Source: Pseudomonas sp. KBW05
GTDB lineage: Bacteria; Pseudomonadota; Gammaproteobacteria; Pseudomonadales; Pseudomonadaceae
Reading direction: 5' to 3'
Assembly (NCBI RefSeq): GCF_003852405.1
Contig: NZ_QAJM01000014.1
Location: forward strand, 250,969-314,968
Length of the DNA stretch: 64,000 nucleotides
Shown here: one piece after another, positions 1-64,000 of the stretch
Position numbering within the stretch: position 1 is the first letter of the stretch
Layout of the letters: each line of letters begins with the position of its first letter
Notes under the pieces: generated by a model
What the model was told of the DNA's origin: nothing
Database searches by the model: none
Seen by the model: only the letters and a program-made list of their open reading frames with translations
Made by a program: the position numbers and the translations under genes

Positions 1-21
1 CATCGTCAGAAAACGGATCAT
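1..21 (-). CDS. 5' end of an unidentified gene downstream of the muramidase
   Basis: Seven codons are visible (MIRFLTM), beginning with an ATG one base after the TAA of the muramidase gene, so the two genes are almost certainly co-transcribed and translationally coupled. Muramidase genes of this kind often have a small lipoprotein, inhibitor or immunity gene in this position, but too little sequence is present to assign a function. Confidence 0.45.
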
Positions 22-22
22 C

Positions 23-1069
23 TTATTTTTTCCCTTCAAGTGCGTTGTAGGCTTTTTCGATAAGCACGTCATAGTTACCGTAATCCTTGCCGTTATAGTT
101 ACGCGCCATGGACACGTAATCCTTGTCTTTCATAGCCTTCATCAGTGTCGGGCTCTGACTGCAAAAACTCAGGAACGCCCTTAGTTGGCTGCCGGCATTT
201 ATCTTTAATGCCGCGACAAACTCAAACACCGTCTTGTAACCGCACGCCGCAAAGTTGAAACCCATGACCTGAAACATGCCCCAGGACGCCGACATCAACG
301 CCGCTTCCTGATCCAACGCAAAGGCGGTGGCCATGGTCTCCCAGGCCTTGACCTGATCCTTGTTGTTGACCTGCCACTGCGGCCCGGCTTTTCGCACATA
401 GGGATATGACAGCAGCGGATGCGCCTGGTCGTAAATGTGCTTGGTGTACTTGCGAAACAGGTGCCCTTCAAAGGCGATCACCGGCAACTTCGCCGGCCCG
501 AACCCCGAGCGCCCGCCCGACTCAACCGTGGCGAAGGCCTTGATGATATTTACCGAGATGCCGTTGCCCAACTGCTTGGCGGCGTTCTGGAAGTCAGTTT
601 CAGTCAGGGTCATGCCCCCGTCGCACGTGGCCTGGAGCACCAACTGGCGGTTGCGCCGCTCGGCCTCGACCATGGCGCGCATGCGGTCCAGGTACACATT
701 GACCGTAGCCTGCACCGCATCGCCCTGATTATTGCCGAACACATTGAGAAAGCTCGGGATACGCATCGCCGGGAACGCCTTCACCGGCACTTTCACCGCT
801 TCTTCGATCAGGCTGTTAAAGGTGCGCCCCGTCGGATCGATAACACCATCAGGGTGGGCATATTTGAGATGGCGGAACTGGTACTGGCTGATGCATTGCA
901 CCAATTGGCCGTCGCACTTGCCGTTCTCGGCCAGCGGAAAACCCAGCTTGGGAATGATCAGATTGAATAAATACTGGATGCACTGCACATCGGCGGGCAA
1001 GTTGCGGGCTTTACCGGGAGCGCCCACCGACGCACTGATAAGACGGGGCAACCCTTGCAGGCTTTTCAT
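23..1069 (-). CDS. N-acetylmuramidase family protein with N-terminal peptidoglycan-binding-like region
   Basis: The protein (348 aa) should cleave the glycan backbone of peptidoglycan. The first ~100 residues resemble a peptidoglycan-binding fold (ADVQCIQYLFN, then a QYQF segment). The C-terminal ~190 residues match the N-acetylmuramidase (DUF3380) family of phage lysins and secreted effectors: KAFATVESGGRSGF with the catalytic-type Glu, VIAFEGHLFRKYT, and ASWGMFQVMGFN. No signal peptide is visible, so export would need a holin or a dedicated secretion system. I chose the ATG at 1069 because AAGGA lies 8 bases before it. The ATG at 1078 has the same AAGG abutting it, which is too close. The upstream DNA is AT-rich for this chromosome, suggesting acquisition. 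Phage-derived lysin or secreted effector cannot be told apart here. Confidence 0.8.
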   Translation of the reverse strand: MKSLQGLPRLISASVGAPGKARNLPADVQCIQYLFNLIIPKLGFPLAENGKCDGQLVQCISQYQFRHLKYAHPDGVIDPTGRTFNSLIEEAVKVPVKAFPAMRIPSFLNVFGNNQGDAVQATVNVYLDRMRAMVEAERRNRQLVLQATCDGGMTLTETDFQNAAKQLGNGISVNIIKAFATVESGGRSGFGPAKLPVIAFEGHLFRKYTKHIYDQAHPLLSYPYVRKAGPQWQVNNKDQVKAWETMATAFALDQEAALMSASWGMFQVMGFNFAACGYKTVFEFVAALKINAGSQLRAFLSFCSQSPTLMKAMKDKDYVSMARNYNGKDYGNYDVLIEKAYNALEGKK

Positions 1070-1078
1070 CACAGACAT

Positions 1079-1305
1079 CCTTGTTAGTTAAAGAAGTGAT
1101 AGCACTTCAATATCAATTCCGTGCACTTGTCACATTCTGAAACAAGCGGCCGGCGCAAACTAACAAGGTGGTTTTGGCTTGTAAAGTGGGGGAAATTTAA
1201 AGTTGTGAGGCAGCCGTCATCGCTGCGCAATAAGTTTGGCAGGTGGCTAGATATAATATTTTTGATTAGGCGCAGAAGAGGTACTGCAAGGAAGAGCGTT
1301 ATGGA
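1079..1305. other. AT-rich intergenic stretch upstream of the muramidase gene
   Basis: No coding sequence is supported here. Base composition falls well below that of the neighbours (for example the TAGATATAATATTTTTGATTAG stretch near 1248-1269, mostly A and T). It must contain the muramidase promoter and the 3' flank of ffs; no convincing -35/-10 pair or terminator was found. Confidence 0.5.
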
Positions 1306-1415
1306 GGCAACCCCACCAGCCACACCCCGGCACACAATGTTCCCGCTGTGGCTGCTGCCTTCCGGCTCTGACCAGGTTCACGGGTAATCGTTGCGGGGGG
1401 ACCGATGGGGTCACC
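1306..1415 (-). ncRNA. ffs: 4.5S RNA of the signal recognition particle
   Basis: Read on the minus strand, positions ~1345-1385 carry the invariant SRP RNA apical domain: CCTGGTCAG, the GGAAGGCAGCAGCC asymmetric and symmetric loop region, and the closing GCCGGGGTG arm. Outside it, GGTGACCCCATCGG (5', from 1415) pairs with GGTGGGGTTGCC (3', ending at 1306), giving the long hairpin of the small bacterial form. The RNA binds Ffh and guides membrane protein insertion. The ends are inferred from pairing and may be off by a few bases, and 5' processing may shorten it. Confidence 0.9.
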
Positions 1416-1547
1416 ATAACGACGCCTGCCTCTCGGCAAGCGGGGCCATTGTACCGATCTCATCGGAAGTTACAACCGTTGGTGCTGGAATAAAAACATC
1501 TGGCTGTTCAAGCACTTGCCCACGGCCTCAGCCAGTACATCGCCCCC

Positions 1548-1634
1548 TGTGGGAGCTGGCTTGCCTGCGATAGCGTCACCTCGGCCCAACTGATACACCG
1601 AGGTGCCTGCATCGCAGGCAAGCCAGCTCCCACA
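1548..1634. repeat. REPIN (inverted pair of REP elements, GGAGCTGGCTTGCC type)
   Basis: The left arm TGTGGGAGCTGGCTTGCC and its reverse complement on the right enclose a spacer. The spacer itself holds an 8-base inverted pair, CACCTCGG/CCGAGGTG. It lies between ffs and the metallopeptidase gene and probably folds into a long hairpin in RNA. Confidence 0.85.
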
Positions 1635-1645
1635 GAAAAGCCATT

Positions 1646-2812
1646 TCACTGGGCCTGTAGGACCTCATCCGCCCTTCCGCCCTCCTCCTGGATCACCAGA
1701 TGGATAAAGTGCAACTTGGCAATCACCGCCGGTGGCAGCACAAAGGGATAGAAATCCGGCTGGCCCATGCTGCGTGACAGCTCGTTGAGCATGCCGGCCA
1801 GTTCGATCCAGGCGTTGACGAACGACAGGAACGCCACGCCACCCGGATGTTCAGGGTCGTAAAGGGTGCTGAGGGGGAACGGCTGGTAATCCAGGTCCAT
1901 CTCGCGGGCGCTCATGCCAAAGCCCAGCGCGGTGTCGACGGCATCCATCATATGCAGGTAATGGGCCCAGGTTTCGGCCCAGTCTTCCCAGGGGTGCATG
2001 GTGGCGTAGGCGCTGACGCAGGTCTGTTGCCAGTCGGGACGCGGGCCGTTCTGGTAGTGCTGGTCGAGGGCATCGGCGTAGCTGGCGCGTTCGTCGCCGA
2101 ACAGGCGGCGAAACGGTTCAAGCCAGTGGGTATTGGCGATCAGGCGATCCCAGTAGTAATGACCCACTTCATGGCGAAAATGCCCGAGCAAGGTGCGGTA
2201 AGGCTCACGCATCTGTACGCGAACTTTCTCACGATGGGCGTCGTCGGCTTCCTTGATGTCGAGGGTGATCAGGCCGTTGGCATGGCCGGTCATGGGCGCG
2301 TTGCCTTCCAGGTCGATACCGACAAAGTCGAAGGCCAGGCCGGTGTCTTCGTCGACGCTCTTGGGCACCACTTGCAAGCCGAGGCTGATGAGCTGGGCCA
2401 CCAGGCGGCGCTTGGCGATCTCCACTTTGCGCCAGCGTTCGGGGTTTTCCGCGACAGACAGGTCGGGAATGGTGCGATTGAGGCTGCACGCCACGCACAG
2501 TGGCGCGGTGCTATGGGCGGGGATCAGCCAGTTGCAGGCGGCCGGGGTGTCGAGGTTGGCGCAGCGGCGGAAGGCGCCGGCGTCCAGATTACCGTCTTGC
2601 AGCCAGGTGCCTTCCACGGGGCCGGGTTGCAGGGAGGCAAGCCGGCTTTGTTGCGGTTGGTAGCCCAGCAGGGCCTGGCAGGCCAGGCATTGGCTGTTGC
2701 GAAAAAACAGGGATTGGCCGCAGCGGCATTGCCACACCTTGCCGTCGCGGGACGGCCCGGCCACGAAGGGGGCGGCGATGCGTGAACTGAGCTGCTCGAA
2801 GTAGCGGAACAT
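1646..2812 (-). CDS. putative zinc-binding metallopeptidase with N-terminal zinc ribbon
   Basis: This 388-residue cytoplasmic protein has a zinc-ribbon at the N-terminus (C29, C31, C42, C45) and a gluzincin-type active site HEVGH at 214-218, followed by conserved aromatic and acidic positions including PWEDWAETWAHYLH near 275. This is the architecture of the zinc-ribbon plus Peptidase_Mx-like family, which is widespread in pseudomonads and has no known substrate. The start ATG at 2812 is preceded by GGGGAGAG. It follows ligA by 120 bp with a REP element between, so it may be its own transcription unit. Confidence is high for the family and low for the physiological role. Confidence 0.85.
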   Translation of the reverse strand: MFRYFEQLSSRIAAPFVAGPSRDGKVWQCRCGQSLFFRNSQCLACQALLGYQPQQSRLASLQPGPVEGTWLQDGNLDAGAFRRCANLDTPAACNWLIPAHSTAPLCVACSLNRTIPDLSVAENPERWRKVEIAKRRLVAQLISLGLQVVPKSVDEDTGLAFDFVGIDLEGNAPMTGHANGLITLDIKEADDAHREKVRVQMREPYRTLLGHFRHEVGHYYWDRLIANTHWLEPFRRLFGDERASYADALDQHYQNGPRPDWQQTCVSAYATMHPWEDWAETWAHYLHMMDAVDTALGFGMSAREMDLDYQPFPLSTLYDPEHPGGVAFLSFVNAWIELAGMLNELSRSMGQPDFYPFVLPPAVIAKLHFIHLVIQEEGGRADEVLQAQ

Positions 2813-2880
2813 GGCGATCTCTCCCCTGGATGACTGAGACTAGATCATTTGCGGGTTGAGATCGTTCCGTTTTCCTACAA

Positions 2881-2921
2881 GGGGGCCGCTGCGCGGCCCA
2901 GCGGGAGCAAGCTCCCTCGCC
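2881..2921. repeat. single REP element of the GGGAGCAAGCTCCC type
   Basis: Two adjacent hairpins are visible: GGGCCGC-TGC-GCGGCCC (2883-2899) and GGGAGC-AA-GCTCCC (2903-2916). It is related to the longer pair at 24086-24179. Its place just after the ligA stop codon suggests it may limit readthrough. Confidence 0.7.
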
Positions 2922-2932
2922 TCAGGGCGCGA

Positions 2933-5329
<2,397 letters not shown>

Positions 5330-5377
5330 TCAATATGTTAGTGCACGGATTCTACAGACAACGCTTAAGCTCAGGCC

Positions 5378-6241
5378 TCAGCGTTTCTGTGTCAGGGCGC
5401 GACGCTCGAACTCGACGATGCGCTGACGGTAATGTTCGATTGTCTGCGCGGTGAGGACGCTGCGTTGGTCGTCCTTCAGCTCGCCATTCAGTTCCTGGGA
5501 CAGCTTGCGTGCTGCGGCCACCATCACGTCGAACGCTTGTTTCGGGTGACGTGGGCCTGGCAGGCCGAGGAAGAAGCTCACCGCCGGGGTGCTGAACAGG
5601 TCGATGTCGTCCAGGTCAAACGTGCCCGGCTTGACCGCGTTGGCCATGGAGAACAGCACTTCGCCGTTGCCGGCCATGCTTTCGTGACGGTGGAAGATAT
5701 CCATCTCGCCAAAACGCAGGCCGCTTTCGAGGATGTTCTGCAACAGCGCCGGGCCTTTGAAGCCGGCGGCGTCGCGGCAGATCACGCTGATCACCAGCAC
5801 TTCTTCAGCGGCCGGCTGGTCGTTGACCGATTGGCGCGGCGCGGGCTTGCCGACGTTTTCATCCGGGAAATCATCGTCGCGGCTGCTGAAGCTCGGGCCG
5901 TCATCGACGTCGAGGTTCAGGTCGCCCTGATGCGGCTCGGCCACGGCGGCACTCGCACGCTTGCCACGCTTGGACGACGGCTCGCGAGCCTCACGCAACG
6001 GCGCGCTCATCGACGGCAGGTCATGCTCGTCCAGTTGCGGTTCTTTATGGGTATCCAGCACACGGGGCGGCCCCAGCAGCTCGGCGGCGCCGTCATCGTC
6101 TGGCAGGTTGGACAGGTTGCGGTCCAGACGAAATTTAAGCTTGCCCTTGCCACCGCGCATCCGGCGCCAGCCATCAAAAAGAATACCGGCAATGACAATA
6201 ATGCCGATGACGATCAGCCACTCGCGCAGACCGATTTCCAT
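5378..6241 (-). CDS. zipA: cell division protein ZipA
   Basis: ZipA anchors FtsZ to the inner membrane and supports assembly of the division septum. The protein (287 aa) starts with a membrane-spanning N-terminus facing the periplasm ([20 protein letters not shown]), then a basic and charged linker rich in Pro, Glu and Asp, and ends with the globular ZipA_C FtsZ-binding domain from about residue 150 ([23 protein letters not shown]...). The ATG at 6241 gives the expected membrane anchor; an upstream in-frame ATG at 6298 only adds unrelated residues. The order smc-zipA-ligA is standard in Pseudomonas. A TTGACA on the minus strand at 6410-6405 may belong to its promoter, but no clear -10 was seen. 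Confidence 0.96.
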
Positions 6242-6500
6242 GTAATCCCGTGCCTCTAATAAAAAATGCTGAAAAATAAGGGGTTTAGCACCGTGCAAAC
6301 CGCTTTAAAACGTGGCGCCAACTCTATGTTCTGACTGACGTTTTGCCCACGCACACGAAAAATTGACATTAAACTAGCACGACCAAAGATAACTTTACAC
6401 CGTCTGTCAAAATGCCTTGAACAATTATGTCGTTAGGCCATCTTTGCCAGACCGGTAAAACACCTTACATCCTGCTGAAAATTCTCTTTCGAAGCCTGGG

Positions 6501-9500
6501 TCAGGATTCCACCATCGCCATTGCTTCTTCCACATCCACCGCCACCAGACGCGAACAACCCGGTTCATGCATCGTCACGCCCATCAACTGATCAGCCATT
6601 TCCATGGCGATCTTGTTGTGGGTGATATAGATGAACTGCACGGTCTGGGACATCTCTTTGACCAGTCGTGCATAGCGTCCAACGTTAGCGTCATCCAGCG
6701 GCGCGTCAACTTCATCGAGCATGCAGAACGGCGCCGGGTTCAACTTGAAGATGGCAAATACCAGAGCCAATGCGGTCAGGGCTTTTTCGCCGCCGGACAA
6801 CAAATGGATGGTGCTGTTCTTCTTGCCCGGAGGCCGCGCCATGATCGTTACCCCTGTATCGAGTAGATCTTCGCCCGTCAGTTCCAAGTAAGCGCTGCCA
6901 CCGCCGAAAACTTTCGGGAATAACGCCTGTAAACCGCTATTAATCTGATCAAAGGTATCTTTGAAGCGGTTGCGGGTTTCCTTGTCGATCTTGCGGATCA
7001 CGTTTTCCAAAGTATCCAGGGCTTCGACCAGGTCGGCGTCCTGCGCGTCCAGATAACGTTTACGCTCGGATTGTTGCTGGTATTCGTCGATGGCCGCGAG
7101 GTTGATCGCGCCAAGGCGTTGAATGCGCGCGGCAATCCGCTCCAGTTCTTCTTCGGCGTCTTTTTCGTTGGCCTGGGTGGTCAACGTGTTGAGCACGCCA
7201 TGCAAGTCGTAGCCGTCTTCCAGCAACTGGTCTTGCAGGGTCTTGCGGCGCACGGTCAGGGCTTGCCATTCCATGCGCTGTTGTTCGAGCTGGCCGCGGA
7301 TCAACTGGGATTGCTGCTCGGCCTGGGTCCGGCGTTTCTCGGCGTCGCGCAGTTCGCGGTCGGCGTCTTCCAGGGCGATTTGCGCGGTCTTGAGTTCTTC
7401 GTCGACGGTCATGCGCTTGTCGAGCAACTCTTCGAGCTTGAGACGCAACTCTTCCAGCGGCGCCTCGCCCTCTTCCAGGTTGAGGCTCAGTTGCTCGCGC
7501 TTTTCGGTGAGGCGTTCGGACTGCATCTCCAGGCGTTCAAGGGCCTGGGCGGTGGACGCGTGCTGGGCCTTGAGCGAGCCCAGGCGCACCGCCAATTGAT
7601 GTGCGTGGTCCTTGTGCTGACGGGCTTCCTGGCGCACGCGGTCGAGGCGTTCGCGCAGGCTGTCGCGCTGGGCCAGCAACAGTTCGCGCTGCTCGGTGTC
7701 GAGGGCCATGCTGTCGAGGGCTTCCTGCAACTGCAGGCGCGCTTCGCCGATCTGTTCATGTTCCAGGGCGCGCTGCTCGCCCATCTCGGCGACTTCTTCG
7801 TCGAGGCGGGTGCGGCGCAGGGTCAACTGTTCGGCCTTGGCCTTGCTCGCGGAGAGCTGGGCCTTGAGTTCACCTTGCTGGCGCGCTTCGTCCTGCAACA
7901 GGCGGCGCAGGTGTTCGCGACCGGTTTCTTGCTGGCGCTGGGTGGCGCGCAAGGTTTGCAGTTGGGTTTCCAGGCTTTCGAGGGTGGCTTCGCGTTCTTC
8001 GCGTTCGGCGATCAGGTTGACGATTTCCTGGCCACGGGCCAATACGCCGCTTTCCGCTTCGCTGGCGCGGCGCACCCGCAGGAAGTGCCGGCCGACCCAG
8101 TAGCCGTCGCGGCTGATCAGGCTTTCGCCGGCCGCCAGTTGGCCGCGCTGGGCCAACGCTTGCTCAAGTGACTCAACCGGCTTGACCTGGCCCAGCCACG
8201 GCGACAGATCAATCGCCGCCTCGACCTTGTCCAGCAAACTGCCCGGCACCCGTTTGCCATCGGCAGCAGGGCTGAGCAAACGCAGGTCGCCCTGGGCAAA
8301 ACCGGCCAGGTCGAAGCCGCCAAAGTCATCCACCAGCACGGCTTGCAGGTCGGCGCCCAGCACGGTTTCCACCGCCAGCTCCCAACCGGCTTCCACTTTC
8401 AAACCTTCGGCCAGGCGCGGGCGCTCGGCCAGGTGCTGGTCGCGCAGCCATTCAGCGGTGCCGGTGCCGGGGTCCAACGCCGCTTGTTGCAACGCCTCAA
8501 GGGACGCCAGCCGACCGTTAAGCCGCTGCAAATCGCCCTGGGCCTGCTGCTGCGCCTGGGTCGCCTGTTGCAGTTGCTGACGCAATTGCTCCAGGCGCTC
8601 CACTTGTTGTTCTTCGCTGGCTTCCAGCTCCTCAAGGGTCATTTCGCTTTCGGCCAGTTGCTCGCTCAGCTCCATGATCGCCGCGTCTTCCGGGTCGGCG
8701 GCGAGCAGCACGCGCTCTTCCTGCAAGCGGCGCTGGCGCTCGGCCAGACGCTCCATGCTGGTTTCCAGTTGCTGGATGCGCGACTGCTGCACCTCGGCCT
8801 GGCGGCGCGGCTCGGCGGATTGCAGGTTGAACGTGTCCCACTGCTCCTGCCAGCCGTGCATGGTGCTTTCGGATTCTTCCAGGGCGGCGGCGGCCTCTTC
8901 GGCGGCAGCGCTGGTGACTTCCTGCTCGGGGGTGAGCATGTCCAGCTCTTCGCCGAGGGTCAGCAGCAACGTGCGGTCGTGGCCCAGGTGAGATTCGGTC
9001 TCCAGGCGCGCGCGTTCGGCTTCCTTGAGATCGTCCTGCAACTGGCGCAGACGCTGCTGGCCGTGTTGGATACTTTGCTCGACGCGGGCGATATCGCCGC
9101 CCACGGAATAGAAGCGGCCCTGCACCAGATTGAAGCGCTCGGACAGATCATGGTGCCCATCACGCAGGCGTTCGATGCTGGCGTCGGCATTGCGCTGTTC
9201 GGCCACCAGCGCTTCAAAGCTGATTTCCTGGTTGCCGATGATCGCCTCGCGCTGGCCGACCTGCTCGTTCAGCGCCTGCCAGCGCAGGGCCGACAGTTGT
9301 GCCTTGAGCTGGCGCTCTTCGCCCTTGTATTCCTGATACTTCTCGGCCGCCTGGGCCTGGCGGTGCAGGCGCTCCAACTGGCGCTCCAGCTCTTCGCGCA
9401 GGTCGGTGAGGCGGGCGAGGTTTTCGTGGGTGCGGCGGATGCGATTTTCAGTCTCGCGGCGGCGCTCCTTGTACTTGGAGATGCCGGCCGCTTCCTCGAT

Positions 9501-9989
9501 AAAGTTGCGCAGATCTTCGGGCTTGGCTTCGATCAGCTTGGAGATCATGCCCTGCTCGATGATCGAGTAGCTGCGTGGGCCCAGGCCGGTGCCGAGGAAA
9601 ATATCGGTGATGTCCCGACGGCGACACTTGGTGCCGTTGAGGAAGTAACTGTTCTGGCTGTCGCGGGTCACTTTGCGGCGAATGGAAATTTCCGCGTAGG
9701 CCGCGTACTCGCCAATCAAGGTGCCGTCGGAGTTGTCGAATACCAGTTCGATGCTGGCCTGGCTCACCGGTTTACGGCTGGTGGAGCCGTTGAAGATGAC
9801 GTCGGTCATCGACTCGCCGCGCAGGTTTTTTGCCGAGCTCTCGCCCATCACCCAACGGACGGCGTCGATGATGTTCGACTTGCCGCAACCATTGGGCCCG
9901 ACCACCGCCGCCATATTACTGGGGAAGTTCACCGTGGTCGGGTCGACGAAGGATTTGAACCCCGCCAGTTTGATGCACTTGAGCCGCAC
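6501..9989 (-). CDS. smc: chromosome segregation ATPase SMC
   Basis: SMC is the core of the condensin that compacts and segregates the nucleoid. The 1162-residue chain has an N-terminal ATPase half with Walker A GPNGCGKS at 31-38, long coiled coils, a hinge around 500-660, and a C-terminal half with the ABC signature LSGGEKALTALAL and Walker B CMLDEVDAPLDD. It starts with GTG, two bases after the TAA of the GntR gene upstream, so the two are translationally linked. No ScpA or ScpB gene is in the window. The match is unambiguous, and the length is normal. Confidence 0.97.
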   Translation of the reverse strand: MRLKCIKLAGFKSFVDPTTVNFPSNMAAVVGPNGCGKSNIIDAVRWVMGESSAKNLRGESMTDVIFNGSTSRKPVSQASIELVFDNSDGTLIGEYAAYAEISIRRKVTRDSQNSYFLNGTKCRRRDITDIFLGTGLGPRSYSIIEQGMISKLIEAKPEDLRNFIEEAAGISKYKERRRETENRIRRTHENLARLTDLREELERQLERLHRQAQAAEKYQEYKGEERQLKAQLSALRWQALNEQVGQREAIIGNQEISFEALVAEQRNADASIERLRDGHHDLSERFNLVQGRFYSVGGDIARVEQSIQHGQQRLRQLQDDLKEAERARLETESHLGHDRTLLLTLGEELDMLTPEQEVTSAAAEEAAAALEESESTMHGWQEQWDTFNLQSAEPRRQAEVQQSRIQQLETSMERLAERQRRLQEERVLLAADPEDAAIMELSEQLAESEMTLEELEASEEQQVERLEQLRQQLQQATQAQQQAQGDLQRLNGRLASLEALQQAALDPGTGTAEWLRDQHLAERPRLAEGLKVEAGWELAVETVLGADLQAVLVDDFGGFDLAGFAQGDLRLLSPAADGKRVPGSLLDKVEAAIDLSPWLGQVKPVESLEQALAQRGQLAAGESLISRDGYWVGRHFLRVRRASEAESGVLARGQEIVNLIAEREEREATLESLETQLQTLRATQRQQETGREHLRRLLQDEARQQGELKAQLSASKAKAEQLTLRRTRLDEEVAEMGEQRALEHEQIGEARLQLQEALDSMALDTEQRELLLAQRDSLRERLDRVRQEARQHKDHAHQLAVRLGSLKAQHASTAQALERLEMQSERLTEKREQLSLNLEEGEAPLEELRLKLEELLDKRMTVDEELKTAQIALEDADRELRDAEKRRTQAEQQSQLIRGQLEQQRMEWQALTVRRKTLQDQLLEDGYDLHGVLNTLTTQANEKDAEEELERIAARIQRLGAINLAAIDEYQQQSERKRYLDAQDADLVEALDTLENVIRKIDKETRNRFKDTFDQINSGLQALFPKVFGGGSAYLELTGEDLLDTGVTIMARPPGKKNSTIHLLSGGEKALTALALVFAIFKLNPAPFCMLDEVDAPLDDANVGRYARLVKEMSQTVQFIYITHNKIAMEMADQLMGVTMHEPGCSRLVAVDVEEAMAMVES

Positions 9990-9991
9990 GT

Positions 9992-10651
9992 TTAGGCGTC
10001 CGCCAACGCAGCGATGACCAGCGAGCAGCTACGTTCGCCGTAGGCCGACAGCACCTGGCGAATCTGTGGCAGGTCACGGGCGAGGACGGCGGCGAGCAAT
10101 TGCTCGAACAACACCAGGTATTCGCTCATGGACGCCTTGCGCTGATCCAGGGCCAGGTAATAGGCGCGGTTCATCGCCGGTTGCAGGTTTTCGACGGTTT
10201 CCTGCAAGTACGGGTTGTTGGCGAACGGGTACGCGGCGCGCATCACGTTGAAGCTTTCTTCGACGAAGGCACGGATGTCCTGGCGCTCGAAATTAGTCAC
10301 CAGGCGCTGCTGGATCTGCACGAACGGCGCCATGTCGGCCTGGGTCTGCCAGCCTTGGGCGACCGCATTGCCGAGCAGGATGTACAACTCGCCCATCAGC
10401 GTGCACAGGCTCTGCACCTTGTGCGCGGTGAGTTCGGTGACGTGGGCGCCACGGCGCGGCAGGATCGCGATCAGGTGGCGGCGTTCGAGGATCAGCAAGG
10501 CTTCGCGCACGGAACCACGGCTGACATTGAGTGCCAGCGTGACCTTTTGCTCCTGGATCCGCTCCCCAGGCTTGAGTTCGCCGCGAATGATGCGTTCGGC
10601 GAGGTGGTGAGCGATTTGCTCGGCGAGACTGTCCGGCGCCTTGAACGTCAT
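9992..10651 (-). CDS. GntR-family regulator with FCD ligand domain
   Basis: The protein (219 aa) has an N-terminal winged helix (residues ~8-72, with VSRGSVREALLILERRHL as the recognition region) and a C-terminal all-helical FCD domain that usually binds a carboxylate. GAAGG precedes the ATG by 6 bases. It is transcribed divergently from xdhA across 280 bp and is also the first gene of a unit that continues into smc. Its position suggests control of the xanthine dehydrogenase operon. Two palindromes of the TGACC-N4-GGTCA type in the intergenic region are plausible binding sites (inference). Confidence 0.88.
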   Translation of the reverse strand: MTFKAPDSLAEQIAHHLAERIIRGELKPGERIQEQKVTLALNVSRGSVREALLILERRHLIAILPRRGAHVTELTAHKVQSLCTLMGELYILLGNAVAQGWQTQADMAPFVQIQQRLVTNFERQDIRAFVEESFNVMRAAYPFANNPYLQETVENLQPAMNRAYYLALDQRKASMSEYLVLFEQLLAAVLARDLPQIRQVLSAYGERSCSLVIAALADA

Positions 10652-10835
10652 GTTTTACCTTCAAAATCTTCTATCGATACAAGCGCGGCAGTGTAGCGCA
10701 TTGGCCCGCTGATGGCGCTACGCCCACCGTGGCGAATTTGGCACGGAATAAGCACAGCTGAAAACTCAAAAGCCCCTGAAAACGCCGGTTCCAGAAGACT
10801 GGACCATAATTGAAAGTGTTGTGATCGCAATTTCT

Positions 10836-10872
10836 TGACCTTCCGGTCAGAAAACCATTGACCGAAAAGTCA
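10836..10872. promoter_or_regulatory. tandem palindromic operator candidates upstream of xdhA
   Basis: TGACC-TTCC-GGTCA at 10836-10849 is a perfect 5-base inverted pair. TGACC-GAAA-AGTCA at 10859-10872 repeats it with one mismatch. Centres are 23 bp apart, close to two helical turns. The second overlaps the predicted -35 of xdhA, a layout that suits repression. The adjacent GntR protein is the obvious candidate ligand, but this is inference. Confidence 0.55.
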
Positions 10873-10886
10873 GAGATGACTAGATT
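10858..10886 (+). promoter_or_regulatory. predicted sigma-70 promoter of the xdh operon
   Basis: TTGACC at 10858-10863 and TAGATT at 10881-10886 are separated by 17 bp. This fits a sigma-70 promoter 45 bp upstream of the xdhA start codon. Confidence 0.5.
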
Positions 10887-10931
10887 CGGCGCAAAGCGGT
10901 TAACAACAATAATGAGTCTGCGAGGCCTTCC

Positions 10932-12380
10932 GTGATCCAGTTTTTACTTAACCAGGAACTCCGTAGCGAGCATGCCCTGGACCCCAATCTCACCGTGCTC
11001 AACTACTTGCGCGAGCACCTGGGCAAATCCGGTACCAAGGAAGGCTGCGCCAGTGGCGACTGCGGTGCGTGCACCGTGGTGGTCGGCGAGCTGCACACCG
11101 ATGCGCAAGGCGCGGAGCAGATTCGTTACCGCAGCCTCAACTCGTGCCTGACCTTTGTCTCGTCCCTGCACGGCAAACAATTGATCAGCGTCGAAGACCT
11201 CAAGCACCAGGGCCAACTGCACAGCGTGCAACAGGCGATGGTCGAGTGCCACGGCTCGCAATGCGGCTTTTGCACCCCAGGTTTCGTCATGTCGTTGTTC
11301 GCCCTGCAAAAGAACAGCGACGCCCCCGACAGCCAAAAAGCCCACGAAGCCCTGGCCGGCAACCTGTGCCGCTGCACCGGTTATCGGCCGATCCTCGCCG
11401 CCGCCGAACAGGCTTGCTGCAACAAGCCGCAGGATCAGTTCGACAGCCGCCAAGCCGAGACCATCGCGCGCCTCAAAGCCATCGCGCCGACGCAGACCGG
11501 CGAACTCAACAGCGGTGACAAACGCTGCCTGGTGCCGCTGACCGTGGCCGACCTGGCCGATCTCTACGACTCGTATCCGCAGGCACGCCTGCTGGCCGGC
11601 GGCACTGACCTGGCACTGGAAGTCACCCAGTTCCACCGCACGCTGCCGGTGATGATCTATGTCGGCAATATCGAAGAGATGAAGCGCATCGACGACTTCA
11701 CCGACCGCCTGGAAATCGGCGCCGCCACTGCCCTCTCCGATTGCTACACCGCACTGCACCACGAATACCCGGACTTCGGCGAGCTGCTGCACCGCTTCGC
11801 CTCCTTGCAGATCCGCAACCAGGGCACCCTCGGCGGCAATATCGGCAACGCCTCGCCGATTGGTGACTCGCCGCCCCTGCTGATCGCCCTCGGTGCGCAG
11901 ATCGTGCTGTGCAAGGGCAACACCCGGCGCACCCTGGCGCTCGAAGATTACTTCATCGACTACCGCGTCACCGCGCGCCAGGACAGCGAATTCATCGAGA
12001 AGATCATCGTGCCGAAGGGCCACGCACTGTTTCGCGCCTACAAGCTTTCCAAGCGCCTGGACGATGATATTTCCGCCGTCTGCGCCGCGTTCAACCTGAA
12101 GATCGATAACGGTGTGATCCGCGAAGCCCGCGTGGCGTTCGGCGGCATGGCCGCCACGCCGAAACGCGCGAAAAGCTGCGAAGCCGTGCTGGTCGGTGCT
12201 ACCTGGAACAGCGCCACCGTGGAGAAAGCCTGCGCCGCCCTGGCCGAGGATTTCACCCCGCTGTCGGACTTCCGCGCCAGCAAGGAATACCGCCTGCTCA
12301 GTGCGCAGAATTTGCTGCGCAAATACTTCATCGAACTGCAAACGCCGCACATCGAGACTCGGGTGACCGCTTATGTCTAA
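10932..12380 (+). CDS. xdhA: xanthine dehydrogenase small subunit (FeS and FAD)
   Basis: XdhA carries electrons from the molybdenum site to NAD+ in the oxidation of hypoxanthine and xanthine to urate. Its 482 residues hold a plant-type [2Fe-2S] domain (CASGDCGACTVV), a second helical [2Fe-2S] domain (CGFCTPGF ... NLCRCTGYRPI), an FAD domain with LLAGGTDLALEV and RNQGTLGGNIGNASPIGD, and a CO_deh_flav_C domain. The start is GTG at 10932 with GAGG six bases upstream. The gene overlaps xdhB by 8 bases. It is the first gene of the xdhA-xdhB-xdhC-guaD operon. Confidence 0.96.
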   Translation: MIQFLLNQELRSEHALDPNLTVLNYLREHLGKSGTKEGCASGDCGACTVVVGELHTDAQGAEQIRYRSLNSCLTFVSSLHGKQLISVEDLKHQGQLHSVQQAMVECHGSQCGFCTPGFVMSLFALQKNSDAPDSQKAHEALAGNLCRCTGYRPILAAAEQACCNKPQDQFDSRQAETIARLKAIAPTQTGELNSGDKRCLVPLTVADLADLYDSYPQARLLAGGTDLALEVTQFHRTLPVMIYVGNIEEMKRIDDFTDRLEIGAATALSDCYTALHHEYPDFGELLHRFASLQIRNQGTLGGNIGNASPIGDSPPLLIALGAQIVLCKGNTRRTLALEDYFIDYRVTARQDSEFIEKIIVPKGHALFRAYKLSKRLDDDISAVCAAFNLKIDNGVIREARVAFGGMAATPKRAKSCEAVLVGATWNSATVEKACAALAEDFTPLSDFRASKEYRLLSAQNLLRKYFIELQTPHIETRVTAYV

Positions 12381-14772
12381 CCATCACGCCGTCGTTAAAA
12401 CCCAGGCCGAACTCGCCGAGTTGTTCGCCCAGGACCTCACCTCCGGTGTCGGCCGCAGCGTCAAGCATGACAGCGCCGCCAAGCACGTCAGCGGTGAAGC
12501 GCAGTACATCGATGACCGCCTGGAATTCCCTAACCAACTGCACCTGTATGCGCGCATGTCCGACCGCGCCCACGCCCGCATCATCAGCATCGACACCGCG
12601 CCGTGCTACGCGTTTGAAGGTGTGCGCATAGCGATCACCCACGAAGACGTACCCGGCCTGAAAGACATTGGCCCGCTGATGCCCGGCGACCCGTTGCTGG
12701 CCATCGACACGGTGCAGTTCGTCGGCCAGGTCGTCCTCGCCGTCGCCGCGCGTGACCTGGAAACCGCACGCAAAGCTGCAATGGCAGCCGTGATCGAATA
12801 CGAAGACCTGGAACCGGTGCTGGACGTGGTCGAGGCCTTCCGCAAGAAACACTTCGTGCTCGACAGCCATACCCACCAACGCGGCGATTCGGCCAGCGCA
12901 CTGGCGTCGGCGAAAAACCGCATCCAGGGCACCCTGCACATCGGCGGCCAGGAACACTTCTACCTGGAGACCCAGATCTCCTCGGTGATGCCCACCGAAG
13001 ACGGCGGCATGATCGTCTACTGCTCCACGCAAAACCCCACCGAAGTGCAGAAACTGGTGGCCGAAGTGCTGGACGTGTCGATGAATAAAATCGTCGTCGA
13101 CATGCGCCGCATGGGCGGTGGTTTCGGCGGCAAGGAAACCCAGGCCGCCAGCCCCGCGTGCCTGTGTGCGGTGGTGGCGCGCCTCACCGGCCAGCCGACC
13201 AAGATGCGTCTGCCACGCGTCGAAGACATGCTGATGACTGGCAAGCGCCACCCCTTCTACATCGAATACGACGTGGGCTTTGACGACAGCGGCCGCCTGC
13301 ACGGGATCAACCTGGACCTGGCCGGCAACTGCGGCTGCTCGCCGGACTTGTCCAACTCGATCGTCGACCGCGCGATGTTCCACTCCGACAACTCGTATTA
13401 CCTGGGCGATGCCACGGTCAACGGCCATCGCTGCAAGACCAATACCGCGTCCAACACGGCCTATCGCGGTTTCGGCGGTCCGCAAGGCATGGTCGCCATC
13501 GAAGAAGTGATGGACGCCATCGCCCGTCACTTGGCCCTCGACCCGCTGGCGGTGCGCAAGGTCAATTACTACGGCAAGACCGAGCGCAACGTCACCCACT
13601 ACTACCAGACCGTCGAGCACAACCTGCTCGAAGAGATGACCGCCGAACTTGAGGCCAGCAGCCAATACGCCGAGCGCCGCGAAGCGATCCGCCTGTACAA
13701 CGCCCACAGCCCGATCCTGAAAAAAGGCCTGGCGCTGACCCCGGTGAAATTCGGCATTTCGTTTACCGCCAGTTTCCTCAACCAGGCCGGTGCGCTGATC
13801 CACATCTACACCGACGGCAGCATCCACCTGAACCACGGCGGCACCGAGATGGGCCAAGGCTTGAACACCAAGGTCGCGCAGGTGGTGGCCGAAGTGTTCC
13901 AGGTGGAAATCGACCGCGTACAGATCACCGCCACCAACACCGACAAGGTGCCCAACACCTCGCCAACCGCCGCCTCCAGCGGCGCCGACCTGAACGGCAA
14001 GGCCGCGCAGAACGCCGCCGAAATCATCAAGCAGCGCCTGGTGGAATTCGCCGCGCGCAAGTACGACGTGAGCGAAGCGGATGTGCAATTCCACAACGGC
14101 CATGTGCGCGTGCGTGAGCAGATCCTCACGTTCGAGGCGCTGATCCAGCAGGCGTATTTCGCCCAGGTGTCGCTGTCGAGCACGGGCTTCTACAAGACCC
14201 CGAAAATCTTCTACGACCGCAGCCAGTCGCGCGGTCGGCCGTTCTACTACTTCGCCTTCGGCGCGGCGTGCTGCGAAGTGATCGTCGATACGCTGACCGG
14301 CGAATACAAGATGCTGCGTACCGACATCCTCCACGACGTGGGCGACTCGCTGAACCCAGCCATCGACATCGGCCAGGTGGAAGGCGGGTTTATCCAGGGC
14401 ATGGGCTGGCTGACCATGGAAGAGCTGGTGTGGAACAACAAAGGCAAGCTGATGACCAACGGCCCGGCCAGCTACAAGATCCCGGCAGTGGCGGACATGC
14501 CGCTGGACCTGCGGGTGAAGCTGGTGGAAAACCGCAAGAACCCGGAAGACACGGTGTTCCATTCCAAGGCCGTGGGTGAGCCGCCATTTATGCTGGGGAT
14601 TGCCTCGTGGTGTGCGATCAAGGATGCGGTGGCGAGTTTGGGTGACTATCGGCATCAGCCTAAGATCGATGCGCCGGCGACGCCGGAGCGGGTGTTGTGG
14701 GGGTGTGAGCAGATGCGGCAGTTGACTGTGCCGAAAGTGGTTGAGGCTGATACCGAGATGGCTTCGCTTTAG
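12373..14772 (+). CDS. xdhB: xanthine dehydrogenase molybdopterin-binding subunit
   Basis: XdhB holds the molybdenum cofactor and carries out purine hydroxylation. The 799-residue protein contains MRRMGGGFGGKETQ (cofactor loop), AYRGFGGPQGM, GGTEMGQGL and, near the C-terminus, KAVGEPPFML with the catalytic Glu that acts as general base. The ATG overlaps the end of xdhA (8 bases), which indicates coupled translation of the two subunits in equal amounts. Length is typical for the bacterial two-subunit enzyme. Confidence 0.96.
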   Translation: MSNHHAVVKTQAELAELFAQDLTSGVGRSVKHDSAAKHVSGEAQYIDDRLEFPNQLHLYARMSDRAHARIISIDTAPCYAFEGVRIAITHEDVPGLKDIGPLMPGDPLLAIDTVQFVGQVVLAVAARDLETARKAAMAAVIEYEDLEPVLDVVEAFRKKHFVLDSHTHQRGDSASALASAKNRIQGTLHIGGQEHFYLETQISSVMPTEDGGMIVYCSTQNPTEVQKLVAEVLDVSMNKIVVDMRRMGGGFGGKETQAASPACLCAVVARLTGQPTKMRLPRVEDMLMTGKRHPFYIEYDVGFDDSGRLHGINLDLAGNCGCSPDLSNSIVDRAMFHSDNSYYLGDATVNGHRCKTNTASNTAYRGFGGPQGMVAIEEVMDAIARHLALDPLAVRKVNYYGKTERNVTHYYQTVEHNLLEEMTAELEASSQYAERREAIRLYNAHSPILKKGLALTPVKFGISFTASFLNQAGALIHIYTDGSIHLNHGGTEMGQGLNTKVAQVVAEVFQVEIDRVQITATNTDKVPNTSPTAASSGADLNGKAAQNAAEIIKQRLVEFAARKYDVSEADVQFHNGHVRVREQILTFEALIQQAYFAQVSLSSTGFYKTPKIFYDRSQSRGRPFYYFAFGAACCEVIVDTLTGEYKMLRTDILHDVGDSLNPAIDIGQVEGGFIQGMGWLTMEELVWNNKGKLMTNGPASYKIPAVADMPLDLRVKLVENRKNPEDTVFHSKAVGEPPFMLGIASWCAIKDAVASLGDYRHQPKIDAPATPERVLWGCEQMRQLTVPKVVEADTEMASL

Positions 14773-14784
14773 ACCGAGGTGCTG

Positions 14785-14863
14785 CCATCGCAGGCAAGCC
14801 AGCTCCCACATTTTGAGCTGTGAACACCGGCAAATGTGGGAGCTGGCTTGCCTGCGATAGCGG
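14785..14863. repeat. REP pair in divergent orientation inside the xdh operon
   Basis: GGCAAGCCAGCTCCCACA at ~14793-14810 and TGTGGGAGCTGGCTTGCC at ~14835-14852 are inverted copies of the same REP core, here with the GTGGGAG ends facing inward. It sits between xdhB and xdhC, within what should be one transcript, so it could modulate xdhB/xdhC mRNA levels. Confidence 0.8.
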
Positions 14864-14894
14864 CCTGACTGACAACAGAGATGTTGAGGTAGAC

Positions 14895-15734
14895 ATGAAC
14901 AACTGGATCAGCGCCCTCGCCCACCTGCAAACCAGCGGCGAACCCTGCGTACTGGTAACCATCATCGAAGAACTCGGCTCCACCCCGCGTAACGCCGGTT
15001 CCAAGATGGTCATCAGCGCCGCCCAGACCTTCGACACCATTGGCGGCGGGCACCTGGAATACAAGGCGATGCAGATTGCCCGCGACATGCTTGTACGGGG
15101 CCAGCAGAACACCCATCTGGAGCGTTTCAGCCTGGGCGCCAGCCTGGGCCAGTGCTGCGGCGGCGTGACCGTGCTGCTGTTCGAGCCCATGGGCCAGGTA
15201 CAGGCACAGATCGCGGTGTTTGGTGCTGGACACGTCGGCCGCGCGCTGGTGCCGTTGCTGGCCAGCCTGCCGTGTCGGGTGCGCTGGATCGATTCGCGTG
15301 AACAAGAGTTTCCGGAACACATCCCCCAGGGCGTGCGTAAAATCGTCAGCGAAGAGCCGGCCGACGAAATTGCCGACCTGCCGGTGGGCAGTTACTGCAT
15401 CGTCATGACCCACAATCACGCGCTGGACCTGGAACTCACCGCCGCCCTGCTCAAGCGCAATGACTTCGCCTACTTCGGCCTGATCGGCTCCAAGACCAAA
15501 CGGGTCAAGTTCGAACACCGCCTGCGTGATCGCGGCTTCGACGCCGCACAGTTGCAACGCATGCGCTGCCCCATGGGCCTCACCGAGGTGAAGGGCAAAC
15601 TGCCGGTGGAGATCGCGATCTCCATCGCCGGCGAAATCATCGCCACCTATAACGCTAATTTCGGCCAGCACACCGCCAGCGCCGAACCCATTGCCAAACT
15701 GCTGCCGGCTTCGCGTCGCAGCCAAGCCATTTGA
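14895..15734 (+). CDS. xdhC: XdhC, molybdenum cofactor insertion and sulfuration chaperone
   Basis: XdhC binds and protects the molybdenum cofactor, promotes its sulfuration and inserts it into XdhB, but is not part of the final enzyme. The 279-residue protein has the N-terminal XdhC_CoxI region (VTIIEELGSTPRNAGSKM, then LGQCCGG) and a C-terminal Rossmann domain (IAVFGAGHVGRALVPLLA). The ATG at 14895 has GAGG 7 bases upstream. Frames starting further up run through the REP repeat and are artefacts. Confidence 0.94.
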   Translation: MNNWISALAHLQTSGEPCVLVTIIEELGSTPRNAGSKMVISAAQTFDTIGGGHLEYKAMQIARDMLVRGQQNTHLERFSLGASLGQCCGGVTVLLFEPMGQVQAQIAVFGAGHVGRALVPLLASLPCRVRWIDSREQEFPEHIPQGVRKIVSEEPADEIADLPVGSYCIVMTHNHALDLELTAALLKRNDFAYFGLIGSKTKRVKFEHRLRDRGFDAAQLQRMRCPMGLTEVKGKLPVEIAISIAGEIIATYNANFGQHTASAEPIAKLLPASRRSQAI

Positions 15735-15746
15735 ATTGAGATGACC

Positions 15747-17051
15747 ATGCCTTTGACTCGCAAAGCCTACCGTGCCGCCATTCTGCACAGCATCGCCGAC
15801 CCCGCTGAAGTGGGCATCGAAGCCTCTTATGAGTATTTCGAAGACGGCCTGCTGGTGATCGAAAACGGCAAGATCAGCGCCGTCGGCCATGCCAGCGATT
15901 TGCTGCCGACCCTGCCCGCCGATATCGACGTCACCCATCACCAGGATGCCCTGATCACTCCCGGCCTGATCGACACCCATATCCACCTGCCACAGACCGG
16001 CATGGTCGGCGCCTACGGCGAGCAGTTGCTGGACTGGCTCAACACCTACACCTTCCCGTGTGAAAGCCAATTCGCCGACAAGGCCCACGCCGAGGAAGTT
16101 GCCGACATCTTCATCAAGGAACTCCTACGCAACGGCACCACCACCGCACTGGTGTTCGGCAGCGTGCACCCGCAGTCGGTGAACGCGTTCTTTGAAGCGG
16201 CCGAAAAGCTCGACCTGCGCATGATCGCCGGCAAGGTGATGATGGACCGCAACGCCCCGGACTACCTGACCGACACCGCCGAATCCGGCTACCAGGAAAG
16301 CAAGGCGCTGATCGAGCGCTGGCACGGTAAGGGCCGCCTGCACTACGCCGTCACACCACGTTTTGCGCCGACCAGCACGCCGGAACAACTGACGCTGGCC
16401 GGGCAACTGCTGGGGGAATACCCGGACCTGTACATGCAGACTCACATCAGTGAGAACAAGCAGGAAATCGAGTGGGTAAAAGAACTATTCCCTGAGCGCA
16501 ACGGCTACCTGGACGTGTACGACCATTACCAGCTGCTCGGCGAGCGCTCGGTGTTTGCCCACGGCGTACACCTGTGTGACGACGAGTGCGCGCGGCTGGC
16601 GGAGACCGGTTCGGCGGTGGCGTTCTGCCCGACGTCAAACCTGTTCCTCGGCAGTGGTTTGTTCAACCTGCCGATGGCGGAAAAACACAAATTGCATGTC
16701 GGCCTGGGCACCGACGTGGGCGGTGGCACCAGCTTCTCGCTGCTGCAAACGTTGAACGAAGCCTACAAGGTCATGCAGCTGCAGGGCGCGCGGTTGAGCC
16801 CGTTCAAGTCGCTGTATCTCGCCACATTGGGCGGCGCGCGGGCGCTGCGCCTGGAAGACAAGATCGGCACGTTGCAGCCGGGCACGGATGCGGATTTTTT
16901 GGTGTTGGATTACAACGCTACGCCGCTGCTGAGCTATCGCTTGAAGCAGGCGAAGGACATTGCCGAGACGTTGTTTGTGCTGATGACGCTGGGGGATGAT
17001 CGGACGGTGTTGCAGACGTATGCGGCCGGGCAATTGGTACACCAGCGCTAA
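15747..17051 (+). CDS. guaD: guanine deaminase
   Basis: GuaD hydrolyses guanine to xanthine and ammonia, feeding the Xdh enzyme encoded just upstream. The 434-residue amidohydrolase carries the metal motif PGLIDTHIHLPQ, the THISEN and FAHGVHLCDDE histidine motifs and the GTDVGGG aspartate motif, and ends with LQPGTDADFLVLDY, typical of the composite beta domain. I favour the ATG at 15747, which has TTGAG at a suitable distance. The ATG at 15741 is too close to that sequence. It lies a few bases after xdhC and completes the operon guanine to xanthine to urate. Confidence 0.95.
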   Translation: MPLTRKAYRAAILHSIADPAEVGIEASYEYFEDGLLVIENGKISAVGHASDLLPTLPADIDVTHHQDALITPGLIDTHIHLPQTGMVGAYGEQLLDWLNTYTFPCESQFADKAHAEEVADIFIKELLRNGTTTALVFGSVHPQSVNAFFEAAEKLDLRMIAGKVMMDRNAPDYLTDTAESGYQESKALIERWHGKGRLHYAVTPRFAPTSTPEQLTLAGQLLGEYPDLYMQTHISENKQEIEWVKELFPERNGYLDVYDHYQLLGERSVFAHGVHLCDDECARLAETGSAVAFCPTSNLFLGSGLFNLPMAEKHKLHVGLGTDVGGGTSFSLLQTLNEAYKVMQLQGARLSPFKSLYLATLGGARALRLEDKIGTLQPGTDADFLVLDYNATPLLSYRLKQAKDIAETLFVLMTLGDDRTVLQTYAAGQLVHQR

Positions 17052-17073
17052 TTTTAGAATCACCGAAAATCAA

Positions 17074-17165
17074 ATGTGGGAGCGGGCTTGCTCGCGAATG
17101 CGGAGTGTCAGTCAACAGATCCATTGACTGATCCACCGCATTCGCGAGCAAGCCCGCTCCCACAT
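17074..17165. repeat. REPIN (GGAGCGGGCTTGCTCGCG type)
   Basis: ATGTGGGAGCGGGCTTGCTC and its exact reverse complement flank an imperfect spacer. It occupies the convergent junction between guaD and the GntR gene, where it may act as a two-way terminator or buffer. Confidence 0.88.
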
Positions 17166-17191
17166 TTTTTGTCCCAGGTGAGTCAGGAAGA

Positions 17192-17956
17192 TCAGAGTTT
17201 GACCGAAGAGCGCCCTGGCTTCTTGGTCTGCAACAAATGCGAAAACACCGCATGCAAATCATCCGACGCACTTTCCTCATCGAGGTTGAGCTTGCTGTCG
17301 ATGTGATCCATGTGATGCATCATCAGATCCACCGCCAACACCGCATCCCGCGCTTCGATCGCGTCGATCAGCTGGGTGTGTTCATCGTACGAGCAGTGCG
17401 AGCGGTTGCCGCTTTCGTACTGGGCGATGATCAACGACGTCTGGGACACCAGGCTGCGCTGGAAGCTGATCAGCGGTGCGTTCTTCGCTGCTTCGGCCAG
17501 CTTGAGGTGGAACTCGCCGGAAAGACGGATGCCCGCCCCCCGGTCGCCACGGGAAAAGCTGTCGCGCTCGTCGTTGACCATCTGGCGCAACTCGGCCAGT
17601 TGCTCGGCCGTGGCGTGCTGCACTGCCAACTCGGTAATCGCCCGCTCCACCAGACGCCGCGCCATGAAGACCTGGCGGGCCTCTTCGACACTCGGGCTGG
17701 CCACCACGGCACCGCGATTGGGCCGCAGCAACACCACGCCTTCATGGGCCAGGCGCGACAGCGCGCGGCGAATGATGGTGCGGCTGACGCCGAAGATTTC
17801 GCCCAGTGCCTCTTCACTCAATTTGGTGCCGGGTGCCAGGCGTTGTTCGAGGATCGCCTCGAAGATATGCGCGTAGACGATATCGTCCTGGGTTCCGCTG
17901 CGACCGGCCTTGCCGGCTCGCGGTTGTTTCTTGAGAGGTTGCAACTGTTCGTTCAT
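17192..17956 (-). CDS. GntR-family regulator with FCD domain
   Basis: This 254-residue protein has a basic N-terminal tail, a winged helix (residues ~25-90, EALGEIFGVSRTIIRRALSRL) and an FCD effector domain with metal-type His residues (GEFHLKLAEAAKN, DEHTQLIDAIEARD, MMHHMDHID). The ATG at 17956 (MNEQLQPLKK) agrees with the family start; upstream extension to 18037 is not supported. It is divergent from the BenE-type transporter gene and probably controls it through the palindrome at 18044. The neighbouring purine operon suggests, without proof, a ligand linked to purine breakdown. Confidence 0.88.
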   Translation of the reverse strand: MNEQLQPLKKQPRAGKAGRSGTQDDIVYAHIFEAILEQRLAPGTKLSEEALGEIFGVSRTIIRRALSRLAHEGVVLLRPNRGAVVASPSVEEARQVFMARRLVERAITELAVQHATAEQLAELRQMVNDERDSFSRGDRGAGIRLSGEFHLKLAEAAKNAPLISFQRSLVSQTSLIIAQYESGNRSHCSYDEHTQLIDAIEARDAVLAVDLMMHHMDHIDSKLNLDEESASDDLHAVFSHLLQTKKPGRSSVKL

Positions 17957-18043
17957 GGGCACTCGGTTTGGAGAACGGCGGCGAATTAACGGTAATACGG
18001 CAACAACGGGTTGCTGGCAAGTATCACCTAAAAACATGGCACA

Positions 18044-18053
18044 TTGTACACAA
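18044..18053. promoter_or_regulatory. palindromic operator candidate TTGTACACAA
   Basis: TTGT-AC-ACAA lies midway between the divergent GntR and transporter genes. FCD-type GntR proteins commonly bind short palindromes of the TTGTATACAA kind, so this is a natural candidate for autoregulation and transporter control. Confidence 0.5.
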
Positions 18054-18169
18054 CCGTATGCGCCAACACACTGTACGGCTGTTTGTGGCCTCGGCTGTAT
18101 TGCAATGAGTGGTTACGTTTGAGTTTAGGCTTGAATCAGCAACTTCTCTGGTTAAAGGAACACCTTTCT

Positions 18170-19360
18170 ATGTCCGACGCCGCCCAAGCGCCCCTGCGCC
18201 CGCTGGCCGACACATCGCCATCCGCCATCGTCGCCGGTTTCATCGCCATGATGACCGGCTACACCAGCTCCCTGGTACTGATGTTCCAGGCCGGACAAGC
18301 CGCCGGCTTGACCACGGCACAGATTTCCTCGTGGATCTGGGCGATCTCCATCGGCATGGCGGTGTGCAGCATCGGCTTGTCGCTGCGCTACCGCACACCT
18401 ATCACCATTGCCTGGTCCACACCTGGCGCCGCGCTGCTGATTACCAGCCTGGGCGGCGTGAGTTACGGCGAGGCCATCGGCGCCTACATCACCTGCGCGG
18501 CGCTGGTGACGATTTGCGGGCTGACCGGCAGCTTTGAAAAGCTGGTCAAACGCATTCCGGCGTCATTGGCGGCGGCCTTGCTGGCGGGGATTCTGTTCAA
18601 GATCGGCAGCGAGATCTTCGTCGCCGCCCAACACCGTACCGGCCTGGTGCTGGGGATGTTTTTCACCTACCTGATCATCAAGCGCCTGTCGCCGAGGTAT
18701 GCGGTGCTGGCTGCGCTGGTGATCGGCAGCGTACTGTCAGGGCTGATGGGCCTTCTGGATTTCAGCGGCTTTCACCTGGAAGTGGCGACGCCGGTGTGGA
18801 CCACCCCGCACTTCTCCCTGGCCGCGACCATCAGCATCGGTATCCCGCTGTTCGTGGTGGCGATGACCTCGCAGAACATGCCGGGCGTCGCGGTGCTGCG
18901 GGCCGACGGTTACAACGTGCCCGCCTCCCCGTTGATTACCGCCACCGGCCTGGCTTCACTGGTGCTGGCGCCCTTCGGTTCCCACGGCATCAACCTGGCG
19001 GCGATCAGCGCGGCGATCTGCACCGGGCCCCACGCCCATGAAGACCGCAACAAGCGCTACACGGCGGCGGTCTGGTGCGGGGTGTTCTACGGGATTGCCG
19101 GGGTGTTTGGCGCGACGCTGGCGGCACTGTTCGCCGCCTTGCCCAAGGAACTGGTGCTGTCGATTGCGGCATTGGCGCTGTTTGGCTCGATCATCAATGG
19201 CCTGAGCATCGCCATGAATGAGCCGAAGGAACGGGAAGCGGCGCTGATCACCTTTATGGTCACGGCGTCTGGCTTGACCCTGTTTTCCATCGGGTCGGCG
19301 TTCTGGGGGATTGTCGCGGGGGTGTTGACGCTGTTGATTCTGAACTGGCGCAAGGCATAA
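18170..19360 (+). CDS. BenE-family (benzoate/H+ symporter type) membrane transporter
   Basis: The protein (396 aa) is almost entirely hydrophobic, with about eleven or twelve membrane segments, and carries family signatures such as STPGAALL, MTSQNMPGVAVLRADGY and PFGSHGINLAAISAAICTGP. BenE-family members are proton symporters of the nucleobase-ascorbate/SulP-like fold. No ben genes are nearby and the gene sits next to the xanthine/guanine operon, so a substrate other than benzoate is quite possible. The ATG at 18170 has AAAGGA upstream. A bidirectional terminator follows immediately. Confidence 0.85.
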   Translation: MSDAAQAPLRPLADTSPSAIVAGFIAMMTGYTSSLVLMFQAGQAAGLTTAQISSWIWAISIGMAVCSIGLSLRYRTPITIAWSTPGAALLITSLGGVSYGEAIGAYITCAALVTICGLTGSFEKLVKRIPASLAAALLAGILFKIGSEIFVAAQHRTGLVLGMFFTYLIIKRLSPRYAVLAALVIGSVLSGLMGLLDFSGFHLEVATPVWTTPHFSLAATISIGIPLFVVAMTSQNMPGVAVLRADGYNVPASPLITATGLASLVLAPFGSHGINLAAISAAICTGPHAHEDRNKRYTAAVWCGVFYGIAGVFGATLAALFAALPKELVLSIAALALFGSIINGLSIAMNEPKEREAALITFMVTASGLTLFSIGSAFWGIVAGVLTLLILNWRKA

Positions 19361-19393
19361 AAAAACGGCGACCCTCAGGTCGCCGTTTTTTTC
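19359..19393. terminator. bidirectional rho-independent terminator
   Basis: A-tract, then ACGGCGACC-CTCA-GGTCGCCGT, then T-tract. The stem serves both the transporter gene (plus) and yggL (minus). Confidence 0.92.
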
Positions 19394-19397
19394 AGTA

Positions 19398-19742
19398 TCA
19401 CTTAGCCGCGTTGATCGGCTTTTCTGGATACCACACGTCCAGCAGCGGGCTGACTTCAGCCTTGGTCAGCTCGGAACGGGTTTTCAGCCAGGCTTCAACA
19501 GCCGCACGTTGCTCTTCGGAAACCGAGCCGCGCTTCTGCAGGCAAACCAGACCGTAGTCGTCGCCGCCAACATAGCCCAGACCGTTGGCTTCCATGGCTT
19601 CGTTAATGAATGCTTCGAGGAAAGCGTCGATAGCTTCTTCACTCAGGCCTTCGCTGAAGTCCAGGTTCAGTTCGAAACCCAGCTCTTGAAATTCATCAAC
19701 GCACAGTTTTTTGCGCAGACGCTGGGAACGGTTAGTCGCCAT
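19398..19742 (-). CDS. yggL: YggL family 50S ribosome-binding protein
   Basis: The 114-residue protein matches the YggL (DUF469) family: basic start MATNRSQRLRKKLCVDEFQELGF, LNLDFSEGLSEEAIDAFLEAFI in the middle and YGLVCLQKRGSVSEEQR. In other proteobacteria it associates with the large ribosomal subunit. AGAGGA lies just upstream of the ATG. It is monocistronic, divergent from dacB and ends at the shared terminator. Confidence 0.88.
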   Translation of the reverse strand: MATNRSQRLRKKLCVDEFQELGFELNLDFSEGLSEEAIDAFLEAFINEAMEANGLGYVGGDDYGLVCLQKRGSVSEEQRAAVEAWLKTRSELTKAEVSPLLDVWYPEKPINAAK

Positions 19743-19979
19743 TGGAACAATCCTCTTAAGTAATAACGGGCGGCACTTTAGCAGTTTAAGGCGGCGATTG
19801 CCCGACTCTCTGGGACGGGCGGCAAATTGCCTGCAAAAAAACGCCGATTTCCAGCTATCGTTCAGCTACAAGAGGCCCCACCTTGGGGCATAATGCCGAC
19901 ACTTTCGTGACCAATGAGGGATTTTTCTTATTTACCCCTCGCCTTTTTCACCCTCCTCAGCAGTAGGGTTTTATTCTCT

Positions 19980-21440
19980 ATGATCAAATCTTTGCGTCCA
20001 TTGCTCCTTGCCGGTCTTCTCCTGCCACTGGCCTTCTCTGCCACCGCCGCCACCGTCAACAACACCCTGCCGCCGAACGTCCAGCAGGCACTGACAAAAG
20101 CCAAACTGCAAAACAACGCACTGTCCCTGGTGATGATCCCCCTGAACGGCCCGGGCACGCCGACCGTCTTCAACGCTGATGTCTCGGTCAACCCGGCCTC
20201 CACCATGAAGCTGGTCACCACCTACGCGGCCCTGGAGATGCTTGGCCCCAACCACCAGTGGAAAACCGAGTTCTACACCGACGGCACCCTCAGCGGTGGC
20301 GTGTTGCACGGCAACCTGTACCTCAAGGGCGGCGGCGACCCCAAGCTGAACATGGAAAAACTCTGGCTGCTGATGCGCGACCTGCGCGCCAACGGCGTGC
20401 AGCAAGTCACCGGCGACCTGGTGCTGGACCGTGCCTTCTTCAAACAACCGCTATTGCCCGAGTTCAATGACGACGGCAACGACGAGAACAAGCCCTTCCT
20501 GGTCAAGCCCGACGCCCTGCTGGTCAACCTCAAGGCCCTGCGCTTCGTGACCCGCAATGACTCGGGCCGGGTCATCGTGTCGGTCGAGCCGCCGATTGCC
20601 AGTATCCGTATCGACAACCAGGTCAAGGTGTCCAACACCAAGCAGTGCACCGGCGACGTGCGCTACAACCCGGTCACCGCCGCCGATGGCAGCGTGACGG
20701 TCACCGTCAGCGGCCAACTGGCCGATGGCTGCAGCTCGCAGACTTATCTGTCGCTGCTCGACCACGCCACCTACACCGCCGGCGCCGTGCGCGCGATCTG
20801 GCAGGAACTGGGCGGCAGCATCCAGGGCCGCGATATCCAGGCACCGGTCCCCAAGGACGCCAAGGTCCTGGCCCGCGCGTTCTCGCCGGACCTGGCGGAA
20901 ATCATCCGCGACATCAACAAATACAGTAACAACACCATGGCCCAGCAATTGTTCCTGAGCCTGGGCGCACAGTTTCGCAACGATGCCGACGGCGACGACG
21001 CCAAGGCGGGCCAGCGCGTCGTGCGCCAGTGGCTGGCGAAAAAAGGCATTACCGCGCCACACCTGGTGATGGAAAACGGCTCCGGCCTGTCCCGCGCCGA
21101 ACGGGTCAGCGCCCGGGAAATGGCCGCGATGCTGCAAGCCGCGTGGAAAAGCCCGTATGCGGCTGAATACATCAGCTCGCTGCCGATTGCCGGCACCGAC
21201 GGCACCATGCGCAAACGCCTGAAGACCACCGCCATGCGCGGCGAGGCCCACGTCAAGACCGGCACCTTGAACACCGTGCGCGCCATCGCCGGGTTCAGCC
21301 GCGATAACAACGGCAACACCTGGGCGGTGGTGGCAATCCTCAACGATCCGAAGCCGTGGGGCGCTTCGTCGGTGCTGGATCAGGTGCTGCTGGACCTGTA
21401 TCGCCAGCCGAAGCTTGCCGCTGCCGTACCAGTGCTCTAA
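19980..21440 (+). CDS. dacB: D-alanyl-D-alanine carboxypeptidase/endopeptidase (PBP4)
   Basis: PBP4 is a periplasmic low-molecular-mass penicillin-binding protein that trims and cleaves peptidoglycan cross-links; in pseudomonads its loss can induce AmpC (family knowledge). The 486-residue precursor has a Sec signal peptide ending near residue 24 (LAFSATAA), the SxxK motif S74-T-M-K77, the SxN motif in KYSNNTMA, and KTG in HVKTGTLN. The ATG at 19980 gives a correct signal peptide; the 22 extra residues of an upstream start do not. The ribosome site (TAGGG) is weak and distant. Confidence 0.94.
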   Translation: MIKSLRPLLLAGLLLPLAFSATAATVNNTLPPNVQQALTKAKLQNNALSLVMIPLNGPGTPTVFNADVSVNPASTMKLVTTYAALEMLGPNHQWKTEFYTDGTLSGGVLHGNLYLKGGGDPKLNMEKLWLLMRDLRANGVQQVTGDLVLDRAFFKQPLLPEFNDDGNDENKPFLVKPDALLVNLKALRFVTRNDSGRVIVSVEPPIASIRIDNQVKVSNTKQCTGDVRYNPVTAADGSVTVTVSGQLADGCSSQTYLSLLDHATYTAGAVRAIWQELGGSIQGRDIQAPVPKDAKVLARAFSPDLAEIIRDINKYSNNTMAQQLFLSLGAQFRNDADGDDAKAGQRVVRQWLAKKGITAPHLVMENGSGLSRAERVSAREMAAMLQAAWKSPYAAEYISSLPIAGTDGTMRKRLKTTAMRGEAHVKTGTLNTVRAIAGFSRDNNGNTWAVVAILNDPKPWGASSVLDQVLLDLYRQPKLAAAVPVL

Positions 21441-21447
21441 CACTTTT

Positions 21448-21554
21448 TGTGGGAGCGGGCTTGTGTGGGAGCGGGCTTGCTCGCGAATGCGGTGGGTCAG
21501 CCAACTTATCAGATGACTGATACACCGCTTTCGCGAGCAAGCCCGCTCCCACAT
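21448..21554. repeat. REPIN with duplicated left end
   Basis: The left side carries GTGGGAGCGGGCTTG twice in tandem (from ~21449 and ~21464) before the spacer; the right side has a single reverse-complement copy. It lies in the convergent dacB/diguanylate cyclase junction. Confidence 0.85.
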
Positions 21555-21572
21555 GGGGTACTGCGTCAGCCT

Positions 21573-23972
21573 TCAGGCCCGTATCCGCTCCGCTTCTACC
21601 CGATCCCGCCCCGCCTGCTTGGCCACATACACCGCCGAGTCCGCACGTAGCAGCAACCCATCGATCCCTTCATCAACACGCCAACTGGCCACGCCAAAGC
21701 TGGCGGTGACAATACCGACCGGCTCCATCGGCTCGCTGCGCAACGATTGCCACAGCTCCATCGCCAGGCTGTAGGCCTGCTCGCCATCGGTGTTGGGGCA
21801 CAGCACCATGAACTCTTCCCCACCCAGGCGACAGAACACGTCGGTACGCCGCAGGCGCACGCTGATGCGCTTGCACAACTCCTGCAACACACCGTCGCCC
21901 ACGCCATGCCCGTGCTGGTCGTTGATCCGCTTGAAGTGGTCGATATCCAGCATGATCAGCGACAGCGCCCCCGACACCCGGTTGAGCCGCACCATCTCGG
22001 CCTTGAGGCGATCCTGGAAATACCGACGGTTATGAATCCCCGTCAGAGAATCGGTAATCGACAAGGCGCGCAGCTCTTCCTCAACCCGTTTCAAATCGGA
22101 AATATCCGACACATAGCCATGCCACAACGTACCGCCTCCCGGTAACTCTTCCGGCGTCGCCTCGCCGCGAATCCAACGCACGCCCCGGTGCGGCAACTGC
22201 ACGCGGTATTCTTCACGCCAATGGCTCAATTGCAGCGCCGACAAGCGAATCGAAGCCCGCACCCGCTCGATGTCCAGTGGATGAATACGGTCCAGCGCCT
22301 TGCTGGCGTCCTGTTGCAGCATCCCCGGTTCGATCTCATAGATATCGCGTATGCCATCGCTGGCGTAGATAAAGCGCCAGTTGTCCTTGGGCTCAAGGGT
22401 GAACTGGAAGATCCCGCCGGGGACATGGGCGCTGAGTTTTTTCAGCAGGCGATCCCGTGCCGCCAAGGCTTCGTAGGCACGTTTTTGTTCGGTGACGTCC
22501 AGGTAAATCGCCAAGTGCCCAACCCACAAGCCATGGTCATCCAACAACACCGTGGCCAACATATTCACCGTCAACTGGCTGCCATCCTGGCGTTTCAAGG
22601 TCCACTCGCGGGCCTCATGCTGGTGGTCGGGGCTTTCTACCAGCATTGCCTGGCTCGGCGGAATGCGCTTGCCCATGATCTGGCTCAGGCTGGCGGCGCG
22701 CGCCTCCAACTCAGGTGCCAGATGCAGGCTTTCCAGGGTCAAGCGGCCCAGCACTTCATCGGACTTGAACCCCAGCATCTGCTCGGCGCCGGCATTGAAC
22801 GTATTGATCACGCCGCGCAGGTCAGTGGCAATGATCGCCACCTGGGTCGCCGCGTTCAGCACGCTGCGCAACTGTCCATGGGCGCCGCGTAACTCAAGCT
22901 CGCGCAGGCGCAATTGCTCGGTGCGTTGTTCGACCAGCTTCAACGCGCGTTGGCGCTGGCTGACCAGCACGTACAACAACGCGCTGAGCAGCAGGCTGAG
23001 CAGGCCGCCCATGGTCAGGATCGTGTTCATCGAGGAGTGGTTGGCCTGGTCGAACACCTGGCTCGCTTGCAGGCTCAGGGCGTAGACATGATCGCCCAGG
23101 GTCAACCGGCGCGCGGCGGCCAGGTCGCTGCTGCCCGGCGTGTTGCTCGACGCGTACAGCACGCGCTTCTGGGTATCGGAGGTGTCGATGATCTGCATCA
23201 CCAGATTGTCGCGGTTTGGCTTGGGCAACCCATCGGCCACCAACTGCCGCATGCTGATCACGGCCATCACAAAGCCATAGGCCTCGGATTGGGATTGCTG
23301 GCTGTCCGGCAGTTTGCTGACGGGTGCTACCAGCAACACGCCGGCAGCATAGGACGGTTCCACCCCCACCAGTTGCATGGGTTGCGACACCGCCATCTTG
23401 CCGGTCTTCAGCGCACGTTCAAGGGTTGAACGGCGCAGTGGCTGGGCCAGCAAATCAAAGCCCAAAGGCGAACCGAGCAGGCTCTGGGTCTGGCTGTAGA
23501 GCACCGGCACGTACTCATCACGCAGGGGCGCAGGGGTCAGCTCACCCGTGGCGTCCAGCTCGCGAATGACGAAGGGCTTGCCGAGTTGGCGTGACACCGT
23601 CTGCTCAAACGCGTCGCGCTGATCGCGAAACACCCGCGGCGCCCAGGAATAGGCACGGGCGCGCAGCAGCAGGGGTTGGGCGAAACCATCGAATTCGTCA
23701 CGGGATACGTCGCCTGAATTGACGAAAAAACGCCGCAGGCTACCCAGGCGTTGCTCCTGGTCCTCAAAGCGCTCTTGCAGGCGACTGTAGCGTTCATTGA
23801 CCAGCAACTGAAAGCGCTGGCGCACCTGTTGCTGATAGAGGTTGGACGCCGCCCACGCAACGATCAGCGTCAGCGCAGCCCCCGCCAATAACACCACCAA
23901 TGCCACCAGCCAAGCCGATGCCTGCTCACTGATAAAACCAAGGATTTTCGGGCGAACGGCTTGCAACGGCAT
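21573..23972 (-). CDS. membrane-bound diguanylate cyclase (CHASE-PAS-PAS-GGDEF)
   Basis: The protein (799 aa) should make cyclic di-GMP in response to a periplasmic signal. Order of domains: membrane helix 20-42, periplasmic CHASE sensor ~75-245, second helix ~315-338, short coiled coil, PAS at ~367-485, a second PAS with PAC at ~505-625, and GGDEF at ~635-795. The catalytic motif is GGEEF at 717-721, and an RxxD inhibitory site (R708-R-T-D711) lies five residues before it, so the cyclase should be active and product-inhibited. There is no EAL domain. I chose the ATG at 23972 over a GTG three codons upstream; neither has a strong ribosome site. The signal is unknown. Confidence 0.93.
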   Translation of the reverse strand: MPLQAVRPKILGFISEQASAWLVALVVLLAGAALTLIVAWAASNLYQQQVRQRFQLLVNERYSRLQERFEDQEQRLGSLRRFFVNSGDVSRDEFDGFAQPLLLRARAYSWAPRVFRDQRDAFEQTVSRQLGKPFVIRELDATGELTPAPLRDEYVPVLYSQTQSLLGSPLGFDLLAQPLRRSTLERALKTGKMAVSQPMQLVGVEPSYAAGVLLVAPVSKLPDSQQSQSEAYGFVMAVISMRQLVADGLPKPNRDNLVMQIIDTSDTQKRVLYASSNTPGSSDLAAARRLTLGDHVYALSLQASQVFDQANHSSMNTILTMGGLLSLLLSALLYVLVSQRQRALKLVEQRTEQLRLRELELRGAHGQLRSVLNAATQVAIIATDLRGVINTFNAGAEQMLGFKSDEVLGRLTLESLHLAPELEARAASLSQIMGKRIPPSQAMLVESPDHQHEAREWTLKRQDGSQLTVNMLATVLLDDHGLWVGHLAIYLDVTEQKRAYEALAARDRLLKKLSAHVPGGIFQFTLEPKDNWRFIYASDGIRDIYEIEPGMLQQDASKALDRIHPLDIERVRASIRLSALQLSHWREEYRVQLPHRGVRWIRGEATPEELPGGGTLWHGYVSDISDLKRVEEELRALSITDSLTGIHNRRYFQDRLKAEMVRLNRVSGALSLIMLDIDHFKRINDQHGHGVGDGVLQELCKRISVRLRRTDVFCRLGGEEFMVLCPNTDGEQAYSLAMELWQSLRSEPMEPVGIVTASFGVASWRVDEGIDGLLLRADSAVYVAKQAGRDRVEAERIRA

Positions 23973-24085
23973 AGGCAACACTCACAACGCCAGCGTGCGG
24001 GGGGGTGTCACTTTGGCTAGGCGTTAAGTTATAGCCATAGGGCCTGGGTTTGACCAGCGTAATAACGGTAATTACAGCAAGCTTA

Positions 24086-24179
24086 TGTGGCGAGGGAGCT
24101 TGCTCCCGCTGGGGTGCGAAGCGGCCCCAATATCTGGGGACTGCTGCGCAGTCCAGCGGGAGCAAGCTCCCTCGCCACA
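24086..24179. repeat. REPIN of the GGCGAGGGAGCTTGCTCCC type
   Basis: TGTGGCGAGGGAGCTTGCTC at the left is matched by its reverse complement at the right, with an inner ACTGC-TGCGCAGT hairpin. It is a different sequence class from most other REPs in the window and lies between rlmL and the cyclase gene (both minus). Confidence 0.85.
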
Positions 24180-24204
24180 ACAAGCTCTCGTCTACAAGGG
24201 ACGA

Positions 24205-26469
<2,265 letters not shown>

Positions 26470-26534
26470 GGGGCATTCCAGGCTTTTCAGCAATAAATGA
26501 ACGGGCGACGCATCGCCGGCTCGGTTTTCAATCA

Positions 26535-26619
26535 AGCACTTTTCTTGAAGAGTGCTCGCGTGGCACGAATGTGCCGTCCCACCCCGCCTGCCGGGCCTTT
26601 AGGCCGTGGTTGACGGGGC
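26535..26619. other. cluster of hairpins upstream of rlmL and rmf
   Basis: Several perfect inverted pairs are packed here: AGCACT/AGTGCT (26535/26551), GGCAC-GAAT-GTGCC (26562-26575), and GGCC-TTTA-GGCC inside a CCCCG/CGGGG pair (26582-26618). It could be the rlmL leader on the minus strand or part of a structured RNA on the plus strand. The remaining bases up to ~26860 contain no supportable gene; one more hairpin (AGCCAT/ATGGCT, 26771-26790) was seen. Confidence 0.4.
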
Positions 26620-26869
26620 AGATAGATAATGTGGCGTAACAAAAGGAAATATTCCGACCCTTCGTCGAATAGTAACCGACTGCAACGGGCGGACATTCTC
26701 ACTAAAGGATTAAACCCATCCTCTTTGCAGGGTGCATCATAGCTGGCTTTGCTAGGTAAATGGGGCGAAAAGCCATCCCAGCTTATGGCTATAGCATCGT
26801 TATCGTTACGTGCTTATGACAAAACGATCATTGAATCCATGTGACCTATTGGTTAGAACTCAACACAGG

Positions 26870-26962
26870 TTGGCGCCGTAACGACGCCGACACATAGGCT
26901 CGCCACGCCGGCAGCGAGCCCACCAACGGCAGAAAAACTCTGCCCGGCCCCAGACGAGGCCG
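26870..26962 (+). ncRNA. structured leader of rmf (candidate rmf RNA motif)
   Basis: Three hairpins follow one another just before rmf: TTGGCG/CGCCGA (26870-26889), GGCTCGC/GCGAGCC (26897-26920) and CGGCC/GGCCG (26945-26962). A conserved 'rmf RNA motif' is known upstream of rmf in Pseudomonas. I assign this region by position and structure, not by matching its consensus, which I cannot recall base by base. Confidence 0.45.
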
Positions 26963-27001
26963 AAGGATATCAAGACAGTCAACAAGTGAGGGAAACACCC
27001 T

Positions 27002-27217
27002 ATGAGAAGACTTAAGCGTGATCCGTTGGAAAGAGCATTTTTACGCGGATATCAATATGGCGTTCATGGCAAATCCCGTGAGCTTTGCCCATTTACTCTA
27101 CCGTCGGTACGCCAAGCCTGGATCAACGGCTGGCGAGAAGGACGCGGCGACAACTGGGACGGTATGACTGGCACTGCGGGAATCCACAGACTCAACGAAC
27201 TTCACGCCGTCGGCTAA
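27002..27217 (+). CDS. rmf: ribosome modulation factor
   Basis: RMF converts 70S ribosomes into inactive 100S dimers in stationary phase or stress. The 71-residue basic protein begins MRRLKRDPLERAFLRGYQYG and includes the conserved RQAWINGWREGR segment. GTGAGGG provides the ribosome site. The long structured leader upstream and the strong terminator downstream mark a stand-alone gene. Confidence 0.96.
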   Translation: MRRLKRDPLERAFLRGYQYGVHGKSRELCPFTLPSVRQAWINGWREGRGDNWDGMTGTAGIHRLNELHAVG

Positions 27218-27304
27218 TAAGGGCATTCAATTCCGACATACACTGTTGAAGATGTAATGACTTAACCACGCACGTCCTATCCGGGCGGCGGGCTTCGGCC
27301 CAGG

Positions 27305-27329
27305 GGGCTCCTTTATGGAGCCCTTTTTA
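27305..27329 (+). terminator. rho-independent terminator of rmf
   Basis: GGGCTCC-TTTAT-GGAGCCC followed by TTTTT. A small GGGC-TTCG-GCCC hairpin precedes it at 27290-27301. Confidence 0.93.
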
Positions 27330-27343
27330 TTGGCTGGAGAATA

Positions 27344-27434
27344 CTGTGGGAGCGGGCTTGCTCGCGAAGGCGACCTGTCAGCCAACACTGCTACAACAGA
27401 CCCACCGCCATCGCAGGCAAGCCAGCTCCCACAG
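27344..27434. repeat. hybrid REPIN with arms of two different REP classes
   Basis: The left arm is of the GGAGCGGGCTTGCTCGCG class, the right arm the reverse complement of the GGAGCTGGCTTGCCTGCG class. The ends still pair, but the arms differ in the middle, unlike the other REPINs here. Confidence 0.8.
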
Positions 27435-27476
27435 TTTGATCGGTGTGAACCTGAACTGGCGTGTGAACCCAATCCC

Positions 27477-27506
27477 CTGTGGGAGCGGGCTTGCCCGCTC
27501 CCACAG
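27477..27506. repeat. perfect 14-bp inverted repeat derived from a REP core
   Basis: CTGTGGGAGCGGGC is followed after two bases (TT) by its exact reverse complement. It starts 9 bp beyond the pyrD stop codon and has no T-tract; it looks like two REP ends joined without the usual spacer. Confidence 0.8.
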
Positions 27507-27514
27507 TTAATGCA

Positions 27515-28534
27515 TCAGCGCAGTGCCGCGATCGCATCCACCGCCTGGCGAATCAACGCCGGGCCCTTGTAGATAAAGCCGGAGTACAACTGCACCAGGC
27601 TGGCGCCAGCGGCGATCTTCTCGGCGGCGTGCTGGCCTTCGGTGATGCCACCGGCAGCGATGATCGGCAAGCGCCCGGCCAGTTCGGCTGCCAGCACCTT
27701 GACGATATGGGTGCTCTGCTCACGCACCGGCGCGCCCGACAGGCCGCCCGCTTCGTCGCCATGGGCGAGGCCTTCGACGCCAACACGGCTGAGGGTTGTA
27801 TTGGTCGCGATCACTGCGTCCATGCCCGAGTCCACCAGGGCCTGGGCCACCAGCACCGTCTCTTCGTCGCTCATGTCCGGGGCAATCTTGATCGCCAACG
27901 GCACACGTTTGCCATGGCGCACGGCCAGGTCTTCCTGGCGCTGGCGCAAGGCTTCGAGCAATTGCTTGAGGGAGTCGCCGAACTGCAGGCTGCGCAGCCC
28001 CGGGGTGTTGGGCGAGCTGACGTTGACGGTGACGTAACTGGCGTGGGCGTAGACCTTGTCCAGGCAGATCAGGTAGTCATCCACCGCACGCTCCACCGGC
28101 GTGTCGAAGTTCTTGCCGATATTGATGCCGAGGATGCCTTTGTACTTCGCCGCCTGAACCCGCGACAGCAAGTGATCCACGCCCAGGTTGTTGAAGCCCA
28201 TGCGGTTGATGATCGCTTCAGCTTCCGGCAGGCGGAAGATACGCGGCTTGGGGTTGCCCGGCTGTGGGCGCGGGGTCACGGTGCCGATCTCGACAAAACC
28301 GAAACCCAGCTGCGCAAAACCATCGATGGCCGCACCGTTCTTGTCCAGGCCAGCCGCCAGCCCGACCGGGTTGGGGAAGTCGAGCCCCATCACCGATACC
28401 GGCATTTTTGCCGGTGCCTTGCATACCAGGCCATTGAGCCCCAGGCGGCCACCGGCACCGATCAGGTCCAGGGACAGATCGTGGGAGGTTTCCGGGGAAA
28501 GTTTGAACAACAGCTGGCGGGCCAGGGTATACAT
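27515..28534 (-). CDS. pyrD: dihydroorotate dehydrogenase (quinone), class 2
   Basis: PyrD oxidises dihydroorotate to orotate in pyrimidine synthesis and passes electrons to the quinone pool. The 339-residue protein has the N-terminal amphipathic membrane-binding helices ([18 protein letters not shown]), then the FMN barrel: [31 protein letters not shown] (split over ~20 residues), INRMGFNN, and the catalytic-Ser region [12 protein letters not shown] typical of class 2. It is followed by REP repeats at the convergent junction with rmf. Confidence 0.96.
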
Positions 28535-28619
28535 GGGCGGGCTAGACTCGGATGGCGGCGAAAGGTGGCGACGATTATAGCCGGGGTGGCGGGCTGCATG
28601 CGAGGCGTGCCGCCAATCG

Positions 28620-29081
28620 TCATTGGCGATTGGCTACCAGCTCTTCGTAGCGTGCCCAGATCTTTTGCGCATATTGCATGCGCAAGGCGTCACGTTTGGG
28701 GCCTGCCCCCCCACCGACGTTATAGGAGCCGACGGCAGTCCAGTTGTAACCAAAGCGCTGGATGAACTCGGTAAGAATCGACGCTGCCACCTCCACCGAG
28801 AGACAGGGCTCGCTCAACAACCGCTCTTCCGTGATGCCCAGCTTCAGCAGACGGGGCAGATGAATGCTGTTGATCTGCATCAAGCCGATATCCCGCGTGC
28901 CATTGCGGTTAGCGTTATTGATGGCCTGCGCGCGGTAACCCGACTCGACAGCAGCGATGGCCTGCAGTAACTCCGGCTCAAGGTCATAACGGCTGGCCAC
29001 TTCGTCCCAGCAGTAGGCCAGTGCCGGGCTGCTGCCCATCAACAGACTCAAAAGCAGGCCTTTCCTCCAGGCTTTAAACAT
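28620..29081 (-). CDS. IagB-like lytic transglycosylase of type III secretion type
   Basis: This small protein (153 aa) has a Sec signal peptide (ending near PALA-Y) and an SLT domain: [18 protein letters not shown] with the catalytic Glu, GLMQINS, and [10 protein letters not shown]. The size and motifs match IagB/IpgF/PilT-type enzymes that open peptidoglycan for secretion systems. The ATG at 29081 overlaps the end of the winged-helix gene by 8 bases. A HilA-like regulator beside an IagB-like enzyme is the arrangement of hilA-iagB in Salmonella SPI-1, which supports a type III origin. It appears intact, so it may still be active. Confidence 0.82.
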
Positions 29082-29460
29082 TGTTGACCTGACCACAAGC
29101 CGCACACACATGCGCTACCGGCCTAGCATCAGCACTTCCCACCTGCACCGGACAAGTAAACCGATACCCCCTGCCATAGATCGTCTTGATAAACCCCTTG
29201 TCGGCCTTCAAGTACTTGCGTAACGAGTAGATGCAGCGCGTCAGCGACTCCTCGGCCACCTCGCCTCTGGGCCATGCGAGTTCCAGCAAGCGGTCCTTGG
29301 TCATCAGCGTGCCACCCGAACCCAGCAGCAACCGCAGCACCTGGCCCTCCTTGGGTGGCAATTGAACGTCTGTCCCGCCCCCGGTCAACCGGCCATCGCC
29401 ATGTAAGGTCCAGTGGGCAAAAACGAGGGACGTCGCTGACCTGTCAATCACGACCGCCAT
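29074..29460 (-). CDS. short HilA/ToxR-like winged-helix regulator
   Basis: The protein (128 aa) consists of an OmpR-type winged helix (VQLPPKEGQVLRLLL ... LTRCIYSLRKYLKADKGF ... IYGRGYRFTCPV) with only a short tail that contains a CAAC pair. HilA of Salmonella has a similar N-terminal DNA-binding domain followed by about 400 further residues, all missing here; there is also no membrane segment. AGAGGT lies 4 bases before the ATG at 29460. It could be a minimal regulator or a truncated remnant. Confidence 0.72.
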   Translation of the reverse strand: MAVVIDRSATSLVFAHWTLHGDGRLTGGGTDVQLPPKEGQVLRLLLGSGGTLMTKDRLLELAWPRGEVAEESLTRCIYSLRKYLKADKGFIKTIYGRGYRFTCPVQVGSADARPVAHVCAACGQVNNV

Positions 29461-29625
29461 ACGCACCTCTGTATTCAACTACTGACATTGAAATCCTTAT
29501 TTCCTGTATTGGCTCACCCGCAAACATCGCGACTATAAGAAACAGTCCTACACCTGGCCCTAGGGAAAAACCCATTCATCCGGCGTTTTTCGCAGCTACT
29601 CAGTAGGACAATTCTTCATCCGGCC

Positions 29626-29841
29626 CTACCGGGCGACCCAATCGTGATAAACCTCGTGCAACTCGACCCCCAACCGATCCTCCAATTGCACCAACTCGCC
29701 CAAAGCCATTAACTGACCATTGACCCGCACCTCCACACAGCGAATGACGTCAGGTGTCAGCGGTAACACCTTCCCTACTGCAAACGCCGCCAGACGCTTG
29801 CGACTGATCAGTTGCTCTTGCAGAAGTATTTCCAGGTGCAT
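29626..29841 (-). CDS. FliN/SctQ-like C-terminal fragment (type III cytoplasmic ring)
   Basis: These 71 residues end in VRVNGQLMALGELVQLEDRLGVELHEVY, the hallmark of SpoA domains in FliN, HrcQb and SpaO. Normal SctQ proteins are 300 residues or more, although a short C-terminal product is made in several systems. It starts 15 bp after the secretin-like gene, with AGGG upstream of the ATG (29841); a TTG at 29847 is also possible. All genes that normally lie between secretin and SctQ are absent, so this appears to be what is left after a large deletion. Confidence 0.68.
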   Translation of the reverse strand: MHLEILLQEQLISRKRLAAFAVGKVLPLTPDVIRCVEVRVNGQLMALGELVQLEDRLGVELHEVYHDWVAR

Positions 29842-29856
29842 GGACAAGCGCCCTAT

Positions 29857-30783
29857 TCATGGAGAAATTTCGCGACCCCGTGGCATGTACGCGCGATGCA
29901 CACGCTCATGCTGCTCCGCCGTCAAGGGTGATGGTCCGGGAGGGGCGGTCAGAGTCTTGAGTTCATTCTGATCGGTGCCTACCTGCCACAACGAGACCTC
30001 ATCCGGCGGGGTGAGCACATCCAGCTCCGCGACCCACTGCTTGATGAGACTCACCTGATCGGGCTTGCCCCGGATCAGCAGGCTGTTGGTGTCTGGATAA
30101 GCAATGAACGTTAGGCTGCCTTCTGCCAGTTGAGCTTTGTGCTCGCTGGACAACCGGGCTTCGATCATTGAAGCCATCCCAGGCACGGAAATCGTGTCCG
30201 TACCCACGCCATAATGACGATCAGCCACATCGACATTGAACACCTGCACCACGCCTACGGAGGGCAACACCACACGCGGCGGGGCAGGCGGCCGATCCAT
30301 CAGTTTCGCCAGGCGCAGCACTTGATCGACATAGCTTGGCGGCCCCGTGACGGAGAACATGCGCTCCGCGCTTTTACGCAAGGGATAGCTGGACTCGTCC
30401 AGCCCCGTACGACGCATCTGCCCCCGCAGCCTGTCGACGGAAATGTGCCGCAGCGCAACTGCCGAGTTCCTCACCTCATCGGCTTCGTAGAGGTACAGGA
30501 CTTGCCCATCGCGATGCCAGATCAGGCCCTCCTGCAGGGCCAGTACCTCCAGGACCTGTTGCGGCGCGTCAAAATCAAACAGCCCACTGACATGCAGGCG
30601 AGCGACTTTGCGGCTGAGGACAATCGACAAGCCCAATGGCACCGAGAGCGCGGTAAAAAACCGCTGCAGGTTCTCTTCCTGCGCCCGGTAGGGCTCGCCC
30701 CTCGCCGCACAGGTGCCCAGCGATAACGCAGCGCACAACAACCAGCTGCACAGCCGCTGGTGGGTCATCCTTGCAGGGAACAC
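29857..30783 (-). CDS. truncated type III secretion secretin (InvG/SctC-like), pore domain missing
   Basis: The product (308 aa) has a signal peptide (LCSWLLCAALSLGTCAARG), an N0 domain (ENLQRFFTALSVPLGLSIVLS), an N1 domain with YLYEADEVRN and ending in DQVLRLAKLMD, and an N3-like domain ending LIRGKPDQVSLIKQWVAELD. After that, family members continue with the ~250-residue outer-membrane pore. Here the frame gives only EVSLWQVGTDQNELKTL and a short Pro-rich tail. The break thus falls at the start of the secretin domain. I chose the GTG at 30783 (AAGGTG six bases upstream); the ATG at 30768 is alternative. It cannot form a channel by itself. Confidence 0.72.
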   Translation of the reverse strand: MFPARMTHQRLCSWLLCAALSLGTCAARGEPYRAQEENLQRFFTALSVPLGLSIVLSRKVARLHVSGLFDFDAPQQVLEVLALQEGLIWHRDGQVLYLYEADEVRNSAVALRHISVDRLRGQMRRTGLDESSYPLRKSAERMFSVTGPPSYVDQVLRLAKLMDRPPAPPRVVLPSVGVVQVFNVDVADRHYGVGTDTISVPGMASMIEARLSSEHKAQLAEGSLTFIAYPDTNSLLIRGKPDQVSLIKQWVAELDVLTPPDEVSLWQVGTDQNELKTLTAPPGPSPLTAEQHERVHRAYMPRGREISP

Positions 30784-30894
30784 ACTATTCACCTTGGTTT
30801 TCTCGGCAGCCTGGCGTGACGAAGCGGCCATACTGAGAGCCCGCCAGTTTTCAATCTTGACGGAAAACTGACGGCACGCGTCCACACCCTGGCC

Positions 30895-30912
30895 ATGGCA
30901 TGTGCATTGCTA
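30895..30912 (+). promoter_or_regulatory. sigma-54 promoter upstream of nasS
   Basis: TGGCATGTGCATTGCTA has GG (30897-30898) and GC (30909-30910) in -24/-12 spacing and the TTGC core. The predicted transcription start is near 30922, shortly before the hairpins. Confidence 0.7.
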
Positions 30913-30930
30913 CACACACTCATCAGAGCG

Positions 30931-30968
30931 CGCGCCAACGAAGGCACGGGCCTACGGACAAAGGCGTC
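30931..30968 (+). promoter_or_regulatory. weak ANTAR-type hairpin pair in the nasS leader
   Basis: Stem GCC/GGC with loop AACGAA (30934-30945) and stem GAC/GTC with loop AAAGGC (30957-30968). Both hexaloops have A at position 1 and G at position 4, as ANTAR proteins require, but the stems are short (3 bp, the first with a further 2 bp beyond a mismatch). The second hairpin shares its 3' arm with the terminator that follows. Confidence 0.55.
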
Positions 30969-31019
30969 GTTACCCTGCAATGGCCTCTAGCGCCATCCGA
31001 GGGAACGACGTTTTTTTTT
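30965..31019 (+). terminator. attenuator terminator in the nasS leader
   Basis: CGTCGTT (30965-30971) pairs with AACGACG (31004... to 31010), with inner pairs CCCT/AGGG and ATGGC/GCCAT, followed by nine T residues. It lies 20 bp before nasS, between promoter and gene, so it should act as a conditional terminator. Confidence 0.85.
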
Positions 31020-31039
31020 GAGAGAAAAGGCAGGCATTG

Positions 31040-32266
31040 ATGAACGAACCGGCAGATAACCGCCCGAGAAAAGACCCACTGGCTTGGGTCAACGGCAGTG
31101 ACGCGCCGGAAAAGAGCAGTCTCGACCTGGGCTTCATGGCCCTGAGTGATTGCGCCTCGCTGGTAGTTGCCGCCACCCAGGGCTTCGCCCAACCCTACGG
31201 CCTGACACTCAACCTCAAGCGTCAGGCGTCATGGGCCAACCTGCGCGACAAACTGGTCAGCGGCGAACTGGACGCCGCCCACAGCCTGTACGGGCTGATC
31301 TATGCCGTGCACCTGGGCATCGGCGGCGTAGCGCCCACCGACATGGCGGTACTGATGGGGCTCAACCAGAACGGCCAGAGCATCAACCTGTCCCACGGCC
31401 TGCAACAGCAGGGCGTGGTCACTCCTGAGGCACTGGATCACCATGTGCACCAAAGCCGCACAAAACTGACTTTCGCCCAGACGTTTCCCACCGGCACCCA
31501 CGCCATGTGGCTGTATTACTGGCTGGCGAGCCAAGGCATCCACCCGCTGCAGGACGTCAACAGCGTGGTGGTACCGCCGCCGCAAATGGTCGCGCACCTG
31601 CAAGCCGGGCGTATCGATGGTTTTTGTGTCGGCGAACCCTGGTGTGCCAGCGCCGTGCAGCAAAATCAGGGCTTTACCCTGGCCACCACCCAGGCGATCT
31701 GGCCAGACCACCCGGAGAAAGTCCTCGGCTGCACCCAGGCGTTTGTCGAGCAATACCCCAACACCGCCCGCGTGCTGGTGATGGCCATCCTTGAAGCCAG
31801 CCGCTTTATCGAACAGAGCCAGGAGAACCGCCGCTCCACCGCCCAACTGCTGAGCGCCCGCGACTACCTCGACGCGCCGCTCGACTGCATTGAGCCGCGC
31901 CTGTTGGGCAGCTACGACGACGGCCTCGGCAACCAATGGCAAGACCCCCACGCCCTGCGGTTTTTTGCCGATGGCGAGGTGAACCTGCCGTATCTCTCGG
32001 ACGGCATGTGGTTCATGACCCAATTCCGTCGCTGGGGCCTGCTGCGCGAAGACCCGGATTACCTGGGGGTTGCCCGCCAGGTGCAGCAATTGACGCTGTA
32101 CCGCGAGGCCGCCAGCGCCGTCGGCGTTCCCCCGATCGCCCAGGACATGCGCAGCAGCCAACTGATCGACGGCAAGATCTGGGATGGCCGCGACCCCGCC
32201 GCCTATGCGCGCAGCTTCCGTCTGCACGCGATGAACGATCCCACCAGCCGCCAGGCCTTGCGCTGA
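31040..32266 (+). CDS. nasS: nitrate sensor NasS
   Basis: NasS is a cytoplasmic NrtA/CmpA-type nitrate- or nitrite-binding protein that holds NasT inactive until the anion is present. The 408-residue protein shows the family pattern (LGFMALSDCASLVVAATQGFA split within the first 65 residues, FPTGTHAMWLYYWLA, GYCVGEPW-like DGFCVGEPWCASAV) and lacks a signal peptide, which separates it from the periplasmic binding proteins. AGGC precedes the ATG at 31040. It is followed 13 bp later by nasT. Confidence 0.92.
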   Translation: MNEPADNRPRKDPLAWVNGSDAPEKSSLDLGFMALSDCASLVVAATQGFAQPYGLTLNLKRQASWANLRDKLVSGELDAAHSLYGLIYAVHLGIGGVAPTDMAVLMGLNQNGQSINLSHGLQQQGVVTPEALDHHVHQSRTKLTFAQTFPTGTHAMWLYYWLASQGIHPLQDVNSVVVPPPQMVAHLQAGRIDGFCVGEPWCASAVQQNQGFTLATTQAIWPDHPEKVLGCTQAFVEQYPNTARVLVMAILEASRFIEQSQENRRSTAQLLSARDYLDAPLDCIEPRLLGSYDDGLGNQWQDPHALRFFADGEVNLPYLSDGMWFMTQFRRWGLLREDPDYLGVARQVQQLTLYREAASAVGVPPIAQDMRSSQLIDGKIWDGRDPAAYARSFRLHAMNDPTSRQALR

Positions 32267-32279
32267 CAGGAAGACCGAT

Positions 32280-32855
32280 ATGCTGCGAATCCTGTTGATC
32301 AATGACACGCCGCGCAAAGTCGGGCGGCTTAAGGCTGCGCTGATCGAGGCCGGTTTCGAGGTGATCGATGAGTCCGGCCTGACCATCGACCTGCCCGCGC
32401 GCGTCGAAACGGTGCGCCCGGATGTGATCCTGATCGATACCGAGTCACCCGGGCGCGACGTGATGGAGCAAGTGGTGCTGGTCAGTCGCGACCAGCCCCG
32501 GCCCATCGTGATGTTTACCGACGAGCATGACCCGAATGTAATGCGCCAGGCGATCAAGTCCGGCGTCAGCGCCTACATCGTCGAAGGCATCCAGGCCCAG
32601 CGCCTGCAACCTATCCTCGACGTGGCCATGGCGCGCTTCGAGAGCGACCAGGCCCTGCGCGCCCAGCTGCAGGCCCGTGACCAGCAGTTGGCCGAGCGCA
32701 AGCGCATCGAACTGGCCAAGGGCATGCTGATGAAAATGAAGGACTGCAATGAGGAAGAGGCCTACACGCTGATGCGCCGCCAGGCCATGAGCCGCCAGCA
32801 GAAACTGATCCAGGTGGCAGAGCAGATTATCGCCATGAGCGAGTTGCTCGGCTGA
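32280..32855 (+). CDS. nasT: ANTAR-domain antiterminator NasT
   Basis: NasT binds leader RNA and prevents termination at nitrate assimilation genes. The 191-residue protein has an N-terminal receiver-like domain (LLINDTPRKVGRLK, VILIDTES with Asp, IVMFTDEHD) and a C-terminal ANTAR helix bundle (LAERKRIELAKGMLMKMK ... AYTLMRRQAMSRQQKL). AGGAAG precedes the ATG. Activity is controlled by NasS rather than a known histidine kinase. RNA targets fitting its requirements are visible in three leaders of this cluster. Confidence 0.95.
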   Translation: MLRILLINDTPRKVGRLKAALIEAGFEVIDESGLTIDLPARVETVRPDVILIDTESPGRDVMEQVVLVSRDQPRPIVMFTDEHDPNVMRQAIKSGVSAYIVEGIQAQRLQPILDVAMARFESDQALRAQLQARDQQLAERKRIELAKGMLMKMKDCNEEEAYTLMRRQAMSRQQKLIQVAEQIIAMSELLG

Positions 32856-32856
32856 T

Positions 32857-32874
32857 CTGGCTCAGCTCTTGCTA
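32857..32874 (+). promoter_or_regulatory. sigma-54 promoter upstream of nasA
   Basis: TGGCTCAGCTCTTGCTA: GG at 32859-32860 and GC at 32871-32872, ten bases between, with a consensus TTGCTA -12 box. It begins right after the nasT stop codon; the predicted start of transcription is near 32884. Confidence 0.82.
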
Positions 32875-32887
32875 AAGGATCCCTACA

Positions 32888-32927
32888 GGTAACCAACGGC
32901 GGTTGCCCCTCCACGACAAAGACGTCG
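32888..32927 (+). promoter_or_regulatory. ANTAR two-hairpin RNA in the nasA leader
   Basis: Hairpin 1 (32888-32907): stem GGTAACC/GGTTGCC, 7 bp with one G-U, loop AACGGC. Hairpin 2 (32914-32927): stem CGAC/GTCG, loop AAAGAC. Both loops have A1 and G4. The 3' half of hairpin 2 is also the 5' arm of the terminator, so the two structures exclude each other. Confidence 0.85.
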
Positions 32928-32969
32928 CACATCCGGTTTGCCCCTCGCGAACCCGGTGGCGGCGTTTTT
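32923..32969 (+). terminator. attenuator terminator in the nasA leader
   Basis: CGTCGC (32923-32928) pairs with GCGGCG (32959-32964) over an inner CCGGTT/AACCCGG stem, followed by TTTTT. It ends about 100 bp before nasA. Confidence 0.82.
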
Positions 32970-33066
32970 GCGTTTTGGCCCCAGAGCATGGGGCCGGTGG
33001 GGCGGCCTTCGCCGGCGGCTCCATCACCAGGCCTTCTTACAAGACTCCCAACCGTTGAGGTGCGTG

Positions 33067-34278
33067 ATGAAATCAAGCTTCTGGAAATCCGGGCACACCC
33101 CGACCCTGTTTGCCGCGTTCCTGTATTTCGATTTGAGCTTCATGGTTTGGTATTTGTTGGGCCCGCTGGCGATCCAGATTGCCGCCGACCTGCACCTGAC
33201 CACGCAACAACGCGGCCTGATGGTCGCGACGCCGATCCTCGCCGGTGCGGTGCTGCGTTTTGTGATGGGCATGCTGGCCGACAGGCTGTCGCCCAAGACC
33301 GCCGGGCTGATCGGCCAGGTAATCGTGATCGTCGCGTTGTTCGGCGCCTGGAAACTCGGGATTCACAGCTACGAACAAGCCTTGCTGCTGGGTGTGTTCC
33401 TCGGCATGGCCGGCGCGTCGTTTGCAGTCGCCTTGCCACTGGCGTCCCAGTGGTACCCCGCGGAACACCAGGGTAAAGCTATGGGCATCGCCGGTGCGGG
33501 TAACTCCGGCACCGTGTTTGCGGCGTTGCTGGCGCCGGTGCTGGCGGCAGCGTTTGGCTGGAGCAATGTATTCGGTTTTGCCCTGATTCCCTTGATCCTG
33601 ACCCTGATCGTCTTCGCCTGGCTCGCGCGCAACGCCCCGGAACGGCCAAAAGCCAAAGCCATGGCCGACTACTTCAAGGCCCTGGGAGACCGCGACAGTT
33701 GGTGGTTCATGTTTTTCTACAGCGTGACCTTCGGCGGTTTTATCGGCCTGGCCAGCGCCCTGCCCGGCTACTTCAACGACCAGTACGGCCTGAGCCCGGT
33801 GACGGCCGGCTACTACACCGCCGCCTGTGTGTTCGGCGGCAGCCTGATGCGCCCATTGGGCGGCGCCCTGGCCGATCGTTTCGGTGGGATTCGCACCCTG
33901 CTCGGCATGTACGGCGTGGCGGCGGTCTGCATTGCCGCAGTAGGCTTCAACCTGCCGAGTTCCTACGCGGCCCTGGCGCTTTTCGTCTGCACCATGCTCG
34001 GCCTCGGCGCAGGCAATGGCGCAGTGTTCCAATTGGTGCCGCAACGTTTCCGCCGTGAAATCGGGGTGATGACGGGTTTGATCGGCATGGCCGGCGGTAT
34101 CGGCGGCTTTGCCCTCGCGGCGGGCATGGGCGCGATCAAACAGAGTACCGGCAGCTATCAATTGGCCCTGTGGCTGTTCGCCAGTCTCGGCGTGCTGGCC
34201 TGGTTCGGCCTGCACGGCGTGAAACGTCGCTGGCGCACCACCTGGGGCGCGGCCGCCGTGACGGCCGCGCGCGTCTGA
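33067..34278 (+). CDS. nasA: nitrate/nitrite transporter, MFS (NarK/NasA type)
   Basis: NasA imports nitrate for assimilation. The 403-residue protein has twelve predicted membrane segments, begins MKSSFWKSGHTPTLFAAFLYFDLSFM and carries both nitrate signature motifs, GAGNSGTVFAALLAP and LGAGNGAVFQLVP. GAGG lies before the ATG at 33067. The stop codon overlaps the start of the next gene (TGATG), so the transporter and the PP2C-kinase protein are translationally coupled. Confidence 0.95.
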   Translation: MKSSFWKSGHTPTLFAAFLYFDLSFMVWYLLGPLAIQIAADLHLTTQQRGLMVATPILAGAVLRFVMGMLADRLSPKTAGLIGQVIVIVALFGAWKLGIHSYEQALLLGVFLGMAGASFAVALPLASQWYPAEHQGKAMGIAGAGNSGTVFAALLAPVLAAAFGWSNVFGFALIPLILTLIVFAWLARNAPERPKAKAMADYFKALGDRDSWWFMFFYSVTFGGFIGLASALPGYFNDQYGLSPVTAGYYTAACVFGGSLMRPLGGALADRFGGIRTLLGMYGVAAVCIAAVGFNLPSSYAALALFVCTMLGLGAGNGAVFQLVPQRFRREIGVMTGLIGMAGGIGGFALAAGMGAIKQSTGSYQLALWLFASLGVLAWFGLHGVKRRWRTTWGAAAVTAARV

Positions 34279-35948
34279 TGAGCCTGCGACTGAGCATCGC
34301 CCAGGCCAGCGCCATCGGCCCAAGGCCGGAAAACCAGGATGCGCTGCGAGTGGTCACGCCTGTGGCCGAACTGGCCGCGAGCAAAGGCTACCTGTGCGCG
34401 CTGGCCGACGGCGTGAGCCAATGCGCCGACGGCGGCCTGGCCGCCCGTTCGACCTTGCAGGCGCTGGCACTCGACTACTACGCCACGCCGCAGACCTGGG
34501 GCGTGGCCCAGGCGCTGGAACGCTTGCTGCTCGCGCAGAATCGCTGGCTGCAGGCCAATGGCGGCGGCCAGCCATTGCTGACCACGCTGAGCGCCTTGGT
34601 GTTTCGTGGCCAGCGTTTCACCCTGGCCCATGTCGGCGATTGCCGGGTGTATCGCTGGCTGGACGGAGAGTTGCAACGCATCAGCGAAGACCATGTGTGG
34701 GAACAACCGGGCATGCAGCATGTGCTCAAGCGCGCCCTCGGCCTGGATCAACACCTGGTGCTGGATTTTCTCGACGGCGAACTGCGTGAAGGCGAGTACT
34801 TCCTGCTGGTCAGCGACGGTGTGTGGGCCACCTTGGGCGACAACAGCATCAGCACGATCCTGCACGAGCAAAGCGACCTCGACCTGGCGGTCAACACCTT
34901 GGTCAACGCCGCGCACCTGGCCGGCAGCCAGGACAACGCCAGCGCCTTGCTGGTGCGTATCGACACCCTCGGCGCCGCGACCCTGGGCGATGCGCTGGTG
35001 CAATTGCAGCAATGGCCGCTGCCGCCGCCGTTAAAAGCCGGACAATGCTTTGAAGGCTGGCAGGTCGAAGGCGTGCTGGCACATAGCCGACAGTCATTGC
35101 TATACCGGGTACGTGACGCCCATCAGCAGCCATGGTTGCTGAAAACCCTGCCCCTCAACCGCGACGACGACAACGATGCCGGGCAGGCCTTGCTGTCGGA
35201 GGAATGGTTCCTGCGCCGCGTAGCCGGGCGCGCGTTTCCTGAGGTCCACGCCGCCAGCGCGCGCCAGCATTTGTACTATGTGATGCGTGAATATCCGGGG
35301 CGAACCCTCGCGCAACTGTTCCAGCAGCAAGGTCCATTGCCCCTGGCACAATGGCTGTCCATCGCCGAGCGGTTGGTGCGGGCGGTGGGCATGCTGCATC
35401 GGCGGCAGATCCTGCATCGCGATATCAAACCGGAGAATCTGCTGCTGGGTGACGACGGCGAATTGCGCGTGCTGGATTTCGGCCTGGCCTACTGCCCAGG
35501 CCTCTCGGAAGATCGCGCCCACTTGCTGCCCGGCACCCCGAGCTTTATCGCCCCCGAGGCTTTTGCTGGCGGGCATCCTACGGCTCAACAGGATTTATAC
35601 AGCGCTGGCGTAACGCTGTATTACCTGCTGACCGGGCATTATCCCTACGGTGAGATCGAAGCCTTTCAACGGCCGCGCTTCACCCAGGCCGTCAGCGCCA
35701 GCCGCTACCGTCCCGACCTGCCCGAGTGGCTGCCCCTCAGCCTGGAACGGGCGGTGGCCGCCCAACCCGCGCAACGCTATGAAACAGCCGAAGAATGGCT
35801 ACGGGCTCTGGAGCAGGCCGACCGCCGCGAATTGAGCGTGCGCCCAAGGCCGCTGTTGGAGCGCGAACCGCTCAAGGTCTGGCAAACCCTGGCGGCCGTA
35901 TCTTTGCTGCTCAATCTGGTGCTGCTTTACTGGCTGCTGCACCACTAG
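34278..35948 (+). CDS. PP2C phosphatase-Ser/Thr kinase fusion, membrane-anchored
   Basis: One chain of 556 residues joins a PP2C-type phosphatase (~1-240; ADGVSQCADGG, HVGDCRVYRW, LVSDGVWATLG, SQDNASALLV) to a Hanks-type kinase (~255-520; HRDIKPENLL, LDFGLAY, GTPSFIAPEA) and a C-terminal membrane helix (TLAAVSLLLNLVLLYWLL). The kinase glycine-rich loop is poor (VLAHSRQSLLYRV). The ATG overlaps the nasA stop by one base. A homologous gene occupies the same place in other Pseudomonas nitrate clusters (family knowledge), so a role in nitrate uptake or reductase control is likely, but its substrate is unknown. Confidence 0.92.
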   Translation: MSLRLSIAQASAIGPRPENQDALRVVTPVAELAASKGYLCALADGVSQCADGGLAARSTLQALALDYYATPQTWGVAQALERLLLAQNRWLQANGGGQPLLTTLSALVFRGQRFTLAHVGDCRVYRWLDGELQRISEDHVWEQPGMQHVLKRALGLDQHLVLDFLDGELREGEYFLLVSDGVWATLGDNSISTILHEQSDLDLAVNTLVNAAHLAGSQDNASALLVRIDTLGAATLGDALVQLQQWPLPPPLKAGQCFEGWQVEGVLAHSRQSLLYRVRDAHQQPWLLKTLPLNRDDDNDAGQALLSEEWFLRRVAGRAFPEVHAASARQHLYYVMREYPGRTLAQLFQQQGPLPLAQWLSIAERLVRAVGMLHRRQILHRDIKPENLLLGDDGELRVLDFGLAYCPGLSEDRAHLLPGTPSFIAPEAFAGGHPTAQQDLYSAGVTLYYLLTGHYPYGEIEAFQRPRFTQAVSASRYRPDLPEWLPLSLERAVAAQPAQRYETAEEWLRALEQADRRELSVRPRPLLEREPLKVWQTLAAVSLLLNLVLLYWLLHH

Positions 35949-36006
35949 AGGGCGAAAAGCTCTGCAGCATCGAGCGCAAGGCCAATAAATCCGGGCATCT
36001 TCCAAC

Positions 36007-36024
36007 TTGGCACAACCGCTGCAT
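36007..36024 (+). promoter_or_regulatory. sigma-54 promoter upstream of nirB
   Basis: TTGGCACAACCGCTGCAT: full TTGGCAC -24 box with GG at 36009-36010, and GC of the -12 box at 36021-36022. The predicted start is near 36034, 21 bp before the first leader hairpin. Confidence 0.85.
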
Positions 36025-36054
36025 TAGCCCTTTCAACACCACACATATAGCCGC

Positions 36055-36113
36055 CCCTTCAACGACGAAGGGCCGTGCTTCCCGAGAGAACGGGACCAGG
36101 ACAAAGGCGTCCT
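36055..36113 (+). promoter_or_regulatory. three consecutive ANTAR-type hairpins in the nirB leader
   Basis: Hairpin a (36055-36072): CCCTTC, loop AACGAC, GAAGGG. Hairpin b (36080-36095): TCCCG, loop AGAGAA, CGGGA. Hairpin c (36098-36113): AGGAC, loop AAAGGC, GTCCT. All three hexaloops have A1 and G4. The 3' arm of hairpin c lies inside the 5' arm of the terminator. Known ANTAR targets use two hairpins, so the extra one is notable. Confidence 0.88.
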
Positions 36114-36143
36114 CGCTAGATAACTAGCGGGGACGCCTTTTTT
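36104..36143 (+). terminator. attenuator terminator in the nirB leader
   Basis: A 14-bp stem, GGCGTCC plus TCGCTAG paired with CTAGCGG plus GGACGCC around an ATAA loop, followed by TTTTTT. It is 38 bp before nirB and must be overcome for expression. Confidence 0.93.
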
Positions 36144-36181
36144 GTTTGCGCGTGATTTGTCGAGCCATTGCGGAGAACGAC

Positions 36182-38635
36182 ATGAAAAAACTCAAATTAG
36201 TGATGATCGGCAACGGCATGGCCGGGGTTCGCACCCTTGAAGAATTGCTCAAGCTGAGCAGCGACCTGTACGACATCACCGTGTTCGGCGCCGAGCCCTA
36301 CACCAACTACAACCGTATCCTGCTGTCGCCAGTGCTGGCGGGTGAACAAACCTTCGAAGAGATCGTGCTCAACGACCTCAGCTGGTACCTGGATAACCAC
36401 ATCAAACTGCTGCTCAACCGCAAAGTGGTGCAGATCGACCGCGTCAAGCGCGTCGTTATTGCCGAGGACGGCAGCGAAGCCGAATACGATCGCCTGCTGA
36501 TCGCCACCGGCTCCACGCCGTTTATCCTACCGATCCCCGGCAACACCTTGCAGGGCGTGATCGGCTACCGCGACATCGCCGACACCCAGGTCATGATCGA
36601 CACCGCCAAGACCCACACGCATGCGGTGGTGATCGGCGGTGGCCTGCTCGGCCTGGAAGCCGCCAACGGCCTGATGTTGCGCGGCATGCACGTGACCGTG
36701 GTGCATATCGGCGAGTGGCTGCTGGAGCGGCAACTGGACAAGACCAGCGGCCAATTGCTGCAAACCGAACTGGAAAGCCGTGGCCTGGTGTTTCGCCTGT
36801 GTGAACAAACCCAGGCGCTGCACGATGCCGGCAATGGCCGCGTCGGCTCGGTGCAATTCAAGAACGGCGACATCATCCCCGCCGACCTGGTGGTGATGGC
36901 TGCCGGCATCCGGCCCAACACCGAACTCGCGGAAAAATCCGGCATCCCGTGCAACCGTGGGATTCTGGTCAACGACACCCTGCAAACCTACGACCCGCGC
37001 ATCTACGCGATCGGCGAATGCGCCAGCCATCGCGGGATCGCCTACGGCTTGGTGGCGCCGTTGTTCGAACAGGCCAAGGTCTGCGCCAATCACCTGGCCC
37101 AGCTGGGTTTTGCCACCTACAAGGGTTCGGTGACCTCGACCAAGTTGAAGGTCACCGGCATCGACCTGTTCTCCGCCGGCGACTTCATGGGCGGCGAAGG
37201 CACCGAGACCATCACCCTCTCCGACCCGATTGGCGGCGTGTACAAGAAGCTGGTGATCAAGGACGACATCCTGGTCGGTGCCTGCCTGTACGGCGATACC
37301 GCCGACGGTGGTTGGTATTTCCGCCAGATCCGTGAGAATCATGCGATTGGCGAGATCCGCGACCACCTGATGTTCGGCGAAAACGCCTTGGGTGACGTGG
37401 GCCATCAAGGCCAGGACAAGGCCATGAGCATGGCCGACAACGCCGAGGTCTGCGGCTGCAATGGCGTGTGCAAGGGCACCATCGTCAAGGCGATCCAGGA
37501 ACAGGGGCTGTTCAGCGTCGATGAGGTGAAAAAACACACCAAGGCCGCCAGTTCCTGCGGCTCCTGCGTTGGCTTGGTGGAGCAGATCCTGATCAATACC
37601 GTCGGCGGTGCGGCTGACGTCAAACCGAAGAGCGAAAAAGCCATCTGCGGTTGCAGCGACCTCAACCACGGGCAAATCCGCCAGGCCATTCGCGACCAAC
37701 ACCTGCTGACCATCGCCGGCACCATGAGCTACCTCAACTGGCGCACGCCCAACGGCTGCGCCACTTGCCGCCCGGCGCTGAACTACTACCTGATTTCCAC
37801 CTGGCCCGGCGAAGCCAAGGACGACCCGCAATCGCGCCTGATCAACGAACGGGCCCACGCCAATATTCAGAAAGACGGCACCTACTCCGTAGTCCCACGG
37901 ATGTGGGGCGGTGTGACCAATCCGTCGGAGCTGCGCCGCATCGCCGACGTGGCCGACAAGTACAACGTACCGATGGTCAAGGTCACCGGCGGTCAGCGCA
38001 TCGACTTGCTGGGGATCAAGAAACAGGACTTGCCGGGGGTCTGGAAAGACCTCGACATGCCGTCCGGCCACGCCTACGGCAAATCCATCCGCACCGTGAA
38101 AACCTGCGTGGGCAGCGAGTTCTGCCGTTTCGGCACGCAGAACTCCACGCAATTGGGCATCGAGTTGGAGCATGACCTGTTCAATATGTGGTCGCCGCAC
38201 AAGGTCAAGCTGGCAGTGTCCGGTTGCCCACGCAATTGCTCGGAAGCCGGGATCAAGGACGTAGGAATCATCGGCGTCGACTCCGGCTGGGAGATGTACA
38301 TCGGCGGCAACGGCGGGATCAAGACCGAAGTCGCGGAGTTCTTCGTCAAGCTGAAAACCGCCGAAGAAGTACGCGAATACAACGGCGCCTTCCTACAGCT
38401 GTACCGCGAAGAAGCCTTCTACCTTGAGCGCACCGTGCACTACCTGCAACGGGTCGGCATGGAGCACATCAAGAAAGCCGTACTGGAAGACCCGGTCCGT
38501 CGCCAGGCCCTCAACGAACGCCTGCAATTCTCCCTGTCGTTCGAACAAGACCCGTGGAAAGAGCGCCTGGAACAGCCGCTGCTGAAAAAGGAATTTGATG
38601 TCATCCCCGTCCAACAGCTGGAGGTGCCGGCATGA
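36182..38635 (+). CDS. nirB: assimilatory nitrite reductase large subunit
   Basis: NirB reduces nitrite to ammonium with NAD(P)H through FAD, Fe-S clusters and siroheme. The 817-residue protein has an N-terminal FAD/NAD(P) domain (KLVMIGNGMAGVRTLEEL, GGGLLGLEAANGL), two BFD-type [2Fe-2S] segments (CGCNGVCKG ... CGSCVG and CGCSDLNHG ... CATCRP), and the ferredoxin-like and siroheme/[4Fe-4S] domains (CVGSEFCRFG ... SGCPRNCSEAG). GGAG precedes the ATG at 36182. It is the first gene of nirB-nirD-nasC-cobA and overlaps nirD by ATGA. Confidence 0.97.
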   Translation: MKKLKLVMIGNGMAGVRTLEELLKLSSDLYDITVFGAEPYTNYNRILLSPVLAGEQTFEEIVLNDLSWYLDNHIKLLLNRKVVQIDRVKRVVIAEDGSEAEYDRLLIATGSTPFILPIPGNTLQGVIGYRDIADTQVMIDTAKTHTHAVVIGGGLLGLEAANGLMLRGMHVTVVHIGEWLLERQLDKTSGQLLQTELESRGLVFRLCEQTQALHDAGNGRVGSVQFKNGDIIPADLVVMAAGIRPNTELAEKSGIPCNRGILVNDTLQTYDPRIYAIGECASHRGIAYGLVAPLFEQAKVCANHLAQLGFATYKGSVTSTKLKVTGIDLFSAGDFMGGEGTETITLSDPIGGVYKKLVIKDDILVGACLYGDTADGGWYFRQIRENHAIGEIRDHLMFGENALGDVGHQGQDKAMSMADNAEVCGCNGVCKGTIVKAIQEQGLFSVDEVKKHTKAASSCGSCVGLVEQILINTVGGAADVKPKSEKAICGCSDLNHGQIRQAIRDQHLLTIAGTMSYLNWRTPNGCATCRPALNYYLISTWPGEAKDDPQSRLINERAHANIQKDGTYSVVPRMWGGVTNPSELRRIADVADKYNVPMVKVTGGQRIDLLGIKKQDLPGVWKDLDMPSGHAYGKSIRTVKTCVGSEFCRFGTQNSTQLGIELEHDLFNMWSPHKVKLAVSGCPRNCSEAGIKDVGIIGVDSGWEMYIGGNGGIKTEVAEFFVKLKTAEEVREYNGAFLQLYREEAFYLERTVHYLQRVGMEHIKKAVLEDPVRRQALNERLQFSLSFEQDPWKERLEQPLLKKEFDVIPVQQLEVPA

Positions 38636-38949
38636 ACTGGCTGAATATCTGCGCCCTCGACGAGATCAACGTGCTGGGCTCGCGCATCATCCAAGGGCCC
38701 AAGGGCGACATCGCGATTTTTCGTACCAGTGACGACGAAGTCTTCGCCCTCGACGACCGTTGCCCACACAAAGGCGGCCCGCTCTCCCAAGGCTTGATCT
38801 ACGGCAAGCGCGTGGCCTGCCCGCTGCACAATTGGCAGATCGACCTGGCGTCCGGCGAGGCCCAGGCGCCGGACATCGGTTGCGCCCACCATCACCCGGC
38901 CCGCGTGGAAAACGGCCGGGTGCTGCTGGCCCTGCGGGACGCCGTGTGA
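38632..38949 (+). CDS. nirD: nitrite reductase small subunit (Rieske-like)
   Basis: NirD (105 aa) is the small partner of NirB. Here it keeps a true Rieske pattern, CPHKGG and CPLHNWQ, so it should bind a [2Fe-2S] cluster, whereas several NirD proteins have lost these residues. Its ATG overlaps the nirB stop, and its TGA overlaps the ATG of nasC, indicating coupled translation along the operon. Confidence 0.95.
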   Translation: MNWLNICALDEINVLGSRIIQGPKGDIAIFRTSDDEVFALDDRCPHKGGPLSQGLIYGKRVACPLHNWQIDLASGEAQAPDIGCAHHHPARVENGRVLLALRDAV

Positions 38950-41657
38950 TGAACCGCCAGACCACCGCGTCCACCTGCTGCTATTGCGGCGTGGGTTGCG
39001 GCGTGCTGATCGAACATGACGGTGCGCAGATCCTCGGGGTGACGGGCGACCCGGACCACCCGGCCAATTTCGGCAAATTGTGCAGCAAGGGTTCCAGCCT
39101 GCACCTGACCGGCGACCTGACCGCCCGCGCCTTGTACCCGGAACTGCGCCTGGGCAAAGGCATGGCCCGGGCACGCACCGACTGGGACACGGCCCTGGAT
39201 CACGCGGCAAACGTGTTCGCCGAGACCATCGCTGAACACGGGCCGGACAGCGTGGCCTTCTACATTTCCGGGCAACTGCTGACCGAGGACTACTACAGCT
39301 TCAACAAGCTCGCCCGGGCCTTGGTGGGCACCAACAATATCGATAGCAACTCAAGGCTGTGCATGTCCTCGGCGGTGCTCGGCTACAAACGCAGCCTGGG
39401 CGCCGATGCCCCGCCGTGCAGCTATGAAGACCTGGAAAGCAGTGACTGCGTGATGATTGTCGGCAGCAATATGGCCTACGCCCATCCGGTACTGTTCCGA
39501 CGTTTGGAGGAAGCCAAAGCACGCCGCCCGCAGATGAAAATCGCAGTGATTGACCCACGGCGTACAGACACCTGCGATCTGGCTGACCTGCACCTGGCAA
39601 TTCTGCCGGGCACGGATGTGGCGTTGTTCCATGGGATTTTGCATCTGTTGCTGTGGGAAGACTGGATAGACCGCGCGTTTATCCAGGCCCACACCGAGGG
39701 TTTGACCGAGCTGAAACGCCTGGTACATGACTACACGCCGCAGATGGTCACGCAGTTGTGCGGGATCAGCGTCGAGCAACTGCGCTTGTGCGCAGAGTGG
39801 GTGGGTACCTCCAGCAGTTTCCTGTCGCTGTGGTGCATGGGCCTTAACCAGTCCACCGCCGGCAGCGCAAAAAACAGCGCGCTGATCAACCTGCACCTGG
39901 CCACCGGGACGATTGGACGGCCGGGTTGTGGCCCGTTTTCCCTGACGGGTCAGCCGAATGCCATGGGCGGGCGCGAAACGGGCAGCTTGTCGAACTTGCT
40001 GCCGGGGCATCGTGAGGCAGCGAACCCTGAACATCGCGCAGAGGTCGCGGCGTATTGGGGCGTGGCGTCGCTACCCGCCACTGTTGGGCTGAGCGCTGTC
40101 GAGCTGTTCGAGCAGATGCAGGCGGGCAAGATCAAGGCGGTGTGGATCGCCTGCACCAACCCGGCCCAATCGCTGCCGGACCAGAACGCCGTGCGCGCAG
40201 CCTTGGCGATCTGCCCTTTTGTGGTGTTGCAGGAAGCCTTTCACACCACTGAAACGGCGGCCTATGCCGACCTGTTGCTGCCCGCCGCCAGTTGGGGGGA
40301 GAAAGAAGGCACGGTGACCAACTCCGAGCGGCGTATTTCCCACGTACGCCGCGCCATCGATCCACCGGGAGAAGCGCGGCCGGATTGGGCAATTACCGTG
40401 GATTTCGCGCAGCGCCTGGAGCGTCGTTTACGCCCGGGGCAGGACAGACTGTTTGCCTTCGAGCAGCCAGCGCAGATTTTTGATGAGTACAAACGGCTGA
40501 CCCACGGGCGCGATCTCGACTTGTCGGGCATCAGCCACGCCGTGCTCGACAGCATCGGCCCACAGCAATGGCCGTTTCCTACAGGTGCACAAGCCGGCAC
40601 GCCACGCTTGTACACCAACGGCCACTTCCCCACCGCCAGCGGGCGCGCGCAGTTCATCGCCGACCCTTACCGTGCGGCCAAGGAACAGCGTGATGCGCGT
40701 TTCCCCTTGACCCTGATCACCGGCCGCCTACGTGACCAATGGCATGGTATGAGCCGCACCGGCACCGCCGCGCAGTTATTCGGACACGTCAGCGAGGCAT
40801 TGTTGAGCCTGCATCCAGACGAAATGCGCCGTCATCGCGTGAAAGACGGTGATCTGGTCAACCTCAAAAGCCGGCGCGGCCAAGTGATCGTGGCGGTCAG
40901 CGCTGACGACAGCGTGCGCCCTGGCCAGGCGTTTCTGCCGATGCATTGGGGTGATCGTTTTCTCAAAGGCGGCGTGAACGCCCTCACCCAACCGGCGTTC
41001 GACCCGCTGTCGAAACAGCCGGAACTCAAGCACAGCGGTGTGCGCCTGGAGGCGGTGAGCCTGCCGTGGCAGTTGTTCGCCTTGATCGAGGGCGATGTGC
41101 AGCAACACTTTGCAGCCTTGCGCCCGCTGTGCGAGGGCTTTGCCTACGTCAGCCTGAGCCTGGCCGGACGCGAGCGCCCGGCCCTATTGGTGCGTGCGGC
41201 ACACAGCGAAGCGCCCGACCTGCAACTGCTGACGCGTATCGACGAATTACTCGGCCTCAACGACGGCCCGGTGATGGCCTATGACGACCCGCGCCGTTCC
41301 ATTGGCAAGCGCGTGAAAATCGAGAAAGGCCGCATCACCGCGCTGCGCCTGGCCGGGGAAACCCTGGCGCGTCACTGGCTGCAAAGCCTGTGGTTGGAGG
41401 GGCGGACCGACGATCAACTGCGGCGCTGGCTGTTGGCGCCACTCAGTGCACCGCCGGGAGGTCCAGCGGCCAGCAGCAAGGTGTTGTGTAACTGCAAGAA
41501 CGTCAGCGAGAACACCGTGTGCGCTGGCATTGCCCGTGGCCTGGACCTGGATGGGCTCAAACGGGAGCTGGGTTGCGGCACGCAATGCGGCTCCTGTGTA
41601 CCGGAAATCAAGCGTCTATTGGCCAGCAATCCGCAGCCAATCGCAATCAGTGTGTGA
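38949..41657 (+). CDS. nasC: assimilatory nitrate reductase catalytic subunit
   Basis: The enzyme reduces nitrate to nitrite in the cytoplasm. The 902-residue protein has an N-terminal [4Fe-4S] motif (CCYCGVGCGV ... LCSKG), the molybdopterin oxidoreductase body binding bis-MGD (SNSRLCMSSAV, NPAQSLPD, TGRLRDQWHGMSRTG), and a C-terminal BFD-like [2Fe-2S] domain (CNCKNVSE ... CGTQCGSCVPEI) that probably receives electrons. The start ATG overlaps the nirD stop by one base. No separate electron-transfer subunit is encoded here. The symbol follows P. aeruginosa usage; Klebsiella calls the same enzyme NasA. Confidence 0.95.
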   Translation: MNRQTTASTCCYCGVGCGVLIEHDGAQILGVTGDPDHPANFGKLCSKGSSLHLTGDLTARALYPELRLGKGMARARTDWDTALDHAANVFAETIAEHGPDSVAFYISGQLLTEDYYSFNKLARALVGTNNIDSNSRLCMSSAVLGYKRSLGADAPPCSYEDLESSDCVMIVGSNMAYAHPVLFRRLEEAKARRPQMKIAVIDPRRTDTCDLADLHLAILPGTDVALFHGILHLLLWEDWIDRAFIQAHTEGLTELKRLVHDYTPQMVTQLCGISVEQLRLCAEWVGTSSSFLSLWCMGLNQSTAGSAKNSALINLHLATGTIGRPGCGPFSLTGQPNAMGGRETGSLSNLLPGHREAANPEHRAEVAAYWGVASLPATVGLSAVELFEQMQAGKIKAVWIACTNPAQSLPDQNAVRAALAICPFVVLQEAFHTTETAAYADLLLPAASWGEKEGTVTNSERRISHVRRAIDPPGEARPDWAITVDFAQRLERRLRPGQDRLFAFEQPAQIFDEYKRLTHGRDLDLSGISHAVLDSIGPQQWPFPTGAQAGTPRLYTNGHFPTASGRAQFIADPYRAAKEQRDARFPLTLITGRLRDQWHGMSRTGTAAQLFGHVSEALLSLHPDEMRRHRVKDGDLVNLKSRRGQVIVAVSADDSVRPGQAFLPMHWGDRFLKGGVNALTQPAFDPLSKQPELKHSGVRLEAVSLPWQLFALIEGDVQQHFAALRPLCEGFAYVSLSLAGRERPALLVRAAHSEAPDLQLLTRIDELLGLNDGPVMAYDDPRRSIGKRVKIEKGRITALRLAGETLARHWLQSLWLEGRTDDQLRRWLLAPLSAPPGGPAASSKVLCNCKNVSENTVCAGIARGLDLDGLKRELGCGTQCGSCVPEIKRLLASNPQPIAISV

Positions 41658-41667
41658 GGGGAAGAAC

Positions 41668-42411
41668 ATGAGCGCAAAAGTCTGGCTGGTGGGTGCAGGG
41701 CCCGGCGACCCGGAGTTGCTGACCCTCAAAGCAGTAAGGGCAATGAATGAAGCCGATGTGGTGCTGATTGATGATCTGGTCAACCCGGTGGTGCTGGAAC
41801 ATTGCGCCGCTGCACGGGTGATTACTGTCGGAAAGCGCGGCGGTTGTCGCTCTACGCCGCAGGATTTTATCCACCGCCTGATGCTGCGTTATGCGCGCCA
41901 GGGCAAGTGCGTGGTGCGGCTCAAGGGCGGCGACCCGTGCATTTTCGGCCGGGGTGGCGAAGAGGCGATGTGGTTGCGTGAGCGTGGGGTCGAGGTGGAG
42001 TTGGTCAACGGTATCACCGCCGGCCTGGCAGGAGCGACGAATTGCTCGGTGCCCCTGACATTGCGCGGTGTCAGTCGGGGCGTGACGCTGGTGACGGCGC
42101 ATACCCAAGACGACAGCAGCCTGAATTGGCGGGCGCTGGCAGAGGGCGGAACGACGTTGGTGGTGTATATGGGCGTGGCGAAGCTGGAGGAGATTCGCCT
42201 GCAATTGCTGGAGGGCGGCATGGCGGCGGATATGCCGGTGGCGATGATCGAAAATGCTTCGCTGCCCCAGCAGCGCGAGTGTCGCAGCACGCTGTTGCGG
42301 ATGCAGGAGGACGCGCGGGTTTTCGCCTTGAAAAGCCCGGCCATTCTGGTGATCGGCAGGGTCGCCGCTGTCGGACAGGCCGCCTATGTTGCCGCTGCGG
42401 CCAGCGCCTGA
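41668..42411 (+). CDS. cobA: uroporphyrinogen-III C-methyltransferase (SUMT)
   Basis: CobA makes precorrin-2, the precursor of the siroheme used by NirB. The 247-residue protein has VWLVGAGPGDPELLTLKA, KRGG..., VVRLKGGDPCIFGRGGEE and GITAGLAGA, the standard SAM-dependent tetrapyrrole methylase motifs. GAGGGGAAG precedes the ATG at 41668. It is a stand-alone SUMT, not the fused CysG. As last gene of the operon it ties cofactor supply to nitrite reductase synthesis. Confidence 0.94.
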   Translation: MSAKVWLVGAGPGDPELLTLKAVRAMNEADVVLIDDLVNPVVLEHCAAARVITVGKRGGCRSTPQDFIHRLMLRYARQGKCVVRLKGGDPCIFGRGGEEAMWLRERGVEVELVNGITAGLAGATNCSVPLTLRGVSRGVTLVTAHTQDDSSLNWRALAEGGTTLVVYMGVAKLEEIRLQLLEGGMAADMPVAMIENASLPQQRECRSTLLRMQEDARVFALKSPAILVIGRVAAVGQAAYVAAAASA

Positions 42412-42424
42412 GGCAAATCGCAGG

Positions 42425-42458
42425 CGAAAAAAAGCCCGGCCTAAGCCGGGCTTTTTTC
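42425..42458. terminator. bidirectional terminator between cobA and oprF
   Basis: A-tract, AAGCCCGGC-CTAA-GCCGGGCTT, T-tract; serves cobA on the plus and oprF on the minus strand. Confidence 0.93.
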
Positions 42459-42471
42459 TACCACTCAGTAA

Positions 42472-43452
42472 TTACTGAGCTTGGGCTTCAACCGACGCTT
42501 CTACACGACGGTTAACAGCACGACCAGCTTCAGTTGCGTTGTCAGCAACTGGGCGGGATTCGCCGTAACCTACTGCAGTTACACGGCTAGGAGCAACGCC
42601 GTCTTTAACCAGGACTTGCTTAACAGCGTCAGCACGACGCTGGGACAGCTTCTGGTTGTAAGCGTCTGGACCTACGGAGTCAGTGTGACCAGCAACTTCT
42701 ACGTTGGTAGCTGGGTACTGAGCCATGAAGTCGGCCAGGTTTTTCACGTCGCCGTAGCTGTTAGGCTTAACAACGGATTTGTCGAAGTCGAACTTAACGT
42801 CCAGCTCAACACGAACAACCTGAGCAACTGGAGCTTCTGGCTCTGGAGTTGGCTCTGGAGCTGGTGCTGGGGTAGGAGCTGGAGCAGCTGCGCCAGCGTT
42901 ACCGCCGAAGTTTACGCCCAGGCCGACCAGTGCGGAGTAGTCCCACTTGCCGTTGTCCAGACCGTAGTCAGCTTCAACACCGGCACGAGCGTACAGGTTG
43001 TTGGTGAAGTAGTACTTCACGCCAGTACCAACGGTAGCGAAAGTAGTCTGATCGCGACCGCTGTGGCCGTCAGCTTTGACGTTGCCACGGCTCTGGTGAC
43101 CGAAACCACCTTCAACGTATGGACGCAGGCTGTCTACGCCAGCTTGACCGAAGTGATACTGAGCAACCAGGCTGCCGGTATCGCCTTTGATCTTCTGGTT
43201 ACCAGTACCGTCGTTCGAACGGGTGTGGTTGGTTTTGTCGTAGGACAGGTTCAAGGACAGGTCGTCGGTCAGGAAGTAACCGATGCGAGCGCCAGGATTG
43301 AAGCCGTCTTCGATGTGCTTGACGCTATCGTTGTACTGCTTCTTGTAGAACAGCTCGCCTTCAACTGCGCCTTGGCCTTGTGCCAGAACGCCGAAAGAAG
43401 TAGCGGCAATAAGAGAACCAATGGCCAAGCCCAAGGTGTTTTTCAGTTTCAT
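42472..43452 (-). CDS. oprF: major outer membrane porin OprF
   Basis: OprF is an abundant porin and peptidoglycan-binding structural protein. The 326-residue precursor has a signal peptide of 24 residues (ending GVLA), an eight-stranded barrel domain to about residue 185, a Pro/Ala/Glu linker (APAPTPAPAPEPTPEPEAP) and an OmpA C-terminal domain (DFDKSVVKPNSYGDV, VAGHTDSVGPDAYNQKLSQRR). The disulfide-forming Cys region of P. aeruginosa OprF is absent. GGGGA precedes the ATG. Codon use is strongly biased to preferred codons, as expected for a highly expressed gene. sigX lies 107 bp upstream. Confidence 0.97.
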   Translation of the reverse strand: MKLKNTLGLAIGSLIAATSFGVLAQGQGAVEGELFYKKQYNDSVKHIEDGFNPGARIGYFLTDDLSLNLSYDKTNHTRSNDGTGNQKIKGDTGSLVAQYHFGQAGVDSLRPYVEGGFGHQSRGNVKADGHSGRDQTTFATVGTGVKYYFTNNLYARAGVEADYGLDNGKWDYSALVGLGVNFGGNAGAAAPAPTPAPAPEPTPEPEAPVAQVVRVELDVKFDFDKSVVKPNSYGDVKNLADFMAQYPATNVEVAGHTDSVGPDAYNQKLSQRRADAVKQVLVKDGVAPSRVTAVGYGESRPVADNATEAGRAVNRRVEASVEAQAQ

Positions 43453-43559
43453 CCGTTAAATCCCCATCTGGTGATTGTAAAGCAGTCCCACAAACCGGGG
43501 GACAACTCGGCGACAAGTCTAACAGAACTTGCCTACACGTAAGAGATATTTGCCACGCA

Positions 43560-44150
43560 CTAAGTTTCAGTCTCGCCCGCAAATTTCTCACGTAATTTAT
43601 CTAGAGCACGTTTGTAACGCATTTTTGTAGCACTCAAACCCATGTGCATGATGTCAGCGATTTCCTGAAATTCCAGTTCTGCGACAAATCGTAGCACCAG
43701 GATTTCGCGGTCAATCGGGTTCACATACACCAACCAGCGATCGAGCCCGGCCTTGTCCTCGGGTGCCGGCGTCTTTTCTTCAGACGCTTCCTCAAGGGGG
43801 TCCAGACTCAAAGCGTCCATCAAGCGACGCTTTCGCCGTTCCTTACGATACTGCGTGATGCACTCGTTGTACGTGATGCTATATAGCCATGTCTTGAACT
43901 TCGATTTGCCCTCGAAGTTCTTCAAGCCATACAGCACCTTGAGCATCACTTCCTGACAGACATCATCCGCATCTCTATCGTTCCCTAAATACCTTGAACA
44001 AACGTTGAACAGAGTGCGTTGATATCTGCGCATCAATTCTTCGTACGCGCGAGTTACGTGAAACAGCTCCGTGTGCGAGCGCGCGACCAACTCCTCATCA
44101 GAGAGCTCACGGGGGTCATAGCGCGTGGACAGCGTTTGGGCTTTATTCAA
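43560..44150 (-). CDS. sigX: ECF sigma factor SigX
   Basis: SigX directs transcription of oprF and cell-envelope genes. The 196-residue protein has sigma region 2 (YEELMRRYQRTLFNVCSRYLGN, DADDVCQEVMLKV, FKTWLYSITYN) and region 4 (DREILVLRFVAELEFQEIADIM ... MRYKRALDKLREKF). The reading frame starts with TTG at 44150; no good ribosome site or nearby ATG was seen, so translation may be weak. No anti-sigma gene is adjacent, as usual for SigX. Confidence 0.95.
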   Translation of the reverse strand: MNKAQTLSTRYDPRELSDEELVARSHTELFHVTRAYEELMRRYQRTLFNVCSRYLGNDRDADDVCQEVMLKVLYGLKNFEGKSKFKTWLYSITYNECITQYRKERRKRRLMDALSLDPLEEASEEKTPAPEDKAGLDRWLVYVNPIDREILVLRFVAELEFQEIADIMHMGLSATKMRYKRALDKLREKFAGETET

Positions 44151-44237
44151 AACAAGTCGTGCCGACAGTCAGGTCAATGTCCGCTACAGCCCGGTCAGCC
44201 GGGTTTGCGGCGGCGTACATTAGCAGGGTTTGCCGGG

Positions 44238-45062
44238 TTAGCGGCTACTGACCTGCTGTTCCAGGAGGATCCGATTGGACAACGACACCAGGTCGCCGTC
44301 ATCGGTCAGCACCGTCGTCTTGACTGTACCGATCTCCTCGATTTGCCCTTCGACCTCGCCTACACGCACCTGTTGCCCAACCTGATACAACTCACGCACA
44401 TAGATTCCCGCAAGAATCTGGCCGGCAATTTCCCGGCTTCCCAAGCCCATGGCCAGCGCAACGGCCAGACCAACGGTAATCAAAACGATCACAATCACGT
44501 GGTTGAGCAGGTCAGTCTTGACCTCCAACTGGCTGATCGCGACCGAAATACTGATGATGATCACCAGGCCCTGGGCAATTCGCCCCAGGCCAGCGGCATA
44601 GTCCAGCCCCACCCCTTCAGCGGCCCCGCGCACCAAGCCATTGGCCAGTTGCGCCAGTAAAACGCCTACCAGCAGTACCAGCGCGCCGCCGAAAACCTTC
44701 GGCAAATACAGCGCCAGCATGTCGAGCGTAGCTGAAACTCGCTCAAGGCCAAGGGATTGAGCCGCAGAAACCAGAAAAATCAGCAAAACGAACCAGTAGA
44801 CGATCTTGCCGATCAGTGTCGAGATCGGCACTTGCAGCCCGGCGCGCCCCAACAGCTTGGTCAGGCCGGTGCCTGCCATCAGGCGGTCGAGGCCGAGTTT
44901 GGCGAGGAGTTTGGACAACAGGGTGTCGAGCAGCTTGGCCACGACAAAACCCAGCAATACCAGGACTAGAGCCCCAAACAGGTTGGGAATGAAGTTCGCC
45001 ACCTTGGTCCACAATGCGGTCATCGCGGTGACCAGGCTCTGGGTCCAGAGATCAAGTTCCAT
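44238..45062 (-). CDS. cmpX: mechanosensitive-channel-like membrane protein CmpX
   Basis: The 274-residue protein has four or five membrane segments with repeated channel-type helices (FGALVLVLLGFVVAKLL, FGGALVLLVGVLLAQLA) and an MscS-like soluble part (REIAGQILAGIYVRELYQVGQQVRVGEVEGQI). It belongs to the conserved TM-helix MscS-like family and lies between crfX and sigX as in P. aeruginosa. The ATG at 45062 follows the crfX stop by two bases; a TTG at 45068 is possible. Known to influence envelope stress and SigX activity in P. aeruginosa. Confidence 0.9.
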   Translation of the reverse strand: MELDLWTQSLVTAMTALWTKVANFIPNLFGALVLVLLGFVVAKLLDTLLSKLLAKLGLDRLMAGTGLTKLLGRAGLQVPISTLIGKIVYWFVLLIFLVSAAQSLGLERVSATLDMLALYLPKVFGGALVLLVGVLLAQLANGLVRGAAEGVGLDYAAGLGRIAQGLVIIISISVAISQLEVKTDLLNHVIVIVLITVGLAVALAMGLGSREIAGQILAGIYVRELYQVGQQVRVGEVEGQIEEIGTVKTTVLTDDGDLVSLSNRILLEQQVSSR

Positions 45063-45064
45063 AT

Positions 45065-45310
45065 TCAATCAGCCTTATCAGCAGTGCGAGCAAGAGGTTT
45101 ACGACGGGAAACCGGTGAAACGTGGGCCGAACCGTTGTTCAGGGCCATCATCAACGCCGGCAGCCAACGCCCGAGCAGGCCGAACAAATCACCCGCCCCT
45201 ACCTGACGGTTGGCGGTTTTCAACACGCGGCCCAGGCAGGCATCGTCGTCACGGTTGGACGGCGAGGCATTGAGCATGTCACGCAAAGACTGTTCGAACG
45301 GATCGTGCAT
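45065..45310 (-). CDS. crfX: small conserved protein CrfX
   Basis: This 81-residue protein (MHDPFEQSLRDMLNASPSNRDDDACLGRVLKTANRQVG...) matches the CrfX family found only in the cmaX-crfX-cmpX-sigX-oprF locus of Pseudomonas. A hydrophobic stretch (LFGLLGRWLPALMMAL) could be membrane-associated. GAGAGG lies 4 bases before the ATG. Its biochemical function is not known. Confidence 0.85.
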   Translation of the reverse strand: MHDPFEQSLRDMLNASPSNRDDDACLGRVLKTANRQVGAGDLFGLLGRWLPALMMALNNGSAHVSPVSRRKPLARTADKAD

Positions 45311-45396
45311 AAAGACCTCTCGCAAGTGTTTTAAAAGACGAGGGTTAAATTCTTGGGGTCACATGGGACCCTTCCTACGTTCAGGTCATATTCAGG

Positions 45397-46392
45397 TCAA
45401 ACCCAGCGCAATCGTCGAAATAGCCACCATTGCCCCAGTGCCACTGACACCATCAACAGGCAGGCAATCACAAACCCATAGGGGCTGGCGGAGAACGGAA
45501 TCCCGCCCACATTGATACCCAGCAAGCCGGTGAGAAAGCTCATCGGCAGGAAGATCCCGGTGATAATGCCAAAACGGTACATCGTGCGATTCATACGCAC
45601 GCTCAAACGCCGGTCTTCGGCTTCCAGCACAAGCCCCACGCGCTCCCGGGTCAATTCAAGTTCTTCCAGGTAGCGGGTCAGGCTGTTGTTCAATTCGTTC
45701 CAATAGTCGGCATCGTCGTCGCAGAACCACGGCAATTTGATCCGCGTCAGCTGGGCAAAAATATCCCGCTGCGGCGCGAGGAATCGCTTCAGCCCAGCCG
45801 CTCGCCGACGGATCTGCAAAACACTGCCATGCTCCGGGGTATACCGTTCGTCGGTATCGAGTTTTTCTTCCTCGGCATCGACGATTTCGGACAGGTCGGA
45901 GACCAGATCCTGCACTTTGTTGGTCAAGTACTGCGCCATATAAAGGATAAGTTCTGACGCTGTTTTAGGACCTTTGCCATCCGCCAACTGCACCAACAGC
46001 TCATCGGTGGCGCGCAACGGCCGCAAACGCAGGGAAATCACCCGACTGGCCGCCGCAAAAATGCGCACCGAGACCATGTCTTCCGGCTCGGCGCCCGGGT
46101 TGAGGTTGACCCCGCGCAGGAACAGCAGCAACTCGGCGTCCGGCAACGGCAACAGGCGCGGGCGAGTGTTCTCCTCCAGCAGCAAGTCACAGGCGAACTC
46201 GCTCAAGCCGCTGGATTTACGCAGCCAGGTCTGCGTCTGGGGATGGCTGCGATCCCAGTGCAGCCACAGGCTTTCCTGGGGCTGCAGTTGCAAGTCGTCG
46301 AGCTCTGTCCGGGCAATCGAACGCGCACCGCCTTTACCGTCCAGCACCAGGGCATGCACCAGCCCCCATTGCGCGTTTTCTTCCTCGAACAT
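45397..46392 (-). CDS. cmaX: CorA/ZntB-family divalent cation transporter CmaX
   Basis: The protein (331 aa) has the large cytoplasmic CorA domain with coiled helices and two C-terminal membrane helices (FGIITGIFLPMSFLTGLLGINVGGIPF and YGFVIACLLMVSVALG, quoted here in outline). The pore signature is GIN followed by VGGIP, closer to ZntB than to the GMN of CorA, so zinc or another metal may be the substrate. I chose the ATG at 46392 (GGGG at the right distance); a GTG two codons upstream is possible. It lies 86 bp upstream of crfX. Confidence 0.88.
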   Translation of the reverse strand: MFEEENAQWGLVHALVLDGKGGARSIARTELDDLQLQPQESLWLHWDRSHPQTQTWLRKSSGLSEFACDLLLEENTRPRLLPLPDAELLLFLRGVNLNPGAEPEDMVSVRIFAAASRVISLRLRPLRATDELLVQLADGKGPKTASELILYMAQYLTNKVQDLVSDLSEIVDAEEEKLDTDERYTPEHGSVLQIRRRAAGLKRFLAPQRDIFAQLTRIKLPWFCDDDADYWNELNNSLTRYLEELELTRERVGLVLEAEDRRLSVRMNRTMYRFGIITGIFLPMSFLTGLLGINVGGIPFSASPYGFVIACLLMVSVALGQWWLFRRLRWV

Positions 46393-46416
46393 CCTCACCC
46401 CATCGGCTATTGCGGT

Positions 46417-46908
46417 TTATTCAGGCATTTTCAGCGGGCTTGGCGACACGATCACGCCGTTGTTATCGGCGTAGATGTATTCGCCGGGGCGAAACGTCAC
46501 GCCGGCAAACGTGACCACCACGTTGAGGTCGCCGATACCGCGCTTGTCGGTCTTCATCGGGTGGCTGGCAAGCGCCTGCACCCCCAAATCGGTCTGCGCG
46601 ATGACATCGACATCACGGATGCAACCGTAGATCACCAGCCCTTCCCAGCCGTTCTTTGCGGCCTTTTCGGCGATCATGTCGCCCAGCAACGCGCGGCGCA
46701 GGGAACCACCACCATCGACCACCAACACCTTGCCAGCGCCCGGCTGGTCGGCTTGCTCCTTGACCAGCGAGTTATCTTCGAAGCACTTGATAGTGACAAT
46801 CTCACCACCAAAGGAGTCTCGGCCGCCGAAGTTGCTGAACATCGGCTCGACGACCTGCACCAGCTCCGGGTAGGCGTCACACAGGTCGGGGGTCACGTAA
46901 TGGTTCAT
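46417..46908 (-). CDS. rraA: RraA family protein (RNase E activity regulator)
   Basis: The 163-residue protein begins [22 protein letters not shown] and has the family core [21 protein letters not shown] and [10 protein letters not shown]. coli RraA binds RNase E and slows RNA decay; some relatives are aldolases of the HMG/CHA type, which use the same GDMIA...RD site. The short form and Pseudomonas context favour the regulator. AAAGGA precedes the ATG. It is 24 bp upstream of cmaX and probably co-transcribed. Confidence 0.9.
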
Positions 46909-47096
46909 CGAAAAAATTCCTTTCTGTCAAAGAAGTGTCTTTCAAGGAAGTACCGGTCGAAGCCGGTGGGGAACATCCCACCCGCGCCGCCGCAACGCAA
47001 TAGCCACTGCGCGACTGAATATGACCAGAAGCGTCCAGCGCGTCATATCTTAGCCGTAACCGTAATCGAGCGAAACGCCCGTGGCTGAGCGCTCCG

Positions 47097-48086
47097 TCAA
47101 ACCTCGGCGACGGCCGCCGCCGAGGCCCCGAACAATGGTGTGAGCGGATCCTTCAACCACTGCGCCACCAACGGCCACACTTCAGTTTGCGCCGCTTTGC
47201 TGACCAGCATCTCTACGTGGCCGAAATCCCCGCTGAAACCCTGCTGGCGCCCCAGGCACAGGTATTGGCGATGCTCAGAGCCCACCTGCTCGAACAGCTT
47301 GCGACAGGCCCAGTCCGGGTCTTGATGGTCGCCGGCAGCACTGACAGCCAAGAGCGGCACCTCGACGGCGGCCAGGCCTTTCCACCAATCGTTTTTACCT
47401 TCGCCAAAACGTCCAAACAGGCCGTTCCAGCGCATGGCTTCGATCAGCACGCCTGCGGGTTCGTCCTCCGGGCCGCGCTTGAACCGTGAGCCGGAAATCT
47501 CGCCGAAGCGTTTCAACAGCAAGCGGCCAGTCCACTCCAGCGGCGGCAGTTTCAACGGCCAATGCGTGCGACTGACCTGACAGCCAAACAGCGCCACCGA
47601 AGCCACTGCCGGCGCGCCCAGGTGTTGCCCACCCAAGGCTGCAGCCAAGCTGGTGGCGCCCAGCGAATGACCGACCCAATGCGGGATCTGCCCGCTTTGC
47701 TCACGCACAAACGCGCCAATGGCCGGCAAATCGTAGCGCGCATAGTCAGCGACACGATTGCGCGCGTAGTCCTGATTGCGCTTGGACAGGCCATGCCCAC
47801 GCATTTCCGGAATCCACACATCAAACCCCTGGCGTGCCAGGTGGGCGCCCAGACCGAGCCCCTTGGGCGAATACCAGAAGCGTCGGTTGGAAAAACTGCC
47901 GTGCAACAAAATAACGGGGATGCCCCGGTTTTCCGGGACATCGGCCTGGCCCAAGCGGGTAACCGCCAGCTCGACGGTGCCGTCGGGACTGTTACCGGGC
48001 TTGAGGCGGTATACATCTTCACTCAGGTCGCCACGACGTTCAGCGCTGATCAGGGCGACGGGAAACAGGTTGCTGCTGCTTTGCAT
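47097..48086 (-). CDS. alpha/beta hydrolase
   Basis: The 329-residue protein has the oxyanion motif LLHGSFSNRRFW, the nucleophile elbow GHSLGA, a likely acid at AAGDHQDPDW and the catalytic His in FGHVEML. A homologue lies at the same place next to ppsA in P. aeruginosa. It could be an esterase or lipase; no substrate can be named. The ATG at 48086 is preceded by AAGAG. The terminator of ppsA lies right upstream, so its own promoter must overlap that structure, or readthrough is used. Confidence 0.87.
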   Translation of the reverse strand: MQSSSNLFPVALISAERRGDLSEDVYRLKPGNSPDGTVELAVTRLGQADVPENRGIPVILLHGSFSNRRFWYSPKGLGLGAHLARQGFDVWIPEMRGHGLSKRNQDYARNRVADYARYDLPAIGAFVREQSGQIPHWVGHSLGATSLAAALGGQHLGAPAVASVALFGCQVSRTHWPLKLPPLEWTGRLLLKRFGEISGSRFKRGPEDEPAGVLIEAMRWNGLFGRFGEGKNDWWKGLAAVEVPLLAVSAAGDHQDPDWACRKLFEQVGSEHRQYLCLGRQQGFSGDFGHVEMLVSKAAQTEVWPLVAQWLKDPLTPLFGASAAAVAEV

Positions 48087-48098
48087 AATGCTCTTGCA

Positions 48099-48134
48099 CA
48101 AAAAAGGGCGGCGTCCGCGAGGAGGCCCGCCCTG
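48099..48134 (-). terminator. rho-independent terminator of ppsA
   Basis: On the minus strand AGGGCGG ... CCGCCCT is followed by TTTTT, about 60 bases after the ppsA stop and 13 bases before the ATG of the hydrolase gene. Confidence 0.85.
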
Positions 48135-48192
48135 TACAGATAAGAATGCCGGCCACCCTCAGCGAGTGACCGGCACTTTTGACGTACCGACT

Positions 48193-50568
48193 TTAGGCGG
48201 ACGCTTGGCCTTCCGCCAGGAAGAACCAGGTTTCCAGCACGGAATCGGGGTTCAGCGAGACACTTTCGATGCCCTGTTCCATCAGCCATTTGGCCAGGTC
48301 CGGGTGGTCGGAAGGGCCTTGGCCGCAGATACCGATGTACTTGCCGGCCTTGTTACAGGCCTGGATGGCGTTGGCCAGCAGCTTCTTGACCGCAGGATTT
48401 CGCTCATCGAACAGGTGCGCGATGATCCCGGAGTCGCGGTCCAGGCCCAGGGTCAGCTGGGTCAGGTCGTTGGAGCCGATGGAGAAACCGTCGAAGAATT
48501 CCAGGAACTCTTCGGCCAGGATGGCGTTGGACGGCAGTTCGCACATCATGATCACGCGCAAGCCGTTCTCGCCACGGGACAGGCCGTTCTCAGCCAGCAG
48601 GTCCACCACTTGGCTCGCTTCACCCAGGGTGCGCACGAACGGCACCATGATCTCGACGTTGGTCAGGCCCATCTCGTTGCGCACGCGCTTGAGGGCGCGG
48701 CATTCGAGTTCGAAGCAGTCGCGGAACGCTTCACTGATGTAACGCGAGGCACCACGGAAACCCAGCATCGGGTTTTCTTCTTCCGGCTCGTAGAGCTTGC
48801 CGCCGATCAGGTTGGCGTATTCGTTGGACTTGAAGTCCGACAGGCGCACGATGACCTTTTTCGGGTAGAACGCTGCCGCCAGGGTGCTGATGCCTTCCAC
48901 CAGCTTCTCGACGTAGAAACCCACCGGGTCGTTGTAGCCGGCGATACGCTTGTCGACGCTTTCCTTGATGTCCAGCGGCAGGCCGTCGTAGTTCAACAGG
49001 GCCTTGGGGTGCACGCCGATCATGCGGTTGATGATGAACTCCAGGCGGGCCAGGCCCACACCGGCGTTCGGCAACTGCGCGAAGTCGAAGGCACGGTCCG
49101 GGTTGCCGACGTTCATCATGATCTTGAACGGCAGGTCGGGCATGGCGTCGATGGAGTTTTGCTTGATGTCGAAGCCCAGCTCGCCTTCAAAGATGAAGCC
49201 GGTGTCGCCTTCGGCGCAGGAAACAGTCACGCCCTGGCCGTCTTTGAGCAGTTGGGTCGCGTTGCCGCAGCCCACGACCGCAGGAATCCCCAGCTCACGG
49301 GCGATGATCGCCGCGTGGCAGGTACGCCCGCCACGGTTGGTGACGATGGCGCTGGCGCGTTTCATCACCGGTTCCCAGTCCGGGTCGGTCATGTCGGAGA
49401 CCAGCACGTCACCTGGCTGGACTTTGTCCATTTCGGACACATCCTTGATGATCCGCACCTTGCCGGCGCCGATGCGCTGGCCGATGGCACGGCCTTCCAC
49501 CAGCACGGTGCCGGTTTCTTTCAGCAGGTAGCGTTCCATGACGTTGGCCGAAGTGCGGCTCTTCACGGTTTCCGGGCGGGCTTGCACGATGTACAGCTTG
49601 CCGTCGTCGCCATCTTTGGCCCACTCGATATCCATCGGGCACTTGTAGTGCTTTTCAATGATCATCGCTTGCTTGGCCAATTCGCTGACTTCAGCGTCGG
49701 TCAAGCAGAAACGCGCGCGATCAGCCTTGTCGACGTCAACGGTTTTCACCGAACGGCCGGCCTTGGCTTCATCACCGTAGATCATCTTGATGGCCTTGCT
49801 GCCCAGGTTGCGGCGCAGGATGGCCGGGCGACCGGCTTCAAGGGTGTGCTTGTGGACGTAGAATTCGTCCGGGTTCACCGCGCCTTGTACGACGGTTTCC
49901 CCCAGGCCGTAGGCGCCGGTGATAAACACCACGTCACGGAAGCCGGATTCGGTATCGAGGGTGAACATGACGCCGGCGGTACCGGTTTCCGAACGCACCA
50001 TGCGTTGCACGCCGGCAGACAGGGCCACCAGCTTGTGGTCGAAACCTTGGTGTACACGGTAGGAAATCGCGCGATCGTTGAACAGCGAGGCGAACACTTC
50101 CTTGGCCGCGCGGATCACGTTTTCCACGCCGCGGATATTCAGGAAGGTTTCTTGCTGGCCGGCGAACGAGGCGTCCGGCAAGTCTTCGGCGGTGGCCGAG
50201 GAGCGCACGGCAACGGCCACGTCCGGGTTGCCGGCCGACAGTTCGGCGAAGGCGGTGCGGATTTCTTCGTTGAGCTTCTCGGGGAACTCGGCGTCCATGA
50301 TCCATTGACGGATCTGGCTGCCGGTCTTGGCCAGGGCGTTGACGTCATCGACGTCCAGTGCGTCCAGCGCGGCGTGGATCTGAGCGTTGAGGCCGCTCAG
50401 TTCGAGGAAATCGCGGTAAGCCTGGGCCGTGGTGGCAAAACCACCCGGCACCGAAACACCAGCGCCTGCAAGATTACTGATCATCTCGCCGAGGGATGCG
50501 TTCTTGCCCCCCACGTGCTCTACATCATGGACGCCGAGCTTATCGAGGGAAACTACGTACTCTACCAA
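48193..50568 (-). CDS. ppsA: phosphoenolpyruvate synthase
   Basis: PpsA converts pyruvate and ATP to phosphoenolpyruvate, AMP and phosphate for gluconeogenesis. The 791-residue protein has the ATP-grasp domain ([32 protein letters not shown]), the swivelling His domain ([19 protein letters not shown]) and the C-terminal PEP barrel ending near [12 protein letters not shown]. The start codon is TTG at 50568 (reading [11 protein letters not shown] next), with GGAGA seven bases upstream; no ATG is nearby. It is divergent from its regulatory kinase/phosphatase gene ppsR. Confidence 0.97.
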
Positions 50569-50746
50569 GGTGATCTCTCCACTAACTGTGTTGGAAAAGC
50601 TCAGGACGCCGGCTGCTCAGTAGGAGCTTTCGCCAGCGCTTGTGGCCTGGACCTGGAAAATAAGTGAGAATGCGGCCCACTGCGGGACGGCAAAATCGCG
50701 CCTATCATATCCAAGATTCGTCATCAGCTTAAGGCCCAGGGCTCAA

Positions 50747-51565
50747 ATGAAACGATCTGCTTTCTTTATCTCCGACGGCACCGGCATCACCGCCGAAACA
50801 TTGGGTCAAAGCCTGTTGGCGCAGTTCGAAAACATTACCTTCGCCAAATTCACGCGGCCGTATATCGACAGCGTGGATAAAGCGCGGGCCATGGTACAAC
50901 AAATCAATCTGGCGGCTGAAAAAGACGGCTTTCGGCCGATCATTTTCGACACCATTGTCAATCAGGACATTCGTGAGATCCTCGCGACTTCCAATGGTTT
51001 CATGATCGACATCTTCTCGACGTTCCTCGCACCACTGGAACAAGAGCTGAGTGAACACTCCTCGTACTCGGTAGGAAAGTCCCATTCCATTGGGCACAAC
51101 TCCAACTATATGGAGCGTATCGAGGCGGTGAACTTTGCCCTCGACAACGATGACGGCGCCCGCACGCACTACTACGACAAGGCCGACCTGATCCTGGTGG
51201 GCGTGTCCCGCTGCGGCAAGACGCCGACCTGCCTGTATATGGCCATGCAATTCGGCATCCGCGCGGCCAACTACCCGCTGACCGAGGACGACATGGAGCA
51301 CCTGACGCTGCCTGCAGCCTTGCGCTCACACCGGCACAAACTGTTCGGCCTGACCATCGACCCGGACCGCCTCACCTCGATCCGCAACGAGCGCAAGCCC
51401 AATAGCCGTTACTCCAGCTATGCACAGTGCGAATTCGAAGTGCGCGAAGTAGAAAATCTGTTCCGTCGCGAGAATATTGCGCATATCAATTCCACGCACT
51501 TTTCGGTGGAAGAGATTTCCGCGAAGATTCTGGTGGAGAAGGGTGTGGAGCGGCGGTTCAAGTAG
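50747..51565 (+). CDS. ppsR: PEP synthase regulatory protein (bifunctional kinase/pyrophosphorylase)
   Basis: PpsR inactivates PpsA by ADP-dependent threonine phosphorylation and reactivates it by phosphorolysis. The 272-residue protein has [17 protein letters not shown] at the start and the P-loop [15 protein letters not shown] at about 150-165, the marks of the DUF299 family. The ATG at 50747 has AGGG upstream; earlier frames extend only into the intergenic region. It is transcribed divergently from ppsA, which keeps enzyme and regulator linked. Confidence 0.96.
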
Positions 51566-51585
51566 TTGTGTTGCCTGGGCTGGCC

Positions 51586-51670
51586 TCTTCGCGGGCAAGC
51601 CCGCTCCCACACTTGACTGCATTCCAAAGCTGGAACTCGGTTAACTGTGGGAGCTGGCTTGCCTGCGATG
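51586..51670. repeat. REP pair of mixed class in divergent orientation
   Basis: CGGGCAAGCCCGCTCCCACA (left, ending ~51611) and TGTGGGAGCTGGCTTGCCTG (from ~51645). The two copies face each other by their GTGGGAG ends, and their inner sequences differ. It fills the convergent ppsR/MocR junction. Confidence 0.8.
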
Positions 51671-51692
51671 AACGATAACGCGGTAACCCTGC

Positions 51693-53117
51693 CTACAACT
51701 GAAACCGCCCCCCACCCTGCCCCAGCGCCGTCGCCAACGCATCAAACCCCGCCAACAACAGCTGATCATCTCCGGATGTGTTGCAGACACTCGCCCGAAT
51801 AAACTGCGGCACCGCCGTCTGCCCTACGGCAAACGCCTCGGCCGTGGCGATCAGGTAATTATTCTGCTTAAGCTCCGCCTCGATCTCCGACGCGCGCCAA
51901 GGTTCCGGGACTTCGATCCAGAAGTGCGGGCTATTGAGGTGCGTGCGGTACTCAAGCCCGGCCAACAACCCCTCGACCAGGGTTTTGCGGCGGCTGATCT
52001 CGTGGATCTGCTGACGCAACAGGTATTCCGCCGTGCCGTTTTCAATCCACTGCGTCGCCAGTTCCAGGGTCACCGGCGTGGCCATCCAGCAGGTTGAGCG
52101 CAGCGCCGCCGAAATACGGCTGACCAGCGCCGGCGGCGCATGCACGTAACCCACACGCAACCCGGCCGACACCGCCTTGCTCAAACTGCTGATCAAGATC
52201 GTACGCTCGGGCGCGAAATAACTGAGTGGTGGCGGACGATCTTCCACCAACACACCGTGGGCTTCGTCTTCGAGAATCAGCAGGTTGTGTTCCCGACAAA
52301 CCCTGGCCAACGCTTCCCGGCGCGAAATCGACAGGACTGCCGTCGTCGGGTTCTGAATAGTCGGCGTGCAATACAACGCGGAAACCCGGTGGTTACGACA
52401 GACTTCATCCAAGGCCCCCGGGAGCACACCCTCCTCGTCCATCTCCAGGCCGATCAAGCGCACGCCAAGCATGCGTGCTGCGGTGATCAACCCCGGGTAC
52501 GTCAATTGTTCGGTGACCACCGTATCGCCAGCGCGCAACAACGCCATCATCGCGCAGAGCAAACCATGCTGGCCGCCATTGACGCAGATGACCTGCTCGG
52601 GAATCGGATGGAAGTCACGCTGCACCAGCCATTGCGCGCCGGCTTCGCGGTAACGCGGCAGGCCTGCATCGGGCGTGTAGGCGCTGATGTCCTGGAGAAA
52701 CTTGGCGCTGGTCGCCAGGGTTTGCAGGCTCTGGGCGAGAAACGTCGTCTCCTGCCCGGGGATATGCATGTTGCGGCTCATGTCGAAGTATTGGCGCGGC
52801 TCTTCGCTGAAGTTACGAAAGCCTTCATCACGCTGGCGCTCCATCCCACGCTTGCGCACGAAAGTGCCGTCACCCACCCGCGCCACGACCAGACCCAGGC
52901 GTTCCAGTTCGCCGTAGGCCCGGCTGATGGTGCCGATGGTCACCCCAAGATTGTCGGAAAGCACCCGGTGGGGCGGTAGCTTTCGTCCTGGTTCAATCAG
53001 CCCTTCGAGGATGCCCCGTTCCATGACATCGGACAGGCGCTTGTACTTCACGCCCTGCCCGCTGGACAACCCCTCACGCATAATTGACACCATGTCAATA
53101 TTTGTTTTGACAGCCAT
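51693..53117 (-). CDS. MocR-type regulator (GntR winged helix fused to aminotransferase fold)
   Basis: The 474-residue protein has a GntR winged helix (~20-90; LSDNLGVTIGTISRAYGELERLG) and a fold-type I PLP domain (VNGGQHGLLCAM, ILEDEAHGVL, SSLSKAVSAGLRVGY with the PLP-binding Lys). Such regulators sense amino-acid or vitamin B6 compounds through PLP. AGGGCGAAAG precedes the ATG. It is divergent from the exporter/JAMM-E1/cysteine synthase operon 103 bp away, and direct repeats of GTTCAAT lie in between, so it most likely controls that operon, with a cysteine- or serine-related ligand as a guess. Confidence 0.9.
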   Translation of the reverse strand: MAVKTNIDMVSIMREGLSSGQGVKYKRLSDVMERGILEGLIEPGRKLPPHRVLSDNLGVTIGTISRAYGELERLGLVVARVGDGTFVRKRGMERQRDEGFRNFSEEPRQYFDMSRNMHIPGQETTFLAQSLQTLATSAKFLQDISAYTPDAGLPRYREAGAQWLVQRDFHPIPEQVICVNGGQHGLLCAMMALLRAGDTVVTEQLTYPGLITAARMLGVRLIGLEMDEEGVLPGALDEVCRNHRVSALYCTPTIQNPTTAVLSISRREALARVCREHNLLILEDEAHGVLVEDRPPPLSYFAPERTILISSLSKAVSAGLRVGYVHAPPALVSRISAALRSTCWMATPVTLELATQWIENGTAEYLLRQQIHEISRRKTLVEGLLAGLEYRTHLNSPHFWIEVPEPWRASEIEAELKQNNYLIATAEAFAVGQTAVPQFIRASVCNTSGDDQLLLAGFDALATALGQGGGRFQL

Positions 53118-53145
53118 CTTTCGCCCTAATAGTGTGCTTTTACGG

Positions 53146-53196
53146 GTTCAATCGCCGAATTTAATAACTCATTACAAGTTCAATATAGAGTTCAAT
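53146..53196. promoter_or_regulatory. GTTCAAT direct repeats, candidate MocR operator
   Basis: GTTCAAT occurs at 53146-53152, 53178-53184 and 53190-53196. The last two form AGTTCAAT direct repeats with a 12-bp period; the first is 32 bp further up, near the MocR promoter side. MocR proteins typically bind direct repeats in the divergent promoter region. Confidence 0.6.
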
Positions 53197-53220
53197 TCCG
53201 GCTCAGGGAAGCAATAAACG

Positions 53221-54171
53221 ATGCCAATGTCCGCCGTTCTCGAAAACGCTGAAAAAACCAAATCCCAGAAACAGTGGTTGGCCGGCCTGGTCACCAGCCT
53301 GATGTTTCTCATCGTGTGCCTGAGCTGGGGCACCACCTGGCTGGGGATCAAGATCGCCGTAGAGAGCGTGCCGCCGCTGACGTCCGCGGGCCTGCGCTTC
53401 CTGATCGCCTTCCCGCTGTTCCTGTGTTTTGCCATGGTGCGCCGCGAGCCGATCCTGTTCCCCCGGGAAAGCCGCTGGTTCTTTGTGTTCGTGACCCTTT
53501 CCTACTTCAGCGTTCCGTATTACCTGCTCAACTACGGCGAGATGCATGTGTCGTCCGGCCTGACCGCCCTGCTGTTCAGTTGCATGCCGGTGTTCATCCT
53601 GATTTTCTCCGCGCTGTTCCTGCGCGAGCGCATCTACTTCTCCCAGGTGGTCGGCATCGGTATCGGTTTCGGCAGCCTGTACATGATCATCAAGAGCCAG
53701 GGCCTGCACCTGGACCACGCCGAGTTCTTCGGGGTACTGGCGATTCTGACCGCCGCGATCATGCACGCCTTGTGCTACGTCATTACCAAGCAAAAAGGCA
53801 GCGCCATCAGCGTGATCACCTACAACACCCTGCCCATCGGCATTGCCGGGCTGATGCTGTTCGTGGCCGGGCTGTGGTTTGAAACCCCCAGCTTCGACAG
53901 CATCACCCTGCGCTCCTGGAGTGCGCTGTTCTACCTCGGCCTGGTGGCCTCGGTCGGTGGCTTCATCGTGTACTTCATGCTGCTCAAGCGCCTGAGCCCG
54001 ATCATCCTGTCGTTCGTGTTCATCATCTTCCCGGTGTTCGCGGTGATCATCGGCGCCTGGTACGAAGGCGTGGCGATTTCCCGCGACCTGATGCTGTATT
54101 CGGCCATCCTGCTGGCCGGTTTTGCGATCACCAAGTTGCCGGTTGAAAAACTCCTGGCCAAGAAAAAATGA
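53221..54171 (+). CDS. EamA-family (DMT superfamily) exporter
   Basis: The 316-residue protein has ten predicted membrane segments and two EamA repeats (LSWGTTWLGIKIAVESVPPL, and LGLVASVGGFIVYFMLLKRL in the second half). EamA proteins often export amino acids or their acetylated forms such as cysteine and O-acetylserine. AGGGA precedes the ATG at 53221; a second ATG two codons later is possible. Its TGA overlaps the frame of the next gene. As first gene of an operon with cysteine-forming enzymes, export of a cysteine-pathway product or overflow metabolite is plausible. Confidence 0.88.
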   Translation: MPMSAVLENAEKTKSQKQWLAGLVTSLMFLIVCLSWGTTWLGIKIAVESVPPLTSAGLRFLIAFPLFLCFAMVRREPILFPRESRWFFVFVTLSYFSVPYYLLNYGEMHVSSGLTALLFSCMPVFILIFSALFLRERIYFSQVVGIGIGFGSLYMIIKSQGLHLDHAEFFGVLAILTAAIMHALCYVITKQKGSAISVITYNTLPIGIAGLMLFVAGLWFETPSFDSITLRSWSALFYLGLVASVGGFIVYFMLLKRLSPIILSFVFIIFPVFAVIIGAWYEGVAISRDLMLYSAILLAGFAITKLPVEKLLAKKK

Positions 54172-54194
54172 CCCTCAACAAACGCGAGAGAAAC

Positions 54195-56057
54195 ATGGAC
54201 GTCCTCCGCCCAAAAGCCCTGGAACAGATCTACGCCCACGCCAGCCGCAGCTATCCCGAGGAATGCTGTGGTTTCGTCTTCGCCGACGGCAGTGTGCACC
54301 TGGGCAGCAATATCCAGAACGAGCTGCACCGCAAGAACCCCGAGATCTACCCGCGCACCGCCGCCAACGGCTACACCTTCTCGGTGGCCGACACCCTGCT
54401 GCTGAACAAGGCGTTTCGCAGCGACAACCCGGTGGTGGTGATCTACCACTCCCACCCCGACGTCGGCGCCTACTTCAGTGACGAAGACCAGGACAAGGCG
54501 CTGTTCATGGGCGAACCGATCTTCCCCGTGAGCTACCTGGTGGTCGATGTTCGCCAGGGCCAGGCCCTGTGTTCAAAGCTGTTTGCCTGGGATGGCAAGC
54601 ATTTCGCCCTTAACCCTTTCAACGACCTGCACACGGAGTTGTCCATGAACGCTGTCTCTTTCCCCGACATTCTGGTTCGCGTGGCCAAGCTGCCAGAATC
54701 GACCCTTGAGGGCACCGGATCGACATTGCGCGAAGTCATTGAAAACCTCTGCACCAGCCACCCGCAGCTGCGCCCGCATCTGTTCCACGAAAAGAACAAC
54801 CAGCTCAAGGAACACTTCCTGTTTACCGCCGAGGAAGAGCTGATCGGCGCCGACGATCCACTCCCAGGCAAAGCCCGGATCGAAGTGTTGCTCGCCACGT
54901 CCGGCGGCATGGATGTGCAGACGTTGAGCAATGAAGAAGTACAACGTTACGTGCGCCATATCACCCTGCCGGGCGTCGGCCGTGAAGGCCAGTTGAACCT
55001 GAAGAAAGCCAAGGTGCTGATCATCGGCACCGGCGGCCTGGGCTCGCCCATCAGCCTCTACCTGGCGGCGGCCGGCATCGGCACCCTGGGCCTGGTGGAT
55101 TTCGACGTGGTGGAAAGCAGCAACCTGCAACGCCAGATCGTCCACGGCAACAGCACCTTAGGCATGCCCAAGGTCGAGTCCGCCAAGCAGCGCCTGCAAG
55201 ACCTCAACCGCCATATCCAGATCAACGCCCACGACACCGCCCTGAATGCCGACAACGCCCTGGAACTGGTGGGCGCCTACGACCTGGTGATCGACGGCAC
55301 CGACAATTTCGACACCCGCTACCTGGTCAACGACGCCTGCGTCCAACTGGGCAAACCCTTGGTGTACGGTGCCATCTACCGTTTCGACGGGCAGATCAGC
55401 GTGCTCAACTATAAAGGCGGGCCGTGCTACCGCTGTCTGTTTCCCCAGGCACCGCCCGCTGAACTGGCGCCCAATTGCAGCGCCGGTGGCGTGATTGGCG
55501 TGCTGCCCGGTGTGGTCGGGATGATCCAGGCCACCGAGGCGATCAAGTTGCTGATCGGCATCGGCGAACCCTTGTCCGGCCGCCTGATGCGCTTCGATGC
55601 GCTGGCGATGAAATTCAGCGAGATCCGCTTCAAGCGCCGCGCCGACTGCCCGTGCTGCTCGGACCTGCGCCACAGCGCAACCCAGGCCCCGGCGGTCTGC
55701 GCCGACGCCGTGCCCGGCACGCCATCGCTGGCCGCAGAGCGCTACATCAAGCCGCGCGTGCTCAAGCAACTGCTCGAGCATCCCCGCAGCGCCGACGTAC
55801 TACTGGACGTGCGCGACGCCAGCGAGCTGGAAGTGTGCAAATTGCCGGGCGTGGTACACATCCCCCTGGCCGAGCTGGATGGGCAACTCGACAGCCTCAG
55901 CCGCGACAACACCCACTACCTGATCTGTTATGCCGGCACCCGCGCCGAGCAAGCGGCCACCACCCTGCTGGCGGCCGGCTTCGCCAACACCAAAGTCCTG
56001 CAGGGCGGCATGAAACATTGGGTGCGCGACGTCGAACCCGATATGCCTTTGTATTGA
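54195..56057 (+). CDS. JAMM peptidase-CysO/ThiS ubiquitin fold-MoeZ-like E1-rhodanese fusion
   Basis: Four units make up this 620-residue chain. (1) JAMM/MPN+ zinc isopeptidase, ~1-148: E22 or E23, H85-x-H87, S95 and D98 form the complete HxH-x7-S-x2-D site. (2) Ubiquitin-like CysO/ThiS domain, 151-238, ending in S-G237-G238. (3) MoeB/ThiF-type E1, ~243-495: GTGGLG at 278-283, R313, D370, zinc Cys 411/414/485/488, Cys428. (4) Rhodanese, ~515-620: C578-Y-A-G-T-R loop. In Mycobacterium separate Mec, CysO and MoeZ proteins give cysteine from a carrier thiocarboxylate with CysM; here a CysM-like gene follows directly. The ATG at 54195 has GAGAG upstream; 54168 is less likely. The internal GG must be freed for thiocarboxylate chemistry, which is unexplained. 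Confidence 0.92.
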   Translation: MDVLRPKALEQIYAHASRSYPEECCGFVFADGSVHLGSNIQNELHRKNPEIYPRTAANGYTFSVADTLLLNKAFRSDNPVVVIYHSHPDVGAYFSDEDQDKALFMGEPIFPVSYLVVDVRQGQALCSKLFAWDGKHFALNPFNDLHTELSMNAVSFPDILVRVAKLPESTLEGTGSTLREVIENLCTSHPQLRPHLFHEKNNQLKEHFLFTAEEELIGADDPLPGKARIEVLLATSGGMDVQTLSNEEVQRYVRHITLPGVGREGQLNLKKAKVLIIGTGGLGSPISLYLAAAGIGTLGLVDFDVVESSNLQRQIVHGNSTLGMPKVESAKQRLQDLNRHIQINAHDTALNADNALELVGAYDLVIDGTDNFDTRYLVNDACVQLGKPLVYGAIYRFDGQISVLNYKGGPCYRCLFPQAPPAELAPNCSAGGVIGVLPGVVGMIQATEAIKLLIGIGEPLSGRLMRFDALAMKFSEIRFKRRADCPCCSDLRHSATQAPAVCADAVPGTPSLAAERYIKPRVLKQLLEHPRSADVLLDVRDASELEVCKLPGVVHIPLAELDGQLDSLSRDNTHYLICYAGTRAEQAATTLLAAGFANTKVLQGGMKHWVRDVEPDMPLY

Positions 56058-56072
56058 GCCGGGGGCTGACTG

Positions 56073-56987
56073 ATGCTGCATAACTCCATTCTCGACGTCA
56101 TCGGCCATACGCCGATTGTGCGCCTGGCGCAGTTTTCCGAAGACCTCGGCATCGAGGTCTACGCCAAGCTCGAATCCCTCAACCCTGGCGGCAGCCACAA
56201 GGCGCGCATCGCCCTGGGCATGATCCTCGACGCCGAGCGCCGTGGCGTGCTGATCCGTGACGCCGGGCAAACCATCATCGAGCCCAGCGGCGGCAACACC
56301 GGCATTGGCCTGGTGATGGCGGGCAACGTGCTGGGCTACAAAGTGGTGCTGGTGATCCCCGACAACTACAGCCCCGAAAAGCAAAAGCTGCTGCGCCTTT
56401 ACGGCGCCAAGGTGGTGCTGTCGGACAGCCGCCTGGGCAACAATTCCCACGGCGAAAAGTGCTTGGAACTGCAACTGGAAAACCCCAGCTACGTAATGCT
56501 CAACCAGCAGCGCAATGGCGCCAACCCGCAAACCCACCGCGACACTACCGCGCCCGAGATCCTGCGTGCCTTCGGTGAACGGCGCGTGGACTACTTCGTC
56601 AGCGGCATCGGCACCGGTGGCCACATCACCGGCATCGGCGAAACCCTCAAGGCCGCCTGGCCGGAGCTGCGCGTCATGGGCGTGGAGCCGGAAGAGTGCG
56701 ACCTGCTGAAAAACCAGCACGCGCCGCACCATATCCAGGGCCTGTCGATCGGCCTGATCCCCAGCATCCTCAACCTGGATGTGCTGGACGGCATGCTCAA
56801 GGTGTCGCGCCAGGAGTGCATCGACATGATGAAACGCATCATGCGCACGGATGCCATCAGCCTGGGCCTGTCCTCGGCCGCCAACATGGTGGCCATTGCC
56901 AAGCTCGCCCCGGAGCTGCCCACCGAAACAGTGGTACTGACCATGGTCTACGACAATGCCGACAGCTACCTGCCCAGTTTCGAATAA
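56073..56987 (+). CDS. cysteine synthase family PLP enzyme (CysM/CysK-like)
   Basis: The 304-residue enzyme has the Asn-Pro loop with the PLP Lys (NPGGSHKAR, K43), the substrate loop PSGGNTG (71-77) and the phosphate-binding GIGTGGHITG. The usual motif after the Asn-Pro is SxKDR; SHKAR is unusual and may alter specificity. The gene starts 15 bp after the fusion gene. By analogy with mycobacterial CysM it would join an activated serine (O-acetyl- or O-phosphoserine) to a protein thiocarboxylate; simple sulfide-dependent synthesis is the alternative. A serine acetyltransferase encoded next favours O-acetylserine. Confidence 0.88.
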   Translation: MLHNSILDVIGHTPIVRLAQFSEDLGIEVYAKLESLNPGGSHKARIALGMILDAERRGVLIRDAGQTIIEPSGGNTGIGLVMAGNVLGYKVVLVIPDNYSPEKQKLLRLYGAKVVLSDSRLGNNSHGEKCLELQLENPSYVMLNQQRNGANPQTHRDTTAPEILRAFGERRVDYFVSGIGTGGHITGIGETLKAAWPELRVMGVEPEECDLLKNQHAPHHIQGLSIGLIPSILNLDVLDGMLKVSRQECIDMMKRIMRTDAISLGLSSAANMVAIAKLAPELPTETVVLTMVYDNADSYLPSFE

Positions 56988-57024
56988 GCGGTTTCCCAAC
57001 CATCCAGAATGCGGGGGTGCCTCC

Positions 57025-58017
57025 ATGGGGGGCTTTATTGACATGCAACAGCTGCACGATGAGTTGCTCACCCACCTCATCAAGACCCTGACGCCGACGC
57101 AGATGAAGCAGCTGGAACCGCACCTGGCGCCATTGGTGCAGAACGCCGCCCAGGCCGTGGCCGAAGACTTGATCGCCTATGCCTACCGTGACCCGGCGTC
57201 GCGAGGCCGGGGCGAACTGATCCTGGAGTCCTACGCCTCGTTCAAAGCGGTGCTGTTCTACCGCCTGGCGCACCTGGTGTGGAATTTCCCCGACCAGGTC
57301 AACGGCGTGTTTTCGCGCATTGCCCTCAAGCTCAGCAACCAGGGCAAGATCCTCTCCGGCGCCGAGATCCACCCGGCGGCGCGTATCGGCCGGCGTTTTG
57401 TACTCGACCACGGCTACGGCACGGTGATCGGCGAAACCTGTGAGATCGGCAACGACTGCTACATCCTTTGCGGCGTGACCCTCGGTGCCCGTGGCATCGC
57501 CAACAACCCGGACGGCAAGCGCCACCCGCGCCTGGGCAACAATGTCGAAGTCGGCTCCGGCGCGCGCGTGCTGGGCTATGTGCTGATCGGCGACAACGTA
57601 TTTATCAGCCCATCCTGCGTGATCACCCAGGACGTGCCCCCAGGCACCAAGGTCAAGGTGGTCAACCAGGTGCAATTGCAAAAAAACGACGAGTCCGAGC
57701 ACAGCAATTACCTCGGTGCCTTCGCCCTCGACGAGCGTCTGCACGTGGTCGGCGAAATCAACGCCAACCACAAGGTCACGGTGCTGGACGCCGACTTTCA
57801 CCCCTTGCAGGGCCTGATGCTGGAGCCGACGGTGAAAGAGCGTCACCACCTGCAATTTCGCCTGCACCGCATTGAAGCCGACAGCCACCTGCCGCGCCTG
57901 CCACTGAACCTGAAGGTCTGCGGCCCGGAGTTTGAAATCACCCTGCTTTCCCCACCTGGCTTGAGTGCAATGGTGCGTCACCTGTTGCAAACCAGCCCTT
58001 TGAACGTCGGAGGTTGA
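57025..58017 (+). CDS. serine acetyltransferase-like protein with C-terminal extension
   Basis: The protein (330 aa) has an N-terminal helical region with YRDPASRGRGE and FYRLAHLVW, then a left-handed hexapeptide helix with GAEIHPAARIG, FVLDHGYGTVIGET, GVTLGARG and GDNVFISPSCVIT, as in CysE, which makes O-acetylserine. After about residue 215, where CysE ends, comes ~110 residues (ALDERLHVVGEINANHKVTV ... GPEFEITLLSPPGLSAMV) that I do not recognise. ATG at 57025 has GGGGG upstream; 57043 (MQQLHDELL) is nearly as good. It would feed the CysM-like enzyme. Confidence 0.85.
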   Translation: MGGFIDMQQLHDELLTHLIKTLTPTQMKQLEPHLAPLVQNAAQAVAEDLIAYAYRDPASRGRGELILESYASFKAVLFYRLAHLVWNFPDQVNGVFSRIALKLSNQGKILSGAEIHPAARIGRRFVLDHGYGTVIGETCEIGNDCYILCGVTLGARGIANNPDGKRHPRLGNNVEVGSGARVLGYVLIGDNVFISPSCVITQDVPPGTKVKVVNQVQLQKNDESEHSNYLGAFALDERLHVVGEINANHKVTVLDADFHPLQGLMLEPTVKERHHLQFRLHRIEADSHLPRLPLNLKVCGPEFEITLLSPPGLSAMVRHLLQTSPLNVGG

Positions 58018-58019
58018 AC

Positions 58020-58748
58020 ATGTCCGTGCACACCATGGAAACCCTGGCGCTGTTCGACAGCGCGCCCTACCAGAATGCGTTCAGCGCTCGGGTCATCGCC
58101 GTCAGCGAACACGGCATCGCCCTGGAGCACACGCTGTTCTATCCCACGGGCGGCGGGCAGCCGGGCGACACCGGCCACTTCACCCTGGCCGATGGCACGC
58201 GGGTCGAGGTCGTCGGCACCGTGCGCGACCCGGTGTTGCGCTCGATCATCTGGCACCAGGTGGAACACTGCCCCGAACAGTTGACCTCTGGCGTGCAGGT
58301 TGACGCCGGCCTCGATTGGGAACGGCGCTACCAGCACATGAAGATGCACACCTGCCTGCACCTGTTGTGCTCGATCATCGACGCCCCCGTGACCGGTTGC
58401 AGCATCAGTGCCGACAAAGGTCGCCTGGATTTCGACCTGCCGGAAATGACCCTCGACAAGGACAGCATCACCCGCGACCTGAACGCGCTGATCGCGCAGG
58501 CCCACACGGTGAAGGCCCTGTCGATGCCCGCCTCGGAGTATTCGACCCTGCTGCAAATCACCCGCACCCAGGCGGTTGCGCCGCCGGTGGTGCAAGGCTC
58601 GGTGCGCATCATTGAAATTGCCGGGGTGGATATCCAGCCATGCGGCGGCACCCATGTGATCAACACCGAGGAAATCGGCCGGGTGTTTTGCGAAAAAATC
58701 GAGAAGAAGAGCAAGCACAACCGCCGCGTCATCCTGCGTTTTGAATAA
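58020..58748 (+). CDS. AlaX-type alanyl-tRNA editing hydrolase
   Basis: The 242-residue protein resembles the editing domain of alanyl-tRNA synthetase: FYPTGGGQPGDTG, the zinc motifs HTCLH (HxxxH) and CGGTH (CxxxH). Such proteins hydrolyse Ser- or Gly-tRNA(Ala). GGAGG lies just before the ATG, and the previous stop codon is 3 bases upstream, so it belongs to the operon. It might protect translation when serine derivatives rise, or act on another aminoacyl or thioester substrate made by this pathway (speculative). Confidence 0.88.
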   Translation: MSVHTMETLALFDSAPYQNAFSARVIAVSEHGIALEHTLFYPTGGGQPGDTGHFTLADGTRVEVVGTVRDPVLRSIIWHQVEHCPEQLTSGVQVDAGLDWERRYQHMKMHTCLHLLCSIIDAPVTGCSISADKGRLDFDLPEMTLDKDSITRDLNALIAQAHTVKALSMPASEYSTLLQITRTQAVAPPVVQGSVRIIEIAGVDIQPCGGTHVINTEEIGRVFCEKIEKKSKHNRRVILRFE

Positions 58749-58754
58749 CCCTCA

Positions 58755-58787
58755 AGCGGCTGGGGAGCCGATGCCCCAGGCGCTTTT
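58755..58787 (+). terminator. rho-independent terminator after the cysteine operon
   Basis: AGCGGCTGGGG ... CCCCAGGCGCT with one G-G mismatch, loop AGCCGATG, followed by TTTT. Confidence 0.75.
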
Positions 58788-58884
58788 CGTACAGCGAACT
58801 GACAGGAAATTTATCCGCCTGTAACATTCAGAAACGTATCATCCCACCAGCAGCCATCGTCCTGATGTGCTGCTACCTGAATCT

Positions 58885-58912
58885 CCGAGAAAGCGCGCCC
58901 GCCCGTTCTCGG
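58885..58912 (+). other. hairpin in the leader of the ABC transporter operon
   Basis: CCGAGAA and TTCTCGG enclose a 14-base GC-rich loop, 73 bp before the permease start. No T-tract follows, so it is not a plain terminator. The rest of 58790-58985 shows nothing else. Confidence 0.35.
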
Positions 58913-58985
58913 AAGGTCTTTCGTACAGAAGCTAAGCTCACCCCATCGCCGCCCCTGAACCTGAACGCAGCAGGAATGACTGCCT

Positions 58986-60731
58986 ATGAATAAAGTGCTC
59001 CGTCACTACATACCAGCCTCCACATTGCGCTTGCTGCCCAATCGCTGGGACCTGGTCGCCCTGCCGCTGGTGATCGGCTTTCTGCTGTTTTTTTCCATCA
59101 CCGCACGGGAAACCTGGGCGCCCATCGACACGTTGCAGAGCGAGGTCATCTCCCTCGACCCGGCCAACCTGCCGGAATACGCCATGCGCACCACCCTGCG
59201 CATGCTCGCGGCGATGGTGGCGGCGCTGGTGTTCACCTTCCTCTACGGCACCCTGGCGGCAAAAAGCCGACGCGCCGAAAAACTCCTGGTACCGGTGCTC
59301 GACATCCTGCAATCGGTGCCGGTGCTCGGTTACATCTCCTTTACGGTGACCTTCTTCCTGCTGCTGTTTCCCGGCCGTGTGCTCGGCGCCGAGTTTGCGG
59401 CGATCTTTGCGATCTTCACCAGCCAGGCCTGGAACATGACGTTCAGCTTCTACCAGTCGCTGCGCATGCTGCCCCATGACCTGGTGGAAGTGTCCACCAA
59501 CCTGCGGCTCTCCGGCTGGCAACGCTTCTGGAAGCTCGACGTGCCCTTTGCCATGCCCGGCCTGGTGTGGAACATGATGATGAGCATGTCCGGTGGCTGG
59601 TTTTTTGTGGTCGCCTCCGAAGCCATCACCGTCGGCGACAAGACCATCACCTTGCCCGGCGTGGGTTCGTACCTGGCCCTGGCCATCGCGCAGAAAGACC
59701 TGCATGCCGTGGGCTACGTGATCCTGGCAATGATCGCGGTGATCCTGATCTACGACCAGTTCCTGTTCCGCCCGCTGGTGGCCTGGGCCGACAAATTCCG
59801 TATGGAAACCACCGCCTCCCAGGGCGCCGCGCCGCAATCCTGGGTGCTCAACCTGATCCAGCGCACGCGCATGGTCCAGCGCATCCTGCGCCCCATCACC
59901 CGCACCATCGGCCGAATCGGCAACAAACGTTTCAGCCTGGCCGGCGGTGCGCTCAAGGCATTGCCCACGGAATCACCGGCGGCCTCCAAGGTGATCGACT
60001 GGGTGTGGGGCGCGTTGATTGCCGTGCTGACCGCCTACGCGCTGTACCACATCGTGATGTACGTCGGCACCGAAGTGACCTTCGCCGAAGTCGGCCATGT
60101 CTTTGTGCTGGGCTTGATCACCCTGCTGCGCGTGACGGGCTTGATCCTGATTGCCTCGCTGATCTGGGTGCCGCTGGGGGTGATGATCGGCCTGCGCCCG
60201 CGCTTGGCGCAAAAGATCCAGCCCGTGGCGCAGTTCCTCGCAGCGTTCCCGGCGAACCTGCTGTTCCCGGTGTTTGTCATCGTGATCCTGCACTACCACC
60301 TCAACCCGGACATCTGGCTCAGCCCACTGATCGTGCTCGGCACCCAGTGGTACATCCTGTTCAACGTGGTGGCCGGTGCCAGTGCGTTTCCCAATGACTA
60401 CAAGGAAGCCGCCGCCAACTTTCGCATTCGCGGCTGGTTGTGGTGGCGCAAGGTGATGCTGCCGGGGATTTTCCCCTACTACGTCACCGGCGCGATTACC
60501 GCCTCGGGCGGTGCATGGAACGCCAGCATCGTCTCCGAGTACGTGTCCTGGGGCCAGGACAACGTGGTCGCCCACGGCCTTGGCGCCTACATCGCGCAAA
60601 CCACCGCTGCCGGCGATTTCCCGAAGATCGCCCTGGGCGTGGTGGTGATGTCGATCTTTGTGGTGGTCTTCAACCGCGCAGTCTGGCGCCCGATGTACGC
60701 CCTGGCGGAAAACAAACTGCGTCTGAATTGA
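58986..60731 (+). CDS. ABC transporter permease, two permease domains fused
   Basis: The 581-residue protein contains two binding-protein-dependent permease domains in tandem, each with about six membrane helices and an EAA-type loop (LVEVSTNLRLSGWQRFWKLDVPFAMPG outline in the first; YKEAAANFRIRGWLWWRKVMLPG outline in the second). The sequence type is that of NitT/TauT importers (nitrate, sulfonate, taurine and similar anions). AGGA lies before the ATG. It is followed 15 bp later by its ATPase; no substrate-binding protein is encoded here. Substrate unknown. Confidence 0.9.
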   Translation: MNKVLRHYIPASTLRLLPNRWDLVALPLVIGFLLFFSITARETWAPIDTLQSEVISLDPANLPEYAMRTTLRMLAAMVAALVFTFLYGTLAAKSRRAEKLLVPVLDILQSVPVLGYISFTVTFFLLLFPGRVLGAEFAAIFAIFTSQAWNMTFSFYQSLRMLPHDLVEVSTNLRLSGWQRFWKLDVPFAMPGLVWNMMMSMSGGWFFVVASEAITVGDKTITLPGVGSYLALAIAQKDLHAVGYVILAMIAVILIYDQFLFRPLVAWADKFRMETTASQGAAPQSWVLNLIQRTRMVQRILRPITRTIGRIGNKRFSLAGGALKALPTESPAASKVIDWVWGALIAVLTAYALYHIVMYVGTEVTFAEVGHVFVLGLITLLRVTGLILIASLIWVPLGVMIGLRPRLAQKIQPVAQFLAAFPANLLFPVFVIVILHYHLNPDIWLSPLIVLGTQWYILFNVVAGASAFPNDYKEAAANFRIRGWLWWRKVMLPGIFPYYVTGAITASGGAWNASIVSEYVSWGQDNVVAHGLGAYIAQTTAAGDFPKIALGVVVMSIFVVVFNRAVWRPMYALAENKLRLN

Positions 60732-60746
60732 GGGGGATTCACCCAG

Positions 60747-62069
60747 ATGTCTACTACGACCGAACACACCGCCGACACCCCGCAAATCTATTCGCTGAAA
60801 GACGTGAACCGGGTGTTCGGCAAAGGCAAAGATGAACTACAAGTGCTCAGCGGCGTCGACCTGAGCCTGCACGAAGGCGAGATCGTCGGCATGCTCGGCC
60901 GCTCCGGCTCCGGCAAATCGACCCTGCTGCGCATCATTGCCGGGCTGATCCAGCCATCGTCGGGCGAGGTGCATTACCACGGCGTGCCGCTGACCGGCCC
61001 GGCCGAGGGCGTGGCCATGGTGTTCCAGACCTTCGCCCTGTTCCCCTGGCTGACGGTGCTGGAAAACGTCGAAGCGGGCCTGCAAGCCTTGCAGGTCGAA
61101 CGCAAGGAAACCCGCCGGCGCGCCCTGGCCGCCATCGACCTGATCGGCCTGGACGGTTTTGAAAACGCCTACCCCCGCGAGTTGTCTGGTGGCATGCGCC
61201 AGCGCGTCGGGTTTGCCCGTGGCCTGGTGGTCAACCCGACCCTGCTGCTGATGGACGAACCCTTCTCCGCCCTCGACGTGCTCACCGCCGAAACCCTGCG
61301 CACCGACTTGCTGGACCTGTGGAGTGGCAAGCAGTTGCCGATCAAGTCGATCCTGATCGTGACCCACAACATCGAAGAAGCGGTGCTGATGTGCGACCGC
61401 ATCCTGGTGCTGTCCTCCAACCCCGGCCGGGTGGTCGCCGAGATCAAGGTGCCGTTTGCCCACCCGCGCAACCGGCTGGACCCGACCTTCCGGCAAATGG
61501 TCGATGACATCTACGCGCTGATGACCGACCGGCGCAGTGCCGATGCCAGCGCCGGCAAGCCCGAGTTGAAAATGAGCAGCCTGCTGCCGGAAGTCTCCAC
61601 CAACCTGATGGCCGGCCTGATCGAAACCCTCGCCGCCGAGCCCTACAACGGCCACGCCGGTTTGCCCACCGTGGCCGAGCGGCGCCTGCTGGAAGTCGAC
61701 GACCTGTTTCCCGTGGCGGAGATGCTGGAGCATCTGGGCTTCGCCGAACTCAAGGGCGCCGACATCACCCTCACCGACGCCGGCAAATTGTTTGCCGACT
61801 ATGGCACCCAGGAACGCAAGACGCTGTTCGCCGAGCACCTGATCCAGCACGTGCCGTTGGCTGCACGCATTCACCAAGTGCTGCTCGAACGCAGCGGCCA
61901 CCGCGCGCCTCGGGTGCGTTTCGAGCAGGAGCTGGAGGACTCGATGACCGAGGCGTTCGTGGAAAAAACCCTGGAAAGCGTGGTGGCGTGGGGAAGGTAT
62001 GCGGAGATTTTTTCGTATGACGACCATACCGAGACGTTTAGCCTGGAGGACGTTGAAGGCAGTATGTAA
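60747..62069 (+). CDS. NitT/TauT-type ABC transporter ATPase with C-terminal AAA-associated domain
   Basis: The first ~260 of 440 residues form the nucleotide-binding domain: Walker A GRSGSGKST, Q-loop VFQTFALFPWLTV, signature LSGGMRQRVG, Walker B LLLMDEPFSALD, and H-loop VTHNIEEA. The remaining ~170 residues match the AAA-associated C-terminal domain seen on a subset of these ATPases (LPTVAERRLLEVDDLFPVAE ... DAGKLFADYG), winged-helix-like and presumed regulatory. AGGGGGATT lies before the ATG. With the double permease it makes a two-gene importer. Confidence 0.9.
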   Translation: MSTTTEHTADTPQIYSLKDVNRVFGKGKDELQVLSGVDLSLHEGEIVGMLGRSGSGKSTLLRIIAGLIQPSSGEVHYHGVPLTGPAEGVAMVFQTFALFPWLTVLENVEAGLQALQVERKETRRRALAAIDLIGLDGFENAYPRELSGGMRQRVGFARGLVVNPTLLLMDEPFSALDVLTAETLRTDLLDLWSGKQLPIKSILIVTHNIEEAVLMCDRILVLSSNPGRVVAEIKVPFAHPRNRLDPTFRQMVDDIYALMTDRRSADASAGKPELKMSSLLPEVSTNLMAGLIETLAAEPYNGHAGLPTVAERRLLEVDDLFPVAEMLEHLGFAELKGADITLTDAGKLFADYGTQERKTLFAEHLIQHVPLAARIHQVLLERSGHRAPRVRFEQELEDSMTEAFVEKTLESVVAWGRYAEIFSYDDHTETFSLEDVEGSM

Positions 62070-62094
62070 TTAGCTGAGACTGGCGCAGCTCAAA

Positions 62095-62185
62095 ATGTGG
62101 GAGCGGGCTTGCTCGCGAATGCGGTGTGTCAGCCACAGATGTGTCGACTGATCCACCGCATTCGCGAGCAAGCCCGCTCCCACAT
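62095..62185. repeat. REPIN (GGAGCGGGCTTGCTCGCG type)
   Basis: ATGTGGGAGCGGGCTTGCTC and its reverse complement around a short spacer, in the convergent junction of the ABC ATPase and prpD. Confidence 0.88.
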
Positions 62186-62217
62186 TGGCCTCCATTCACT
62201 TCAGATCTCTGGTGGTT

Positions 62218-63702
62218 TCAGATCACGAACAGGTCCATAAACCGATTGACGGGCGTGGCCTCAAGCTTCGCCTGATCCTTGCACAACGCAAAAATCTCCC
62301 CGCTGCGCTGCGCCGTAAAGCGCGTGGCCAGGTTGGCCTTGAACTTGTCTTCCAGCAACGGAATGCCCTCCACCCGACGGCGCCGATGCCCGATCGGGTA
62401 TTCCACCGCCACTTGCTCAGTGCTGGAGCCGTCCGTGAAAAACACCTGCACCGCATTGGCAATGGAGCGCTTGTCCGCCTCCAGGTATTCGCGGCTGTAG
62501 CGCGGGTCTTCGACGATGACCATCTTGGCGCGCAGCGCGTCGATGATCGGCTGGGCGGCGTGGAATTCATCCTCGTACTGCTCGGCCACCAGGTTGCCGA
62601 ACGCCAGTGGCACGGCGGTCATATATTGCAGGCAGTGGTCGCGGTCAGCGGCGTTGGCCAGTTGGCCGACCTTGGAGATGATGCGGATCGCCGATTCATG
62701 GGTGGTGATCACGATACGCTCGATTTCGTGCAGGCGATCCTTGACCAACGGGTGCAAGGTCACGGCGGCTTCGCAGGCGGTTTGCGCGTGGAATTCGGCG
62801 GGAAAGCTGATCTTGAACAGCACGTTTTCCATCACGTAGGTACCGTAGGGTTGGGACAGGCTGAACGCGCGCTTGTCCTCGGGCTTGAGGGCCAGGTCCT
62901 TGTTGGTGTGGCTGAACAGCACGTCGTAGAAACCCCATTGCGCTGCGCTCAAGACGCCGGGGATGCCCATCTCGCCACGCAAGGCGATGTCGGCCAGGCG
63001 CACGCCCCGACTCGATGCATCCCCCGCCGCCCACGATTTGCGCGAGCCGGCATTCGGCGCATGGCGGTAGGTGCGTAACGCTTGGCCATCGACAAAGGCA
63101 TGGGACAAGGCCGCCAGTAGTTGCTCACGGTTGGCGCCCATCAACTTGGCGGTCACGGCGGTGGAAGCCACTTTTACCAGCAACACATGGTCAAGGCCGA
63201 CACGGTTGAAGGAGTTTTCCAGGGCAATCACGCCCTGGATTTCGTGGGCCATGATCATCGCGTCCAGCACCGCGCGCACGGTCAGCGGCGCGTCGCCGTT
63301 GGCCACGCGTTTTTGCGAGAGGTGGTCGGCCACGGCGAGGATGCCGCCGAGGTTATCCGAAGGGTGGCCCCATTCGGCGGCGAGCCAGGTGTCGTTGTAG
63401 TCGAGCCAGCGCACGATGCAGCCGATGTCCCAGGCGGCCTTGACCGGGTCGAGCCGGAACGAAGTGCCGGGCACCCGTGCGCCAAACGGTACCACCGTGC
63501 CTTCGACAATCGGCCCCAGGTGCTTGGTGCACTCCGGGAAACGCAGGGCCAGCAGGCCGCAACCCAGGGTGTCCATCAGGCAGTTGCGGGCGGTGTCCAG
63601 CGCGGCCGGGGAGTCGATCCGGTAGTTGAGGACGTAGTCGGCGATGTCCTGCAAGACCTGGTCGTAGTCGGGGCGGTTGTTCTGGTCGACGTTGGCGCTC
63701 AT
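62218..63702 (-). CDS. prpD: 2-methylcitrate dehydratase
   Basis: PrpD dehydrates 2-methylcitrate in the methylcitrate cycle for propionate breakdown. The 494-residue protein belongs to the MmgE/PrpD family ([57 protein letters not shown] outlined, [12 protein letters not shown]). GGAG precedes the ATG. It lies downstream of prpF, with a REPIN between, and is probably the last gene of the prp operon. In organisms with AcnD/PrpF the dehydration can also go through AcnD. Confidence 0.95.
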
Positions 63703-63793
63703 GGCAGTACTCCAAGAATGGGTTGGGGTTGGTCCTCGGGCTCACGGTTGTTGGAGAGCAGATCTTGAATGCCTGCCTTGGAATACAGATCCC

Positions 63794-63915
63794 CTGTGGG
63801 AGCGGGCTTGTGTGGGAGCGGGCTTGCTCGCGAAAGCGGTGGGTCAGTGAAATATGTATCGACTGAAACACCGCATTCGCGAGCAAGCCCGCTCCCACAC
63901 AAGCCCTATCCCACA
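63794..63915. repeat. nested REPIN with extra outer REP ends
   Basis: An inner REPIN (~63810-63901) is flanked by a further copy of GTGGGAGCGGGCTTG on the left and by the degenerate CAAGCCCTATCCCAC on the right, so inverted copies lie one inside another. It separates prpF from prpD. Confidence 0.82.
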
Positions 63916-63935
63916 TTGGGGATGGGTGTTGGGGC

Positions 63936-64000
63936 TTAGAACGCGTCGCCGGGAATGCGCACAAAGCCCTCCATCAATACCCGCGCACTGCGGCTCATGA
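63936..64000 (-). CDS. prpF: 3' end of prpF (2-methylaconitate isomerase)
   Basis: Only the last 21 codons are in the window; the frame ends RSARVLMEGFVRIPGDAF before TAA, which is the conserved C-terminus of PrpF. PrpF works with AcnD in the methylcitrate cycle as 2-methylaconitate cis-trans isomerase. Its position directly upstream of prpD is that of the acnD-prpF-prpD type of operon. Confidence 0.75.
   Translation of the reverse strand, partial: MSRSARVLMEGFVRIPGDAF

Follow-up and report, generated by a model that had tools for sequence, protein, structure and literature searches.

A Pseudomonas gene that joins a JAMM protease, a buried CysO-like sulfur carrier, an E1 and a rhodanese, with a probable internal translation start

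Introduction

In the established chemistry of ThiS, MoaD and CysO, adenylation of a sulfur carrier requires a free carboxylate. An open reading frame of Pseudomonas sp. KBW05 therefore raises the question of how a carrier could be used whose terminal Gly-Gly lies in the middle of a longer chain. The frame lies in a 64,000-nucleotide stretch of DNA, here called the window. An initial annotation of the window described an isopeptidase, a ubiquitin-like carrier, an E1 and a sulfurtransferase on one chain, with the active-site residues of all parts present and the carrier's Gly-Gly (237-238) buried mid-chain ahead of Met239 and the E1, and it proposed that the JAMM isopeptidase might release it by acting on its own chain. 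We compared the locus with its relatives and asked which parts of this picture hold, where the protease stood before it joined the chain, and what the chain and its neighbors might make.

Results

Two ATG codons could open the frame: ATG 54168, giving 629 amino acids, and ATG 54195, giving 620. Many relatives align with the 629-aa form only from its residue 3 to 11 onward, and ATG 54195 is the likely start of the four-domain frame; residues are numbered on the 620-aa form, as in the initial annotation. The features of the frame, with the evidence for each, are as follows.

54195..56057, + strand: four-domain open reading frame (JAMM, carrier, E1, rhodanese), 620 aa; Pfam and NCBIfam
54195..54599, + strand: JAMM metalloprotease domain, residues 1-135, with H85, H87, S95 and D98; Pfam Prok-JAB, 4.6e-16; residues invariant
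54600..54644, + strand: linker, residues 136-150, a putative former intergenic spacer, with a Shine-Dalgarno (SD)-like GGAG at 54635-54638; split-locus comparison; dN/dS 0.441
54645..54647, + strand: probable internal start ATG (Met151) of a 470-aa carrier-E1-rhodanese; synonymous constraint; SD core in 72/72
54645..54908, + strand: predicted CysO-like beta-grasp sulfur carrier, residues 151-238, ending ATSGG; profile, AlphaFold2 model, Foldseek and Gly-Gly conservation
54903..54911, + strand: joint Gly237-Gly238-Met239, with a predicted JAMM cut after Gly238; Gly-Gly invariant
54948..55655, + strand: MoeZ/ThiF-type E1 domain, residues 252-487, with Cys428 at 55476-55478; Pfam ThiF, 1e-82; residue conservation
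55758..56027, + strand: rhodanese domain, residues 522-611, with Cys578 at 55926-55928; Pfam Rhodanese, 2.5e-14; residue conservation

We compared 72 distinct fused sequences with 14 in which the JAMM is a separate gene (split sequences). The HxH-S-D catalytic residues of the JAMM (H85, H87, S95 and D98) are intact in 72/72 and 14/14, and G237, G238, C411, C414, C428, C485, C488 and C578 are likewise identical in every sequence of both sets; C487 is variable among the split ones. Purifying selection acts on all four domains (dN/dS 0.047 to 0.140, against 0.441 in the linker), and this, together with the residue invariance, argues that the four-domain arrangement did not arise by chance. In our genome collection the four-domain frame is intact in 63 of 66 fused-clade loci, drawn from the best 79 of 235. 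The single-chain anatomy and the active-site residues given in the initial annotation, down to their numbers, were thus confirmed, by Pfam for three of the domains and by profile and fold for the carrier. An AlphaFold2 model of the full chain (29 rows) reached a pLDDT of 59.7, and no claim made here rests on it.

We then considered the joint between carrier and E1. LATSGG stands at the joint in 79 of 79 loci (the best of 235 found, with weaker relatives outside the sample), although the peptides used as search patterns did not contain the Gly-Gly, and it is always internal, in fused and split forms alike; neither form encodes a carrier with a free C-terminal Gly-Gly. The expectation that the Gly-Gly of homologues would always be conserved here was accordingly borne out, as was its position ahead of Met239 and the E1. 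The residue that follows is not fixed: it is Met in 53 and Ile in 19 of the 72 fused sequences, Leu in 13 and Ile in 1 of the 14 split ones, and Thr in two more distant loci (L086 and L165). In the synonymous-site scan described below the codons of the joint show no constraint (z about +1.5 to +2.1), and conservation therefore acts on the protein and not on a nucleic-acid signal. Since adenylation needs a free carboxylate, an invariant buried Gly-Gly implies that the chain would be cut. The locus also has the features of a carrier matured by a JAMM, in that the sequence continues past Gly-Gly and a JAMM is encoded alongside in 79/79 (best 79 of 235). In L151, which comes from a single-contig genome, the reading frame shifts within the joint itself, at about 2683-2710, so that its JAMM-carrier ends ATSGERA; this is either an error or a real break. 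Three other frame breaks (L062, L064 and L084) lie outside the joint. Met239 was rejected as an internal start, because the position is Ile in 19/72 fused and Leu in 13/14 split sequences, has no SD core upstream and lies among freely varying codons.

In 13 of the best 79 of 235 loci the JAMM is a separate upstream gene with its own stop codon. These split loci come from Paraburkholderia, Vreelandella, P. alcaligenes, P. indica and others, and the gene after the JAMM has its own SD and ATG and encodes a carrier-E1-rhodanese with the same internal Gly-Gly. Two further genomes (L153 and L165) have the split arrangement, the E1 of L165 being frame-broken. Because JAMM and carrier-E1 are separate chains in these loci, cutting in trans must suffice there. 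An unfused arrangement is seen at L087, where a carrier ends in LSGG followed by a stop immediately upstream of the E1; standalone carriers near an E1 elsewhere end GGCF (L156), GGAR (L157), GG (L159) and GGK (L162). A single branch (99/98) of the phylogenetic tree set all 72 fused sequences apart, with the split locus L081 next to them and several of the split rows flagged as long branches. Taken together, the split relatives and the single branch indicate that the carrier-E1-rhodanese is the older fusion and that the JAMM joined it later, in a single event within the P. fluorescens group, to give the four-domain chain. A 631-aa open frame in one genome (G411; L117 and L153) was examined as a second, independent fusion and rejected, since its JAMM lies in another frame and has its own stop, and the locus is hence split.

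Members of the P. fluorescens group commonly have the operon: among 250 genomes sampled from the genus, the carrier was found in 42 (E below 1e-39), and nine more gave weak matches only. Of those 42, 39 have an open frame of at least 636 aa (with the JAMM seen in frame in 30 and nine judged by frame length only), two are split (G411 and G890, the latter being the L069 locus) and one is frameshifted (G916, the genome of L151). L069 also appears as L146 and L152 and was counted once. In a sample of 398 genomes from the phylum, nine matched, six of them within Pseudomonas and three weakly.

The split loci also bear on the linker. In the window it ends in FNDLHTELS-M and is much like the stretch that separates the JAMM stop from the following start codon in L081, with CGGAGTTG and ATGAACGCTGTCTCT present in both, suggesting that the old ribosome site and its ATG (54635-54647, Met151) survive within the fused frame, a point that the initial annotation had missed. 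We therefore looked at synonymous codon variation along the gene in 72 distinct sequences out of 90 intact fused frames; 112 had been examined, and the 22 excluded comprised 15 split frames, 3 frameshifted ones and 4 (L027, L056, L071 and L142) that lacked the exact extraction motif. The lowest synonymous variation of the entire frame fell at the Met151 region (11-codon window, z -4.46, reached in 0 of 2,000 shuffles, the null being shuffled codon columns, which ignores local autocorrelation). Codons around the internal start are nearly fixed even though they are uncommon in the gene as a whole: ACG accounts for 68 of 68 Thr codons, TTG for 70/72, GCT for 72/72 and TCT for 71/72, against gene-wide use of 13.8, 17.2, 5.1 and 3.2%, respectively. 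An SD core at 4 to 9 nt precedes Met151 in 72/72 sequences and other in-frame Met codons in 11 of 654. The energy of the SD duplex, by comparison, did not single out Met151 among the 72 sequences, ranking it first in 1, second in 64 and third in 7.

A second scan, of 64 sequences, again placed the minimum of the four-domain gene around Met151 (codons 144-157), the best z at the 5' end being only -2.77. As a control, we scanned seven neighboring genes and found the minimum at or near the start in five: within the first 18 codons in ppsA, MocR and AlaX, and just before Met36 and Met24, assumed to be the true starts, in PSRP and CysE. The minima of EamA and CysK were not at the start and were weak (p 0.058 and 0.065). 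The four-domain gene has a second constrained stretch, at 172-185, which weighs against the start reading. On this evidence, initiation at Met151 is quite probable; it predicts a second product without the JAMM, and the gene probably makes both the 620-aa chain and a 470-aa carrier-E1-rhodanese.

Separately, the minima just before Met36 in the PSRP frame (50642-51565) and just before Met24 in the CysE-like frame (56956-58017) were of interest for those genes themselves, and the scan suggests that both frames as listed begin too early. Scans of this kind may prove useful for locating translation starts in general.

These results divide the proposal of self-processing. Conservation of the Gly-Gly, the constant presence of a JAMM and the precedents for JAMM cutting support processing by the JAMM, whereas the part of the proposal that confined cutting to the enzyme's own chain is not supported, given the separate JAMM of 13 loci (best 79 of 235) and of L153 and L165. 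A strict self-processing polyprotein, in which the JAMM would act on no chain but its own, with the internal start as a relic, agrees with the finding of JAMM and joint on one chain without a frame break in 63 of 66 fused-clade loci (from the best 79 of 235) and with a 15-residue linker free of stops and frameshifts in 72 aligned sequences, which had been selected as intact so that broken ones were excluded. We nevertheless regard it as unlikely, because relatives work with a separate JAMM in 13/79 loci (best 79 of 235) and because the supposed relic is the most constrained stretch of the frame at synonymous sites.

The carrier was the one domain that gave no Pfam match at E 0.001. When the ThiS profile was scanned over the genome, it scored 20.0 bits, below the cut-off of 22.5. 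However, a profile of the carrier (alignment A1) matched a ThiS/MoaD-family chain, 4n6e_B, at E 1.7e-4, which is the CysO chain of the BexX/CysO complex. An AlphaFold2 model of the carrier reached a pLDDT of 85.6, and Foldseek matched it to SAMP1 (3po0, the top match), to 4n6e_B and to M. tuberculosis CysO (3dwg_C and 3dwm_A), with E values from 7.8e-6 to 4.8e-4. The carrier is thus predicted to have a CysO/SAMP1-like fold, a CysO-like beta-grasp with a Gly-Gly.

The same genome has other carriers with a free Gly-Gly end: a MoaD-like carrier, a ThiS-like carrier and a third whose neighbors are another JAMM and E1-rhodanese. The last belongs to a second set (G000:C23:132976-134815) in which the carrier, ending AVAGG, the JAMM and the E1-rhodanese are three separate genes, a natural comparator for the fused chain. 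Such carriers would be expected if the four-domain chain stayed uncut, its carrier serving as a docking or regulatory module while a separate carrier did the sulfur chemistry. Yet a docking module would not need ATSGG, which is invariant while its codons drift, and a JAMM with intact catalytic residues accompanies it in 86 of 86 sequences compared, which makes the uncut chain rather improbable.

Finally, we examined the neighboring genes, which in the order MocR, EamA, JAMM, carrier-E1-rhodanese, CysK-like, CysE-like and AlaX form an operon with a divergent regulator. Counts in the list refer to the best 79 of 235 loci.

51693..53117, - strand: MocR-type regulator (GntR plus aminotransferase), divergent; same place in 79/79
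53221..54171, + strand: EamA-family exporter; 79/79
56073..56987, + strand: CysK-like PLP synthase with altered loop PSGGNTG; loop in 79/79
56956..58017, + strand: CysE-like serine acetyltransferase (true start perhaps Met24); 78/79
58014..58748, + strand: AlaX-type alanyl-tRNA editing protein; 78/79

The genes from MocR to the CysK-like synthase are in place in 79/79 loci (best 79 of 235), and L065 is the only one of them that lacks the CysE-like and AlaX genes. In the CysK-like protein the loop reads PSGGNTG against CTSGNVG and PTSGNTG in two aligned structures, and GSHKAR stands against GSVKDR and GSIKDR; its best solved match is the O-ureido-L-serine synthase 3x43, slightly ahead of cysteine synthases. 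Given the altered loop, the product may not be plain cysteine, and the substrate may be unusual. The AlaX-type editing protein, in an operon for a sulfur amino acid, hints at a product that could be mischarged onto tRNA. An ABC transporter farther on (58986-62069) was rejected as an operon member, since 21 of the 66 fused-clade loci have it and none of the 13 split ones do, although 75 of the 79 (best of 235) extend at least 5 kb downstream. Among the six operon proteins scanned there was no AMP ligase or CoA transferase, the mark of PDTC/quinolobactin-type systems in the text of PMC1779556.

A ubiquitin-like conjugation system with the JAMM as deconjugase, although favored by SAMP1, a modifier, as the best fold match of the carrier and by the prediction in the text of Iyer et al. 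2006 (PMC1779556) that JAB-linked E1s lie nearer to ubiquitin transfer, is very improbable, since the rhodanese has its Cys intact in 86/86 sequences, CysK-like and CysE-like genes share the operon, and the six operon proteins scanned with Pfam and NCBIfam gave no E2 match, an E1 with rhodanese and no E2 differing from the E1/E2/JAB systems of that text.

Discussion

The anatomy of the chain, its conservation, the order of the fusions and the nucleotide constraint at the internal start are observations, and the model that we favor, with moderate confidence, builds on them. It is a protein-bound-sulfur pathway like that of CysO, Mec and CysM, in which the carrier is capped by its own E1 and the gene has two products. 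The carrier would be synthesized capped, its Gly-Gly joined to the N terminus of its own E1-rhodanese, and the JAMM would cleave after Gly238 to free its end. The E1 could then adenylate the freed glycine, with the rhodanese providing sulfur for a thiocarboxylate, and the CysK-like synthase would transfer the carrier's sulfur onto an acetylserine-type substrate made by the CysE-like enzyme. A second JAMM cut at the same Gly-X bond would release the product. On the simplest reading, Gly238-X would thus be cut twice per cycle, once for carrier maturation and once for product release.

The JAMM would have come onto the same chain in the P. fluorescens group when a stop codon was lost, with the internal ribosome site kept, a combination that would lead to two products. 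The 620-aa chain could cut itself or others, and the 470-aa form would depend on cutting in trans. Once cut, the long form would still have its carrier tied to the JAMM. More speculatively, one gene might use its conserved internal start to make two proteins with different roles, a self-cutting chain whose carrier stays permanently tied to the isopeptidase, and a 470-aa form as the source of free carrier. Sulfur would then be routed according to the proportion of the two forms, and the product of the altered CysK-like enzyme would be not plain cysteine but another sulfur amino acid, one that needs EamA export and AlaX tRNA proofreading. We put this forward tentatively, as a possible but doubtful extension.

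Whichever products are made, a cap that is the activating E1 fixes the ratio of carrier to E1 at one to one and keeps the carrier inactive until cut. The retained start offers a testable case of a gene fusion that keeps its old translation start, one that is visible through synonymous-codon constraint alone.

The closest functional parallel is the M. tuberculosis pathway, in which, according to the text of PMC3227635, MoeZ loads sulfur onto CysO, which CysM joins to O-phosphoserine, and Mec then frees the cysteine. The locus has the same kinds of parts, namely a CysO-like carrier, a MoeZ-type E1-rhodanese, a cysteine-synthase-family enzyme and a JAMM-type protease of the kind that acts on the Gly-Cys bond. 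Unlike M. tuberculosis CysO, described there as a separate protein, the carrier has its Gly-Gly joined to the E1, with the JAMM joined too in the P. fluorescens group; CysE-like, EamA, AlaX and MocR genes stand alongside, and the CysK-like loop is altered.

In genomic terms the locus resembles operon type 4c of Iyer et al. 2006 (PMC1779556), which has the same gene kinds (ThiS/MoaD, E1-rhodanese, JAB and cysteine synthase) and P. aeruginosa among its hosts; the four-domain chain and an internal start are not mentioned in the passages searched. By gene names only, P. aeruginosa PA2100-PA2106 (PMC9431628, PMC9866376 and PMC13256707) is an operon of the same kind, in the split form, with JAMM (PA2102) and MoeB (PA2103) separate. 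The first genes of this operon appear among those upregulated by N-acetylcysteine (PMC9431628), most of its genes are listed in an RpoH study (PMC9866376), and PA2104, a probable cysteine synthase, was not chosen for study in the passages of PMC12800425; the literature passages searched assign no function to this operon.

Blocked carriers freed by a protease have several precedents in the passages searched. DRJAMM cleaves MoaD-MoaE, a fusion whose activation is said to depend on it (PMC8832034), MoaX needs a cut after Gly82 by a protease not identified in the text of PMC4326299, carriers with a blocked Gly-Gly typically need a protease, as in the pairs QbsE/QbsD and PtmS2/PtmS1 (PMC6006322), and Iyer et al. 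2006 raised the possibility that JAB releases ThiS or MoaD from fusions with other proteins (PMC1779556). As in MoaX, MoaD-MoaE, QbsE and PtmS2, the Gly-Gly here is blocked downstream and a protease would have to expose it. The cap there is MoaE or one or two residues, whereas here it is the activating E1-rhodanese, with the protease on the same chain. The text passages searched contained no report of the four-domain chain or its internal start; relative to that literature, JAMM cutting of capped carriers is already known, and the E1-rhodanese cap, the four-domain fusion and the probable internal start are new. The locus thereby extends the idea of the capped sulfur carrier to a cap that is itself the activating enzyme.
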